Shown: positions 1-64,000 of the stretch, piece after piece | Position numbering within the stretch: the stretch's first letter is position 1 | How the letters are laid out: each line of letters starts with the position of its first letter | Translations under genes and position numbers: made by a program | Source: Cokeromyces recurvatus | Lineage: Eukaryota > Mucoromycota > Mucoromycetes > Mucorales > Mucoraceae | DNA: 64,000 bases | Direction of reading: 5' to 3' | NCBI RefSeq assembly: GCF_025118155.1 | Contig: NW_026251401.1 | Location: forward strand, 615,811 to 679,810 | The notes under the pieces: model-generated | Database searches by the model: none | Seen by the model: only the letters and a program-made list of their open reading frames with translations | What the model was told of the DNA's origin: nothing

Positions 1-261
1 AACGGAGTATCTGTAATCATCTTTAGCATTTTGATGCAGATCAAAAAAATAGCCTCCTTCGAAAAAAAAGGATGGTAGTCCATTATTGTTGTTGTAATTT
101 TTTGATAGCCAAGAGATTGAATCCCTAAACTTGACTGTTAGACTACATTCTCTTGTAATTTAGGAAGAGATGCATACCATACAGGTCTCCTTGTAATGCT
201 TCTGGTCTTGAGAGGCATTTACAGTAAAATAAGATAAAAGCTATGAATGAAATTGTTTTAA
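1..261. other. left-edge non-coding DNA
   Basis: AT-rich DNA with no convincing gene. It probably contains the 5' untranslated part of the LINE copy that follows, because ORF1 coding begins immediately to the right and no other gene lies between. Confidence 0.4.
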
Positions 262-1671
262 GTGGTTACATTGGGTGACGTATCAAATATTGTAGCTGGC
301 ACGTATTGGCAGCAGATTAATGAATTTCTATTATCCCTTTTTTTTGTGATGAAAACAAACACCCCCAGGGCGGGGTTTCTAAATGGAAAATCGTACTCTG
401 ATATTGTTAAACGACTACCAACTAAACAACATTCACTCATGGATCAGGCCGTCAATGCCAATCCTCCCTTTACATCGCATTTGGATCTTTCGAATTCCAG
501 CCTGGAAGTGAAGGTTGTTCATATTAAACTTTGGTATCACACCCGAGCTGATGGTGCTTGTCTTTTAGACATCTCAAAAGTATCGAAGATCTCTGTCGAA
601 GATCATCTCGATCAGATCGCTGATCTCTACGTAGGGACAAAAAATTCCTATGGTATTAAATTTACTGGTCGTCAGAATACACAATATATTGAAGTGTACC
701 CTAAAACTGAGATTAAGAACGATTTTCTCTCTAACGGTGTGCTGTATGAAAAATTTAACGTTAGACTTCTTCCATTTGGTCCTACTGATGTGCTTTTAGA
801 CAATATTAGAACCACTTTAGAAAGACATGGTAAAGTTTTGGACGTATCATTAAATTATGATACCCGCAAAGATTGGTTTTTGGGTTCTGGTTCGGCCGTT
901 ATCCAACAACTGAAGGATGGTCAAAGCAAGCCTCTTCAACATTCTCTCTCTTGGAAGGATGATGAATATTGTTATGCCATATTTCCTAATATGCCGACAT
1001 AGTGTCGATACCGTCACGGTAATGATTATACCAAATACGAATGTAAAAAAGCCTTAGATCGCATATTATGTTATTCTTGTGATAGATATGGACATAAGTC
1101 CGCTGATTGCGACAATCCCAAGTCTAAGAAGGCTACCGCTATTAAAAGTAAGAAATTTAAGAAAGTTAGAAAAACTTCTGTAGGTCTTGATCGCCCAGCT
1201 GAACCTTCGGTTGGACTTTTAAAATCTAAATGGTCCCCTCAAGCTGATAAAGAAACTGCTGAAGATAAATTGGGCAGGAAAGAAGGTGGTCAAAAGAATA
1301 AGAAGAACACTATTCTTGATATAAACTTTACAAAAGATGATGATATGTCAACTAGTGATGAGAATTATATTTCAGGGGATGAAGATGAAGGGGATTCTGA
1401 TGCCTCCATAGATTATGTTAGTGACGGTGAGATAGATCAACCTACTAACCCTACGTCTGATAATAATGACAACCCCGTCGACATTACCTTAAAAAATTTT
1501 GTAAGCTCCACCCCAGCCAAACATTCACTTATGGATAATAATGGAGCAAAAATTTCTCAGAGAACTAATGCTGATGTTTCCTTTCGTAAACCAGATGATG
1601 ATAATGGTGGCTATATAATTCAACAGGAGAATAATCCTTCATTGAACCAATCGAATTCTAATAATCAATGA
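262..1671 (+). pseudogene. LINE ORF1 (nucleic-acid-binding), broken by one stop
   Basis: One frame is open from 262 to 1671 except for a TAG at 1000-1002. Directly after the stop, still in frame, come two zinc knuckles. The second is an intact CX2CX4HX4C (CYSCDRYGHKSADC). The first has the same spacing but two ligands changed (second Cys to Arg, His to Tyr). The N-terminal part (to about residue 240) looks like the RRM-like region of LINE ORF1 proteins; the C-terminal part is acidic and Ser/Asn-rich. ORF1 proteins coat LINE RNA. The true start is unclear; the first ATG of the frame is at 349. The stop could be a C-to-T change of a CAG codon, which is inference. Confidence 0.75.
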
Positions 1672-2010
1672 TTGGAAAGAAACTACAACTTAATTATGGA
1701 ACGCTAAACTGCAACAGTTTAGTTAAAACAAGCTCTTCTACAGAACAATCATTATATATTCGTCACCTTCGAGAACAACGACTCGATATTATTTGTTTTC
1801 AAGAAACCCATGCCTCTCCTTCTATTATTAATTCTTTAGATATCCAGTTCCAAGCTCAACAAACATTTTGGACCCCCCCCACTGTGGTATTATTTCATTT
1901 TCTACTCAATATATTCTGACACAAGTTAATACTGACCATATATTTACCTCAAATCGTTTTATTTTATGCAAAGTTCAGCATCCTCATAATTTTTACACTC
2001 CTGTTTTGAT
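1668..2010 (+). pseudogene. LINE ORF2 fragment, endonuclease N-terminus
   Basis: Starts with an ATGA overlap with the ORF1 stop, a common stop/restart arrangement in LINEs. The first residues contain the start of an APE-type endonuclease fold: NYGTLNCNSL, then LDIICFQETHAS, where the Glu of the QET motif is a metal ligand. A C8 homopolymer near 1872-1879 shifts the frame; coding similarity continues in another frame (CGIISFSTQYILTQV...) to about 2010 and then stops. What remains is under a tenth of a normal ORF2. Confidence 0.75.
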
Positions 2011-2680
2011 TGGCAAAAAGATAAGGAAAGACAAATAAACAGAAGACAAGCCTGTGAGAACTTTGTATAGTTTATTAAAGATAATATAAAAATTGTACAA
2101 CAGAAAACTATGAGGGAAAAATCGAGGGCTATTTATATGTTTTTACTAGGTAAATGATATTTATAGAAATATGATTCAGATAAACAAGTATTACTATAAT
2201 AAAGTATTTTACATAAAATGTTGTCTTTGAATAATTCTACAATCAATAAAATATATTTTTATTCTTTTTTTTTTCTCCCTGAGTTGTCGCAGTTCCTAGA
2301 AGCATAGCGAATTATTATCACTGGGATGAGTGACACATCAATATTAATTCTCAATGAATGTGTCTAGTTGCAACAATACCAATTATTAATGAGTTACTAT
2401 CATTATCATTGTATAAGATCTTATTACTTAACAATATTCAATATTATCAATGTAGATATGATATGTATTACTCATGAACAATTATGTAATTGAACACACC
2501 AGTTATAATCCTGTTTGAATTATGTATATAATTATTATTAGTGCTCGAGCATTTTAACAATGACTATTATCAAAACTGAATGTAGAATGAATATTATGCT
2601 GTGGAGTACAGTACACTAGTTTTATTTGAATAACCTCTTTATTATGTAATAAATGATGATTTATTTCTATTAACTTGGTT
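2011..2680. other. AT-rich filler where the LINE reverse transcriptase should be
   Basis: No reading frame or recognisable domain on either strand. It sits between the endonuclease start and the C-terminal ORF2 piece of the same LINE, where more than 3 kb of reverse transcriptase would be expected. It may be a nested insertion such as a solo LTR, or a filler left by a deletion. I could not find convincing terminal repeats or a target duplication. Confidence 0.4.
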
Positions 2681-3306
2681 GTAAAGACAACTACAATCAT
2701 AACATACTCAACTGTCTCCTACCCTGTATTAACACACTACAATCCAGTCAATGGCGTAAACTTAATAATACAGCTCTTACTAAGACCTTACCTGCACCTC
2801 TTGATAGCCTGAACACCTCTACCCTTCTTCGACATTGCTATAATTTTATTGCAAGGAATTTCCAACTTACTCTCCAGCAAAGGCACAGCAAATTATTGTC
2901 TGTCTGTCGCCCGTCTTTATCCATGGACCCCATTCTGTGGTTACCTATGCTCCCAATAGAACGTAGTCAACTCATTAGATGGCGGCTGGGCTGGCTACTT
3001 GGTGGTACTCCTAAACCATGTCAATGCAAATTACACAATCTAACAAAGAAACACAGTATCCATTGCTTGCGCATCCATTCTCAGTTACGCATGTCACAAG
3101 ACGCAGATGACCCCATCAATCGGCTTCCCTCTCGACCGCCCAAGTCACTACATAAACAGGCCTATTGGCGAATACATTGGATTACCATCCAAAGATTCCT
3201 CTATAAATTTGACATGCTACAGCATGGTGCTCCCTACGATGATTTAGTCCTATCTAATCTATCTTTAAACTCACCTTTTCTTCTCTGGCTTAGCCAGCAT
3301 TTATAG
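2681..3306 (+). pseudogene. LINE ORF2 C-terminal domain
   Basis: Open from about 2681 to the TAG at 3304-3306, with no credible start, so it is the tail of a longer protein. It contains the block CRPSLSMDPILWLPM, then RWRLGWLLGGTPKPC, then a CX1CX8HX3C knuckle (CQCKLHNLTKKHSIHC). Post-RT cysteine/histidine motifs of this type are typical of L1/Tad-like LINEs. The same block recurs at 18.4 kb and 37.1 kb on the minus strand, and the segment after it recurs at 59.8 kb, so this is a repeat family. Confidence 0.8.
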
Positions 3307-3460
3307 ACTCCCCTCTCTTCCTCTTTTTCTATCCTTTTTCCTTCAGCCCAAGAAGGTTTTTTTCTCTAAATACAGATTTGAACTGGTCCGGGCAATTTTA
3401 GTATATAAAATACTTGTGCTCATTTGGATTTTATTTAATAAAACTCAACTTTTTTTTTAA

Positions 3461-4062
3461 AAAAAAATAAGAATAATAAATCAATATTTAATTGTATTTT
3501 ATACTTTCTTTTAATGCTTGAAGTTTTATCTAATTTGGGTAAACACATTATTTTATTTTAATCACATTCAATGTAACTAATACTTCATATATAATTTATT
3601 AGTTATTCTTTCTTGTACCAAAGGATTCAGTTTTTTATATGTTGTTCTCTTTACCTCTCCACAATTTATATCAACTTTTTGTCTTATTTTATTTCACTTC
3701 TTTTTTTTTTCTCAATAATTTCTGAAAAAGCTTTGTAAATCGTCCGAACTTGGAGTTAAAAATATCCAAAACGTGCAATATACTTCTAATTCTTGATCTT
3801 ATTCCGACCCGAGCAATTTCAATCAAAATCATTTAGGCTCAGTTAATTCGTGCACCCTCCCCCCCCCATAATTTTTAAAGAAGGAACAATAAATACATGC
3901 TGTTTATTGGATCTAAGACATTTCAAAAGCAATAAAATTGAATCACTATGATGTTATTTAATTTTGATCCAAAACAATATTTTTGTTTGCATAAATTAGC
4001 AGCTTTTATTCTCTTTTTTCTTTTTTTTCTTTTCTCTTCTTCTTTTAGCTTTTATAATAAAA
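3461..4062. other. intergenic, AT-rich
   Basis: No gene seen. Contains T-runs and a C9 run at about 3859-3867. A weak GACCCGAGCAATTTC stretch near 3805 resembles the LINE 3' UTR core and could be another old fragment, but it is too short to be sure. The right part presumably carries the promoter of the next gene. Confidence 0.4.
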
Positions 4063-5548
4063 ATGAAAATAAAACCTTCAATTATAACACTAATTTGTAT
4101 ATGTTTATGGTTATTCATAAGTCCTTCTTTTGCCATTGGTAAGTTTGTTATTGTTATTTCAAAAAAAAAAATAGTTATTAAGTCCAGCCTATTTAGTAAG
4201 AACTGAAGAACTAGCTGAATGGACAAAAGATGGTCTCGCTTCCTATTTTAAGAAATACAAAATTATTTATGATAAAACACAAGATCATCCTTCTTTAGTC
4301 AAGATTGCCGAGTCCTATAAAGATGCAGCCTCTACTAATATGAAATATTTTGGTGACAGTGTTGATAGAATTCTTTCAGGGTTCACAGATAGTCTTCAAA
4401 AGAATACACGTTTAGCAAGTAATGACTTGTCTGGATTCATTACTAATTTAAAACATCAATTGCGTCAGTTAGAATTAAAGGGTGAGCTCACTCAAGATCA
4501 TGTTCGTGCTATCCTTGATAAAGCTCATCATCAAGCGATACGTCAAAGAATCATGACTGAAGCGGAGTGGAAGAAGGCATATGCTGTTTTTCAATCCTAT
4601 TATCAACAGCCAAAATGGTACCAACGCGTTTTAGGTTTTAAATCTCAAGTGGATGCTGGTGCTTCCTCTTTGAATCAATGGATTCAATCTGTCATTGATC
4701 ATATTGTGGCTACAGGGAGTATGACAAAAGAAGAAGCTAAAACCCTTACTGATGAAATTCGTACAAGTGTAACAAAAACAGATCTTCATAACCTTGGTGA
4801 TAAAGCCTGGGTTGAAGAACTCACTCAATCTATCACAGATCATACAAAACTCGAAAAAGATAAAGTTGAAAGTATCATTGAATCAATTAAACATGATATT
4901 GAAGGTTATAAAATCTTTGGCCTTGAATATACTGGTCAAGCAAAAGAAGAAGCTAAGCACTGGTATGGCCGTACTATCGCTTATTGTCAAGATGTATGGT
5001 ATCAAATTCAAGCATACATCAGACAAATTCAAGTTCGTGTTCGTCGCTTTTGGTATTCTCGTGAAGTACAGAAAACAAAGAAAGCTGCTGAAAATGCAGC
5101 CGAGAGAGCTTCAGACTCACTCATGTCTGTCGCTAGCTCTATTACAAGTGAATGGCAAGATCCTGGAAATTCTAGAGCTCGTTCTCGTACCATTCATTCC
5201 GTTTTATCAAAGGCTTCAAGTGCAGCTGTTCAAGCTACAAACATGATTTACGATATGGATTTGAAAAATATCGATTTGAAGGGAACTTTTGCTCATTATT
5301 GGACTCAGAAGGAACATGATGCTTATCGTCGTTTAGGTTATACAGAGGCACATATTGATTGGATTAAAAATTATCTATATAAAACTTTTAGAAATCAAAA
5401 GACTCTTGCTCGATTTAAAGCAGATGAGGCAGGTATTGCTATTAGACGTTATTTAGAGGATTTAGGGATTCAATCACCAGCTCAAGTAGAAGATTCTGTT
5501 CATATGTTAAAGCGTCATTTAGAGTTGTGGAGAACTCTTATAGACTAA
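4063..5548 (+). CDS. secreted/ER Ish1/Msc1-like protein
   Basis: Two exons, 4063-4138 and 4197-5548. The intron starts GTAAGT and the acceptor that keeps frame is TTTAG at 4196. The product is about 475 residues. The short first exon encodes a classic signal peptide (MKIKPSIITLICICLWLFIS, then PSFA). The mature part is helical and rich in W-K-A and W-x-x-x-L motifs resembling the short Ish1 repeat of fungal stress-response/meiotic recombination proteins (Ish1, Msc1): EELAEWTKDGL near the N-terminus and AEWKKAYAVF, KYFGDSVDRIL and YTEAHIDWIKNYL further on. The family is linked to nuclear envelope/ER stress responses in yeasts; its biochemical role is not known. Family assignment is by pattern only and moderately certain. 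The gene structure is well supported. Confidence 0.65.
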
Positions 5549-6187
5549 GCGAAGTAATTACAATTTTTTTTTCCTTTTAAGTGTATACTCTTGTATAAAA
5601 TGTATGAACAATAATATATAGTATGATTAATATTAATAAAGTATATGTATAAAGTATTCATTGAATAAGTATATAATATTTGAAAAAAGAAAAAACGTAT
5701 ATTAAAAAAATAATTTAGTTTTTATGAATATATGCATGTATATTTTTATACATATTGAATATGATGTTTTTTCTTTCTTTTTCTTTTTGACAATGGAATA
5801 AAAAGCAAAAATAATATACAAGTTAAGAATTATAAGCATAACATAGCGAATATCTTGTATAAGCAGCTGAAACAAAGAGAGATTTTAGTTGACTTGGCAT
5901 TGACAAGTATAGATAAATATGAAGATCTAGAATATATAATATTTGTATTCAAGTTATTATCTCAGGTCTGCAGAATATTTCAAATCATAGTGATGTTAAT
6001 TATAAAAACTACAATATATCATAGAACAGAAATATAAACGCTTCGAAATAAATATGATGTATATCAATATAAATATATAGAAAGAAAAAGATAAACCGGT
6101 ATATATCTAATATACTTACTGAATTTCCTTTATAAAGAAATTACATCAAACCTTACTTTATTTGATATACACATGCTAAACTAATTA
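5549..6187. other. intergenic region between convergent genes
   Basis: AT-rich with TATA-like and AATAAA-like strings near 5630-5640, suitable as polyadenylation signals. A 60-codon open frame at 5855-6037 has no start ATG and no domain and was not called. Confidence 0.5.
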
Positions 6188-6576
6188 TTATTTGGATGTC
6201 TTTAAAAGGGAGCCTATAACGGTATTAGGGGCATATTTATGAACTACATCTGGCATATGTATCGCATTGAACTCTTTAGAAGCATCTTTGCCAGCATATA
6301 ATAATATAGCTCTTTTCCCACCTAATTTATTATACATACATATAAAAAAATAAAAATAAAATAAAATAAAAATATCAAAGATATTTTACCTGGATGCTCA
6401 GACAAGAATGAGGTTGCGTCGATAACATTTCCATTAACTATAACCCAACAATCATCTTCTTTATTATGTAAAGCAATTTCTTCTTCTGTAAACATAGTCT
6501 TGTTTAACTCTTGATTAGCTATTGCGTCAAGATGATTTTTCACAAGTAAAAGGCGGTTTTTAGCTTTATTTGTCAT
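6188..6576 (-). CDS. cytochrome b5-type heme-binding domain protein
   Basis: Two exons on the minus strand, 6576-6390 and 6321-6188, joined across a 68-bp intron that splits the second-last base triplet of the HPGG motif, giving 106 residues. The cytochrome b5 core is clear: DDCWVIVNGNVIDATSFL, then HPGGKRAILLYAGKDAS, with axial heme ligands expected at the His of HPGG and the His of EFNAIHMPDV. The wording after HPGG (AGKDASKEF..H.PDVV.KYAP) is close to the heme domain of flavocytochrome b2 (L-lactate dehydrogenase). No membrane anchor and no FMN domain follow, so this is a free-standing soluble domain. It could be an electron carrier or a relic of a CYB2-like gene; heme binding is well supported, the partner is unknown. 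Confidence 0.85.
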
Positions 6577-6816
6577 ATAATAATACTTGTTTTTATTCTT
6601 TTATCGACAATAAAATAAAAAGACTGCCTATATCGAATGTTATTTTTTTTATAATATGTGTTTGTGACATATTAAATAAGTCACAAGTACTTTTTTCCCT
6701 AGTCTTCATAGCAAATATTATAAAAGAAAGATACAATCATTTAAACATATCTTTCAAACTTTAATTTAATTTGACACTGTTCCAAACTATTGTATTAAAG
6801 AAATATCCTTTACTTG

Positions 6817-6849
<33 letters not shown>

Positions 6850-7221
6850 AAGCAAATTTAATGGCATAATAAAAATTTATGTTCTAAAATAGACGTAACC
6901 TTTAAATGTGAATATAAATTTTTTCATCTAAAATACAATAGTAAATAAATAAGTGTAGTTTGTAGCGTAATAATTTATTTATACATTGTTTCCTATTTAA
7001 ACAGTTATCATAAAAATGATAAATAACAGCTTTGTTGCGAATTATTTTTTAATGCAATTGTCGATCATTACAAAACGTCACAATATGTGGCTTAGTCATC
7101 CGAGTGTTTTTTTAGCTTGTTTTTAATTTTTTATTTGCCTAGCAGGAAAAAAAAAAGTCGATCGAAATAAGCACATACAGTTTTTTTTTTTTTTTTCTTA
7201 ATTATAGTTAATTACTTAAAA
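6577..7221. other. intergenic region, divergent promoters
   Basis: Lies between the head-to-head cytochrome b5 gene (minus) and eIF5B (plus). Contains two poly(T) tracts (about 6819-6841 and 7181-7197), the latter about 25 bp before the eIF5B start codon. Poly(T) promoter tracts are common upstream of strongly expressed fungal genes, and a role here is inference. No gene seen. Confidence 0.5.
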
Positions 7222-10200
7222 ATGGCTAAAAAGAAGGGAGGAAAGAGAAAGGACGATTATTGGTAAAATATTAATAATTATTTTTAAAGTTTTATAACCT
7301 TACTTATATTCATCTATTATTATTAAGGGATGAAGCTTTTGAGGAAGACGCCATTGTTACTGGCGCTGCTGCTCCCAAAGAATCTGAAGAAGAATTTGCT
7401 CAAAGAGCTTCAGCTTTTTCTGCACTTGCCGAAATGAATGATGAAGAGGATGATGGGTAAAGGACATGATAATCGATTGCAATTCATTTTTTTTTTTTCT
7501 TGACGAATATGATAATAACCAATTTTTTTTATAAAAAAAAATAGTTTAATGGCTATGGTTAACAAAGCTGCCAAAAACAAAATAAAAAAGGGAAAGAAAG
7601 GAAAACAACAACCTGTTGAGGAAGAAGAACCCATCACTGAAGAAGAACCACAAACTTCTACTATCGGCACTGATGAACCTTCTCAAGACATTGACGATTA
7701 TGATTGGGTTAATGACAACAAAAAGAATAAAAAAAATAAGAAGAATAAACAAGCATCTGAACCTGTTTCTCCTGCTCCCGAAGCTGCTGATGGTGGTGAA
7801 ATCCGTATTTTGACAAAGAAAGAAAAGGAAAGACTCAAAAAGGAAAGACTTAAGGAAGCTAAGCGTTTAGCAGCTCTCGAGAAGAAGAAACAACAAGAGG
7901 CTGAAGAGGCTGAATTTGATAAACTTCTTGGTATTGATAATAAAAAGAAAGAGGAAGAAAAGAAACAAGAACAACAGCCTGTTGCTGCGGCTAATGAAGA
8001 ACCTACCGCAGCCAAAGAAACTACCTCAAAATCTAAAAAGAAGAAAGGAAAGAAGACAGCTGCCGCAAAGGAAGCTGAGTCTGAAAACGCTTCGGCTCCT
8101 GCTTCAGAAGCACCTGCTACACCTCCTCCTGCACCTAAAGGTAAAAAGGGTAAAGGTGGTGCCGGTGTTGCTGCCTTGAGAAAGATGCTCGAAGCTCAAC
8201 GTGCTGCTGAGGAAGCAGAACGTAAACGTCTCGAAGAAGAACGTAGAAAGGCCGAAGAGGAAGAAAGAAGAATTGCTGAAGAAGAAGCAAAGAAGGAAGC
8301 AGCTCGTGCTGCCAAGAAGGAAAAAGAGAGACTTAAGAGAGAGCAACTTCGTAGGGAAGGTAAATTGCTTACTAAAGCTCAGAAAGAAGCTCAACGTTTA
8401 GCCAAATTGCGTCATGAACAATTGCTTGCTTCTGGTCTTGTTCGCGTCCAAGCTCTTGAAGAGAATGGCGAAAAACCTAAGCGTGTTGTCTATAATAACA
8501 GAAAGAAGAAGACTCTTTCTAAGGAAGAACAAGAAAAGAAGAGACAAGAAGCTGAAGAAAGAAAGCGCAAGGAAGAAGAAGAAAGAAAGCGTAAAGAAGA
8601 AGAAGAAGCTAAGAAGGCTGCTGAAGCTGAGGAGTCTGAAGATGATTGGGAAAAAGCTCTCCTTAGTAGTGACGAGGAAGAAAAGAAGGAGGATAAAAAA
8701 GAAGAGGAAGAGGATCTCAAGAGTGACTGGGATGCCTCCAGTGGAGATGAAAAGGAAGAGGTAAAGCCTGCTGCTCCTGCACCTACTAAGGAAGAAGCTG
8801 CACCAGCTAAGAAGGATGTTACACCTGCCTCCACTAAACCCAACATTACATCAAAGAAAGAAGAATCTGACTCTGAAGAAGACTCTGAAGAAGATTCTGA
8901 CGAAGATTCTGACGAAGATGATAGCTCTGAATATGATTCCGAAGAGGATAGTTCTGAAGAAGAACTCAGCGCTACTCAAAAGCTTGCTCTCCAAAAGAAG
9001 GAAGAAGCTGCTGCACGTCGTGCTCAACGTCAAAAGGAGGCCTTGGCCAATCGTTCTAAGGATGACTTACGTTCACCTATCTGCTGTGTCCTTGGTCACG
9101 TAGATACTGGTAAATGTTGGGGACGAGATACACCTATTTTAATGATGGATGGTACAACACGTAAAGTACAGGATGTAAAGGAGTTTGATTTGTTGATGGG
9201 TGATGATAACACACCTCGTATGGTGCAACACGGTTCAGTAATTAAGGGAGAGGGTATGCTTTACCGTATTGTTCCCGCCAAGAGTGCTGGTGCTGATTCT
9301 TTTGTCTGTAATGGTGATCACGTTCTTGTATTGACTATCCCTCAGAGACAGTATGTTCAACGCAAAACTCGTACAGAAAATGGTGTAGCACAAATCATGT
9401 ATTCTGCTGAATCATTCACTGTCGATCCAGTTACCAAACGTCCTAAGAGACAAAGTTATGGAGAATTTGCTACAGAAGAAAAGGCAAAGGCTGCATTACC
9501 ACAATGGGAACCATTGATTTGGGAGTGTTCTGTATTGGAATACTTAGATCTCGTACGCCATGATAGTGGTTTAGCTAATCTTTGTTCAATGTACAAACCT
9601 ATGAACGGTGTTGAATTCGCAGAAAATGCTGGCCAACAATTTACAAACGCTATTACTGAAGTATTTGGATTTAAACCTACACTCTCCCAAGAATTAGACA
9701 TTGCTAAGTTGTTGGGTCTCTGGTTAGTTGCTGGCGGTAAGATTTTGAAAGACGGACCTGTTACCGCTGAAATGCCTAGCCAAAGAGCTGTCATTGACTT
9801 CTTACATTCTTGTGCCAATGTAATGAACACCACCTGTGAACGAATCTTAGATGAATCAAACACTAGAGGAAATGAAATTTTCGGTTTCAAGTTTGGTGAT
9901 TCATTTGAACAACTTTTGAAAGCATTTGGTGTAGCAGAAAATAAGAGCATTCCTAATGCCATTATGCCTACCTCATTAAACCATAGAAAAGCATTCCTTG
10001 CAGGTGTTGTTGATGGTAATGCCAATCTTGAAGTTAGCTCCATCAACAATAATGGACTTGTGACAGCAGAATACTGGGAAATTAGCAGTGAACATGAAGA
10101 TATTTTGTTGCAACTTCGTAGACTTGCTCGTTCTGTTGGGCTCCATGTTGGTGCTATTGACAAGAAGACATTTGGCTATAGAATCCATATTTCAGGTGAG

Positions 10201-12156
10201 ATGATGCGCACTCTTAACCCATATATTTCTCTCGACTACAAGAAGTCTGTACCTCATGAAGCAGAACCTTGGAAGCAACTCTGCGACAACTCATGGACTT
10301 TCTATATTGAAGAAATTGGCCACGGAGAATACTTTGGTTTCACTTTGGATGGCAACTCAAGATTGTTGCTTGGTGATTACACCGTTTCCCATAATACTAA
10401 ATTATTAGATAAGATTCGACAAACTAATGTGCAAGAAGGTGAAGCTGGTGGTATTACACAACAAATTGGTGCTACTTTCTTCCCTGCTGACACAATTGAA
10501 AAGAAGACAGCAGTTCTTGGTGATAAGCGTGTCGATAAACTTAAGGTTCCTGGTATTTTAGTTATTGATACACCTGGTCACGAATCTTTCACCAATTTGA
10601 GAAGTAGAGGTAGTTCTCTTTGTAACATTGCTATTTTGGTCGTTGATATCATGCACGGTATTGAACCTCAAACACGTGAATCTATTCGTTTACTTCGTGA
10701 TCGTCGTACTCCTTTCATTGTTGCTTTGAACAAGATCGATCGTCTTTTCGAATGGAAGGCAACTCCTAATAACTCTTTCCAAGATTCTCTTGCCAAACAA
10801 AAACCTTCTGTTAAACAAGAATTTGAAAAGCGTGTGGCTGACACTATTCTTGCCTTTGCTGAAAATGGTCTTAATGCTGAACTTTACTACAAGAACAAGA
10901 ATTTCGCTAAATATGTTTCATTGGTTCCTACCTCTGCTCACACTGGTGAAGGTATTCCTGATTTGCTTAACTTGCTTATTCACTTAACACAGACACGTAT
11001 GAGTGAAAAATTGATGTATATTACTGAACTTGAATGTACTGTTCTCGAAGTTAAGGTGATTGAAGGTTTGGGTACAACTATTGATGTTGTTCTTGTCAAT
11101 GGTTGGTTACACGAAGGCGATCGTATCGTCGTCTGTGGTCTTAATGGACCTATTGTGACAACTGTCAGAGCTTTATTGACACCACAGCCTATGCGTGAAT
11201 TACGTATTAAATCCCAATATATTCATCATAAATCTGTCAAGGCTGCTTTGGGTATTAAGATTGCTGCTCCTGAACTTGAAAAGGCAATTGCTGGTTCACG
11301 TCTTTTGGTTGCAGGACCTGATGATGATATTGAAGACTTGAAGGAGGAAGTAATGTCTGATTTGACAGATTTGATGACTTCTATCGATCGTACTGGTCAC
11401 GGTGTCTGGGTTCAAGCTTCTACTTTGGGTGCCCTTGAAGCTCTCTTAGAGTTCTTGAGAACATCCAAGATTCCAGTCGCAGGTATCAATATTGGTCCTG
11501 TTCACAGAAAGGATGTCGTTAAGGCTAGTGTGATGTTGGATAAAGCAAGAGAATTTGCTGTCATGCTTTGTTTCGATGTCAAGGTTGATAAAGAAGCTGA
11601 AGATTTGGCCGAAGAATTGGGTATGCGTATCTTTACTGCAGATATTATTTATCACTTGTTTGATCGCTTCCAAGAATATCATGCTTCTATTATTGAACAA
11701 AAACGTAAAGATCAAGCTGGTGAGGCTGTGTTCCCTTGTGTCTTGAGAATGATTCCTCGTGCTATTATTAACAAGAAGGATCCCATTATTATTGGTGTTG
11801 ATGTTGTTGAAGGTACTCTTCGTTTGGGCACACCTATTTGTGTTGTCAAGACCAATCCTGAAACTCAAGCTCGCGAAGTGATTACACTTGGTAAGGTTAC
11901 ATCAATGGAACAAAACCATAAACCTTTAGAAATAGTGAAAAAGGGTGGAGCTGGTGCAGGTGTTGCAGTTAAGATTGAATGTGCTTCTTATGAAACTCCA
12001 AAGACATATGGACGTCACTTTGAAGATACCGATGAATTTTATTCTAGAATTACACGTCAATCTATTGATATTATGAAAGAATCTTTCCGTGATGATTTAT
12101 CAAAGGAAGAATGGGGTCTTATTGTTAAGCTTAAAAAGATTTTGGGTGTAGATTAA
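7222..12156 (+). CDS. FUN12: translation initiation factor eIF5B, with intein
   Basis: Three exons: 7222-7262, 7328-7456, 7545-12156, with phases agreeing at both junctions; 1593-residue precursor. eIF5B is the GTPase that joins the 60S subunit to the 48S complex. The N-terminal ~550 residues are a Lys/Glu-rich, low-complexity region with acidic patches ([18 protein letters not shown]). The G domain follows: G1 GHVDTGK interrupted by an intein, G3 DTPGHESF, G4 NKID, G5 SAHTGEG; then the beta-barrel, the alpha/beta/alpha domain and the domain IV region, ending ILGVD. Removing residues 581-1007 gives a 1166-residue eIF5B of normal length with an intact P-loop GHVDTGKT. As G1 is cut, splicing should be required for GTP binding. 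Codon use in the intein looks like the host gene. Start chosen because [21 protein letters not shown] is the expected eIF5B-like beginning. Confidence 0.95.
9115..10395 (+). mobile_element. intein in the P-loop of eIF5B
   Basis: A 427-residue in-frame insert between the Lys and Thr of GHVDTGKT. It begins with the nucleophile Cys ([13 protein letters not shown], block A), has a block-B-like [10 protein letters not shown] with its conserved His, and ends with block F ([17 protein letters not shown]) and block G (TVSHN), followed by Thr as the +1 residue. These are the residues needed for protein splicing. The middle holds a LAGLIDADG homing-endonuclease region with two motif copies, [10 protein letters not shown] (9709-9738) and FLAGVVDGN (9994-10020). 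Position 8 of each motif, normally the catalytic Asp, is Ala in the first and Asn in the second, so DNA cleavage is probably lost while splicing should persist. Archaeal IF2 inteins and an eIF5B intein of a chytrid fungus are known from the literature; I believe the archaeal site is the same K/T position, from memory. Confidence 0.93.
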
Positions 12157-12346
12157 ATAACATTTATTATTTGTGTAAAATTTTAAATAAAATAATATTT
12201 TAAGCATAGGCATATAAGCATAAACATAAACATAAACATAAAAAAAAAAAAAGGTCTGACATTTAAATTAAGGAGAAGGGGGAGAATAAAATACATATTT
12301 TTATTCAAAACAATATTTTTTGTTTCGAAAGTTATACAAAAAAGAA

Positions 12347-13337
12347 ATGGTAAATGATAGTCAAGAATTAAGTTAATGAAAAAAAAAAAAAAGAAAAGAA
12401 AAATATATTTATTGAATTGAATGAATAGCCACAAGAGGATCAACTTAATCTATTGCAACATTCTGCTAGTATTTCTGCTGACCAAGATTTAGAATCAGGC
12501 TTTACATCCTCTCAACCTGTAAATGGCAATTTAAATAATACTATAAATAATGCATCTTTCGAACAGACTGGATCAACAAATAAAATTAGAGACTATTTTC
12601 AACAGTCAAGGTAAGCAATTGTATCCTGAGAAAAAAAAATTATTAGATAGTAACCACATGATGTAAAGTCATCCTATTGCAGCTTTTTTCTTCTTGGCTT
12701 TTAGACTAGGCGCATTATTGACATATTTATTAGGCTCCATTTTTACAGAGAATTTTACCTTTGTGTTTGTTATTACCATCTTACTTTTGGCTTTTGACTT
12801 TTGGACAGTAAAGAACATCTCAGGTCGATTATTAGTGGGGCTTCGATGGTGGAATGAAATTCAACCTGATGGATCCAATAAATGGGTATTCGAAAGTGCT
12901 AATGTAAAGTATATACAAATGTATATAAATGTATATAAATATACACATATATGTATGTGTGTGTGTATTATGTCTTAAGCTAAACATTTTCCTCCTTTTT
13001 TTTTTTTTTTTTTTATTAATAGCCTAGTAGAATTAACAATGCTGCAGATACGCGCTTGTTTTGGTGGACATTATATGGTACACCAGCTCTTTGGGCATTA
13101 TTTGCCTTATCTTGTATCATTACACTTAAATTCTCTTGGCTAATCATTGTAGGCGTTGCATTGGCGTTAAATATGGCTAATGTGTATGGTTACACACAAT
13201 GCGATAAAGATGCAAAGAAAAGATGGGCAACAGGTATGGCTGCTCGTTCTGCTTTAGGTTCTTTAGGTAGTGGTGCAACTGGTTTAATAGGACAGGCTTT
13301 ATCAAGTGGGATTGGTAAAGTTTTTAGCTCAAGATAA
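12347..13337 (+). CDS. TVP23: TVP23 family Golgi membrane protein
   Basis: Exons 12429-12610, 12669-12903 and 13023-13337 are certain; the start is most simply an exon consisting only of the ATG at 12347-12349, followed by a 79-bp intron (GTAAAT..AATAG). The product is about 244 residues. After a polar N-terminus (about 60 residues) the TVP23/DUF846 pattern begins: [20 protein letters not shown], then [13 protein letters not shown] and [17 protein letters not shown], with four hydrophobic membrane spans. TVP23 proteins are in late Golgi vesicles and affect membrane traffic. The gene sits 190 bp after eIF5B and converges on SPF1. The family call is firm; the first exon is inference because no other in-frame ATG with a donor was found nearby. 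Confidence 0.88.
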
Positions 13338-13482
13338 TATATATTTATATACATGTATGTGTATATGTATACATTACATACATAATAAAACGTATCAATT
13401 TATTTTATCTTATTATATTTTATTTTATTTTATATAATATCTAACAAATACATATATAAGAAATGTATCAAACCCATTCTCT

Positions 13483-16400
13483 TCAATCTCTTCGGGCAAT
13501 TGGTTTGGCACGGTTATCAGCAAATAAAAACTTTGTTATCTTCTCAATACCATAAGCAATACCAAAGTCAAGAATCATACAGAGCGTTAACTTATAACGG
13601 AACTAAAATTGTATTCAATGTTAGTAAAAATAAAATAAAATAAAAACAAAGATAGGAACACTTACCGTTCCAGGGAATCGAACAAGCTTAAGTTGATCAT
13701 TGACCTCTGGCCATAACTCAGTAGCACCAGCTAAGGCAACACCACCGACAGACATTAAACCATAATATAAGGCCTTATTATCTTGAATACGTTCACGGAA
13801 AGGATAACCTTGATAGTTGATAGCAAAGGTAGATACTTGCATAGATAATTGAATAAGATAAACAGCACTATTTAATAAACTAGGCTCAAATTCACCCTCC
13901 AAATCAACTTCCTTTGGTCTAATATATAACGAAATAGTTAGCAATCTATACATAAATCATATTTTCACTAATACTTTACGGTTCAAGAGATTTAGCAAGA
14001 CCATTAATATAAATCAAAGCAATAATATGAATAGCGAATTGTCCCATGACAGATAGAATAATGTAAGGATTAAAGATGTTTGGCTGAGGGCGTTCTTTAG
14101 ATAATTTCTGGAGTGGTTTACCTCGAGAAATACAAAGGAAACAAACAGCCATTAACATACCAGAAATCGTCACTTGAAGATCGCCAAATTTAATACCATC
14201 CAGATACAAAACAGATAAACTATAAGCAGAAATTAAACAATTTAAAGCTAGAATTTTGTACATTTGAATTGTTGCTACAAGTGTACAACGACCTTGACGA
14301 ATGATGTTGTTGACTAATATACAAATAAATAAATTAGCTTAAAACACAATTTTATAAACATATATCCATATATACTTTACTTGAAGTCACATTACGAAGT
14401 TTAGAAGTGAAAGGTGCAGCAACTGAAGCATCACCGAATTTAATAGTAGGGGGCTCTTCCATATCCATACCTTCCAACATCTTTTGTGTAGCTTCTTCTA
14501 TCTTTTTCTTTTGCTCCAATTGTCTTCTTTGAGCAGGTGTTAAATTCTGATTCTGTTGTTGAGCAGATTGAGCAACGAATTCAGGATAAAGATGAGCAAT
14601 AGCAGGAGGAGGTGGAGGAGGTGGCTGATTAAAACGAGCAGAAATACTCTTTTGTTGTTCATACATGGCCTTCATACGTTCAATACGTTGACGTTCAGCG
14701 ATCTTTTGGAGATCTTCAGGAGTTCCATCCAAAAGTGCCACACCAACATGTGCTTGCTTCAAGGCGCCAACATCATTTGTACCATCACCAGCCATTAATG
14801 TAGTATAGCCTAAATTTTTTAATCCTGTCAAAAGATATTCCTTTTGAGAAGGAGATACACGTGCATAAACCCAAGTGTGCTCAAGGATTTTGTTCATATT
14901 TTCCTTATGAAGCATAAATTGACTCATGGCAAAACCGGTTAAACAAATATCATACTTATCCAAAAGGGCTTGATCCAAAGGCTCAGAAGGATCAAATTCA
15001 ACACGATAAGATTCATCTACACTGTGGAATACAATTTGATTGTCCTTACGTGTTTCGTCTCTATCTACAATCAAAACATCACGTTCAATAATGCCTACTT
15101 CACGAGCTACTGCACAGGCGGTCAATGGATTGTCACCAGTAATCATAATACATCTGTGTGAAGATTCATTTAATTCCTTTAAGGCAGCAATAGCATCTTC
15201 CTTCAAAGGACAGGTAAAGACAATAAAACCGGCAAAAGTAAGGTCACATTCAACTGACTCACGAGGCAGGTCATTAATTTGGTTAGCAGTTAACTGATGA
15301 TCCAACATTTTATAGCCAAGTGCCAAAACTCTGCTACCTTTACGCGTAAAATGACGATAAGTTTCAACATAATCTTTAGGAATATGTGTATACATCGTCT
15401 TGAGCGTTTCAGGAGCGCCTTTGACGGCAATAAAGGTCTTTTGTCCATTTATAGAGGGATGTGTTAAAGTTGAAACGGAAGATTGACGTTTCAAAGCTGA
15501 AGAGAATTGATAACGACGACGAATATGTAAATTATGACTACGCTTTTCTCCTTTAGGAGTAACAACATCATTAGATCCTAATTCCCAATTAAGAGCTTTA
15601 AGGGTTTCCTTTTCCATAGGATCGCCTACAACTCCATCTTCAAGTTGAACTAAAGCATGCGCACTGGCTAAAACCCACTTGGTAAAATCAGGAACCTCAG
15701 TGGCTTTTGAGAGTTCGGTTAAAGGTTTGCTTTTACTATTATTTCCAAAAAAAAAAAAAAAAAAATGCATGAATAAAATAATTAATAAGATTCATATAAT
15801 ATATATGTATGTACTCAACTTACTCAGCATAAGCAACGCCTTCAAAAACGAGATCTTCACCAGTTAAAGTACCTGTCTTATCAAAACAACAAACGTCAAC
15901 ACGACCAGCATAAGGAATACGGAAGGGTTCAGTACAATAGATAGCAAACTTAGAAAGAGCAACTAAACTGCTGTTAACGGCTAAACTCAACTCCATAGGT
16001 AATTCAGGAGGTACAACAGATGTAATAATCAAAATACAATCCAATAAAAGTTTTGACTTTTTACGATCATTCTTAACACCTTCTTCCCATACATAGGCAG
16101 AAGCAGCAATAGCAAATATCAATAAGAAGAGAATAAATAATAAGGCTTCAAAATTATTAGCAGAAACACGTTCAGTTGAAAAAATCATAGTACGAACTAG
16201 TTCACCTTGGGATGTTCCAAAACCAGTACGAGCAACAACACAAACACAACCCTCATCTGGTGGAGCCTCATGTTTAGGTGGAGTGACCTGAAGTACCTTC
16301 GTACCACCATAAAGCACATTTAATCGATCTGCAGAAACCAAATCAAATTCCTCCTCAGGGCTTCTAAGAGCAACAGATTCTTTTAATAAAGGTGTTGATT

Positions 16401-17584
16401 CACCAGATAACATGGCTTCATTTACAATACAGGAGCCATCTGCAATAACCAAATCACAAGGAACACCTTGTTCTTCTTTAGTACGAGTGATAGAAACAAC
16501 ATCACCAGGTAATAATTCGTCACTTTGAATTTCGATCCATTTCTTTTCTCTTTTAACATAGATAGGATATGGCTTTTGATTCATACCACGGAATTCACCA
16601 ATAGTGCGAAGACGTTGATAAACGACTGTACACTCAAACACAACCAACATAAAAAGAGTAAATAGAGAATAGTACCAATATTCATCTAAACACCAAAGCC
16701 CAACACAAAATATTTGAAAAACAAAAAAAGGAGCAACAGCGTGTTCCTTGAATAGTTCTATAAATGTAGGTAAAGGAATATCAAATCTATAATAAAAAGA
16801 ATAAATTAAATTTCTACTTTTCTACGCTTAAGAATCTAACTATTTTACTTATTCATGCCATAAGAATGACTAAGAGATTCGATTTCTTTCTTAGTAGTTA
16901 AACCCTTTGTACTTTGATAAAAACCGACAATACGATTAACATCAGAGGGATAAAGAAGTTGTTGAAATTGTTTTTTGTCAGGATTCCAGATAAATTTCTT
17001 TTGTTGGAATAGAAAAGAGATTTCATCCTCATTTGTGTCAATGTTCTAAATAAATAAATAAGTTAATGAACATGAGAATACAAAAGTTATTTTAACATTA
17101 CCTTGCTATGTTCAAGTGGAATAAGTGTACCTTTTCCTTGGTAACGGAAAGGAACAATCTTAATGATGGTAGCTTTGTGTACATTAGGTTCCTAAGTTAA
17201 AAGAAAAAAAAAAAGTTAAAAAAAAAAACTGTCATGTATTCCATGTAGAAATTAATTTACCTTGACACAAGTGAAAAGGGCTTTTATATTAACACTCCAT
17301 TGACATGCTAAAAATGTTAAAACATGTAAAGTAAGGATACTACCAAGTGAAACAAAAGTCCATTCTTCAGATCCAAGATAAACATCATATTTAAAGAAGT
17401 ATACATAAATAAAAACAGGGTAAAACATGCTGACAAACGGCCAAACATACATGTGCCAATGTTTAGGCAATGGTCTCAACAAAGCAGCCGAAGCAACTCG
17501 TTCCGATTGAACAAGTGTTTGCGTCCTATAAATAGTGATTTAATTTTCTTGAAGTTTGATAATAATAATAAAAAAAACTTACAT
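13483..17584 (-). CDS. SPF1: P5A-type transport ATPase of the ER (Spf1/ATP13A1)
   Basis: Nine minus-strand exons: 17584-17583, 17525-17261, 17191-17102, 17045-16849, 16786-15824, 15735-14381, 14313-13980, 13918-13666, 13602-13483, all phases agreeing; 1192 residues, the normal P5A length. P5A ATPases remove mislocalised transmembrane helices from the ER membrane. Seen: the P5A signature [16 protein letters not shown] in M4, phosphorylation site [17 protein letters not shown] and [12 protein letters not shown] in the nucleotide domain, hinge [21 protein letters not shown], and several C-terminal membrane spans ([20 protein letters not shown]). A Pro-rich insert ([10 protein letters not shown]) lies in the cytosolic domain. 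The initiator codon is split AT|G by a 57-bp intron; spliced, it reads [20 protein letters not shown], in frame with the first membrane region. Confidence 0.95.
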
Positions 17585-17814
17585 TATTGAGCAATTGAAC
17601 GATTTCGTTTGGTTTGATGAAAGAGATGTATTATATGATAAAAACCAAACTAAATAACCGCGTAGTATACACGGCAACAGCGTCAATTATTTGTTTTGTG
17701 TAATCGGAAAAAAAGACAGAAAGCAAAATATAATTGGAGTTTAATTGCGTAGTTTAAAATGATATACGTATATGAATATTCATATTTTTTGTAGGAACTC
17801 TATGAAGATAACAA

Positions 17815-18480
17815 CAGTACGATTAAAGACTTATTTTATTTATAACAAAAATTTAAAACCCCAAGTGAGCACATAATACTGGTGTATTGAATTTCCCGGG
17901 TCAGTTCGAGAAAGGATAAAAGTGTACTAAAAAAAACCTTTTGATAGGCAAAAGGGTAAAAAAGAAAGAGAAGGGAAGAGGAAAAACAAGGTATATCAAC
18001 AAATACTAGATTCGAAGTTACGTAACCATATTACAAGTTTTGTACCAAGAGGGGAGAGAGAAGTTTCTGGAGAAAGTTCACTATGATGAAGGTAGTCAAG
18101 CTCGAAAAGTAGAAGGCACATAACAGGCCAATGAATCGTCCAGGCGGAAAAGACAGATGTGTTGAGAGTTGATGAGATTGGCGGCCAGCACTTTTGTTTA
18201 TTTGGCAGCTTATTCAAGAGGAAGGACAAAGGGTCGGGTTCGATCAAAGGCGTTTGTAATCGTCGATGCAAATGTAGGCATCATATAGCATGAGATCTTG
18301 GAACATGGCATTAGGATAATAGATGCAGGGTTTAGGGACACCACCAGGTAACCAACCTAGACGCCAGCAAACTATCCGGCTGCGTTCTGCGTTTGATATA
18401 GGTAACCAGAGGATAGGATCGATACCCAGGGTAGGGCGGCAGGCAGACAAGAGAACATAATTGTTACTGTTTCATCGATC
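17815..18480 (-). mobile_element. LINE 3' end, copy B (5'-truncated)
   Basis: Minus-strand remnant of the same LINE family as copy A. It preserves CRPTLGIDPILWLPISNAER, then CWRLGWLPGGVPKPC, and a later block (IEPDPLSFLLNKLP, then WTIHWPVMCLLLFELDYL). The 3' UTR in the reading direction has the same landmarks as copy A: GACCCGGGAAATT, then GTGCTCACTTGGGG and an AT tail. Only the last few hundred bases of ORF2 remain, and the reading frame is shifted near 18250. Confidence 0.75.
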
Positions 18481-19320
18481 ACCAAGATTATCTTCCAGGT
18501 GTGTTTTACAGATACCAGCATTTTTTTTTTTTCAATATAAGCTTGAACAAGTCTATATCTTACATTTTAAAATAAATCCCCTTATTTGTATTCGTAGTGT
18601 CCAATAATCTGTCATTATTGTCGATTCTTGTACCCAAAGTCTCAGTAAGTCCTTCAATGAAAACACCATCTTGTTCTTCAAATTTCCTCCACTTAAAAAA
18701 AGGTTTCTGCCATCTATTTTCTCAGGACGTGTCATGATTGTAAGATTTGTAACTTAATTCAATAAGATAAATAGTTAAACTAAAACATATAGTGCATTTG
18801 TATGATAATTCTGTCTATGGACATATTAAGTATATTTACTTATATGTAAAAAAAAATAAATTTATAAGCTAAACTGGGGTAATATAAACACGTGTAATAA
18901 TTGATTTCACTCAGAGTACACGTATTAGTTATTAAAAGATAAATATGTACATACAAAAGACATGGATATATGTCTATAATGATTCTTGATACTATAATCA
19001 TTCTCTGTCTATCATTATATTATCAAATACAATTTGTTATATTATTATTCATTACCTTTATTCACAAAATGTATAAATATTTTAACATTGTCTACCTTTA
19101 TTTTGTATTAATCCTTAACTCATCTTTATCTTAATAAAACTTATTAACAACTCTCAATGTACTTCTTCTGTCTAATTCATTTTATTTCTCATTTCTATTT
19201 TATTATACTCTTACCTGTAAATCACAACACGAATGAGCCAAACCGAAAGCCCTCATAACTTCAGGAGGAGTACAAAAAATATCTGATTCATTTTTATATA
19301 TATATATATATATTTCGACA
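18481..19320. other. AT-rich non-coding DNA
   Basis: No recognisable gene. A 60-codon minus-strand frame at 18553-18735 (MTRPEKIDGRNLFLSGG...) has no matching family I recognise and no support beyond being open. Flanked on both sides by transposon remnants, so probably old repeat DNA. Confidence 0.4.
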
Positions 19321-19866
19321 AGTATCATCAAGCAACAAGACATGATGCAGTGGAGAGTTTGATGGAAGCATTCGAGAATTTCAGCTTGAAAGAAATTTCT
19401 GTTCGAAACTTCATTCTCCATGAATGCAACCTGATTGTTAAGAGAGCACCCTTGCAACCTTTTGGCAAGAAATAGCACTGATAATCTTGAAGAGCGCTAT
19501 TATTGTGTTAAAAAATGAGAGTTATAACAGCTACGGATATTATTTCAGTTGAAATCTGGGAATCTTTAAAGCCCAAGAGAGTAAAGGTCGATGGAAATAG
19601 GAAGAGAAAGAAGCCTTTAGCAAAAAAAAAAAAAAAAAAAAAAAAGCGTTGCATAAGGAAACTTTCACCTAGATATTACATGATGTTCATCTTTAAGACG
19701 TTAGATAAAATTGACAAGTTTCCTGAAATGAGAAATTTCTATATCGTTATGAACAATGCATTAATCCATACTTAATAGGATATAACGAGCTTGATCGAGA
19801 CTAGAAGCTATAGAGCTATATACCTCCCTCCCTATTCTCCTGAGCTCAAACCGATTGAAAACTTCT
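19321..19866 (+). pseudogene. Tc1/mariner-type transposase remnant
   Basis: Pieces of a DDE transposase in order on one strand: an N-terminal stretch (LKEISVRNFILHECNLIVKRAPLQP), then MRNFYIVMNNALIHT, then after two stops in the same frame YLPPYSPELKPIENF. The second piece corresponds to the DNAPIHT motif holding the second catalytic Asp, here changed to Asn; the Glu of PIEN is the third acid. The region of the first Asp is deleted (around 19475-19530), stops interrupt the frame, and an A-run (19622-19644) has expanded within it. Inactive. Terminal inverted repeats were not identified. Confidence 0.75.
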
Positions 19867-20839
19867 GATCACTCGTCAAAAAAAAAAAAATACTTCAATA
19901 AACAACCATTTTGGTGAGTCTTTGGTCAATTCAAGTCTTCAATAAACTTACAAAAGTTGATTATGACTAAACCGGACTTTAAGTAATGAAAAGGCGAATT
20001 TGAACTATTTACAAAAGTGAATTCGGTTCATTGGAAAACGAACTTTTGGGGGGGTGAAGTTACTGTAAATATATAAAAAACCCCAACATTAGTCACAGAA
20101 TACATGAAAATTACCCGGGTCAAATCATTAATTACAATAGAATTTAACAAGATAAATGAAGCAAAAAAATACTTACAATAGAAAGAGACAATCAATTCAA
20201 TCTGATAATAAAAGAAATAAACTTTTCCAAACTTTGTCAAACATTGTACTTTGTACTTATATATATGGGATCTGGGTTTAGACGTCGTAAGCACTACAGA
20301 CATTGTGAGTATGATAAGTAACAAAAGAACATGGATCCTCCTTGTATCTTTTCTACCAACTGAAAGTAATATTTTTTTTTTTCGTTCAAAAACACTTGGA
20401 CATAAATAACTATATAATTAAGAATATATAGTACACATATTATAATATTAGATTAGAAGTAGTAGTCAATAGGAGCAAATAACTTAGCTTTAAATAATCC
20501 CTATTAAGTTATTTTTTTTTGTAGATTAAATATGGAAACTGTATAGAAGTAATAGTTTAATACATTTCTATTCTATCATATAATATAGTTTCTATAACAA
20601 AGAATACCAGATGTAGTCTATCATAAGTTTTAGCAATTATAGTAGGTTAGAGCCTCAGCTATAAATGTAGGAAATACAATATATCTAATAATATAAATGC
20701 TGTATATAGTATACACCAATTTAGATTGTATGTATTTTATATATTCTAGTAAATATCATTTATTTCTCTTAGTAACGCACATAAGCATTTATTATATGAA
20801 TCATCTAAAGTATAATTTTGGTAAAAACACGTCCTGAAA

Positions 20840-20884
<45 letters not shown>

Positions 20885-20965
20885 GCGGCTGTTAATGTTT
20901 TTCATTTTTATTCTCCAATTTAAAAGCTTATTATTTTAGTCATTTTTACTTCTTTACATATAATA
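19867..20965. other. intergenic repeat-rich DNA
   Basis: No gene. Around 20050-20125 the minus strand reads GACCCGGGTAATTT, then TGTGACTAATGTTGGGG, matching the spacing of the LINE 3' UTR core, so a short LINE 3' scrap is likely. A 41-base poly(A) run lies at 20843-20883, about 80 bp before the next start codon. Confidence 0.45.
20843..20883. repeat. poly(A) tract, 41 bases
   Basis: Uninterrupted A homopolymer in the region upstream of the HMG-box gene. Exact length is likely to be unreliable in any assembly. Confidence 0.95.
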
Positions 20966-22513
20966 ATGGTAATCAAAAACGGTTTAAAATGTCCAAATTG
21001 TTATGCTGAATCTAGACAAGAATATGATACAAAAGAAAATGTAGTGTAAGTATACATGAGCTATGTTCTTTTTATTTATTTATTTATTTATTTATTTATT
21101 GATTAACTGTTTGACTAATTATTTTTATTATTTTTTTATATATACAAATGAACAGTAATTGTAGAAAATGTGATACTGTTTATTTATATAATTCATCAAA
21201 TAAGCCAAAATACCAAGCATTCTCCGATGTGAGTGATGATGAAGTTACTGATCATTCAGATGATTATCAACCTTCCGAGACATCCGATCTAGATGATTTT
21301 TTCGATGACCAAAGTAACAAAAATAAAGGAAAACAACATCAAAGCCATCTTTTTTTTTCTGATGTTGATTCAGATGATTCAAGAATGCCTAGTTGTAGTA
21401 AAAATATAAAGCCCAAAAAAGAAAATTATCAACTAGTTCTAATGAACTCATTGATGATAAGAAACAAAAATCCAATAAAGAAAAGCATAAAAGCAATATT
21501 CCTAAACTTAAATTTTCCGATTCAGAAGCTGAATTGATGAGTGAAGGAGAACTTAAAATACCAACCATATTTTCTGATGATTTCTTGACAAGTCCATCAT
21601 CAACAATCGAACCTAAAATAGAAACAGTTACTAATAATGATGTCTTAAAATTAGAATTTTCTGAAATGGAAGATGAATCTGATTTTGAAGAAGTCAGTAA
21701 GAAACCAAAACCAGAGACAAAGCCAAAGAAGCCAAAGTCAAGAAAGAGCCATAAGAACGATATTAGTGACTATATTGATAGTAGCAGCGACTCTGAAACA
21801 GAAAAGTTAAAGATGTTTGATCCTAAACGAAAAAAGCAAAAAAGACACTCTACCAGAGTTAGTGGAAATATTAACTCTATTGGTAGATATAATCCATATA
21901 TTGTATTCAATCAAATTACTAGAAAGAAAATAGCTGAGACTAACCCATCTGCTAATTCACTTGAAATAAGTGCCTTAGTAGCAAAAGCGTGGAACACGTT
22001 GGGTGAGGTATACATAAAAAATCATTTAGCAATAAAATTATGATAGGGAATACATATATATATATATCATACTTTAATAATATAGGAGCAAAAGAAAAAG
22101 TTTAAAGAAGACTTACAAACAAAAAAAGATGAAATAAACGCTATGAGAAAGATACGAAAGAAAAGACCAGCAGGAAATGGATATCTTTTATTCTCAAAAG
22201 AGGAATTACCGAAAGTTAGAGCAGAACACCCTGATATTAGTTCAATAAACGATCTTAGTTCAATTGTTGGTATTCGTTGGAAAGGCCTTGATCAAGTAAA
22301 TATGACAATTCTTTATATGTGTATTTTACTTAATTTTCATTTTATTATTAGGCAGAAAGAGATCGATATACTGCAATTGCTAAGAAAGAGCGAGATGAAT
22401 GGATAAAAAATTATCCGGACGAGTATCAACAATACATGGATAAGATGGTTAATAAAATAAAAGCCACAAAACGTAAACAAAAAGAACAAGAAAAAAATCA
22501 GAAACTCAAGTAG
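20966..22513 (+). CDS. zinc-ribbon protein with two HMG boxes (one frameshift)
   Basis: Four exons: 20966-21045, 21156-22007, 22086-22295, 22352-22513. The start MVIKNGLKCPNCYAESRQEY with the exon-2 NCRKCDTVYLYN forms a CX2C..CX2C zinc ribbon like those of transcription factors. An acidic, Ser-rich, Lys-rich linker follows. Two HMG-box-like domains end the protein: RYNPYIVFNQITRKKIAE..KAWNTLGE and KRPAGNGYLLFSKEELPKV..GIRWKGLDQAERDRY. Probably a nuclear DNA- or chromatin-binding protein; I know no named family with this order. The linker needs a frame change near the A6 run at 21416-21421: one more A would give PKKKRKLS, a classical nuclear localisation signal, and join the two open parts. 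This is most simply an assembly or allele indel. About 430 residues if intact. Confidence 0.7.
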
Positions 22514-22954
22514 AGATCTTTTTTTTTTTTTATATGTGCATATACATACATACATGAAATCTTTAATTACATTTACTGCATATAATATAGAAATACCAAT
22601 TATTAATATTTATTATTGAAATAAATGAACAACTATATTATACGTGTATGTATATTTCTATTAAATAGTTATCATAAAGTAAAAGGAAGTTTCTCTTTGT
22701 AGAAATAAAGAAGATATTTATAAAGGTGAAGCATAATGCTTATGTAAGATTTCGTGAAATTTATTATTTAATATCCAATCAAAACATTTGGTAATAAACT
22801 CCTGATAAGATTTATTGTATATTGCTAATTTTTAAACTTTTTTATTTCTTTTTAATCTCTTTCTCTTTTTTTTTTACTTTTTTTTTTCCTTTTTCTTTTT
22901 TTTCTTTTTTTTTCTCATTGAATATAACCTTGCACATTGCATAGATCCCATGCC
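22514..22954. other. intergenic, T-rich promoter region
   Basis: No gene. The last 120 bp before the next start codon are strongly pyrimidine-rich (T and C runs, 22830-22920), typical of fungal promoters/5' UTRs. Confidence 0.5.
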
Positions 22955-25900
22955 ATGTTTCGACATAAATATTATACCTTTATATTATTAGTATTCATTT
23001 CAACTAGTCAATCACAATCAGTAACTGGATTAGGCGCTATTCAAACAAAAATACCTTGGAGAGCAGGACATGCCTCAGGTAAAAAAAAAGAAAAAAAAGA
23101 AAAAAGAAAAAAGAAAAAAAACACAATAAAATAATAATGAGTTTTTTTTTTTTTTATTTCTGTCTTTAATTAAAAATTTCCTTTTTTTAGTGTATACACA
23201 TCCTTATGTAATATTATATGGAGGTTCAAAAGATATAAATGCAACTAATATAGCATCAGCGTCATTAACGGGCTCAAATGATGTATGGGTATGGGATAGT
23301 CGCAATGGTTCGTGGTATCAACCAACAATTCAGGTACAAGGCGGAGTTGCAATGCTACCTCAAATCTACTTCAAGGCTATTCCGTTGCCTAGTGAAGGTC
23401 AGCTTATGGCACTTATTAGTAATACTTCTTCAACAACAAATATGATACAGAAACTAGATATCAATAGCTGGTCATGGTCGTTTCCAACATCAAGTAAGAA
23501 AAAAAAAAGAACCCTCCCCCCCCTCAATTCTTTACGCTACTAATATATATTCTGTATGTTAGATATTCAATCTTCAGTTCGTAATGTAGGATATTCAATG
23601 ACGATAATTAATAATACAATATATACATATGGTGGAATATCTGCAGGCGCAAAAGGTTTCCCTATAATGAATGCTCTTCAAAATTCATTATCAACAATAG
23701 ATGCTAATAGTTACCAATGGTCAACTGAAGCTAATGGGTTAGGTTTAGCAGATCATACTACTTGCTATTTAAAGGTTTGCAATTGTTTGATTACATTTGG
23801 TGGAACATTAACAGGAAATCCAACCGAAGTAACAGATGTAAAATATTTATAATATTTGATATGTACACCATCACACAAAATATATTTATTATTATACTAC
23901 CCCCCACACACACACACCTTTTTTTTTTCTGGTAGGCTATCAGTATATATGATTTAAGTAAGAAAGTATGGAATGTACAAGGTGCTCATTTGGCTCCAGG
24001 ATCATCTATCCCTAGTGCAAGAAGATTACATACAGCAAATTGCTTTGATGATTTTATGGTAGTGTACGGTGGGGGAACAAATCAGCCGGTAGATACAGAT
24101 GTCTGGGTCCTAAATGCTACATCATATCCTGTTATGTCATGGCAAAAAAAGACAATAGCAAATCAGAGTGAAAGTCCAAGTTTACGTATGGGTAATAGCC
24201 ATTTTTTATATTTGTAATTTATTTAAATTTATAAATATATATATGTATGTATATATCTACGTGTATGCGTCATTTTATTATACTTATAGGACATTCGGCC
24301 GTATTAGATGAAACGAATAAAAGGATATATATATTCGGTGGATGGGGTGTTAGTGCAACAAATGATTCCAATATGTACGTATTAGATATCAATAAATGGA
24401 GTTGGACTCGAGTAGCAACTACAGGATATTCATTAGATACAATACCTTCAATAAATGGAACGATTCCAATTAAAAAAAATGACTCTAATACAAGCCTAAG
24501 CCCAGGAGCAATTGCAGGTGCGGTTATTGGTGGTGTAGTGGGTGCTCTTATATTAGCAGCTGCAGCATTTTTCATTATACGTAAACGAAGAAGACACCAT
24601 CAACAAAATGAAAAACATGATACTATGATCATTGGTGAGAATATATCAGAAAACCTTCATCATCGCCACAATAATGAAGATTCATTTTATTATAGCCCTA
24701 ATGGATTTTATAATACAAATGATGATGATAATAATAATAATAATGGCGAAGTATATTATACTGATAACAATGCAGTCAGAAAAAGAATTTCAAAGGCTTG
24801 GACTGGTCCCAATCCAAGCAGTACACAACATTCATTGACAACTACAAGACGCTCCGAAATTGGTGATTATACTGATCGAGTTGTAACAGGCGTATTAGAA
24901 GCTTTAGATGATAGTGGCTCAAACACGATTAGCAATAATAATAAAAGAGACTCAAAAGTTCTCCTTGTTCATAATAATAGTAGTGAAACAAATGGGATAG
25001 GTCAAGTACCAAATGAAGTTATTGTGCAGAAGCCAAATGAGTTTTCTATTCCAGCTACAAGGCATCCATATATCCATGTAAATGATGAAGAGATAAATAG
25101 TCCTGTACCAATAAGTCCAAACGTATTAAGGCCAAATGGAGGTGGTAGTAGTATGGTCAATCATACAGGCCACAGTCAATATTATGGAGAAGATGGTAAT
25201 AATAGTAGCAGTAGTAATAGACAACAGACAACAAGAAATACAGCTGTTCCCATTACTCATGCAAGGATAGGCAATCCAACAGCTAGAGAGGAACTTGCTC
25301 ATAATGAAGATGAAGCTGGCACAAATCGTTGGGCTTCATTATCTTCTTCTATTTATAATCGTCCTATGACAAGTGAAAATATTACCTCTCCAGTTCAATA
25401 TATTTTAAATAACTCATCTCATCAGGTCTTAAGTGCAGCCACATCTACTCAAACTTGGGATACAACAAAGGATTCACAACAAAAAAGACTTGTTAATCAT
25501 CATCTTCATAACCAGCAACAATATCCATCTTCTACTATAGATATGCCTATTGCAGAGATCATAACGCCTCCTACAACCATTACCACAGATAGTAGTAAAT
25601 CAAATAGCAGAAATACAAATGAATTACAGTCCTATAGCGATCATAATAGCATCAACAGCCATAGTATACAACCCCAATTTAATATTTATAATACAGTTAG
25701 CCCCTTAGACGCACTTGCTTCACTTGGACAGCAACAATACACTGAGAGTAATGGTCAACAGCAACAGCAAGAACAACAGCAAGAACAACAGCAAGAACAA
25801 CAAGAAAAAGAAAGTAGTCATTCTGATAGTTGTAATGCTTCATTTACTATAGTGACAGCACTGCAAGAGTCAATTATTCCTTCTGGTAAGAGAGCTCAAG

Positions 25901-27069
25901 AAACAACAACATCTGCAGCAACGTCAACACAAGAAATCCAAAATCAACAACAGCAGCATAAATACTTTCAACAGTTAAATCCGCTTATTACAGTACTCCC
26001 TCATCGCTATAAATTAGATAAAACTAAAATACCTATCATAGGTCCTTCTAATAGTATCTTATTTGCTCTTAAAAAGGATCAACAAACAGTAGCAATAAAA
26101 TCATTTGGAAGACGTGAAGCATGGGAACGCGAATGTCGAACCTTGATCAAGTTGAAGTCAGACTGGATTGTTGAAATTTTAGAAGTTTTAACAATTCAAG
26201 GCGATGATAACTCACCGTCTACTACAGCATCTATATCTACTGCAGAGACTTCATTATTAGATCATAAAAGAGGTGCACATGATCCTATTACTACTCATCG
26301 TAATAGTGATACAGATGATGAAAGGGACATCCAATATGTGACTGTGATGGAAAGATTAGATGAAACGCTAAATATATACATTCATAAGCAGTCCTCTGAT
26401 AAACAGAGTAATAATAACATTGCCCGAGATATATTAAAATGTCTTTCATGGTGTCATAGTAAAGGTATTGCATTCTGTGATTTGAAACCGAGTAATATTA
26501 TGCATCGATATGGTGAACGATGGAAATTGATCGATTTTGAAGCAAGTCGTACAATTAATGAAGAATGCGTAGGTGTTATTACGCCAAGATATTGTGCACC
26601 TGAAGTAGCACGTGCGACTACATATGGATTAGAAGGCGCAAATGGGGTTGTGGCTACTGCTAGTGTAGATCTATGGTCACTAGGCTGTATTATTTATGTA
26701 AGTAAAAAATAAATAAATAAATAAACGATAGTCATTAACAGAATATTCTATAGGAACTGGAAACCAAGAAGGCCTTGTTTCCTAATAACATTAAAGATGA
26801 AACAATTCTTCACTTTATATCACATCCTTCACCTTCAACGCCCATTTTAAATAATGGACTTCGATGGAATGAAAACAAAGAACTAGAGATACCTCAACTA
26901 GAAAGACTCATACCTAATCCACATACAAGACAGCTGGTTCGAACATTATTAAGTCGAGATCCTAATAAACGAGGATCTGCTTCTCAACTACTGGTATAAT
27001 ATTGTATACAATTTATTCATCTCTTACTAATATTTACTTTAATAATAGGCTGATCCATATTTCACTTAA
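22955..27069 (+). CDS. kelch-ectodomain transmembrane protein kinase
   Basis: Seven exons: 22955-23078, 23191-23493, 23563-23837, 23936-24191, 24290-26697, 26754-26993, 27049-27069; all phases agree; 1208 residues. Order: signal peptide (MFRHKYYTFILLVFISTSQ), kelch repeats to about residue 375 (VILYGG, IYTYGG, LITFGG, MVVYGG, IYIFGG blades), one membrane span at about 393-416 (GAIAGAVIGGVVGALILAAA) with an RKRRRHH stop-transfer, a ~480-residue Asn/Gln/Ser-rich linker, and a Ser/Thr kinase domain at about 895-1205. Kinase motifs: VAIK lysine, AFCDLKPSN catalytic loop (HRD reduced to FCD, Asp kept), DFE in place of DFG, YCAPE, SVDLWSLGCIIY. The glycine loop (IIGPSNSILF) is degenerate. The topology suggests a cell-surface sensor kinase; ligand and activity are unknown. 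Its 3' end converges on NudC. Confidence 0.85.
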
Positions 27070-27164
27070 ATAAATATATACGTAAAGCATTTCCCCCCTT
27101 TCTTTAAATCATTATATTCAAGCATAATACTTTTCTTTTTTTTTTGTCTCACTTATTTATTTAA

Positions 27165-27618
27165 TTAGTCTGAAAACTTTGCTTTACTAAAATCTAATTC
27201 AGGATGTTGTTTCTTGAAATTTTCAAACATTTGTTGTTTCTTTAATGCATCACTGTCAGGTTTACCCATTGCCTTTTGGCGTTGATCGAACTATTATTAC
27301 AAAAACAAAGTTAATTAATAATTCACAATAATAATAATGATAATTAATAAAAAAAAAAAAAAAAGCAACTTGCCATCATTTTTTCAACCATTGCCCGTGT
27401 CTCTCCATCTAAATCGCTTAATTTGGAATTTTCAGGTTGAATCTTTTGAGTATTAATTTTAGGTGCACCTTTAATTACACTATCCCACCACTGCATTTGA
27501 TTAACTTTTTCTAAATGAATCAAAACTTCTTTTTGATCATCCACAGACCAAGTACTATCATCAACCTTAATTGTTTGACTTAATTCACCCTATATAATGA
27601 ATTAATATATCTATTACG

Positions 27619-27650
<32 letters not shown>

Positions 27651-27985
27651 GTACACTTTTTCGCTTACATCAATAAAGGCCGTTTGACCTTTAAGCGCAA
27701 CCTTAAGCTTATCTTTCTTTAAAACAATGTCTAAATCACGAGCACGTGTTCCTTTAGGTACTGAAATGGTAATATCAACATCTTGTAATGTTTGTTTCCA
27801 ACTAGTAGAAAAAAAAAAAAAAAAGAAAGAAATTATTTAAAAAAGAAAATAATAATGTAAATTCTGACTTACGTGTAGGGCAACTTGGCTTGTTCCTCTT
27901 CTTCCTTTTGCTTTTCAAGTTTTTCTTGAGCTTCTTTGGCTGCACGTTCAGCAGGAGATAAGCCTTCAACAGGTTCGTCAGACAT
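27165..27985 (-). CDS. nudC: NudC nuclear distribution protein
   Basis: Four exons: 27985-27873, 27801-27669, 27589-27374, 27290-27165; 195 residues. The CS (p23-like) domain spans most of it: [17 protein letters not shown], then [19 protein letters not shown] and [20 protein letters not shown], then [12 protein letters not shown]. The C-terminus [13 protein letters not shown], then [13 protein letters not shown] is the standard NudC ending. NudC acts with dynein/LIS1 in nuclear migration and as an Hsp90-linked chaperone. The last intron starts GC (ATG|GCAAGT), a rare but accepted donor; no GT donor keeps frame there. Head-to-head with the DDHD lipase gene. Confidence 0.93.
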
Positions 27986-28062
27986 AGTTTTTTTTTTTTT
28001 TTGTTAAAAAAAAATTGAATCTTCTAGAAGAAAAATAAAATTTCTCAAAATAATAATGTAAT

Positions 28063-28064
<2 letters not shown>

Positions 28065-28112
<48 letters not shown>
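28065..28112. repeat. poly(T) tract, 48 bases
   Basis: T homopolymer in the shared promoter region between NudC (minus) and the DDHD lipase (plus). Confidence 0.95.
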
Positions 28113-28116
<4 letters not shown>

Positions 28117-28243
28117 ATTCATGCCACCATTGCCGAGCATCAATTTCTAAAAAAGGAAAACCATTATTTCATTTTATCTAAAAATGAATAATCTTTTTTT
28201 TTTTTACAACTTTCCTTTTTTTTCTTTCTTTATCTGTTATATT

Positions 28244-30081
28244 ATGTTCTTTGAAGCCACTTATGTACCTTCACCACCTTTATCTGTTGCTAGTATAGGT
28301 ATAAAAGATCAATATAAAAATAACTGACTGCCTATATTTAAATATTGTATAGATGACAATGACATTCCGAGTATAAATGCTGAGTTACCGACGATGAATG
28401 ACAACAGTGGTAAACAATCTATTGAATCTGATATTGAATCTGATTCAGATAAGCCAGTGGATCATGTTATATTTGTAATTCACGTAAGTTATAAACTGAC
28501 CAACATTGTGTACTATTCAGTTACTTGACTATTTTTTTGTTTTGTTTTACATGTTTAGGGTATTGGACAGGTATGATGGATAACACGACTACCAATTTGC
28601 AAATAAATGACATGTATTCTTTCTTATTTTATTATATAGCAAACAGAACAATATGGTCACTTTTATGAACACAGTAAGAGATATATATATATATATAACA
28701 ACTTATAGTTAGTTAAATAGATGAAATATATCTAAATAAATAAAAAAAAATTGTCTTTGTTAGTTGAAAATTTGCAAGAAACAACTAGACAAGTATTACA
28801 AGCCAAGATACCAGATCATAATGTACGCATTGAGCTTATACCCATTGAATGGCATCGACATATCCATGATCAAGTTGACCCTCTTCTTAACAAAATTACT
28901 TTGAAATCAATACCTACTATTAGACTTATCGAGAATGATTATCTTGCTGACGTTCTCTTTTATTTCTCTAAAGAGAGGGGCCAGACGATTGTTGACAATG
29001 TCACTCAATTATTTAATACGTCATATCATAACTTTATCTCTAAACATCCTGACTTTAAAGGGAAAATTATCATCCTGGGTTATTCCTTAGGTGGCATCAT
29101 TACTTGGGATATTTTATCACACCAAAGAGAATTACAAACTAGGGAAGAAAAGGAAGCGTATAATAGCATGAACACCATCCAATTCTCAAAGTTGGATTTT
29201 AAGCCACATTATTTTTATGGATTAGGTTCACCTATTGGAGCAGTCTTGGTCTTTCGAGGTCAAGATCCAAAATATTATCATCCTGAATATGATATTCAAT
29301 TTGAAAACATCTTTCATCCTTTTGACCCATTGGTATGTGGCTCATCAAGAATATATATATATATATATTTGTATATGTATACAGTCTACTAATAATAATA
29401 ATAATAAAGGGTTATCGATTTGAACCTTTATTTAATGATTACTTTATAGATAAACCTGCTGTATTAATAGAAAGATCATTCCCAATAGGTCCCTCTTTCT
29501 CTTTTCCATCATTCCCCTCTACAGGTTTCTTTTCCTTTTTTTCAGGGAAACAACAAGAAAATAAGGCTGCAAAAACAATTTATAATGCTACTTCTGAAAC
29601 TGCAGATAACCAAAAGGAACAAAAGACATCATCCTCTTTAGGATTTATGACTTCTTTATTTCAATACTTTTCGAAAGGGGGCGGTATTGTCGATTCTACT
29701 TCTTCAAAAGAACAAGAGTCAATTGTAGGTTCAGTAAATGCTGTTGCTGCTGCTGCTGCTGCCGATGATGATGATGACAATGATGATAAAAGTATAATTG
29801 CTGCTGCTGCTGCTGCTGCTGCCGTTGCAACAACATGTTGGGATCCAATACAGACTAGAGAACAATTGTTAGCATTACGTGATGACCTGGATAGAACACT
29901 AAAGAATCTGTCTATGAATGAAAAAAGAAAAAGACGACCAAAGACGATCAGGTCTAAAACGATTCATGCTTTAGAAGATGACTATTATAGCAGTAGCATA
30001 TACTCTTCTTCGTTAGAACAAAACTCGGATGGTTCTGTTATGATGGATAAATTCATATCTAAAAATTGGCAAGAGAATGAT

Positions 30082-30113
<32 letters not shown>

Positions 30114-30795
30114 AGCTACAAGATTAAAGCTTCGAAAGACAAAGACAACAGAACCAAGGATGGCAAGACATCATTTAGTAGAGATCTTAGGTATTGATGG
30201 TGTTTCTGTAGATGAACGAAGTCGAATAATAACAACCACATTGAATAAAGACAACAAAGAGCCTTTCCTAAAACCTAATAATCAAAAGTATGACTACTCT
30301 TTTGAAGGAAAGAAGAAGAAAGAAGAAGATGAATCCATGAAAGTTGAAGATCACTTGATAAATGAAAAATCAACAACACATCCTAATAATAATAATATTT
30401 GGTTAGATTTAGATAATGAGCTTAATAAACCAGGCCCTGCAATTACAAATCCAGGAGAGTCTAAAGCAGATGTAGCTCAAGATGCTACAGTTGTTGCTCA
30501 TACAAACACAAAAGCTCAAGAGAAGGATAAACAAACAGATATTGAAGAAGAGATGGAGGTAAACAAGCTGCTACCAGGGAAAAGACGTATGGACTATGTT
30601 TTACAGCCTGAAAGTGTTATGTCAATGATTGCTAATGAATATCTTATTGGCTTACGTGCTCATTTCTCTTATTGGACGAACAAGGACTTTATCTGGCATA
30701 TGTTACGTCGTATTGAAGTTTTAGAGGGGATGAAAAAGAAGCAGCAGCAGCAGCAGCAACATGATGATGAGTCATCTACTACTACCAGTAATTAA
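28244..30795 (+). CDS. DDHD-domain phospholipase A1-like protein
   Basis: Six exons: 28244-28298, 28353-28483, 28559-28570, 28640-28673, 28764-29332, 29410-30795; 728 residues. The third exon is only 12 nt and encodes GIGQ, part of the conserved HVIFVIHGIGQ strand. The lipase core has GYSLGG, the nucleophile Ser of a GxSxG motif, and YGLGSPIG, then HPFDPLGYRFEPL, the entry of the DDHD domain. The end ANEYLIGLRAHFSYWTNKDF matches the close of that domain, where His and Asp ligands sit. Such enzymes cleave phosphatidic acid-type lipids at ER/Golgi membranes. The DDHD domain is split by about 370 residues of low-complexity insert with polyAla, polyGln (10 CAG) and polyAsp runs. The start may lack an upstream exon. 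Confidence 0.88.
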
Positions 30796-31118
30796 TATTC
30801 ATTGTAATAAAATAAACAAAAAACAAAAGCTGATACCATCTTTGTAATGTCTTGAAATTATAAATAAGAATAAAATCAAGAGTATAATATATAAAATAAA
30901 AGTCATCTTGTAAGAAGTGAGATGATAAATATCATGCAATTACTATTTATAACATATATGTGTATTATGTAATAGAGCTCATTTACTTCTATATATACAA
31001 ATATATGAATGTATACATTTATATACAAATATATATGTATACAGATATATGTATTTGTATGTACATATAATTCTACTAGTTTGTTAACTATTACTGTCTT
31101 TTTTTTTCCAATTCTTAA
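30796..31118. other. intergenic between convergent genes
   Basis: AT-rich, with AATAAA-like signals just after 30795 and TA-rich microsatellite-like stretches near 31000-31070. No gene seen. Confidence 0.5.
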
Positions 31119-32357
31119 CTATAAAGTATCTTGTATATCTGCTGTTGTTCTATTACTATTATCATCATCGTCTATTATAGTAAATAACAGAGGGGTATCA
31201 CACGAGTGAGTAGTGTTATTAGTATTACAAGAAGCTGTAGAAGAGGGTCTTTCCGTGGTAAGGGCTCTTTTCACAAAAGATATATTTGATGCTGATATAG
31301 CAGTTGAGCTAATCATATTGGAGGATAAAGAACGAGAAGAAGACGAAGAAACAATATGACTATTTAAAAAACGGCTACTGTTTGTATTATGGTTCATCAT
31401 GAATGATGATGACGACGACGACGACGACGACGACGTTGTCTCTTGTTGAATTAAACTATTAGTAGGTAATAAAGAAGTATAAAAAGCAGTAGGATCATTA
31501 TTCCATTGTATATGATCAGGCTGTTGTTGTTGTTGTTGTTGTTCAAATAAAATACTATTTATATCATCTTGATTCATCGTCATCATATCTCTAAAGTAAG
31601 TTGCGTTATCTTGAGTAGTAGTAGTAGTAGTGGTAGGGATAGTCACATCATGATCAGTCCAATGATTCCTTTGTCTTTTCTTTATTTTATTAAAAGTCTT
31701 TGGACTTATCAGCTTTTTATCTATAGTTGCTACTGTTTTCCTTTTATTTTTTAGAATCCTTTGTTCTTCATGAAGACGTAATTGAACTAAAATAGACTTT
31801 GAATCTTGTATCTCTGGTTCTGTATGTGACATCTTGGAGTCTATCTCTTGAAGCAGTAATGTCGTCTTTGTTTTAGTAGATATCTCTTTCTCAGTATCTT
31901 GATTGTTTGTATGAAGAATAGATTGAATCATATTATATTGGCTCTCCATATTAGACTCAATACGTCGAATTCTATCTTCAAGATTAGATATATTATTAAT
32001 ATAAGGATCGATATTAACTGCAGTATGCTGTGTCGCTCGAGATCTTCTGCTAGTAGGATAAGCACACAAGATACCTGTCGACCCACATCTAGAACAACTA
32101 GGATATAATCCATCACAACGTACCTATAATATAGAAATGTTAATATAATTTTTTTGTCTTTTTGTTCTCTTTATTCATTATGTATTTACCTTTTTATGAT
32201 GACATCTAAAGCAGGCTATCGGAGCTCTTGATCGTTTTGCTTGTTGTGTTACTGAAGAAGAAGAAGAAGAAGCTCCTATACGAGTAACAGTGTTAGTTAA
32301 TTGCTGCTTGTTATGATTTTGTTCTTGATTCATGGTTTTCTTTGAACAACTAGACAT
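31119..32357 (-). CDS. Zn(II)2Cys6 fungal transcription factor
   Basis: Two exons: 32357-32190 and 32123-31119, phase 0 junction; 390 residues. The binuclear zinc cluster is CX2CX6CX6CX2CX6C, starting RAPIACFRCHHKKVRCDG and ending ILCAYP, split by the intron after the KK. A predicted coiled-coil dimerisation segment follows (NISNLEDRIRRIESNMESQ). The rest is Ser/Thr/Gln-rich with polySer and polyThr runs and shows no fungal_trans domain that I can see. Such proteins bind CGG-type DNA sites as gene regulators; targets are unknown. An in-frame ATG 24 bases downstream of the chosen start is an alternative. Confidence 0.9.
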
Positions 32358-32448
32358 GAAATGGATATGAAAAGGAATGTGAAGGGTAGATGATGAATGA
32401 TAGTATGGAAAGAAGAAGAGATGTATTTTTTTTTAATAATCTATACAG

Positions 32449-32482
<34 letters not shown>

Positions 32483-32799
32483 TATATAATATATATGCAT
32501 AAACATATAAAATAGACGTTTCTATATATATGTGTAATATTTAATTATAGATAGCTAATGACTAATGCTTCATGTAACAGGGAGTCTATATTATGTTCCT
32601 TTTATTAATGTAGTTCAAGTTAAAAGATATCTATTCTTATTAATTATAATAGTAATAATATATATGCATCATATGTAGTGACACTTCTGTACGTTGTTAT
32701 CTATATTTATAGAAAAAACTTATAGTAGTAAAGATCATATATATTGCTATATTATCTAAGAAAAGATGGATAAGTAGAATAGCCAAGCCAGCTTAGATT

Positions 32800-32848
<49 letters not shown>

Positions 32849-32919
32849 GATGTACAGCATAAAAAATTATTATATTTCAACACAGTTTCTCTTGCTTTTC
32901 TTCATTGCAAAAATATAAA
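32358..32919. other. divergent promoter region with repeats
   Basis: Between the head-to-head zinc-cluster and coiled-coil genes. Contains an (AT)n stretch at about 32453-32489 and a 43-base poly(A) run at 32804-32846, about 75 bp before the next start codon. No gene seen. Confidence 0.6.
32804..32846. repeat. poly(A) tract, 43 bases
   Basis: A homopolymer upstream of the small coiled-coil gene. Confidence 0.95.
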
Positions 32920-33604
32920 ATGGTTAAATTTTCAGCTGATACAGTATTCACAGGTATTCTTTTTTTTTTTTTTTTTAAACCACAAAGCAACAATTTTTTT
33001 TCTTAATATATAAATATATAAAAAGAGAAAGAAAGAAAGAAAGAGAGAGAGAGAACTAATACATAATCACATGAAATAGACACTTCAGAATTAGATAAAT
33101 TACTCTTTCAACAAGCACAACAAAGGATAGCTGAAGAAATCAATGAATTCATTGAACAATTTGAAGTAAAACAAATCATAAATGAATCTATTTAGTATTT
33201 GCCTAACTTTTAATTGTTGATAGACAAAAAATGATCTCATGACTGTAGACTTATTAGCGAAAACCTATAGTCAATTAACAACATGTGAAACAAAACTCTC
33301 TAATGCAACCAAACAAGCTGATGATAATCATCTATCGTCAACAGTGACGATTAAAACAGTAGCCAGCAAAACGCAACAAGTACAAGATATCCTTCAAAAT
33401 TTGCTGCAAACAGTAGAAGCTTGTCAGAATCAAAAAAGAAACAGCCCCTTTTACAAAGAAAAGGAAGCTTATTTAAAAAAGAAAGAAGAACGAAGGAAGC
33501 AGTTGGAAAAGGAAATTAGAAAAGAATCCGATAAATTAGAAGAATTTTATGCAAAGAAGACAAGGGAGTCAATTTATAACAATATTGTTGGAATCCATCA
33601 ATAA
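32920..33604 (+). CDS. small coiled-coil protein, unrecognised
   Basis: Three exons: 32920-32953, 33080-33165, 33224-33604, phases agreeing; 166 residues. It begins MVKFSADTVFTDTSELDKLL and is helical throughout; the last 50 residues are a highly charged coiled coil (EAYLKKKEERRKQLEKEIRK). No signal peptide or membrane span. Size and composition resemble small subunits of multi-protein complexes (kinetochore, BLOC/BORC or HAUS type), but I cannot place it in one. The spliced frame and three good introns make it a real gene. It converges on the DEAH helicase gene 130 bp away. Confidence 0.75.
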
Positions 33605-33734
33605 AGCAGATACTTGCTATAAAGAGGACTTCTTCTTTTATGTATGCTTTTAAAAGAAAAAAGAAAAAAAAAGTATTGATATAAAATACTTGGAATATTG
33701 TCAAGACGATAACTAAATAAATTTTGCTTTATTT

Positions 33735-35194
33735 TTATTTTTGTCTTCTTCTTGCTAACGCTCTTTGTCGAATCATGTCAATTTCTTTTGCTCGTCGTCT
33801 CTTATTATTTTCTTCTTCTTCTTTTCTTTTAAGTTCTTCAAATTCTTCTTTCTTTTGTATTTCTTCTAATTTCTTCTTTTTCAACTCTTCCTCTGCTTCT
33901 ATATCCAGTGTTTCTGTACTCGCTTGTCCTTCACCATTTAATCGTGTCTGTGGTAATTTCTTGATACGTGATTGCCCTTCACCTTGCTTTACCCAGTCCC
34001 ATACAATTTTACTTACACCTTTCATGACAGCTTTGTTCGTGTAAGTAACGTTAGTATACATAACCCAATCTAAATCTGCATATTGGATTTTATTTCGATC
34101 TAATAGTTCTGATGCAAGTGCACATTGAGGATGTAAATAGAGTGCAACTAGGGCAGTAGATGAAATTTCTTCAGATGTCGTTAGATGCTGGTCTGGTGAA
34201 TAATGTGAGAAAACAGATCGATGAGCACCTTTGTTAGCAATATTCGTAAAATAGCCTGTCAAAAAGGACTTTAGAATAGGCACAGGATCTAGATTATCCC
34301 CACTTTCATTTTCCCCTACATGGCGCCGCTTATGGCTTGATTTCTTTTTATGTTTATTGATAATAGTAGGTGCATGTATGATTTTTAAATGAAGTTTGTC
34401 CATTACATCTATTAATTGTGATCTCACGTTTTCTGCCATTTCTAACACGCGAGGGTTTATATAATTCTCTTTGCACCATTGTCTACTTTTATCATGTCTT
34501 TTCCATTCATGCCAAACGTTGAGACAGGTCATATGGTCCCCTGTATGATGTGCAAATTTTAACTTGCAAGCTTCAGCCCTAATGGCTTCATTCTCTTCAT
34601 CTTCATTGCCTTGTATTCGTCTTCGTTGTTGTGGTGAAACTGTTTTAAATAACTCAAGATCCCCTGCCATCATACTAACAATAATCAAGACTTCATAGCT
34701 GCATCCGTACTCAATTGAAGAAGCAATCAAAATACGAGCCAAAGGAGGAGAAAGAGGAAAACTGCTCATTTGATGACCTAATTTCGTGATCCTTCCATTT
34801 TCATCAATAGCTCCTAATAAATAAAGCTGCTTCAGAGCGTTTCTTACAAGCGACTCTTCAGGAGGATCAATGAATTCAAAATGTAATACATCTACAATAT
34901 TGAGTGTTTTTAGTGAAAGAACAGTACTCATTAAACTACTTCGTTGTATTTCGGGAATTGTATTGGGCAGCATGTGTTCGAAACTTTCCTCGCTATAGAG
35001 ACGAAAGGCCTTTCCAGGAGCTGTACGACCAGCACGACCAGCGCGCTGAATTGCAGCAGCTTGACTAATTTCTGTCACTAATAAAGCATCCATACCAGTA
35101 TTAGGATCATACGATTTCTCCTTTGCAAATCCTGAATCTACAACATAACGAATACCAGGAATGGTAACGGATGTCTACACATAGCATGTGTTAG

Positions 35195-35231
<37 letters not shown>

Positions 35232-36391
35232 TTATTTACAGTTATAGTTTTATTCATATACCTGAGCGACATTAGTAGCAAAGACAATTTTACGTTCATT
35301 TTCACGAGGTAATTCGAAAACAGCTTTTTGATCATATGTTTCTAAACTAGCATAAAGTGGATAAACAACAGCTCTTGATACACCTTTCCCATGATCATAA
35401 AACCTCACTTCTCGTTGATAATTACATCCTCTTTCCTTTTCTAAAAATTGTTTACAAGCACGTTCAATATCCTGCTGTCCAGTTAAAAAGACCAAGATAT
35501 CTCCTTTAGGTTCGCGGCAATGAATTTTCCAAGCTTGTTCAACTGCACGATCTACCATAGCTGATTTTAAACTAGCCATCGATTTTGTAGAAGCATCTAA
35601 TAAAGGGTACACAACTTCAACAGGATAAGTTCTTCCCGGAATTTCAAAGATGGGGCAACCACCAAAGAAATCAGAAAACTTTGTCACATCCAGTGTAGCT
35701 GACATGATAAGAATCTTGAGATCAGGTCGTAATTGGTGTGTTTGTTTCAGGAGACCAAATAGAACATCCGTATCGAGTGTACGTTCATGCGCTTCATCAA
35801 TAATAATCACATCGTATTGACTAAGTTTAGGATCCATAGTAGCTTCACGTAATAGTATACCGTCTGTCATATATTTAAGTTGAGTTGAATCAGTTGTACG
35901 ATCGTCAAAACGAATGGTGTAGCCAATTTTTGATCCCAACCGAACATCTTGTTCTTCACTAACCCTTTTAGCAACTAGTTAAGAGAGAAAGAGTATGTGT
36001 GTTTATTATTTCAAGACAATATACATTTGATGAGCATAAAACTTATTTTTACCTGTAATTGCAGCAATTCGTCTATGAAAAGAAAGTCAATGAGCTACAA
36101 TAAACAAGAAATGGAATGATTTACATGTTACCTTGGTTGTGTCACACCGATCTTTTTTATTTCAGACATTTCCTCTAAAATGTACTGAGGGATCTGTGTG
36201 GTTTTACCAGAACCTGTTACATTCAATTTATTAGACAAAGAGAAATCACATTGTTTTTTTTTCTTTATACCTGTTTCACCAATCACAACTAGAATGTTAT
36301 ATTCACGGATTGCGTCAATTAATTCATTCTTGTAATCAAAAGTTGGAAGACTTTCTCTTTGTTCTCGAATACGATCATTATTTGATCTCAT
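33735..36391 (-). CDS. DEAH-box RNA helicase (DHX33/DHX40/Dhr2-like)
   Basis: Five exons: 36391-36271, 36213-36132, 36072-36053, 35974-35262, 35174-33735; 791 residues. The third exon is only 20 nt; with it the text reads GVTQPRRIAAITVAKRVSEEQ, exactly the expected motif Ia. Seen in order: motif I GETGSGKTTQ, II DEAH, III SAT, IV ILVFLTGQQDIE, V TSVTIPGIRYVVDSG, VI QRAGRAGRTAPG, then the winged-helix/ratchet and OB-fold regions (YLHPQCALASELL), and a Lys/Glu-rich coiled C-terminus (KKKKLEEIQKKEEFEELKRK). It has no long N-terminal extension, unlike Prp2/Prp16/Prp22. This favours the ribosome-biogenesis or DHX40-like groups; the exact orthologue is uncertain. Confidence 0.9.
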
Positions 36392-36539
36392 TGAGCCGAA
36401 TGGAAAAAAAAAAATAAGATAAATAAAAAAAATAAAATAAAATAAAAAAGGCAATTGAATTCTCTATTTTGCTTTTCAACGTTTGAATACTAGTAAAAAA
36501 AAAAAAAGGAGTTCCAAAACTGAGAAAACATCAAAATCC

Positions 36540-36628
36540 AAAAAGCGCATACTATGAAATTAAAGTAAAATAAAAATGCCCAATGAGCACGTAGCAATTT
36601 TATTATGCTGTATTGCCCTAATTAGGTC

Positions 36629-36681
<53 letters not shown>

Positions 36682-37230
36682 AAACATCTCAAGTGACAAG
36701 AGGGAAAAAGGCAGAAAAAAAAAGAACTCAGAAATAGGATACATATACTAGTCCATTAATACATCAGCTTCATACCAGAATTAACGGAAGAAGGAGGAGG
36801 AAGTGTTTGATGAAACAGATAAGCTATTTTCATGTAGAATAATACAGATTTGTTGGCCAGCAAACTAACCAAGGAAAAGTTAGTTGCGAGGACTTTGGTT
36901 TCTTTAAAGGCAATTGGTTAACGGAAAAAAAAAAAGGGAAATCAGATCATCAATGGTTAGAGGTATGCTAAGTCGACAGTGCATAGAAAGACATTGAATC
37001 AAGTATTCACAAGTAAAGTTCTCATCTGGAATGAAAATAAGAAAAAAAAACATGACTGAGGGACACCATCTGGAAGCCAAGCAAGGACTCGATTTGCACT
37101 CATTGTGGGTCATTGGTAACCATAGTATTGGATCCTGTTCCAAAGAAGGGCAGCAAGCTGAGATTAGTTTGGAATCGATATTGTTGCAAAGGCGATCAAA
37201 ACTTTCTTGTAAAAATTGTTGACAAAGCTG
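36540..37230 (-). mobile_element. LINE 3' end, copy C
   Basis: Minus-strand remnant with QDPILWLPM followed by a degenerate RWRLGW-region (LASRWCPS), then no further clean frame. The 3' UTR landmarks of the family are present at about 36575-36630 (AGGGCAATAC, then ACGTGCTCATTGGGC). A 50-base A run (36630-36679, T on the element strand) lies inside the element. More decayed than copies A and B. Confidence 0.65.
36630..36679. repeat. poly(A) tract, 50 bases
   Basis: Longest A homopolymer in the window, inside LINE copy C. Confidence 0.95.
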
Positions 37231-37883
37231 CTTAAAAGCACGACGATCTAGAGTATTTAATACAGAAGTACATAAATGCCATAGGGAACACTTTGTGAGT
37301 TCATGTCATTGTGGTTGGCTGGGTAGAGGTCTCAATATGTAGCAATAGATGTTGTAATAAAGTACTTTAACGTAGCTCCCGGTGAACAAAGGAGAAATTT
37401 TGGTTGTAAAATTGAGATTTGATCTGCTATTGAACAAGATAAAGCATTACTTTGGCTGAAGATCGGGATAAACCGCCAAATATACAGCGAATACAATTAT
37501 TTTGACAGAATTTCATTATTTTTTTTTTTGATATGGTTGTTATTCAGAATATTAATAGTGAATCTGTATTTCAACTGAGATTGTACTGTTTGAATGTAGA
37601 AGCGTAGAGAAAGTAAGCGATCAGGTACTTTGGAATTAACCACCAATTTGGTTCATGATCTTTATTGCTTTATTATCATTCTGTTGAATTAGTGCTGAAG
37701 TATCAAGAAGACTATCCAGTTTGATTGGAATAGGATCATTATTTATTCAAAGTAACTCAAATTCTGTAGTTTATTGAAATAAAATATCATCTTGAAGATA
37801 AAGACATGCATCTTGTGTTTTTAATAATTAGTTTTAACAAAGATGAAAAGAATAAAAAGTAGCTTAGTATTTATTATCAAGTT
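37231..37883. other. non-coding, probable old repeat DNA
   Basis: No gene or clean frame. Contains short imperfect pieces such as a poly(T) run near 37518, and probably more degraded LINE sequence from copy C. Ends at the ADAM gene's 3' side. Confidence 0.4.
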
Positions 37884-40800
37884 TTATTTAAGACTCGACG
37901 TCCAAATATTATCTTTCTTCTTCGGTAGTGAAAAGTGATCTAACTCAATTCCATCATCACTATCGATATTATCATCATTTTTTGCTAAAAATGATCCAAA
38001 CATTAGGGTTGTATTATTATTATTAATATTAATATTATTATTATTATTAGTAGTTGCTATTTGCTGGTTTTGCTGTAATAAGTCGTTATTATTCATGTTT
38101 ATAACTGCAGTAGTTGAACTGTTTTTTACGATTGATAAATGTCTGTCCGCTATTTTGCTATTATTTTCAAAACCAAGTGAGAATGAATTGGGTCTTGAAT
38201 TTTTATCCTTTTCCGAGGTTGTTGTAAATAATAACATTTTATTCTTTCGTTTATATCTTCTTCTTATGAACCAAATAATCCAACCCAAGATTAATAATAT
38301 GCCAAGACTACTAAATATATATATTGGAATTGCAATTGATTTATTCTTCGCAGTCCATGCCTTTATGGTGTTCACTATGGATTCAACAGAGAATAAGATG
38401 CATTGTATAGTATATGATTATTTTTGTAATACTTACAAGGCCCAGTACCAATGCAGACTCCTCCTTTACAAAATCCTGCTAATCCACATTCAGTTCCATC
38501 TAGAAATATACCACTTAACATTAAACAATTATTCGGTTCTTTGGGATCTGAACAGCTAATTAAACATGAATCTTGCTGGAATGAGCATTGCTCACTAATA
38601 TTTTGTCGAAGCCCTCGTGCCATACATTGTTGATCTCGTGAAGTACAAATTCCTGAAGCACATTTCATTGTCCCGTTTGCACAGCTTGTTCCATCTTCAC
38701 TATATTCATCTATTGGACATTGACTGGATTTACCAGTACAGTATTCAGTTCGATCACACTCAGATACACTAGGTCTACAAACAGTTTCTTTGGATGCTAT
38801 TGCACATTTCAAACAGCATTGATGACTATAATCACTATTATATATGATAAGTTATAATTTACTTTAAATATATATGTGTATGTATGTATGTATGTATGTA
38901 TGTATCATTATTGTATTACTCGCATATAGCATTTGGTTTCAATTTACATGTTCTTGCATAACAGCACTCACTATCTATTAATCCAGAATCACATTCCTCC
39001 CCAGGCTCTAATATTCCATTACCACAAAGCGAAAATGTACCTCCAACACGCAAGTCAGGTGCTAAAAAAAAGAGAGAGAGAGAGAGAAAGAAACGTCAAT
39101 AATGAAATATTATTTTGTGTGCTCTTATATTTGTAGCTTACTTACATTTCAAGCAATAACCAATATTAGGAAGAGTATTACAAATATCTGATATAGAGCA
39201 TGGACTAAAATCATTAGTTGTTACATTACTGGTAGGATTCATTATATAAGCTTCTCCTGCACTACAAACCGTGTTACTTAATGGACAGCAACCGCATTCT
39301 CCATGACAAGGACACATTTTTGCAGTACAGTCATGAATAGCGCCTTTTTTTTTTTTTTTTTTTTTTTTTTGGAGACACATATTGATTTATTATTAACATG
39401 AAGATTGGGAACTTGTAGAATGAATTACTTACCAAACCCATGACCAATTTCATGTGCAACTACTTTCCATTCATCCCTTGTTATAGATGATACTCCTGTT
39501 CCTGAAACCCATTCAAATGTTCCATCATCTTATAGAATTATTCTATAAGCATATATCGTTCATATACTAAATAACTATCTATATTTTTTTTTGTTCTATT
39601 CTTTACCTTCTACCTGCTGTGATACTTGAGTTTCACATAGCTGACCTAACCAAGCAATACCTACTTTTACACCCGTTCTAACGTATACATATATATTAAT
39701 ATGGAATAGTGAAAAATAGAAAAAATATATATATATATATATAATTTACGAGCATTTTGTCATGAGATGCCAAAGTGCTGCTCCATCATCTCCTTTATTG
39801 CCTCTCCAGAGACTAAAGTCACTTAGACGGTCATTAATAGTATAATGGCTTGAACATGCTTGATTCCAAGCCATCACAGATTTTTTTCTATTATTAAGAT
39901 GAGTAGTTGTTGAAGATGGACATTCAGGTACAGATATCTGTAAATAAATTAGACCTAATGAAACATTAAATGTCCTTTCATAAACAGCAGAGGCAACGTT
40001 CCAATCATTAATTATTTGTAGTTTTGCATAACGAATGCTACCATATGATAAAACGTAGGAGCAATCTGCAGCAGCACCCATATAGGCAATCTTTCTTGCT
40101 GTAGGGCATCCCTGTGTTGCTATAATGTCCATATTCGAAGACGATTCAATTAAAGTATTGAAGAAGGATACATCAGTTCGTTTTTCCCATAAACTTGATA
40201 ACGAAGTATTTATAATAGCGGGTAGAATTGGTGCAGTATGAGTTCCTGCCATACGTCGATTATAAGCCATCTCTTCCATGGCACATATACTATCTATTTT
40301 GTTATTTACTTGAAATATACGTTTTTCGAAATGATTTGTAACTTGATCTGAGTCTCTATAAATAATCATCTTTGTAGTATTAACTTCGGGATCATCTGTC
40401 CTTTTTGAAAGATGATAGTTTTTAGAAGTCTTAATATGATATATATCTGAATCAAACATGAATGCTCCTTCAAATATTGGGTATGAACTTCTATACCAAA
40501 AAAAAAGGAATCAATATTATATATATAGCCTTTTTTTTTTTTCTTACGGTGAATTAGTTAGTGTGATATCTTGTCGAAATATGATTCGAGCCCAGTTATG
40601 AGGTTGGTTTTTAATATGTCCCTTAAATACAAAATACTCATCAGGTATCATTCTTTCCGTTTCGGTTATCTTAGTATGGTTAAATAGAATAATTTGAGCA
40701 TCAGGATGAAAGAGATCAAAATTGGGAAATAGTTGAAGCTGAATGTATGTATTAAAAGCAGAAAAGGAAAATAAGAAATCATCATTATTTTCTAAGGTTG

Positions 40801-41039
40801 CAGATTTGTCTCGTTTCCTAGGCTTGTTCCCCATTAAAACATGAATGGTTGGATCATGTATAATTTCAACTTTATTTAATTTCGAAGGTAATTGTGATGC
40901 TGTTACTATTCATAATAAAATTATATTTTAATTGTGATGCATCAAGAAATAATATATAATTAATACCTATTACTTGATCAACAAGAAAAAGAAAAGCTAA
41001 TATTATATAAAAGTATGTTCCTGGATAAAGAAGAAACAT
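37884..41039 (-). CDS. ADAM-type membrane metalloprotease
   Basis: Nine exons: 41039-40967, 40905-40548, 40490-39750, 39677-39607, 39528-39433, 39343-39146, 39061-38920, 38834-38437, 38374-37884; 855 residues. Order: signal peptide (MFLLYPGTYFYIILAFLFLV), prodomain, metzincin protease domain with HEIGHGFGAIHD (three zinc-binding His and catalytic Glu, split by an intron), disintegrin domain (LCGNGILEPGEECDSG), Cys-rich/EGF-like region (ECDRTEYCTGKSSQC), one membrane span (IPIYIFSSLGILLILGW) and a ~110-residue cytoplasmic tail rich in Asn. Fungal ADAMs are known in fission yeast, aspergilli and zygomycetes; they shed surface proteins. The acceptor of exon 8 could also be 9 nt further in, still in frame. 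A (GA)n repeat lies about 130 bp before the start. Confidence 0.93.
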
Positions 41040-41167
41040 TATAAGCTGCAATAGTAATAAGCTCTTAGCATTCCTTTTTTTGTAATTTTTAATAAATAGA
41101 AAAATGACTAAATTTTGTAATGAAAAGGTATTTGTATATACGTTAGGGTATAAAAAAAAATAAAAAA

Positions 41168-42322
<1,155 letters not shown>

Positions 42323-43046
42323 ACTGCGACAGCATATTATATATCTGAACAATACATCTTCCTTGGAGGTACAACACTTGGTAATCTGAACTCGAATGGC
42401 ATGAAAGCCATTCTTGATAAATGTATCCAAGTAAAATCTATACAAGTTAAAAAGGACAATGGAAAAAAAAAAGGTACCACTTCAATTACTTATGTGATAT
42501 TCACCGATGACTGTCTATGGCAATTACAACTACCAAAAAGTGGCAAATACTTGCAGTTGGCCATAAGTAGGTTGATGTCAGAAAGCAATTATTTCGGACA
42601 CTTAACATCTAACACTATAAGTGAAAACTCGCTGTTTAATATTTCATGTGATATTACTACTGACTTCTTGAAATGTATAGAAGTAATGGAAGAAGAATTA
42701 AAGGAAGACAAGTTCTGTGCTGATGATAAATAATGCTTACTCCCTTTTTTTCTAGAGATGGTTTGAGAAGGAATTAACAGATATTATGAAACTGCTATTG
42801 AATTTGGAGCAACTCTTGCATTACGTTTGCATGAATATTGGCTTAGGGGATTTGGTTTTCTCTGTAGTAGATGATACACACTTCACTATAGGTAACAGTG
42901 ATGATACTCTTTTTTTTTATTAGGGTGTGTATGATCTGATGAAGGATAAAATTCTTATAAGTAGCAACTCGCAGTTAGAAGATTCGATGGACTCTGATGC
43001 AGTAGAATTGAAAGATGTACTCAAATGCCCGTACCTTATTAAGTGA
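42323..43046 (+). CDS. unrecognised gene, 5' end not found
   Basis: Three segments can be joined in phase: 42323-42682, 42756-42863, 42924-43046 (TGA at 43044-43046). The text starts TATAYYISEQYIFLGGTTLG and ends VELKDVLKCPYLIK; about 196 residues are visible. The donors are GTAATG and GTAGTA, weaker than in neighbouring genes, and no starting exon was identified (first ATG at 42401). It matches no family I know. It could be a real lineage-specific gene or a decaying repeat-derived frame; the many nearby transposon scraps make the second quite possible. Confidence 0.35.
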
Positions 43047-43349
43047 ATTTGCGTTTAGATTCTGTACCTAAAATCCTTTCTTCCCCTCCCCCTTCTCCTT
43101 CATTCTAATAAAAGTTCCAATCAAATTTATTCATTTTTTCAACAATTTCATAATGAGATGTACAAATAAGAAACACCTAGGCAGACTTCTTGTGCAACAA
43201 CTAGACGCAGAAGTCAATGATATATGATGTTTTAATGGGTGCCATCATAATGTCGAAGTTATAATGTTATTTTTAAATTTTTGAGAAGCACATATCCACA
43301 CTCTATGCACTGTTTGGTAAAGGTCACTAATTGCAACATTAGAAGATGC

Positions 43350-43396
<47 letters not shown>

Positions 43397-43551
43397 TAGT
43401 AAGATCATTGCAATTTGTCCAAAAAAGGGAATAGCTTCAAGCGGTACTATTTTAACCAATGGTATTGTAAAAATCATTTGTAAAATAAAACCGTGTCTTT
43501 TTTTTTTTTTTAGTCAGCTTTTGCTTTTTCTTCTTCTTCTATTCGTAATCA
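43047..43551. other. intergenic, promoter side of exportin-7
   Basis: No gene. Includes a 39-base poly(A) run (43356-43394) and a pyrimidine-rich stretch directly before the exportin-7 start codon. Confidence 0.5.
43356..43394. repeat. poly(A) tract, 39 bases
   Basis: A homopolymer about 155 bp upstream of the exportin-7 start. Confidence 0.95.
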
Positions 43552-46500
43552 ATGTCACAACAAGACGAAAGAATAGCCTATTTCACAACTTTATGTGAAC
43601 AGTTATATAATCCAAAATCATCAGAAGAGCGTCTTCAAGTACAAAAAATTCTTGAACAATCTTTTCCAACATTTACAAACACGAATGTATTACCCTCAGA
43701 TAATATAACAGCATTACATTCTTTTAATATTCATTCACCAACAGATACTGCTTCGGCACTTCGTATATTATTAGAATCTTCTCCTAGCCCATATGTTCAA
43801 ATATTTGCATTAGGCCGATTAAAGCAGCTTATACAAACTCAATTTTCGTTATTCAATCAAGAATCAAAAATACAATTACGTAAACTTTTAGCATTACTTT
43901 ACCTATAAATTGTCTATTAATTCTTGTTTCTTTTAGGTTCATTTTTATTACAGCACGCGTTTATACACCCTGATTTAGTACCTTTTGCCATTACTCATCT
44001 TGCTGCTGTTTTAGCCTCTCTTACTTTATTAGGTTGGACAGAAATCGAGCAATATAGAAATGTTCACAAAGATATACTTCAATTTATTCAAGTAAGTAAA
44101 TACTATATACGCATCACTATTTATACTTACAATATTACCCTAAGGCGTCTGTTGATCATCGTATAGTTGGTTTACAAATTTTAGCAATTATGGTACAAGA
44201 CATTAATCCACCTAGTTTTACAAGAAGTGCATCAAAGTTTAGAAAAGCGGGTAATATATACTTAAATTATGCGAAAATAGATAGAGATTAATGTATATAT
44301 TAGCTGGTGAATTTCGTGACACTCAGCTGTTAGACATTTGTAAAACTGCATATAAAACATTAGAAGCATCAACACAGCATATCATTACTACGAACAACCA
44401 ACAGCAAGAGCAACGTTTGCGAGAAGCTGCTTTAAATTTATTGATAAAATGCTTTTCATATGATTTTAATGGCACAAGTGTAGATGAATCAGGTGAAGAT
44501 GTTGGTATTGTTCAGGTAATATATATATATATATATATATGTGTGTGTATACATTTACTGTTATCAAACTAAATAATTCTTACACACATGTATATACTAT
44601 AAAAAAAAATTTTTTTTATAAAAAAAAAAAAAAAAGATTCCTGCTTCTTGGAAACCATTGTTAGAGGATCCTGAATTTTTAAATACAATGTTTAAAGCAT
44701 ATGACGAATTCCAACCTCCTTTATCTTCTAAAGTTATGGAATGTCTCGTTCAAATTGCCTCAGTTAGAAAGACATTATTCAGCGATCAGGAGATACGCTC
44801 TCGATTTGTCATGAGAATTATGCAAGGCATCCAGGACATTATTTTAACCTCCAGAGGACTTAATGATGCCGATAATTATAATGAATTTTGTCGTCTTTTG
44901 TTTCGTTTTAGAGCTTCTGTTCCCCTTAACGAAATGGTTGAAAAAGCTGGTTATTTAGAATGGATTGAATTGATTGCAGATTTTTCATTAAAAGCGTTTC
45001 AGTCTTGGAAGTTTGCCCCTACAACATCCATGTATGTTTTGAGCTTTTGGGCACGTATTGTTCAAAGTATGACATACTATCAACAATTAGGTGAAGCTGC
45101 TGTTGAAAAGTTAGGAAGAATTACAATAGAGGTAAGCCTTTTTTTTCTGAAAAACTATATATATAGTTATATGTGTAGTAATAAGCTTTACTGATGTCTA
45201 TTAAGTTGGTTCGATCTTATGTTTCAACCACAGTTGAGTCTGTCCCCGTACGTATTCAAGAAGCTCTAGATGATCCCTTAGATAATGAGGAAACTTTAAT
45301 CGAAACTTTGAATATGTTAGGACAAATTGCTCATTGTAAATACGAAGCTTCTAGCACCGCCATGATGGGATTATTTGACCCTATTACTGTTCAATACCAG
45401 GAACTAATCATGACAATACAACAACAAATGGCAAGTAATAATATTGAAGGGTTAAAAGAGGCTTTAGAAATTATTGAAAATAAATTTGCATGGCTTGTTT
45501 ATATTATGGCTTCTTTTATTGGAAATAGATCAGTAAAGTATAAAAGATGTATTACATATCAGTATTATTTACTGTTTTTTTTTAGGCTTTCCTTAACTCA
45601 GCAGATTTAGACAAGATGGATAGTGAGATTACAACCAAAGTACTTCAATTAATGAATGTTCAACAAACTTTACTCAATCAACATGGTAATGCTTTCATGA
45701 ACGAAAAATTGGATTTAGCTTTTATATACTTTTTTCAACAATTCAAGAAATCATATATGAGTGAATCTAATGGAAGAGATGTAAAATATTTTTTTAAAGA
45801 AAAAAAAAAGGCGTATGGGCATCTAATAGTTTTTATGGTGTAGATTTATTCAAAACTTTCGAAAGTATTCGGAATTAGTGATCAAATTATGATGCTGGAT
45901 GTTATTATGCGTAAAATGTAAGCAAAAATAGAATAGCTATTGTTACATGTCGTGTGTATTTACTGTTTCTTTTCTTCTCATATATAGTGTTTCTAATCTG
46001 CAGTATTGGAGTAATAATGGATTATTAATTCAGCGTACTTTAGAACTTTTTAATGAGCTCGCTACTGGGTAAATAGATTTAAAGTCAAATGTATATTATA
46101 ATGTATGGCTTACAGGTGATATATTGTGTATCATAGTTATGGAGCTTCTAAGAATCTTAGAAAGATAGAAACAACACGTCTAATAATGCAAAATCATATG
46201 GCAACTGAATTTGCTTTTTGTCAATCAACCAGTAATAAACGACAAGATGAAAATCGAATTTTATTCTTCCAAGTACTTTGTAAACTATTGTTTGCAGATG
46301 ATAATGTAGATGAACGTACATTTTATGAGTTTATGAAGCCCTTCGATATTCGGTTTGACAATTTAGGTCTTTTGGATAATGTAGAAGCTTTTAGATTTGA
46401 AAATACTAGAGTAAAGTATTAGTAAAGATAAAATCTATAGCGTATAAAACTAACTATATATGTTTATATAATAGCGTGCTCTAAGGGACATTTTCGTGGA

Positions 46501-47782
46501 TCTATGTGGATTCATTTCTCCAATGCAAACACGTCGTCATTTTAATTTATTTTTCGAATGGTTTTATGAAGGAGATTATAGTTCAATTTTGTTACGTGCT
46601 ATAGAAGCATGGTCGCCAGACCCTATTGTTAACAGTCTTTTGAGTTTCTTTTCAGAATTTGTACATAACAAAAGTCAACGTTTATCTTTTGAAGTTTCAT
46701 CTCCTAATGGTATCTTGATTTTTAGAGATGCTAGTCAAATTATTTGTTCCTTTGGTCAAAAAATACTTAATAAGCAGCAGGAATTAGGCATGATGGATAG
46801 TAGCAATGATGATATTTATGAATACAAATATAAAGGAATTTCAACTTGTTTTAGCATTATGTCTAAATGTTTAGGGGGCCGATATATAAATTTTGGCGTC
46901 CTTTGGTTATATCAAGATAAGGCTATTGAAGACGCTTTAAATATGATAATTCAACTTATGCTGAGCATCCCAATAGATGATTTGTTGGTAAGTGCTATCT
47001 TTTTCATTGTGTGATAAAAGTGATTCATTTTTTTTTTTTTTTAGAGTTACCCCAAATTATCGACTGCATTTTTTCATCTATTGGATGGACTCACCTATGA
47101 AGAATTGATGTCTATGCCCAGTCTTCCTTCTGATGCATTTGTCTATATTATGCAGGTCTGCGAACAAGGTGTTGAATCTAGCGATATGGTTATCCGTGGA
47201 CATGCTTGTGCAGCAGTTTATAATATTTGTAGCTATTTAATTAAACAAGCAGAAAAGTCTGGGAGGGAAAAAGAAGTTCCATCAAGCACAAATACAGCAA
47301 GTACAAATTCCAATCGTAGAAGAAGTCAACAACTGTCTTCTTCTATGCAAGACAATCATTGGCTTTTAGCATATATTCATCAGCAATATCCTCAAACATT
47401 ACCTACTTTACTGTATACAGTATTTAATCTGGTTTTATTTGATGATAACAGTGATCAATGGACGTTATCAAGACCTCTTTATGGACTTGTGTTCTTACAA
47501 CGAGATTATATGGTTAAATATATTAACGCTGTTATTGAGCAACAACTTCCCGAGAGAAGAGCGTTTGTAACCACGGTAAGTTAAAAATAATTTTTGAATC
47601 CGCTAAACTCAACACTAACAAGTTTTTATAAGTCTTTAAATAATCTAATTGAGGGTGTTAATTGGAATTTTACACCAAGAGATCGTGAAAGATTTACTCA
47701 AAACCTATCTTCATTCCGAAGATTGTTAGGTTTAAATAGCATTGCATTAACGCCTTTATTAGCACCTCCATCTTTTTATTAA
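43552..47782 (+). CDS. XPO7: exportin-7 (RanBP16/17 family)
   Basis: Thirteen exons: 43552-43879, 43937-44091, 44145-44250, 44304-44515, 44637-45131, 45206-45532, 45586-45780, 45844-45917, 45988-46068, 46137-46410, 46475-46987, 47045-47575, 47633-47782; all in phase; 1146 residues, close to the usual ~1090. Exportin-7 is a Ran-dependent karyopherin built of HEAT repeats. Blocks that identify it: YNEFCRLLFRFRASVPLNEM, then WKFAPTTSMYVLSFWARIVQ, and the strongly conserved NKSQRLSFEVSSPNGILIFR. A Ser/Asn-rich insert of about 30 residues lies near residue 1000. The fourth intron has a run of 16 A directly before its AG. Baker's yeast lacks this family, so it supports a non-Saccharomycotina origin. 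Confidence 0.93.
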
Positions 47783-47935
47783 AATAAACTTTTTATGCCA
47801 ATTGGCTATTGCTGTGGCTCAAAAAAGTAAGTCACAATAAATTTGGGTATTTTTTTTTTTTTTTTTTTGTTGAAAAAAAAAAAAGTTTACACTTTATCTT
47901 TCCTTGTATATATTTAACGTGTGTGTGTGTGAATA

Positions 47936-48918
47936 ATGGAAGCAAGCAATAACGAAGTTACTAGATTATGGAGAGCTTTTCGTACCGCACATCAAATGGT
48001 TCACGATAGAGTAAAGATATTTACTTTTTTTTTAAAAAAAAAAATTCTATCAATTCATCTCTTTAACCAAAAAAAAAACACGGTATTAATAAATTAGGGT
48101 TATGTCGTATCTCAATCAGAACTTGATATGGACTTAGAATCTTTTAAACGTACATTTGCTCCATCTGGTGATGTTGAGTAAGTTTATAATTTTTTTTTCT
48201 GATTACTTTTATTTTTTTCGAGTAAATGATCTAAATCAAATCATTTTGTTAGTCGTGATCAATTAACATTTGTCGTTCAACATAAAGATGACCCTACTGA
48301 TCAAATTCTTGTATTTTTCCCTAAAGATCCCTCTGTTGGTGTAAAGCCTTTGAGAGTGTAAGTCATTTGTATTAATATATACATATTTAAAAGTGTAATA
48401 TTTACAAAGATGTTTGATTAAATAGTTTTGTTGAACGTATGGCACAACAACAGATTGCAAAGGGTATTTGTATTTATCAAAAGAGCATGACATCTTCTGC
48501 CAATAAGGTCATTCAGTCCTTGCCTTCTAAGCATACATTAGAATCTTTCCAAGAAAACGAATTATTAGTTAATATTACACACCATGTTTTAGTACCTAAA
48601 CATGAAGTTTTGACAACTGAAGAGAAGGCAACTTTATTACAAAGATAGTAAGCATTTTGAAAAAAATAAATAAATAAATTAGATACTGACTTTTTTTTTT
48701 TACAAGTCGTTTGAAGGAAACTCAATTACCTCGTATTCAACACACTGATCCAGTTGCTAGATATTATGGTTTGAAGCGTGGTCAGGTAAGATATATATAA
48801 AAAATAAAAAATAAAAATAAGTACTTTATTTTTAATAATGTATTTTCCTTAGGTTGTTAAAATTTTAAGAGAAAGTGAAACTGCAGGACGTTATGTCAGT
48901 TATAGATTATGTATTTAA
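47936..48918 (+). CDS. RPB5: RNA polymerase I/II/III shared subunit RPB5
   Basis: Six exons: 47936-48010, 48098-48177, 48253-48357, 48426-48647, 48707-48785, 48853-48918; 208 residues, the family length. RPB5 is the ~25 kDa subunit common to all three nuclear RNA polymerases, at the lower jaw. Seen: N-terminal [20 protein letters not shown], and the highly conserved C-terminal domain [19 protein letters not shown], then [20 protein letters not shown] and [10 protein letters not shown] at the end. Begins 154 bp after exportin-7 on the same strand and converges on GPI13. Confidence 0.96.
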
Positions 48919-49075
48919 AAAAGAAAAAAAAGAAAAAAAAAGTATATTTGAAGGCATTGAACAATAATACACATAAACATATATTCGCACATAATAAAAT
49001 ATATAGTATTATATTTTTGGGTATTATATAATGTGCTTTTAAAATAAATGAATGTATATATCTAATGAAACGTAT

Positions 49076-51988
49076 TTATTGTACTTTTTGTAAAAAGAAA
49101 GCAACTATATGAGCCCCAATATCTACTGCGATTTGAAACAAAAATCGAGGTGCAAATATTTTCCATGTCATTAAATGTCGTCTAAGAACAAAAATGAACA
49201 CTGCGCATAAAAATGTAGGAATAGATTCAAATAAAACTAAAGTATATAGCAGTTTACCATAAGATTGCTTGTCCTTAATCGTAAGCCAGCCTATCCAAGT
49301 TATAATATGTCCTGCGAATGTTGAAAGAAGAAGCAAAATTGAACCCCCATAATAATTCACTTCATCAAAGCCTACAAAGGCTGCCTTCCAGGGTAATGAA
49401 GTAAATGTTGCTTGATGACCTGTCACAAAAAATAAATGATAACCTAGGAAATGAAGTAAAGTGGTATGTATCCATCTATTTTTGTTATAAGTAAGTAAAG
49501 TTATCAAGAGAGGTGATATACACATTATGGTAATTGCTCCTAAGGGATGCTGTAAAATAGCAAGCATAGTACTTGTCAAAAGTAAAAATGACCATCCAAA
49601 ACGATCTATGTTTTTCCTGTTCGACCACCAGGATTTGAGAGATCCAAGAGCCCATAATCCATAAAGAAGTCGAGGTAAATAAATATCCATATATTTTCTC
49701 CAAACAAGCGGTAATGTTTGTTGCCCCCCATGCTCAGCCAAGTACTTTTGAGCAATCTCATCTATTATATGTACAAGGACAATCAAACCACAAATTTGAT
49801 AACTCCCCGCTACTATAACCCCCTCCTGTCTATGCAGTTCACCAAAATGATAAACAATGATACCATACGTAATAGCTAAAATACCAATTGTTATATAGCC
49901 TTGTGGTTTTTCAAATCCAAACTCCAAGAGATCGTTGCTTTGCAAATAATGACAATAAGGAAACTGTTCTTCACGGCATTGGCCGATAACACTTAAGAGA
50001 CGTACTAGTATTAGAAATAAAAGTGGATGAAATATAGCATTTAAAAATTGAATGACTTTTGACTTCCAACTGTGATTCATTGATGCCTGTTGATTGATGA
50101 TACTAAAAAGATTAGAAAGGGTCCAAGCTACTGATAGTGTGGCTAAAATAAATTCTGTGCTTTGATCTTCCCAAACAACAAAACTGTTAGACCCCAATGT
50201 GCATCCTCGTAAAACTATACATCCTACAGTCACTGTTGTCGCTAGCATTTTCGTATCTCGCTCCTTTCTTAGCAATAAGATGATAAATGACAATAAAATT
50301 GACACTATAATGGATGTGGCTATCCAATCTTCCTTTCCCATCTTTTCAAACCAATGCACTGGAATCAATTGTAAAATGGTGTCTATAAAATAGTAAGAGG
50401 AGCCACCCATTACTGCGACTATTCCAGAGAGTATAGTTAACATCTTTGGCCATGTTGTTATCCACGTCATTTTTAATGCAGCTATCAATGTCAATAATGT
50501 ATTTAATCCTAATAACATAAGACCCAATATCATACTTCCAGTGTCAAATTGCGCCCAAATTGTTTTACAATAGTTAATCGTACTGATTAAGAAATGATCA
50601 TAAGCCAAGATAGCTTCCTCTAATTGGCGCGTTATATCGTTACTTTGCTGCTCCAAAAGTTGGAAAAGGATTTCTTCTGCTTTGTAAAGATAAGCATACA
50701 TGGACTCTAATTTATCTTCACTAAAATCCAAATGATGTGTATTTTGGGTATATTGTTGTAAATAATCATGAACTTGTAAAGCATTTATACGGAATTGTTC
50801 CGCCATATGCCATAAATAATCTTGTTGATCCGTCTTTTCTAAAGGATATAACACATCAGGTATAATAGCTCCTAAATTCCCAAAGGGGATAGGTACCTGT
50901 AAAAGATAAGCTAGTGTAGGTACTAAGTGAATTTGAGCTACTATAGGGTGTTTAGAAGCGTCGTAATTGAGACGTTTTGTTATATCAGAAAGTTCATAGC
51001 CTAATAACTGCGATCTTTTATCATGAATACGTTTATAAAATTCTTTATTCTGGATATGAGTTAATCTTCGCTCTGAATGCAAGAATAAGGTGCTTGTTAA
51101 TTCTTCAACGCTTTCACCACCATGATCGCCCTCAGAAGACATTCCGTGATCACCCATGATGACTAACAGTGTATCATTATCAACATGCTCTAACAGACGT
51201 TCAATAACAGTATTCATTTGCTGTAGTTTACGGCTCATGTGTGGGTTAGAGGGCCCGTATGTATGTCCACAGTGGTCCACACCCAAGAAATGGGTTATTA
51301 TAAGCTCCCAATGGGTCTCATTATTATTCAAGAGAGGCCATAATTGAGCTTCGATCGCGTTATCGACTGAATCAAGATCTAGCATTTTGAAGCTTTCCAA
51401 GGCCCAAGTCTGATTGGCCACAAAGCTTTCAGGAAATAAGGTAACCCAAGTATCATCGCCCATAAAATATCGATTGTGATAACGGGTTGCAATGTGACGC
51501 AAAAGATGATCTTCAGTAACAGCCGATGAATCAAAATTAGAACCAGCATCAATAAAAGTAGGTAAAGAACCAGTCATAAGACCTTTGATGCGTTGCATAG
51601 TTGTAGTGGGTGGATCGGCACGAAATTGAAATAGTAAAGAAGATTCTGGATGTGTTTGATGAAGCTGATGTAAGACAGGAAAATGATTAAGAAAATAGGC
51701 GTGAGAAGTAGTATTTGGAAGAACAAAGTCAAATCGTAAAGCGTCTATAAGGATAATAATAGCACGTTTGAAGGCTGAACGGGCTGGAATAGAAGGTGGC
51801 TTTTGGCTTGATGATGATACATGATGAAGTGGGAAACGATCCCATGGAGGATAAGTTTGACCAGTTAGATCACCAAGTGTTTGTCGTGTTAACAAAAAGC
51901 CTTTGAGAAATATACAAAGACTGAATATTTGAATTATAGCTAGAAGAACAAAAATTGGACCCAGTGTAGGTTGACGGCATAATTTCAT
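49076..51988 (-). CDS. GPI13: GPI ethanolamine phosphate transferase 3 (Gpi13/PIG-O)
   Basis: Single exon of 970 residues, unusual here because neighbours have many introns. Adds phosphoethanolamine to the third mannose of the GPI anchor precursor in the ER lumen; this group later links to protein. The N-terminus has a signal-anchor (GPIFVLLAIIQIFSLCIFL), then the alkaline-phosphatase-like catalytic domain: AIIILIDALRFDFV with metal-binding Asp, PPTTTMQRIKGLMTGSLPTF, HFLGVDHCGHTYGPSNPHM and GDHGMSSEGDHGGES. The second half has many predicted membrane spans. DPPTTTMQRIKGLMTGSLPT is characteristic of Gpi13 rather than Mcd4 or Gpi7. Start is the first ATG, 162 bp from the divergent AP-3 delta start. 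Confidence 0.95.
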   Translation of the reverse strand: MKLCRQPTLGPIFVLLAIIQIFSLCIFLKGFLLTRQTLGDLTGQTYPPWDRFPLHHVSSSSQKPPSIPARSAFKRAIIILIDALRFDFVLPNTTSHAYFLNHFPVLHQLHQTHPESSLLFQFRADPPTTTMQRIKGLMTGSLPTFIDAGSNFDSSAVTEDHLLRHIATRYHNRYFMGDDTWVTLFPESFVANQTWALESFKMLDLDSVDNAIEAQLWPLLNNNETHWELIITHFLGVDHCGHTYGPSNPHMSRKLQQMNTVIERLLEHVDNDTLLVIMGDHGMSSEGDHGGESVEELTSTLFLHSERRLTHIQNKEFYKRIHDKRSQLLGYELSDITKRLNYDASKHPIVAQIHLVPTLAYLLQVPIPFGNLGAIIPDVLYPLEKTDQQDYLWHMAEQFRINALQVHDYLQQYTQNTHHLDFSEDKLESMYAYLYKAEEILFQLLEQQSNDITRQLEEAILAYDHFLISTINYCKTIWAQFDTGSMILGLMLLGLNTLLTLIAALKMTWITTWPKMLTILSGIVAVMGGSSYYFIDTILQLIPVHWFEKMGKEDWIATSIIVSILLSFIILLLRKERDTKMLATTVTVGCIVLRGCTLGSNSFVVWEDQSTEFILATLSVAWTLSNLFSIINQQASMNHSWKSKVIQFLNAIFHPLLFLILVRLLSVIGQCREEQFPYCHYLQSNDLLEFGFEKPQGYITIGILAITYGIIVYHFGELHRQEGVIVAGSYQICGLIVLVHIIDEIAQKYLAEHGGQQTLPLVWRKYMDIYLPRLLYGLWALGSLKSWWSNRKNIDRFGWSFLLLTSTMLAILQHPLGAITIMCISPLLITLLTYNKNRWIHTTLLHFLGYHLFFVTGHQATFTSLPWKAAFVGFDEVNYYGGSILLLLSTFAGHIITWIGWLTIKDKQSYGKLLYTLVLFESIPTFLCAVFIFVLRRHLMTWKIFAPRFLFQIAVDIGAHIVAFFLQKVQ

Positions 51989-52150
51989 ATTAGTTTTTAG
52001 AAAATATAACCTTTAATAAGCAGTTAAACTTCTACACTATTATAATATGAAACAACAATCTCCGTTTATAAATACACATATTTTTTAAGTTCACTTTCTT
52101 CTCTCCATAAAAATACGTGTTCTCTCTTTTTTTTTTATAATTAATTTTTA
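51989..52150. promoter_or_regulatory. short bidirectional promoter region
   Basis: The 162 bp between the start codons of GPI13 (minus) and AP-3 delta (plus) must carry both promoters and 5' UTRs. It has a [24 protein letters not shown] T-rich stretch just before the AP-3 start. No defined factor site was recognised. Confidence 0.5.
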
Positions 52151-55100
52151 ATGTTTGAAAAGTCTCTTACTGACCTCATTCGAGGGATAAGAGCTAACAA
52201 GAAAAATGAACAAAAATACATTACAGCTTGTCTTCAGGAAATTCGTAATGAAGTAAAATCAAACGACTTGGATATTAAATCAAATGCTATATCTAAATTA
52301 ACCTATGTAATAATAAGCTATTCACATTAAAACAAAAAAAATCGTTTATTAAACTAATGCTTATCCTTTAGTTGCAAATGTTAGGTTATGACATGTCATG
52401 GGCTTCATTTTATGTCGTTGAAGTTATGTCAAGTGCAAAATTCTTACATAAACGTGCAGGTTATTTAGCTGCTACTTTATCTTTTCAACAAGATACAGAT
52501 GTTCTCATGCTGACAACTAATTTGATTAAAAAAGTACAATTGATACGTTCTAAAGACATGCTTTTTTACTAAATAGTATTTTTTTTATAGGATTTAGCTT
52601 CTCCTATAACAGTGGATATTGGTATTGCTCTCAATGGTCTCTCCCACATTGCAACATCTGACTTAGCTCGAGATCTTTCACCAGACCTTGTCAGTATGCT
52701 GAACCATTCAAGACCCTATATTCGTAAAAAAGTCGTTTTGGTGCTTTATAAAATATTTCTAAAATATCCTGAAGCACTTCGTTTAAGTTTTCCTCGGCTT
52801 AAAGAGAAACTGGAGGATCCTGATCCATGTAATTTTGACTGTAACAATAATACAACTTTAACTAATTTTTTTTTTTTTTTTTTTTTGGATAGCTGTTGTA
52901 TCTGCTGTAGTTAGTGTTATTTGTGAATTAGCACGAAAGAATCCAAAGAACTATTTATCACTTGCTCCACAATTATTTAAGCTGTTAACAACTTCTTCGA
53001 ATAATTGGATGCTGATTAAGATTATTAAATTGGTAAAGAGACACATTATATTTGTCTGTATGTATATTTAGTTCATATTACTAAAAAAGAGTAATAACTA
53101 TTTTGTTAGTTTGCTTCATTAACTCCCCTAGAACCTAGGCTAATCAAGAAACTATTACCTCCCTTAACCTCTTTAATCCAAACAACACCAGCCATGTCTT
53201 TATTATATGAATGTATTTATACTGTTATTACAGGTGGATTCCTTGAAGCCGCAGGTGATGCAGGTCATGCTTTAGCTGTAACTTGTACAAATAAATTGAG
53301 AAAATTTCTTGAAGACCCAGATCAAAACTGTAAATACATTATGGATAAAATTATTGTATATCTTTGTTTAATTAATTCTTCTCTTTTTTTTTTTTCTTTC
53401 TTTGAATATGTACAAATAGTAAAATATGTTGGCTTACTTGCCATGGGTAAATTATTGTTGACTCACCCAAAACTCGTAGCAGAACATAAAGATTTAATCT
53501 TGGAATGTATTGATGATGAGGATATTAGTATTCGCATTCGAGCTTTAGATCTTGTTGTAGGCATGGTTCATCGAAAAAATCTGACTGAAATTGTACAGCG
53601 TCTTTTAGCTCATATTATGCCAGATCAATACGATAACAATCAGCCTGTTCCTATTTCCCTTCATGATTCTTCTGAATTATTTGATCCTATATATCGCATA
53701 GATATTATACATCGTATTGTATTTATGTGTTCACAATCACATTATCATCACCTTCAAGATTTTGAATGGTATATTTCTGTTCTTGTTGAGTTAGCCTATC
53801 ATTCAGGTGTTAATGTGGGTGAACTTCTCACGAATCAACTTATGGATGTGACAGTACGCGTTAAGAGTGTACGTGAATATTCAGTCAAGCAAATGTATCG
53901 TCTTTTGCAAGATAAATCATTTTTGGAAACGGCCAAGAAACGAGACTCAAATATTGAAGTTCTTTCTGCTGCTGCGTGGATTTGTGGTGAATATTGTCAC
54001 TACCTGACAGATATTCCATCGACACTTGAAGCACTTTTAACCCATCCAGAAATTCAGCAATTGCCTGTCAAGGTGCAAATGATTTACGTTCAAAACATTA
54101 TTAAGATTTATGCTTATTGGACAACAGAGTTGGCCCCTCGTTGGGACGAGGAATTACAACATGAATTTACAAAAGTAACTGAGGTATTGTATACTAAGAT
54201 GGATTTGTTTATACATCACCATGGAAATAGGACTGGAGAAGATTTAGAAGTGCAAGAGAGAGCTCATAATGTGAAGGCATTATTTTTGATTATATTGGAT
54301 GCTGTCCGGGAAAATACAGAGACGATGCCGTTGGAATTACAAGGTTTACCTGAATTGTTCTTCATGTATGAACTAAATCCTGTAGCACCAAAAGCACAGT
54401 CGAAAGTACCTGTATTAGAAGGTTTAGATTTAGATGCTTGGATTTATGAACCATTACCAGATCTTGTTATGGACGACTCAGAACTTAGTGATCATACTGT
54501 GAGTCGTAAAAAGAAAAAATCGAAAAAATCGAAAATTGTGGAGGATGAAAGTGAAGATGAAGCAGAAAAAGAAAAGGTAATTAAATAATAAAATATATGT
54601 ATATGTATATATATTCATTATTTAATGGTTATTATATAATAGCGTCGTGCTGCAAGAAGAGAAGCACGTAAAAACGATCCTTATTATATCCATGATAATA
54701 ATAAACTACTAGACGATATTGATTCGATTCCTATTGTCGAATTAAATTTAGAAGATTCAATAAAAAAACCTATAAAGAATAAGCACAAGAAGAAGAAGGT
54801 AGCTGCACCTATTTATGCAGAAGAGGAAATGCCTGAAAATGCTACGCTTTCTGATGGAGAAGATTCCAAGAAAAAACAACCTAGTAATATTGGATTCACA
54901 AAAATGACCAGAAATATTTTTGAAAATGAAGAAGAAGTAGGATTAAATAGAGTGGACTTGTCTACACCATTAAGTGAAAATGAAAAGTTTGAACAGCCTA
55001 AGGTCTATTTAAGCCCTGAGGAGTTGAGAATGAAAGAAGAAGCAAGATATAGAGCTGAGCGTAAAGCGATGAGAGCATTACAGGTTAGTTAGTTTTTTTT

Positions 55101-56256
55101 TTTTTTTTGAATATGTTTTAGATACATTACTTATATTGAACATACAGAAAAAAATAATGATGTAACACATAAATCAAGAAAAGGAGAGCATGAAATGAAA
55201 AAGAAGGTACAGGAATCCACAGTTGAAAAAAAGAAAAAGAAAAAGAGATCAAATCATAAAGAGAAAGAGCAACTAGAAGTGAATAAAGATGAAATCATGC
55301 GTGACGCAATTAATGAAAAATCAAAAGAAGATCATCCTATTGAAATCTTCAGTAATGATCAAATAGCAATTGTAAGTTCCTCGTTATTACTAATATTGAT
55401 CTTTTATTAATAGCCATTTTTTTTTAAAGATGGGTATATTACAATTAGATGCCTCAAAAGAAAATAATCCAAGGTTAGGAATTGATTTCACTATTAAAAA
55501 TAAGGAACCAAATAAAAAAATGCTGCCAGATGTGCATATGGAATTTGTAGAATCATTGGATATAAAGTTAAATCAAGATAATGTTACAAGTATGATTGCA
55601 TCAGCTACCGAGCATTTTGAATTACAATCAAATGAAGAGATCGAATGTAAAGCCTATTTCGATATTCTTACCAAAAATATAAGAAAAGGATTATGTATTA
55701 AAGGCGACTTGTTTTATAATACTGAGGTAGTGTAGAATATATAATTATACGATGTACATAAGCTTACAGATTTTTATTTTTTATGCAGGATGTAGCTGAG
55801 TTAACTCAATTTACCTTCGAAATTCCTATTCCCATTAGCTTATTCCTTATTAAATATGAAAATGATGAAATGATGAATCCAAATAAATTTGCCTTATTAC
55901 TAGCAGAACATGGTCAAGAATTCGAACATCATGATCATATCTCTTTAAAGATCGAATTGCCTTCGGAGGAGTTATCTAGTCGACAAGAAGCTCTTACAAA
56001 TGCATTTGAGACTATTACTAAAAAGAGTGGACTAATGGTAGTTGAAGTAATTGCAGGAGCAGCTTCGCTTTATGGTCAAAGTGTAATTGATGGAGCTCAA
56101 ATAGCTGGTCTTTTGAAATGTAATCTATCGCCTGAAAATGACGAAAATTATGCAACGTTGACAATTGATCTGAAAAGTACGGATAATAACTTGTTAGAAG
56201 GCTTGGTAGAGGAGCTTTCATCTATCCAATTTTTACCCCAACAAAAAAATAAATAA
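52151..56256 (+). CDS. APL5: AP-3 complex subunit delta
   Basis: Ten exons: 52151-52306, 52372-52533, 52591-52828, 52893-53032, 53110-53329, 53420-54576, 54643-55087, 55148-55371, 55430-55726, 55789-56256; 1168 residues. The delta chain is the large specific subunit of AP-3, which carries cargo from Golgi/endosomes to the vacuole. Typical text: MFEKSLTDLIRGIRANKKNE, GYDMSWASFYVVEVMSS, PYIRKKVVLVLYKIFLKYPE, and LRKFLEDPDQNLKYVGLLAM. The trunk is followed by a Lys/Glu-rich hinge (RKKKKSKKSKIVEDE) and an ear-like C-terminus. The intron at 53330-53419 is 90 nt with no stop in frame. For exon 7 the donor at 55087, not the equally good one four bases earlier, keeps frame. Confidence 0.92.
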
Positions 56257-56623
56257 ATAAATGATGCTTTATTATTAATATAAACATAAATAACAAAAAA
56301 AAGGGACTTAGATTTGTTTTATGAATACAGTTTCTTTTTAAGTTTTTAACAAAACTATCCCAAGTAGTAGTTAATATCATATAAATATTACTAGATCAAT
56401 GACTTGATATAATAGGATAGTCATTATCGACATAAGCATATCAGCTTCATTCTTAGACTACATTACGTATTACAGATAAACCTCTTTTTTACTGATCTTA
56501 TCTAATCATCCATGCCAATTCTGTAAAATTGTTTCTGAAGACTAATATCTTTGAATTAAGTTTTTCTAATATAGAAGTCAGCTTATTTATTAATTTGATG
56601 TTGAAATTTTACTAAATTGAAAA

Positions 56624-56667
<44 letters not shown>

Positions 56668-56781
56668 ACTAAAAATAATCTAATTTAAACTTCCTCTTTT
56701 AAGAGTGTGAGACAAGGAACTTATTTAACGAACGCTTTTTTTTTTTTTTTTTTTTTTTTTACGTAATAATCTGGTCTTCTA
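56257..56781. other. intergenic between the two adaptor genes
   Basis: No gene. Contains a 41-base poly(A) run (56626-56666) and a poly(T) run (about 56739-56760) just before the beta-adaptin start codon. Confidence 0.6.
56626..56666. repeat. poly(A) tract, 41 bases
   Basis: A homopolymer in the AP-3 delta / beta-adaptin spacer. Confidence 0.95.
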
Positions 56782-59462
56782 ATGAACCGTCATCCACGTT
56801 TTTTCACCACTAATAAAAAAGGCATGTAACACAGAGGAAAAAAAAAAAAGGCCAAAGGAACTGTGCCCTTACACGTCTTTCCTTATATAGGTGAAATATA
56901 TGAACTTAAAAAACAGTTAAATAGTGAATATAGACAAACACGTAGCGATGCAGTAAAGAAAGTAATTGCCAGCATGACAGTAGGAAAAGATGTTAGTGGT
57001 CTATTTCCTGATGTTCTCAAAAACATGCAAACGGATGACATTGAATTAAAGAAATTAGTTTATCTTTATTTGATGAATTATGCAAAAACACAACCTGAGC
57101 TTGTCATCTTAGCTGTCAATACATTTGTTAAAGTAAGTAAATGCCACACACATGAATATATATATATATATATATATGTATTTATATGAAAAAAAATAGC
57201 AATGTTAACGATTTCAATAGGATTCAGATGATCCAAACCCTTTAATTCGTGCATTGGCCATCCGTACTATGGGTTGCATTCGTGTTCAAAAAATCATTGA
57301 TTATCTTATGGAACCTCTCCGAAAATGCCTCCAGGTATGGCAAGAAGAAATAGATAGCAGAAAAGGGGGAAAAAAAATTTTATTTTATTTTTTTTTTTAT
57401 TTAATTTATTCATTTACATACATATTAGGATGAGAACCCATATGTTCGTAAAACAGCAGCTATTTGCGTTGCAAAGCTTTTTGAAATAGAGCCTGAAATG
57501 ACAGAAGAACAAGGATTTATTAATATGTTGAAAGATATGGTATCAGACGTAAATCCTATGGTTGTTGCTAATGCAGTAATTGCATTAGCTGATATTCATG
57601 AAGACAATCCTGAAAAACATTATTTTCAAGTTACTGAGACAGTTGCCAATAAGCTATTACATGCTTTAAATGAGTGCACAGAGTAGGTTCATAGTATTAT
57701 TGATATTGATATTGATAATATGTATGTATGTATGTATATATATGTTGATGTTTTTGATATTAGATGGGGTCAAATCGCTATTTTGAATGCTTTAACAGAT
57801 TATAAGCCAAAAGATGGAAAGGAAGCAGAGACTATATGTGATCGTGTCATACCACGTCTACAACATGCTAATGGTGCTGTTGTTTTGTCAGCAATCAAAA
57901 TTATATTAATGAATATGTATTATGTAAAAGATAAGGAAATGACACAAACATTTTATAGAAAGATGACGCCTCCACTTGGTAATAAAATGATATCAATAGC
58001 AATAAAGTCATTAACCCCTTTTTTTCTTTTAGTTACTTTGTTATCGAGCCCACCAGAATTTCAATACATTGCACTTCGTAATATTACACTTATATTACAA
58101 AAATGTCCCCAAGTGTTAAATAATGAAATGCGAGTCTTCTTTTGTAAATATAATGATCCACCTTATGTAAAACTAGAGAAGCTTGAAATCTTGATTCGAT
58201 TATGTAATAGTAGAAATGTAGATCAATTATTAAGTGAATTAAAAGAGTAAATAATCTAGAAATATAAACTTTTTTTTGTTTGTTTACTAAACTATCCAAC
58301 AATTAGATACGCAAATGAAGTTGATGTCGACTTTGTTAGAAAGTCAGTAAATGCTATTGGTCGATGTGCTATCAAGATCGATGACGCTACTGAACGTTGT
58401 ATAAATGTTTTATTAGACTTAATCAAGACAGGTGTAAGTTATGTAGTTCAAGAAGCTATTGTAGTAATCAAAGATGTTTTTCGTAAATACCCTCGTACGT
58501 ATGAGGGTATTATTCCTCAATTATGTGAAAACCTTGAGGTATTAGATGAGCCAGAAGCTAAGGCCTCACTTATTTGGATCATTGGCGAATATGCAGAGAG
58601 AATAGATAATGCGGATGATTTAATTGGATACTTTTTAGAAAACTTTACTGAAGAAAATTCTCGAGTTCAATTACAACTCTTAACAGCTACTGTCAAGCTA
58701 TTTTTGAAGAAACCAAGTGAAAATCAGGGCCTTGTACAAACCATTCTTCAAACAGCTTCTAATGAATGCGATAATGCAGACATTCGCGATAGAGCATATA
58801 TCTATTGGCGATTACTTTCAACGGATCCACAAGCAGCGAAAGCAGTTATATTATCAGAGAAACCACCTATTGCAGGAGAAAATCAAGAATTATCATCAGC
58901 CCTTTTAGATGTTTTAATAAGAGAAATTGGTACACTTGCCTCTGTCTACCATAAACCATCTGAAACATTTATTGCTGGTAAAACATATGGTGCTGATAAT
59001 GTATCTAAAGCAATGCATAGGTAAATTACATTATTTTTTGTAATTGTAATCATTTATTGACTTTGTAAATATAGTCACTATGATGAAGAAGAAGATCCCA
59101 ATGCTCCACCTCAAAAAATTAGAGAAGCCATTAAGAATAATAATATTGGCGATTTACTAGATTTAGATTGGAGTGAGCCTTCACCAACTCAAGAGATGCC
59201 CATGTCACCTCTTACTACTAGTAATGCTAGTAATGCTACTACTACTACTACTACTACTACTCATAATAGTAGTAACAATCTATTTGATGATTTACTATCA
59301 TTTGATACTAATACTAGTGTTAGCACAGTTAGCCAAACTACCAATAATCATACAAACAGTACAGATGATATAATGAAATTATTCAATACTAGCAATAATT
59401 CTGGTTTAAAAAATGTAAACAATAATACAACTAATAATGATCCTTTTGCAAATCTTTTATAA
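56782..59462 (+). CDS. APL2: AP-1/AP-2 complex subunit beta (beta-adaptin)
   Basis: Eight exons: 56782-56821, 56891-57132, 57221-57334, 57429-57682, 57764-57978, 58033-58246, 58307-59020, 59075-59462; 726 residues. Beta-adaptins are large chains of clathrin adaptors. The trunk is unmistakable: [20 protein letters not shown], then [39 protein letters not shown] and [18 protein letters not shown]. The tail is an Asn/Ser/Thr-rich hinge with clathrin-box-like LLDLDW and LFDDLLSFD; the folded appendage domain of animal betas is absent, as in yeast. AP-1 or AP-2 membership cannot be decided by eye, so the symbol is tentative. The first intron must start GC (AAAG|GCATGT) to keep frame. Confidence 0.9.
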
Positions 59463-59703
59463 ATAATAAATTTGATGATAGAAAAGCTTGAATACAATAA
59501 AATAAAATGGCATTTTTACTGATGCCTTTTTCTCAAAATAGACAAGTTATTAATTCTTATTAAGTAGCATTTTATATTATAGCTAACTGAGAGATAAAAG
59601 TCTCTAATTACAATCCTATTAAATCAATTTATTACTCCTGTCTATTAAACACAGGGGCTCTACTAAAGTTATTAAAAAGTTAATACTAATATTCTTCAAT
59701 CTT

Positions 59704-59745
<42 letters not shown>

Positions 59746-60071
59746 AATACTCTACAGGTACACCAGCACTTGTACCACCCTACTTTCATTAGTGATCCGC
59801 TCTCTTTTATACTCAATTTACTGCCCATTTGGAAACCTAAATCTCCTTTATGGATAGTGCATTGGCCTGAAATATGTACCCTATTGCCTGAATTGGATTA
59901 TTTATATATCACGAAAAGTTCCCTTCTCCTGTTGATCATCCTAGTTCTCAATTGGTTAATTGAATATAAAAGACTTGTGCTAGTATATCGTAACTGTTTT
60001 CTTTTGCTGGTAAGCTGTTACTTTTTTGACTGTGTATTTTTACACCCTTTTTTCTTTCTTCTCCCCCTCTT

Positions 60072-60120
<49 letters not shown>

Positions 60121-60380
60121 TTTTGTCTAATAAAAAGGTTTTTTGATACCTCTTCCCCTTTCTTTGATCTAGCCTGGGCGATCTGATTCATTTAAGTCGT
60201 AAAAATTTAAAATATAATCGTATTTGCGACATATTTTTTTTTCTTTCTTGAAAAGTACGACACTTTAATTTTTTCTTGTGACATCATTTGGGTAAAAGGT
60301 GTATATTATATTTCCTTTTTTATTTTCCCTTTTTTTTTTTCCTTTTTTTTTTTCCTTTTTCAACACGTATAACAGTACTT
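59463..60380. other. intergenic with LINE scrap and poly(A) runs
   Basis: Contains the LINE fragment annotated separately, poly(A) at 59711-59742 and 60079-60117, and a very T-rich stretch (60230-60360) leading to the hexokinase-like start. Confidence 0.6.
59743..60215 (+). mobile_element. LINE 3' end, copy D
   Basis: Plus-strand remnant of the final part of LINE ORF2: ISDPLSFILNLLPIWKPKSP, then LWIVHWPEICTLLPELDYL. This aligns by eye with the block in copy B (IEPDPLSFLLNKLP, then WTIHWPVMCLLLFELDYL) and with the last residues of copy A. The 3' region is degraded and interrupted by a 39-base A run. No active coding capacity. Confidence 0.65.
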
Positions 60381-62092
60381 ATGGATAATAAGAAAAAAGA
60401 AATATTATTACAGATAGAACAGGCATTTCGAGTGAGCAATGAACAACTAAATCAACTTGTTTTGGGAATTAATGAAGAAATGAAAGCTGGTTTAGATATT
60501 ATGAATCGTTCAACTAAAAATAGTAGTGAACTAAAAATGATTCCTTCTTATGTTACAGGTAGGCATCACTTAAGATGATTCTTTTATATATAAATATATA
60601 TGTATACACTATTTGTATATAACCACGTTTTTCTTGAGGTTACCCCACGGGCAACGAAAAGGGAACTTATTTAGCACTAGAAATTAGCGGTGTTGATATC
60701 TATGTCTGTCAGGTGAAATTAAAAGGAGAGGGCGGGAAATTAGCGATTAATCAATACCAATACAAAATTCCGGATGATTTGACAGCAGGCGACGATATTG
60801 GTGATTTAATTGATTATGTTGCTGATTGTGTTGGTGATTTTCAGAAAAGAGTAGGAGCTCATAAAGAAATTGTCTATAGTATGGCTATTAGTATTGGTTT
60901 TGCTGTGCTTCAGACAGGTCTTGATAAGGGTAAAATTATTGCATTAGAACATGGATTTGATTTCCCTAATGTGATTGGATGTGATGTTGTTGATTTATTT
61001 GATCAAAGGTTTAGAGCGAAAGGATTAGCAGTGAAAATAGTAGCTATAGCAAATGGTAAAAAGAAAAAAAAAAAAGAAAAAAAAAAAAGATCTCATATGA
61101 ATAGGATATAGATCAATAGATATAAAAACTATGACTATTAATACTTTATATGATTAGATGGCGTCTGTACTTTATTAGCACATGCTTATCAGCATCCTTC
61201 AACACGTATAGGTGTTATTCATAGTGCAGGCACAAATTGTGCTTACTATGATAAAATGTCAAATATTAAACAATTTCGTAATGAACCTAATAATCAGCAT
61301 GATATGATTATTAACACTGAATGGTGTAATTTTGGCGCTAGACATTTGCCCTTAACTGAATTTGATTATCTATTAGATAAACAATCTAATAATCCAGGTG
61401 TACATAACTTTGAGAAAATGACGACTGGAATGTATTTAGGTGAAATTACGCGACAAGTTCTGATATATTTAGTAAATCAAAAGGTGTTGTCCTTTAATAA
61501 TAATACAGAAGAAGAAGAAGAAGAAGAAGGTAATCTGTTAATGATACCTTATCAATTTGATACAAGTTATATGTATGTATGTGAAGCAGATCAAGGAGAT
61601 AATTTAGAAGATACAAGGTTAATATTGGAAGACATGTGTAGAGTGGGTAAAACTAGCTTAGAAGATAGAAAGATAGTCAAAGACGTATGTGAATGGGTTG
61701 GATATCGAGCTGCATTATTATTAGGTGCAAGCATTGCAAGCGTTGTGAAATACATGTTTGAATGTGGTATTGGTTTAAATGAAGAAAAGAAAGGATTCGC
61801 TATAGCTATTAGTGGTGACGTGTATAAAGATTATCCTTCATTTCATCCTAGAGTATGTGAAGCTATAAAAAATTTAATCCCTGACGAAGTTGCATCTAAA
61901 TTATCAGTGGGCATTGTACAACATTCCCGTATAGTAGGCGCTGCTATTGTAGCCATGATGGCAGAAAAAATGTATAATTTAAATAGTAAACAACAAGGAG
62001 ACATTATCATGGATGATGATGATGATGACGATGAAGACGACGATGATGATGATGATGAAGAAGAAGAAGACGATGACGAAATTATAGTTTAA
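60381..62092 (+). CDS. hexokinase-family protein, probably non-catalytic
   Basis: Three exons: 60381-60558, 60639-61055, 61158-62092; 509 residues. The overall hexokinase order is kept: SYVTGYPTGNEKGTYLALE, then NDGVCTLLAHAYQHPSTRIG, INTEWCNFG and VGYRAALLLGASIA. But key sites are eroded: the phosphate-1 loop LGGTN reads ISGVD, the FTFSYP sugar-binding loop reads AISIGFAV, TKGF reads EHGF, and phosphate-2 region motifs are changed (SAGTN kept in part, DGSG region reads SRIVG). The catalytic Asp of ND (residue 199) and the Glu of TEW remain. A 35-residue acidic Asp/Glu tail is added. Comparable non-catalytic hexokinase paralogues act as regulators in aspergilli. Regulatory role here is inference. 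Confidence 0.88.
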
Positions 62093-62208
62093 ATCATTGT
62101 ATTATTACGTAATAAAAAATATGAATTATAATAAAATTATCATTATACTAAATAATGCTTTATTTAGTTGTATATATTATTACATAAGGGTGTTTTTGAT
62201 TACATAAT

Positions 62209-62782
62209 CTATTTTTGTTGTTGTTGTTGTTGTTGCTGATTTCCTCTTCCTTTATTTTGCTGTTGTCGAGATGCTTGGTTATTATTTCTACGATTATTGT
62301 TATTATTGTTATTATTTTGATTTTGTCGGTAAGATTGATTATTATTTCTTCCTTGTTGATTATTATAGCGATTATTATTTTGATTATTTTGATTATTATA
62401 ACGACGTTCTTCTGCTAAAACAGTATGTCCTCCTGACACTTGCACTTTATGTTGTGTCAAGGCTTTTTGACAGGATTCAGGGGAATTAAATTCTACAAAA
62501 GCACAATTTCTATTACGTGAAATACTTAATGTTTTAACTGAACCAATCTTATTAAATGCTTCCAAAAGTTGATCTTCACTAATGGCTTCATTGACCAATT
62601 TAACAAAAATATTTGTAGCATCTAAATTAAACGAGTTAATATTTATATCTTTTATTTGAGAAGAAAAAAGAAACAAACACATACCTTTGTTGCCTTTACG
62701 GGTATTGGGCCCTTTATTTTGTTGATTAGTAACATTGGTTGTTTTTTCTGTGGAAGTATGATTGGCTGTAGGAGCATGATGC

Positions 62783-62813
<31 letters not shown>

Positions 62814-64000
62814 GGGCGGCAGTAGTAGTTGTGGTATTAGAAGAAGCAGGTGTAACAGCAGTCTTTTCTGTATTTGAAGTAGTTGTATTTGCTGCAGCTG
62901 CGGCAGTTAAATTAGCCCAAGTTTTTGGTATAGCTGGTTTATTTGCAGGAGCTGGTGTTGGTGTAGGAGTTGATGCGCCACTAACAATAGCAGGCTTTTC
63001 ATTTTGTTGTTGTTGTTGTTGTTTTGTTTGTTTATTATTAACCTCTGATTTCTGTTGTTGTTTAGACTCAGTTTTCTTTTTCTTTTCATCTGTCTGAGCA
63101 AGAGTAGTAGATTCTGTAGCAGTTACTTCAGAGGCTTTTTTAGTCTCATTAGCAACATTAACATCCTCAGCCCATTTCTTTACTTGTTCTTTTTTAATTT
63201 CTTCCTCTGATTTCTTATCTTCTTCTGATTTCTTTTCTTCCTCTTTCTTTTTTTCTGGTTGTTCAGAAGTAGGAGTGATTGCTTTTTGAGTTACAACAGG
63301 TGAAGCAGTAGATGCTACAGCACTGGTAGTAGTGGTAGTAGGAGCAGCAGCATTAGAAACAACTGGACTAGTAGCAGTAGGAATAGGAGTTGCATTAGCA
63401 TTTGTGATTGTTGTAGCAACACTAGCAGGAGGAGGAGGAGGAGGAGAAGAAGAAGAAGTGGCTGTTGATTGTTGTTGTTGTTGTTGTTGTTCAACTGGAC
63501 CTTGACCTTGATCACAAGTATAATAATCAATTTCTACCTCATCTTTCAAGAATCTGAAAATGTCATTAAGTACATAATAACCATTGGGCTGAGTAGCCAA
63601 AAAGAAAGTTTGGCTAAACTTTTGAGAAGGACCATTTTGATTACACATTTCACCCAAAACTTGAATCAAGATGCCATTGTTGGCAGATAATTGACTATCT
63701 ACCTGAGTAACTAAAACTTTACAATCTTCAAACTTACATTCTTCAATTTTTTTGCGAATTTCCTAAAAATAAATATATGAATATATGTTTTCATTATTTA
63801 TAATCACTTCTTGTTCACATTTATATATATATACCTCTTGTCCTTTTACAGTAGTAGAAACGGAGCCTTCATCACCTCTAACAAAAAGGGAATCCTTGCT
63901 ATAAAAAGCATGAAGCCTATGTGGCTTCTTATTTAAGAAAGTATAATATTCACGAACAAAGATAAGACCAACATCATGTGAATCAAGTTGAGCTGAAGTA
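62209..64000 (-). CDS. NTF2- and RRM-domain RNA-binding protein (G3BP/Bre5-like), partial
   Basis: Cut by the right edge of the window, so the start is missing. Visible exons run from 64000 to 63835 and from 63762 to 62209, with a possible 36-bp intron at 62684-62649 that has no stop and a length divisible by three, so it may or may not be spliced. The N-terminal part is an NTF2-like domain (VGLIFVREYYTFLNKKPHRL, then FYSKDSLFVRG and SQKFSQTFFLATQPNGYYVL). A long Thr/Pro/Ala/Gln-rich middle follows, then one RRM (TNIFVKLVNEAISEDQLLEA, RNP1-like NCAFVEF), then an Asn/Gln/Arg-rich tail. This is the G3BP order; such proteins nucleate stress granules or partner ubiquitin protease Ubp3. Confidence 0.9.

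Follow-up and report, generated by a model that had tools for sequence, protein, structure and literature searches.

Known inteins in eIF5B and at the same codon

Inteins in the fungal translation GTPase eIF5B are already known, and the case described here, in the Mucorales species Cokeromyces recurvatus, adds a host. Table 1 of Green 2018 (PMC5784728) gives three eIF5B inteins, from Chytridiomycota and Glomeromycota; while the preliminary description of our locus placed fungal eIF5B inteins in chytrids alone, that table, together with further lineages among the matches listed here, contradicts this restriction. The published fungal eIF5B inteins share the host protein and the Hom_end_hint family with the Cokeromyces intein, and in Batrachochytrium dendrobatidis and Rhizophagus clarus the protein is interrupted at the identical K|T codon (the bar marking the insertion point). 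Relative to the eIF5B inteins published there (PMC5784728), Cokeromyces and Benjaminiella are new hosts.

Archaeal aIF2 inteins (Thermococcus, Pyrococcus, Methanocaldococcus; NF011418) occupy the same codon of the orthologous GTPase and, as in Cokeromyces, extend from Cys1 to His-Asn | Thr, but they belong to Pfam families unlike the fungal ones and score no more than 25 bits against a fungal profile. Other inteins at P-loop Lys|Thr/Ser have the same insertion point, and many are related in sequence to the Cokeromyces intein, although their hosts are mostly ATPases, whereas the Cokeromyces host is a translation GTPase of the fungal nucleus. ATP-binding proteins have been described as the hosts of about 70% of the inteins of bacteria and archaea. 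Fungal Prp8 inteins have a different host: the Cryptococcus structures matched here are short (140–143 residues), and in the one Prp8 record among those listed (P0288) the insertion is not at GK. Finally, the VMA1 intein PI-SceI resides in another host protein and at another site than the Cokeromyces intein, and its endonuclease is active, whereas both endonuclease acids are replaced in Cokeromyces.

A complete class 1 intein splits the P-loop of Cokeromyces eIF5B

The window analysed is a 64,000-nucleotide stretch of contig NW_026251401.1, and all features below lie on its forward strand. The eIF5B gene spans 7222–12156, with exons at about 7222–7263, 7329–7457 and 7546–12156 including the stop codon; the public protein P0002 (BX663DRAFT_487049) maps onto 7222–7263, 7329–7457 and 7546–12153, and the domains detected are GTP_EFTU, IF-2, D2 and D4. 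The segment at 9115–10395 encodes a complete class 1 intein of 427 residues with a Hint fold and a LAGLIDADG domain, ending in GDYTVSHN, as judged by sequence, Pfam and a structure model. It is inserted exactly at the Lys/Thr boundary of the P-loop, GHVDTGK|T: the 5′ half, GHVDTGK, is encoded at 9094–9114 and Thr +1 at 10396–10398.

The splicing frame is complete, in agreement with the preliminary description. Cys1 (9115–9117), the nucleophile of the first splicing step, block B residues Asn66 and His69 (Asn66-Gly-Asp-His69, 9310–9321) and the terminal His426-Asn427 are invariant in a 30-row alignment as well as across 34 eIF5B inteins. Thr +1, the nucleophile of the second step and the P-loop Thr once ligated, is T in 43/43 complete eIF5B inteins among the proteins listed. 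The Hint splicing domain comprises an N-terminal part (residues 1–118, 9115–9468; delimited by model strands, boundary approximate) and a C-terminal part with blocks F and G (10291–10395), between which lie a linker or additional domain (residues 119–186, 9469–9672; from the model, boundary approximate) and the endonuclease domain. Identity between Cokeromyces and Benjaminiella is 79% in the N-terminal Hint part, 89% in the C-terminal part and 60% in the endonuclease domain.

The predicted structure (pLDDT 90.3) matches yeast PI-SceI best and Prp8 inteins as well, and residues 188–384 of the model match the endonucleases I-Tsp061I and I-DmoI. With 63.4 bits against a curated cut-off of 32.1, the protein belongs to the Hom_end_hint (PF05203), VMA1-like family. 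Six-frame searches of the Cokeromyces genome, with only the best candidates scored, found neither a second eIF5B nor a second intein. GC3 is higher in the intein (0.314) than in the N-extein (0.285) or the C-extein (0.258), and the codon correlation of the intein is 0.856, versus 0.914 between the two halves of the C-extein, a weak sign of foreign codon usage. Block F carries Ser (NSR) in Cokeromyces and His (NHR) in its Glomeromycotina and Dimargaritales relatives; Ser is also present in the Prp8 inteins compared.

Predicted loss of homing and dependence of eIF5B on protein splicing

The LAGLIDADG homing endonuclease domain (residues 187–392, 9673–10290; Pfam Hom_end) is predicted to be inactive. 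In active enzymes each of the two motifs has an acid at its last Asp position; in Cokeromyces this position is Ala206 in motif 1 (LLGLWLVAG, 9709–9735, from the motif columns) and Asn302 in motif 2 (LAGVVDGNA, 9997–10023, aligned with LAGLIDSDG of PI-SceI). Among the 34 eIF5B inteins, only the metagenomic P0004 has both motifs with acids. Since both acids are replaced, the Cokeromyces intein should splice but not home.

We are confident in an overall explanation in which a class 1 intein with a degenerate endonuclease arrived horizontally, made eIF5B dependent on splicing and is separate from the archaeal lineage. The intein would be transcribed and translated together with eIF5B, its Hint domain would fold and form a thioester at Cys1, the N-extein would be transferred to Thr +1, and cyclisation of Asn427 would leave a seamless GHVDTGKTKLLD. 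Trypsin cuts at Lys, that is, at the ligated P-loop Lys itself. Because the intein sits within the P-loop, eIF5B should depend on protein splicing for its function, and only the ligated protein would be expected to bind GTP. With both catalytic acids of the endonuclease apparently lost, the intein may now be kept because its precise loss is hard and its splicing is required. The intein should make protein splicing a requirement for a fungal nuclear translation factor. While this much of the earlier claim that an essential GTPase relies on splicing holds as an expectation, 'essential' is too strong a word for yeast, in which loss or knock-down of eIF5B is described in a review as causing slow growth and a ribosome-maturation defect (PMC8430213).

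Two other accounts of the insert were considered. Removal of the segment as RNA, by a spliceosomal intron or as an artefact of assembly, would leave protein splicing uninvolved, and the deposited gene models of relatives P0047, P0054 and P0059 do excise portions of the insert as intronic. However, an excision that restores the P-loop needs TG...AT ends, so 9115–10395 is no ordinary intron: ends of known type (GT-AG or other) are absent, and the boundaries cannot be shifted, as the first base of the insert is T versus A downstream and the last base upstream is A versus T at the end of the insert. Since, moreover, the splicing residues are invariant in 30/30 rows and the public Cokeromyces gene model retains the segment as coding sequence, we regard this account as extremely improbable. 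A regulatory switch, in which conditional splicing sets the level of active eIF5B, is less far-fetched but still unlikely. In its favour are the location in the GTP-binding loop, the persistence of the intein although its endonuclease no longer has the two acids, a Cys-Cys close by in the N-extein, which could react with Cys1, and published conditional splicing of other inteins; retention, however, is also explained by the precision that deletion demands.

Distribution and trees of fungal eIF5B inteins

Complete inteins at the K|T codon were found in 43 of the 120 eIF5B proteins listed out of 3940 matches, spread widely across early-diverging fungi. In 21 other Mucorales records among the matches listed, eIF5B has no intein. 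The Cokeromyces intein is 37% identical to that of Batrachochytrium and 33% to that of Rhizophagus clarus. Identities and a FastTree tree were computed for 34 of the 43 complete inteins, leaving out nine Coemansia rows (P0008, P0010, P0012, P0013, P0015, P0016, P0017, P0025 and P0027). With Chilomastix left out, approximately unbiased (AU) tests rejected the host groups on the intein tree, and Coemansia plus Mucorales inteins as a group were not rejected (p 0.33). The FastTree placement of Mucorales inteins within Coemansia was not upheld, a single Coemansia clade being compatible with the data (AU p 0.366, not rejected).

Because the intein trees disagree with the host groups, horizontal transfer of eIF5B inteins between fungal phyla is likely. 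As to direction, we infer that the Mucorales lineage may have acquired its intein horizontally from a pool common to Kickxellales and Blastocladiomycota. Ancient duplicate lineages followed by many losses could also produce a tree conflict of this kind.

Purely vertical inheritance, with a single ancestral fungal intein lost from most lineages and no transfer between phyla, appears improbable to us. It accords with the broad spread over early-diverging fungi and with one sample (22/34 eIF5B inteins, 12/13 other-gene inteins and 14/80 viral loci) in which a single clade of eIF5B and SNF1 inteins was not rejected (p 0.467, Chilomastix included), nor was a single eIF5B clade without Chilomastix (p 0.13, versus 0.026 with it). 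Against it stand the rejected host groups, an identity pattern that is also contrary, and rejection of the eIF5B plus SNF1 clade (p 0.0057) once eukaryotic P-loop inteins from other genes were added. This last test was made after a quick tree (18/34 eIF5B inteins, 5/13 other-gene inteins and 27/96 new proteins) had been viewed; it comprised 16/34 eIF5B inteins and 14 of the 27 new proteins, leaving out the long-branched Batrachochytrium, Chilomastix, Dispira, Tieghemiomyces, Coemansia RSA 1199 and others. The rejection therefore suggests, but does not settle, two separate fungal invasions of eIF5B.

Inteins at the K|T codon of archaeal IF2

The statement in the preliminary description that archaeal IF2 inteins sit at the same K|T was borne out: 105 of the 120 IF2 proteins listed, out of 7957 matches in a length-selected search, carry one there, and in 3/3 loci checked position 475 of the NF011418 model corresponds to the Thr of GHVDHGK|T. 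K|T was uninterrupted in 37/37 archaeal IF2 loci fetched by genome searches, which included one phylum searched from a Methanobacteriaceae genome (133 of 151 genomes matched) and a phylum of 5. The Cokeromyces intein has the insertion codon of the NF011418 type and lacks close sequence kinship with it.

That eIF5B and IF2 inteins both descend from one intein in the common ancestor of archaea and eukaryotes, lost elsewhere, is in our judgement very unlikely. The codon is identical in archaea and fungi, and a LUCA origin for some fungal nuclear inteins, in keeping with the spread of inteins across three domains, was proposed by Green 2018 (PMC5784728). Furthermore, hhalign aligns the fungal profile with the archaeal one over 122 columns that are mostly endonuclease (Cokeromyces residues 277–411; probability 75%, E 2.6e-5), so the two may be very remotely homologous. 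However, the fungal profile (Chilomastix left out) gives none of the 105 archaeal IF2 inteins more than 25 bits, versus 108–340 bits for 13 inteins of other genes, two ranges that do not form one unbiased sample, since the other-gene set was found via similarity to the query and the archaeal set via similarity to IF2. Precomputed Pfam families also differ (PF05203/PF05204 in fungi; PF14890, often PF14528, in archaea). Of very old retention and repeated invasion, between which the earlier reading left the choice, the scores thus favour the latter, and a separate archaeal lineage with convergent invasion of the codon fits better. Shared position alone is insufficient for a LUCA argument, because the same codon holds two barely related inteins in archaea and fungi.

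Related inteins at GK|T/S of other genes

Among inteins in other genes, those inserted at GK|T/S in helicases, MutS and the SNF1 kinase score in the range of 108–340 bits given above. Further searches listed 120 of 258 matches and 80 of at least 500 matches, with 10 duplicate flanks and one cut locus dropped from the 80-locus set. As judged by these sequences, the Cokeromyces intein appears to belong to a larger family whose members chiefly occupy GK|T/S sites in P-loop proteins, a 'specialist' in the sense of the family's own counts.

We consider it an even call whether the IF2/eIF5B K|T codon was invaded on three or more separate occasions, one involving the archaeal family and two or more, in fungi, members of a single GK|T/S family (GTPases, helicases, AAA, MutS), after which the eIF5B intein would have crossed fungal phyla, movement to which eIF5B inteins point, and escaped into SNF1/AMPK. 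If so, the short GK|T sequence, rather than the P-loop fold or shared descent, would set where such inteins live. The SNF1 kinase offers a case for asking if these inteins target the P-loop or just the short GK|T: its insertion site, YRLGK|TLGIG, is a GK|T outside any Walker A loop.

An intein in the P-loop of Cokeromyces eIF5B

The insert in the eIF5B gene of Cokeromyces recurvatus (Mucorales; 7222..12156, forward strand) occupies exactly the coordinates of the preliminary description, 9115–10395, and comprises 427 codons across which the eIF5B frame is stop-free. Cys1 directly follows GHVDTGK, and the terminal His-Asn directly precedes TKLLDKIR. Its identification as an intein is borne out by Pfam matches above the curated cut-offs, to Hom_end_hint at 63.4 bits and to Hom_end at 25.5 bits, and by top PDB sequence matches to the Prp8 and VMA1 inteins. 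The sequence on either side is eIF5B, with a score of 579.5 bits for PRK04004 (IF-2), whose cut-off is 468. The insert is a real intein, of a known kind and at a known site. Searching the Cokeromyces genome (28.05 Mb, 64 contigs), we found one copy of the intein and no further Hom_end_hint region; eIF5B itself gave one full-length and three weak partial matches, and contig C63 carries a bacterial-type IF2 gene with an uninterrupted GHVDHGK↓T (arrow, insertion junction). Neighbouring frames resemble, as named by eye, a TVP23-type membrane protein (12667–13337, forward) and a P-type ATPase (14352–15791, reverse).

Splicing residues, endonuclease and the rejected intron reading

Cys1, Asn66, His69, His426 and Asn427 (intein numbering) are invariant in 30 aligned rows and again in 34 eIF5B inteins. 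Between Cokeromyces and Benjaminiella the two parts of the splicing (Hint) domain are 79% and 89% identical and the endonuclease 60%, as expected if splicing, not homing, is under selection. The acid columns of both endonuclease motifs, which we take to be the catalytic positions, hold Ala206 and Asn302 in Cokeromyces. Among the 34 inteins, an acid occupies the first column in four and the second column in four, and only the intein of P0004, a metagenomic Mucorales-like eIF5B of 1196 aa, has both (LLGLWLADG and LAGVIDGEG); judging by these motifs, it is possibly a still mobile form.

Removal as a spliceosomal intron was rejected: the cut that restores the P-loop has TG...AT ends, and must be exact because these bases permit no shift. 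Deposited gene models of three eIF5B proteins (P0047, P0054, P0059) do cut pieces of the intein as intronic, leaving the modelled proteins without a normal P-loop, which is likely an annotation error. GTP binding cannot be expected of a P-loop-less eIF5B. According to passages of PMC8430213, release of eIF5B needs GTP hydrolysis, and yeast lacking eIF5B grows slower; the predicted splicing should therefore matter for growth.

Distribution and probable movement among fungi

Among the best 120 of 3940 matches in our first protein search, 43 eIF5B proteins carry a complete intein at the exact K↓T junction, and 21 other records, of genera we recognise as Mucorales, lack it. Within the same 120, the carriers include Cokeromyces, Benjaminiella and one metagenomic Mucorales-like protein; Coemansia supplies many, and the others are Sorochytrium (Blastocladiomycota), Batrachochytrium, Rhizophagus, Funneliformis, Mycoemilia, Dispira, Tieghemiomyces, Dimargaris, two more sources and the metamonad Chilomastix. 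Additional eIF5B records in this set have incomplete gene models. The intein of the protist Chilomastix cuspidata (P0052) shares this insertion codon, is 316 residues long and is very diverged. Green et al. 2018 give three eIF5B inteins, from Chytridiomycota and Glomeromycota (PMC5784728). The titles and abstracts listed by text searches of an open-licence library report none for Coemansia, Mucorales, Cokeromyces or Benjaminiella, and as far as literature and records were searched the eIF5B intein is new to this host lineage.

Cokeromyces and Benjaminiella are 95.4% identical in the exteins and 68% in the inteins; for Cokeromyces and Coemansia spiralis the values are 69.1% and 61%. Coemansia–Mucorales intein identity (median 54.9%, 54 pairs) is on par with that within Coemansia (50.7%, 153 pairs). 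Inteins of Coemansia and Mycoemilia/Dimargaritales share 27.7% (90 pairs), the exteins of the latter (67%) being about as distant from Coemansia as those of Mucorales. AU tests reject as clades the inteins of Mucorales plus Glomeromycotina (p 0.00028), of Zoopagomycota (p 2e-5) and of Kickxellales (p 2.6e-5). The simplest reading of these comparisons is horizontal transfer among fungi, for which more than one donor and direction may fit, since neither a single Coemansia clade (p 0.366) nor a Coemansia plus Mucorales clade (p 0.33) is rejected.

Retention or repeated invasion

The preliminary description placed archaeal IF2 inteins at the same K↓T site, implying either old retention or repeated invasion. 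The NCBIfam model for archaeal IF2 with an intein picks up again at position 475; in all three loci checked (L089, L091, L122) this position is the Thr of GHVDHGK↓T. In a search limited to long archaeal IF2 proteins, 105 of the best 120 of 7957 matches have an intein at GHVD(H/S)GK↓T or GHIDHGK↓T, which upholds that placement for these length-selected proteins and is not a frequency, as the filter favoured long ones. Five of the 120 are empty and ten were missed by the pattern (eight begin GHVD(H/S)GK↓C, two are without that end); all 37 archaeal IF2 loci from a genome search are empty. With a profile of 33 fungal rows, none of the 105 archaeal inteins exceeds 25.0 bits, compared with 88 bits for the Chilomastix protein and 108–340 bits for 13 inteins of other genes. 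The reverse search did not exceed 21 bits, and between the fungal and archaeal profiles hhalign aligned 122 columns, mostly endonuclease. Because the fungal profile scores so much higher on other-gene than on archaeal inteins, we favour convergent invasion over old retention. The added value of the Cokeromyces intein lies in its evidence for repeated invasion and between-phyla transfer.

Related inteins at GK↓T/S sites

In each of the 13 relatives from other genes (RecQ, SNF2, RecD, UvrD, MutS, SNF1 kinase and others), Cys1 is immediately preceded by GK. Searching with the SNF1 intein (best 120 of 258 matches) gave 96 further proteins, 93 of them with GK before Cys1, including another eIF5B (P0243). 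The search words might bias towards GK↓T/S flanks. The exceptions are a Prp8, whose intein lies elsewhere than at GK, and two proteins without an N end (C-flanks SNF1 TLGIG and V-ATPase TVISQ); in 17 of the 93 the C-flank is not read as T/S. An IMG/VR scan with patterns from the intein interior only gave 69 distinct loci among the best 80: 46 at GK↓T/S, 16 with a Walker-like motif at another junction and seven with neither. Insertion between the P-loop Lys and Thr is termed 'classic' in a passage of PMC5050341. A single clade of eIF5B and SNF1 inteins is rejected when other P-loop relatives are included (p 0.0057), which suggests two fungal invasions, and is not rejected in a different sample (p 0.467).

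Two SNF1/AMPK-type kinases carry related inteins: in P0035 (1077 aa) it spans residues 61–477 at YRLGK↓TLGIGS, a GK↓T outside any Walker A loop, and the tree places it among eIF5B inteins; P0242, which is without its N end, resumes at TLGIGS. In 15 eukaryotic-looking P-loop proteins (P0245, P0249–P0253, P0255, P0260, P0262, P0264, P0266, P0269, P0270, P0299, P0318) the frame continues after His-Asn as Val-Ser/Arg/Gly rather than the host T/S, the reading expected of a GT 5' splice site; in P0253 a MutS homologue picks up 42 residues after the intein, at STYLRQ. In genes of several kinds, some of them named by eye, a spliceosomal intron may directly follow the intein. Viral-contig proteins (L128–L207) have related inteins, mostly at P-loop-like motifs, and the E. 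coli phage Sciku has a helicase (L208) that is annotated as intein-containing.
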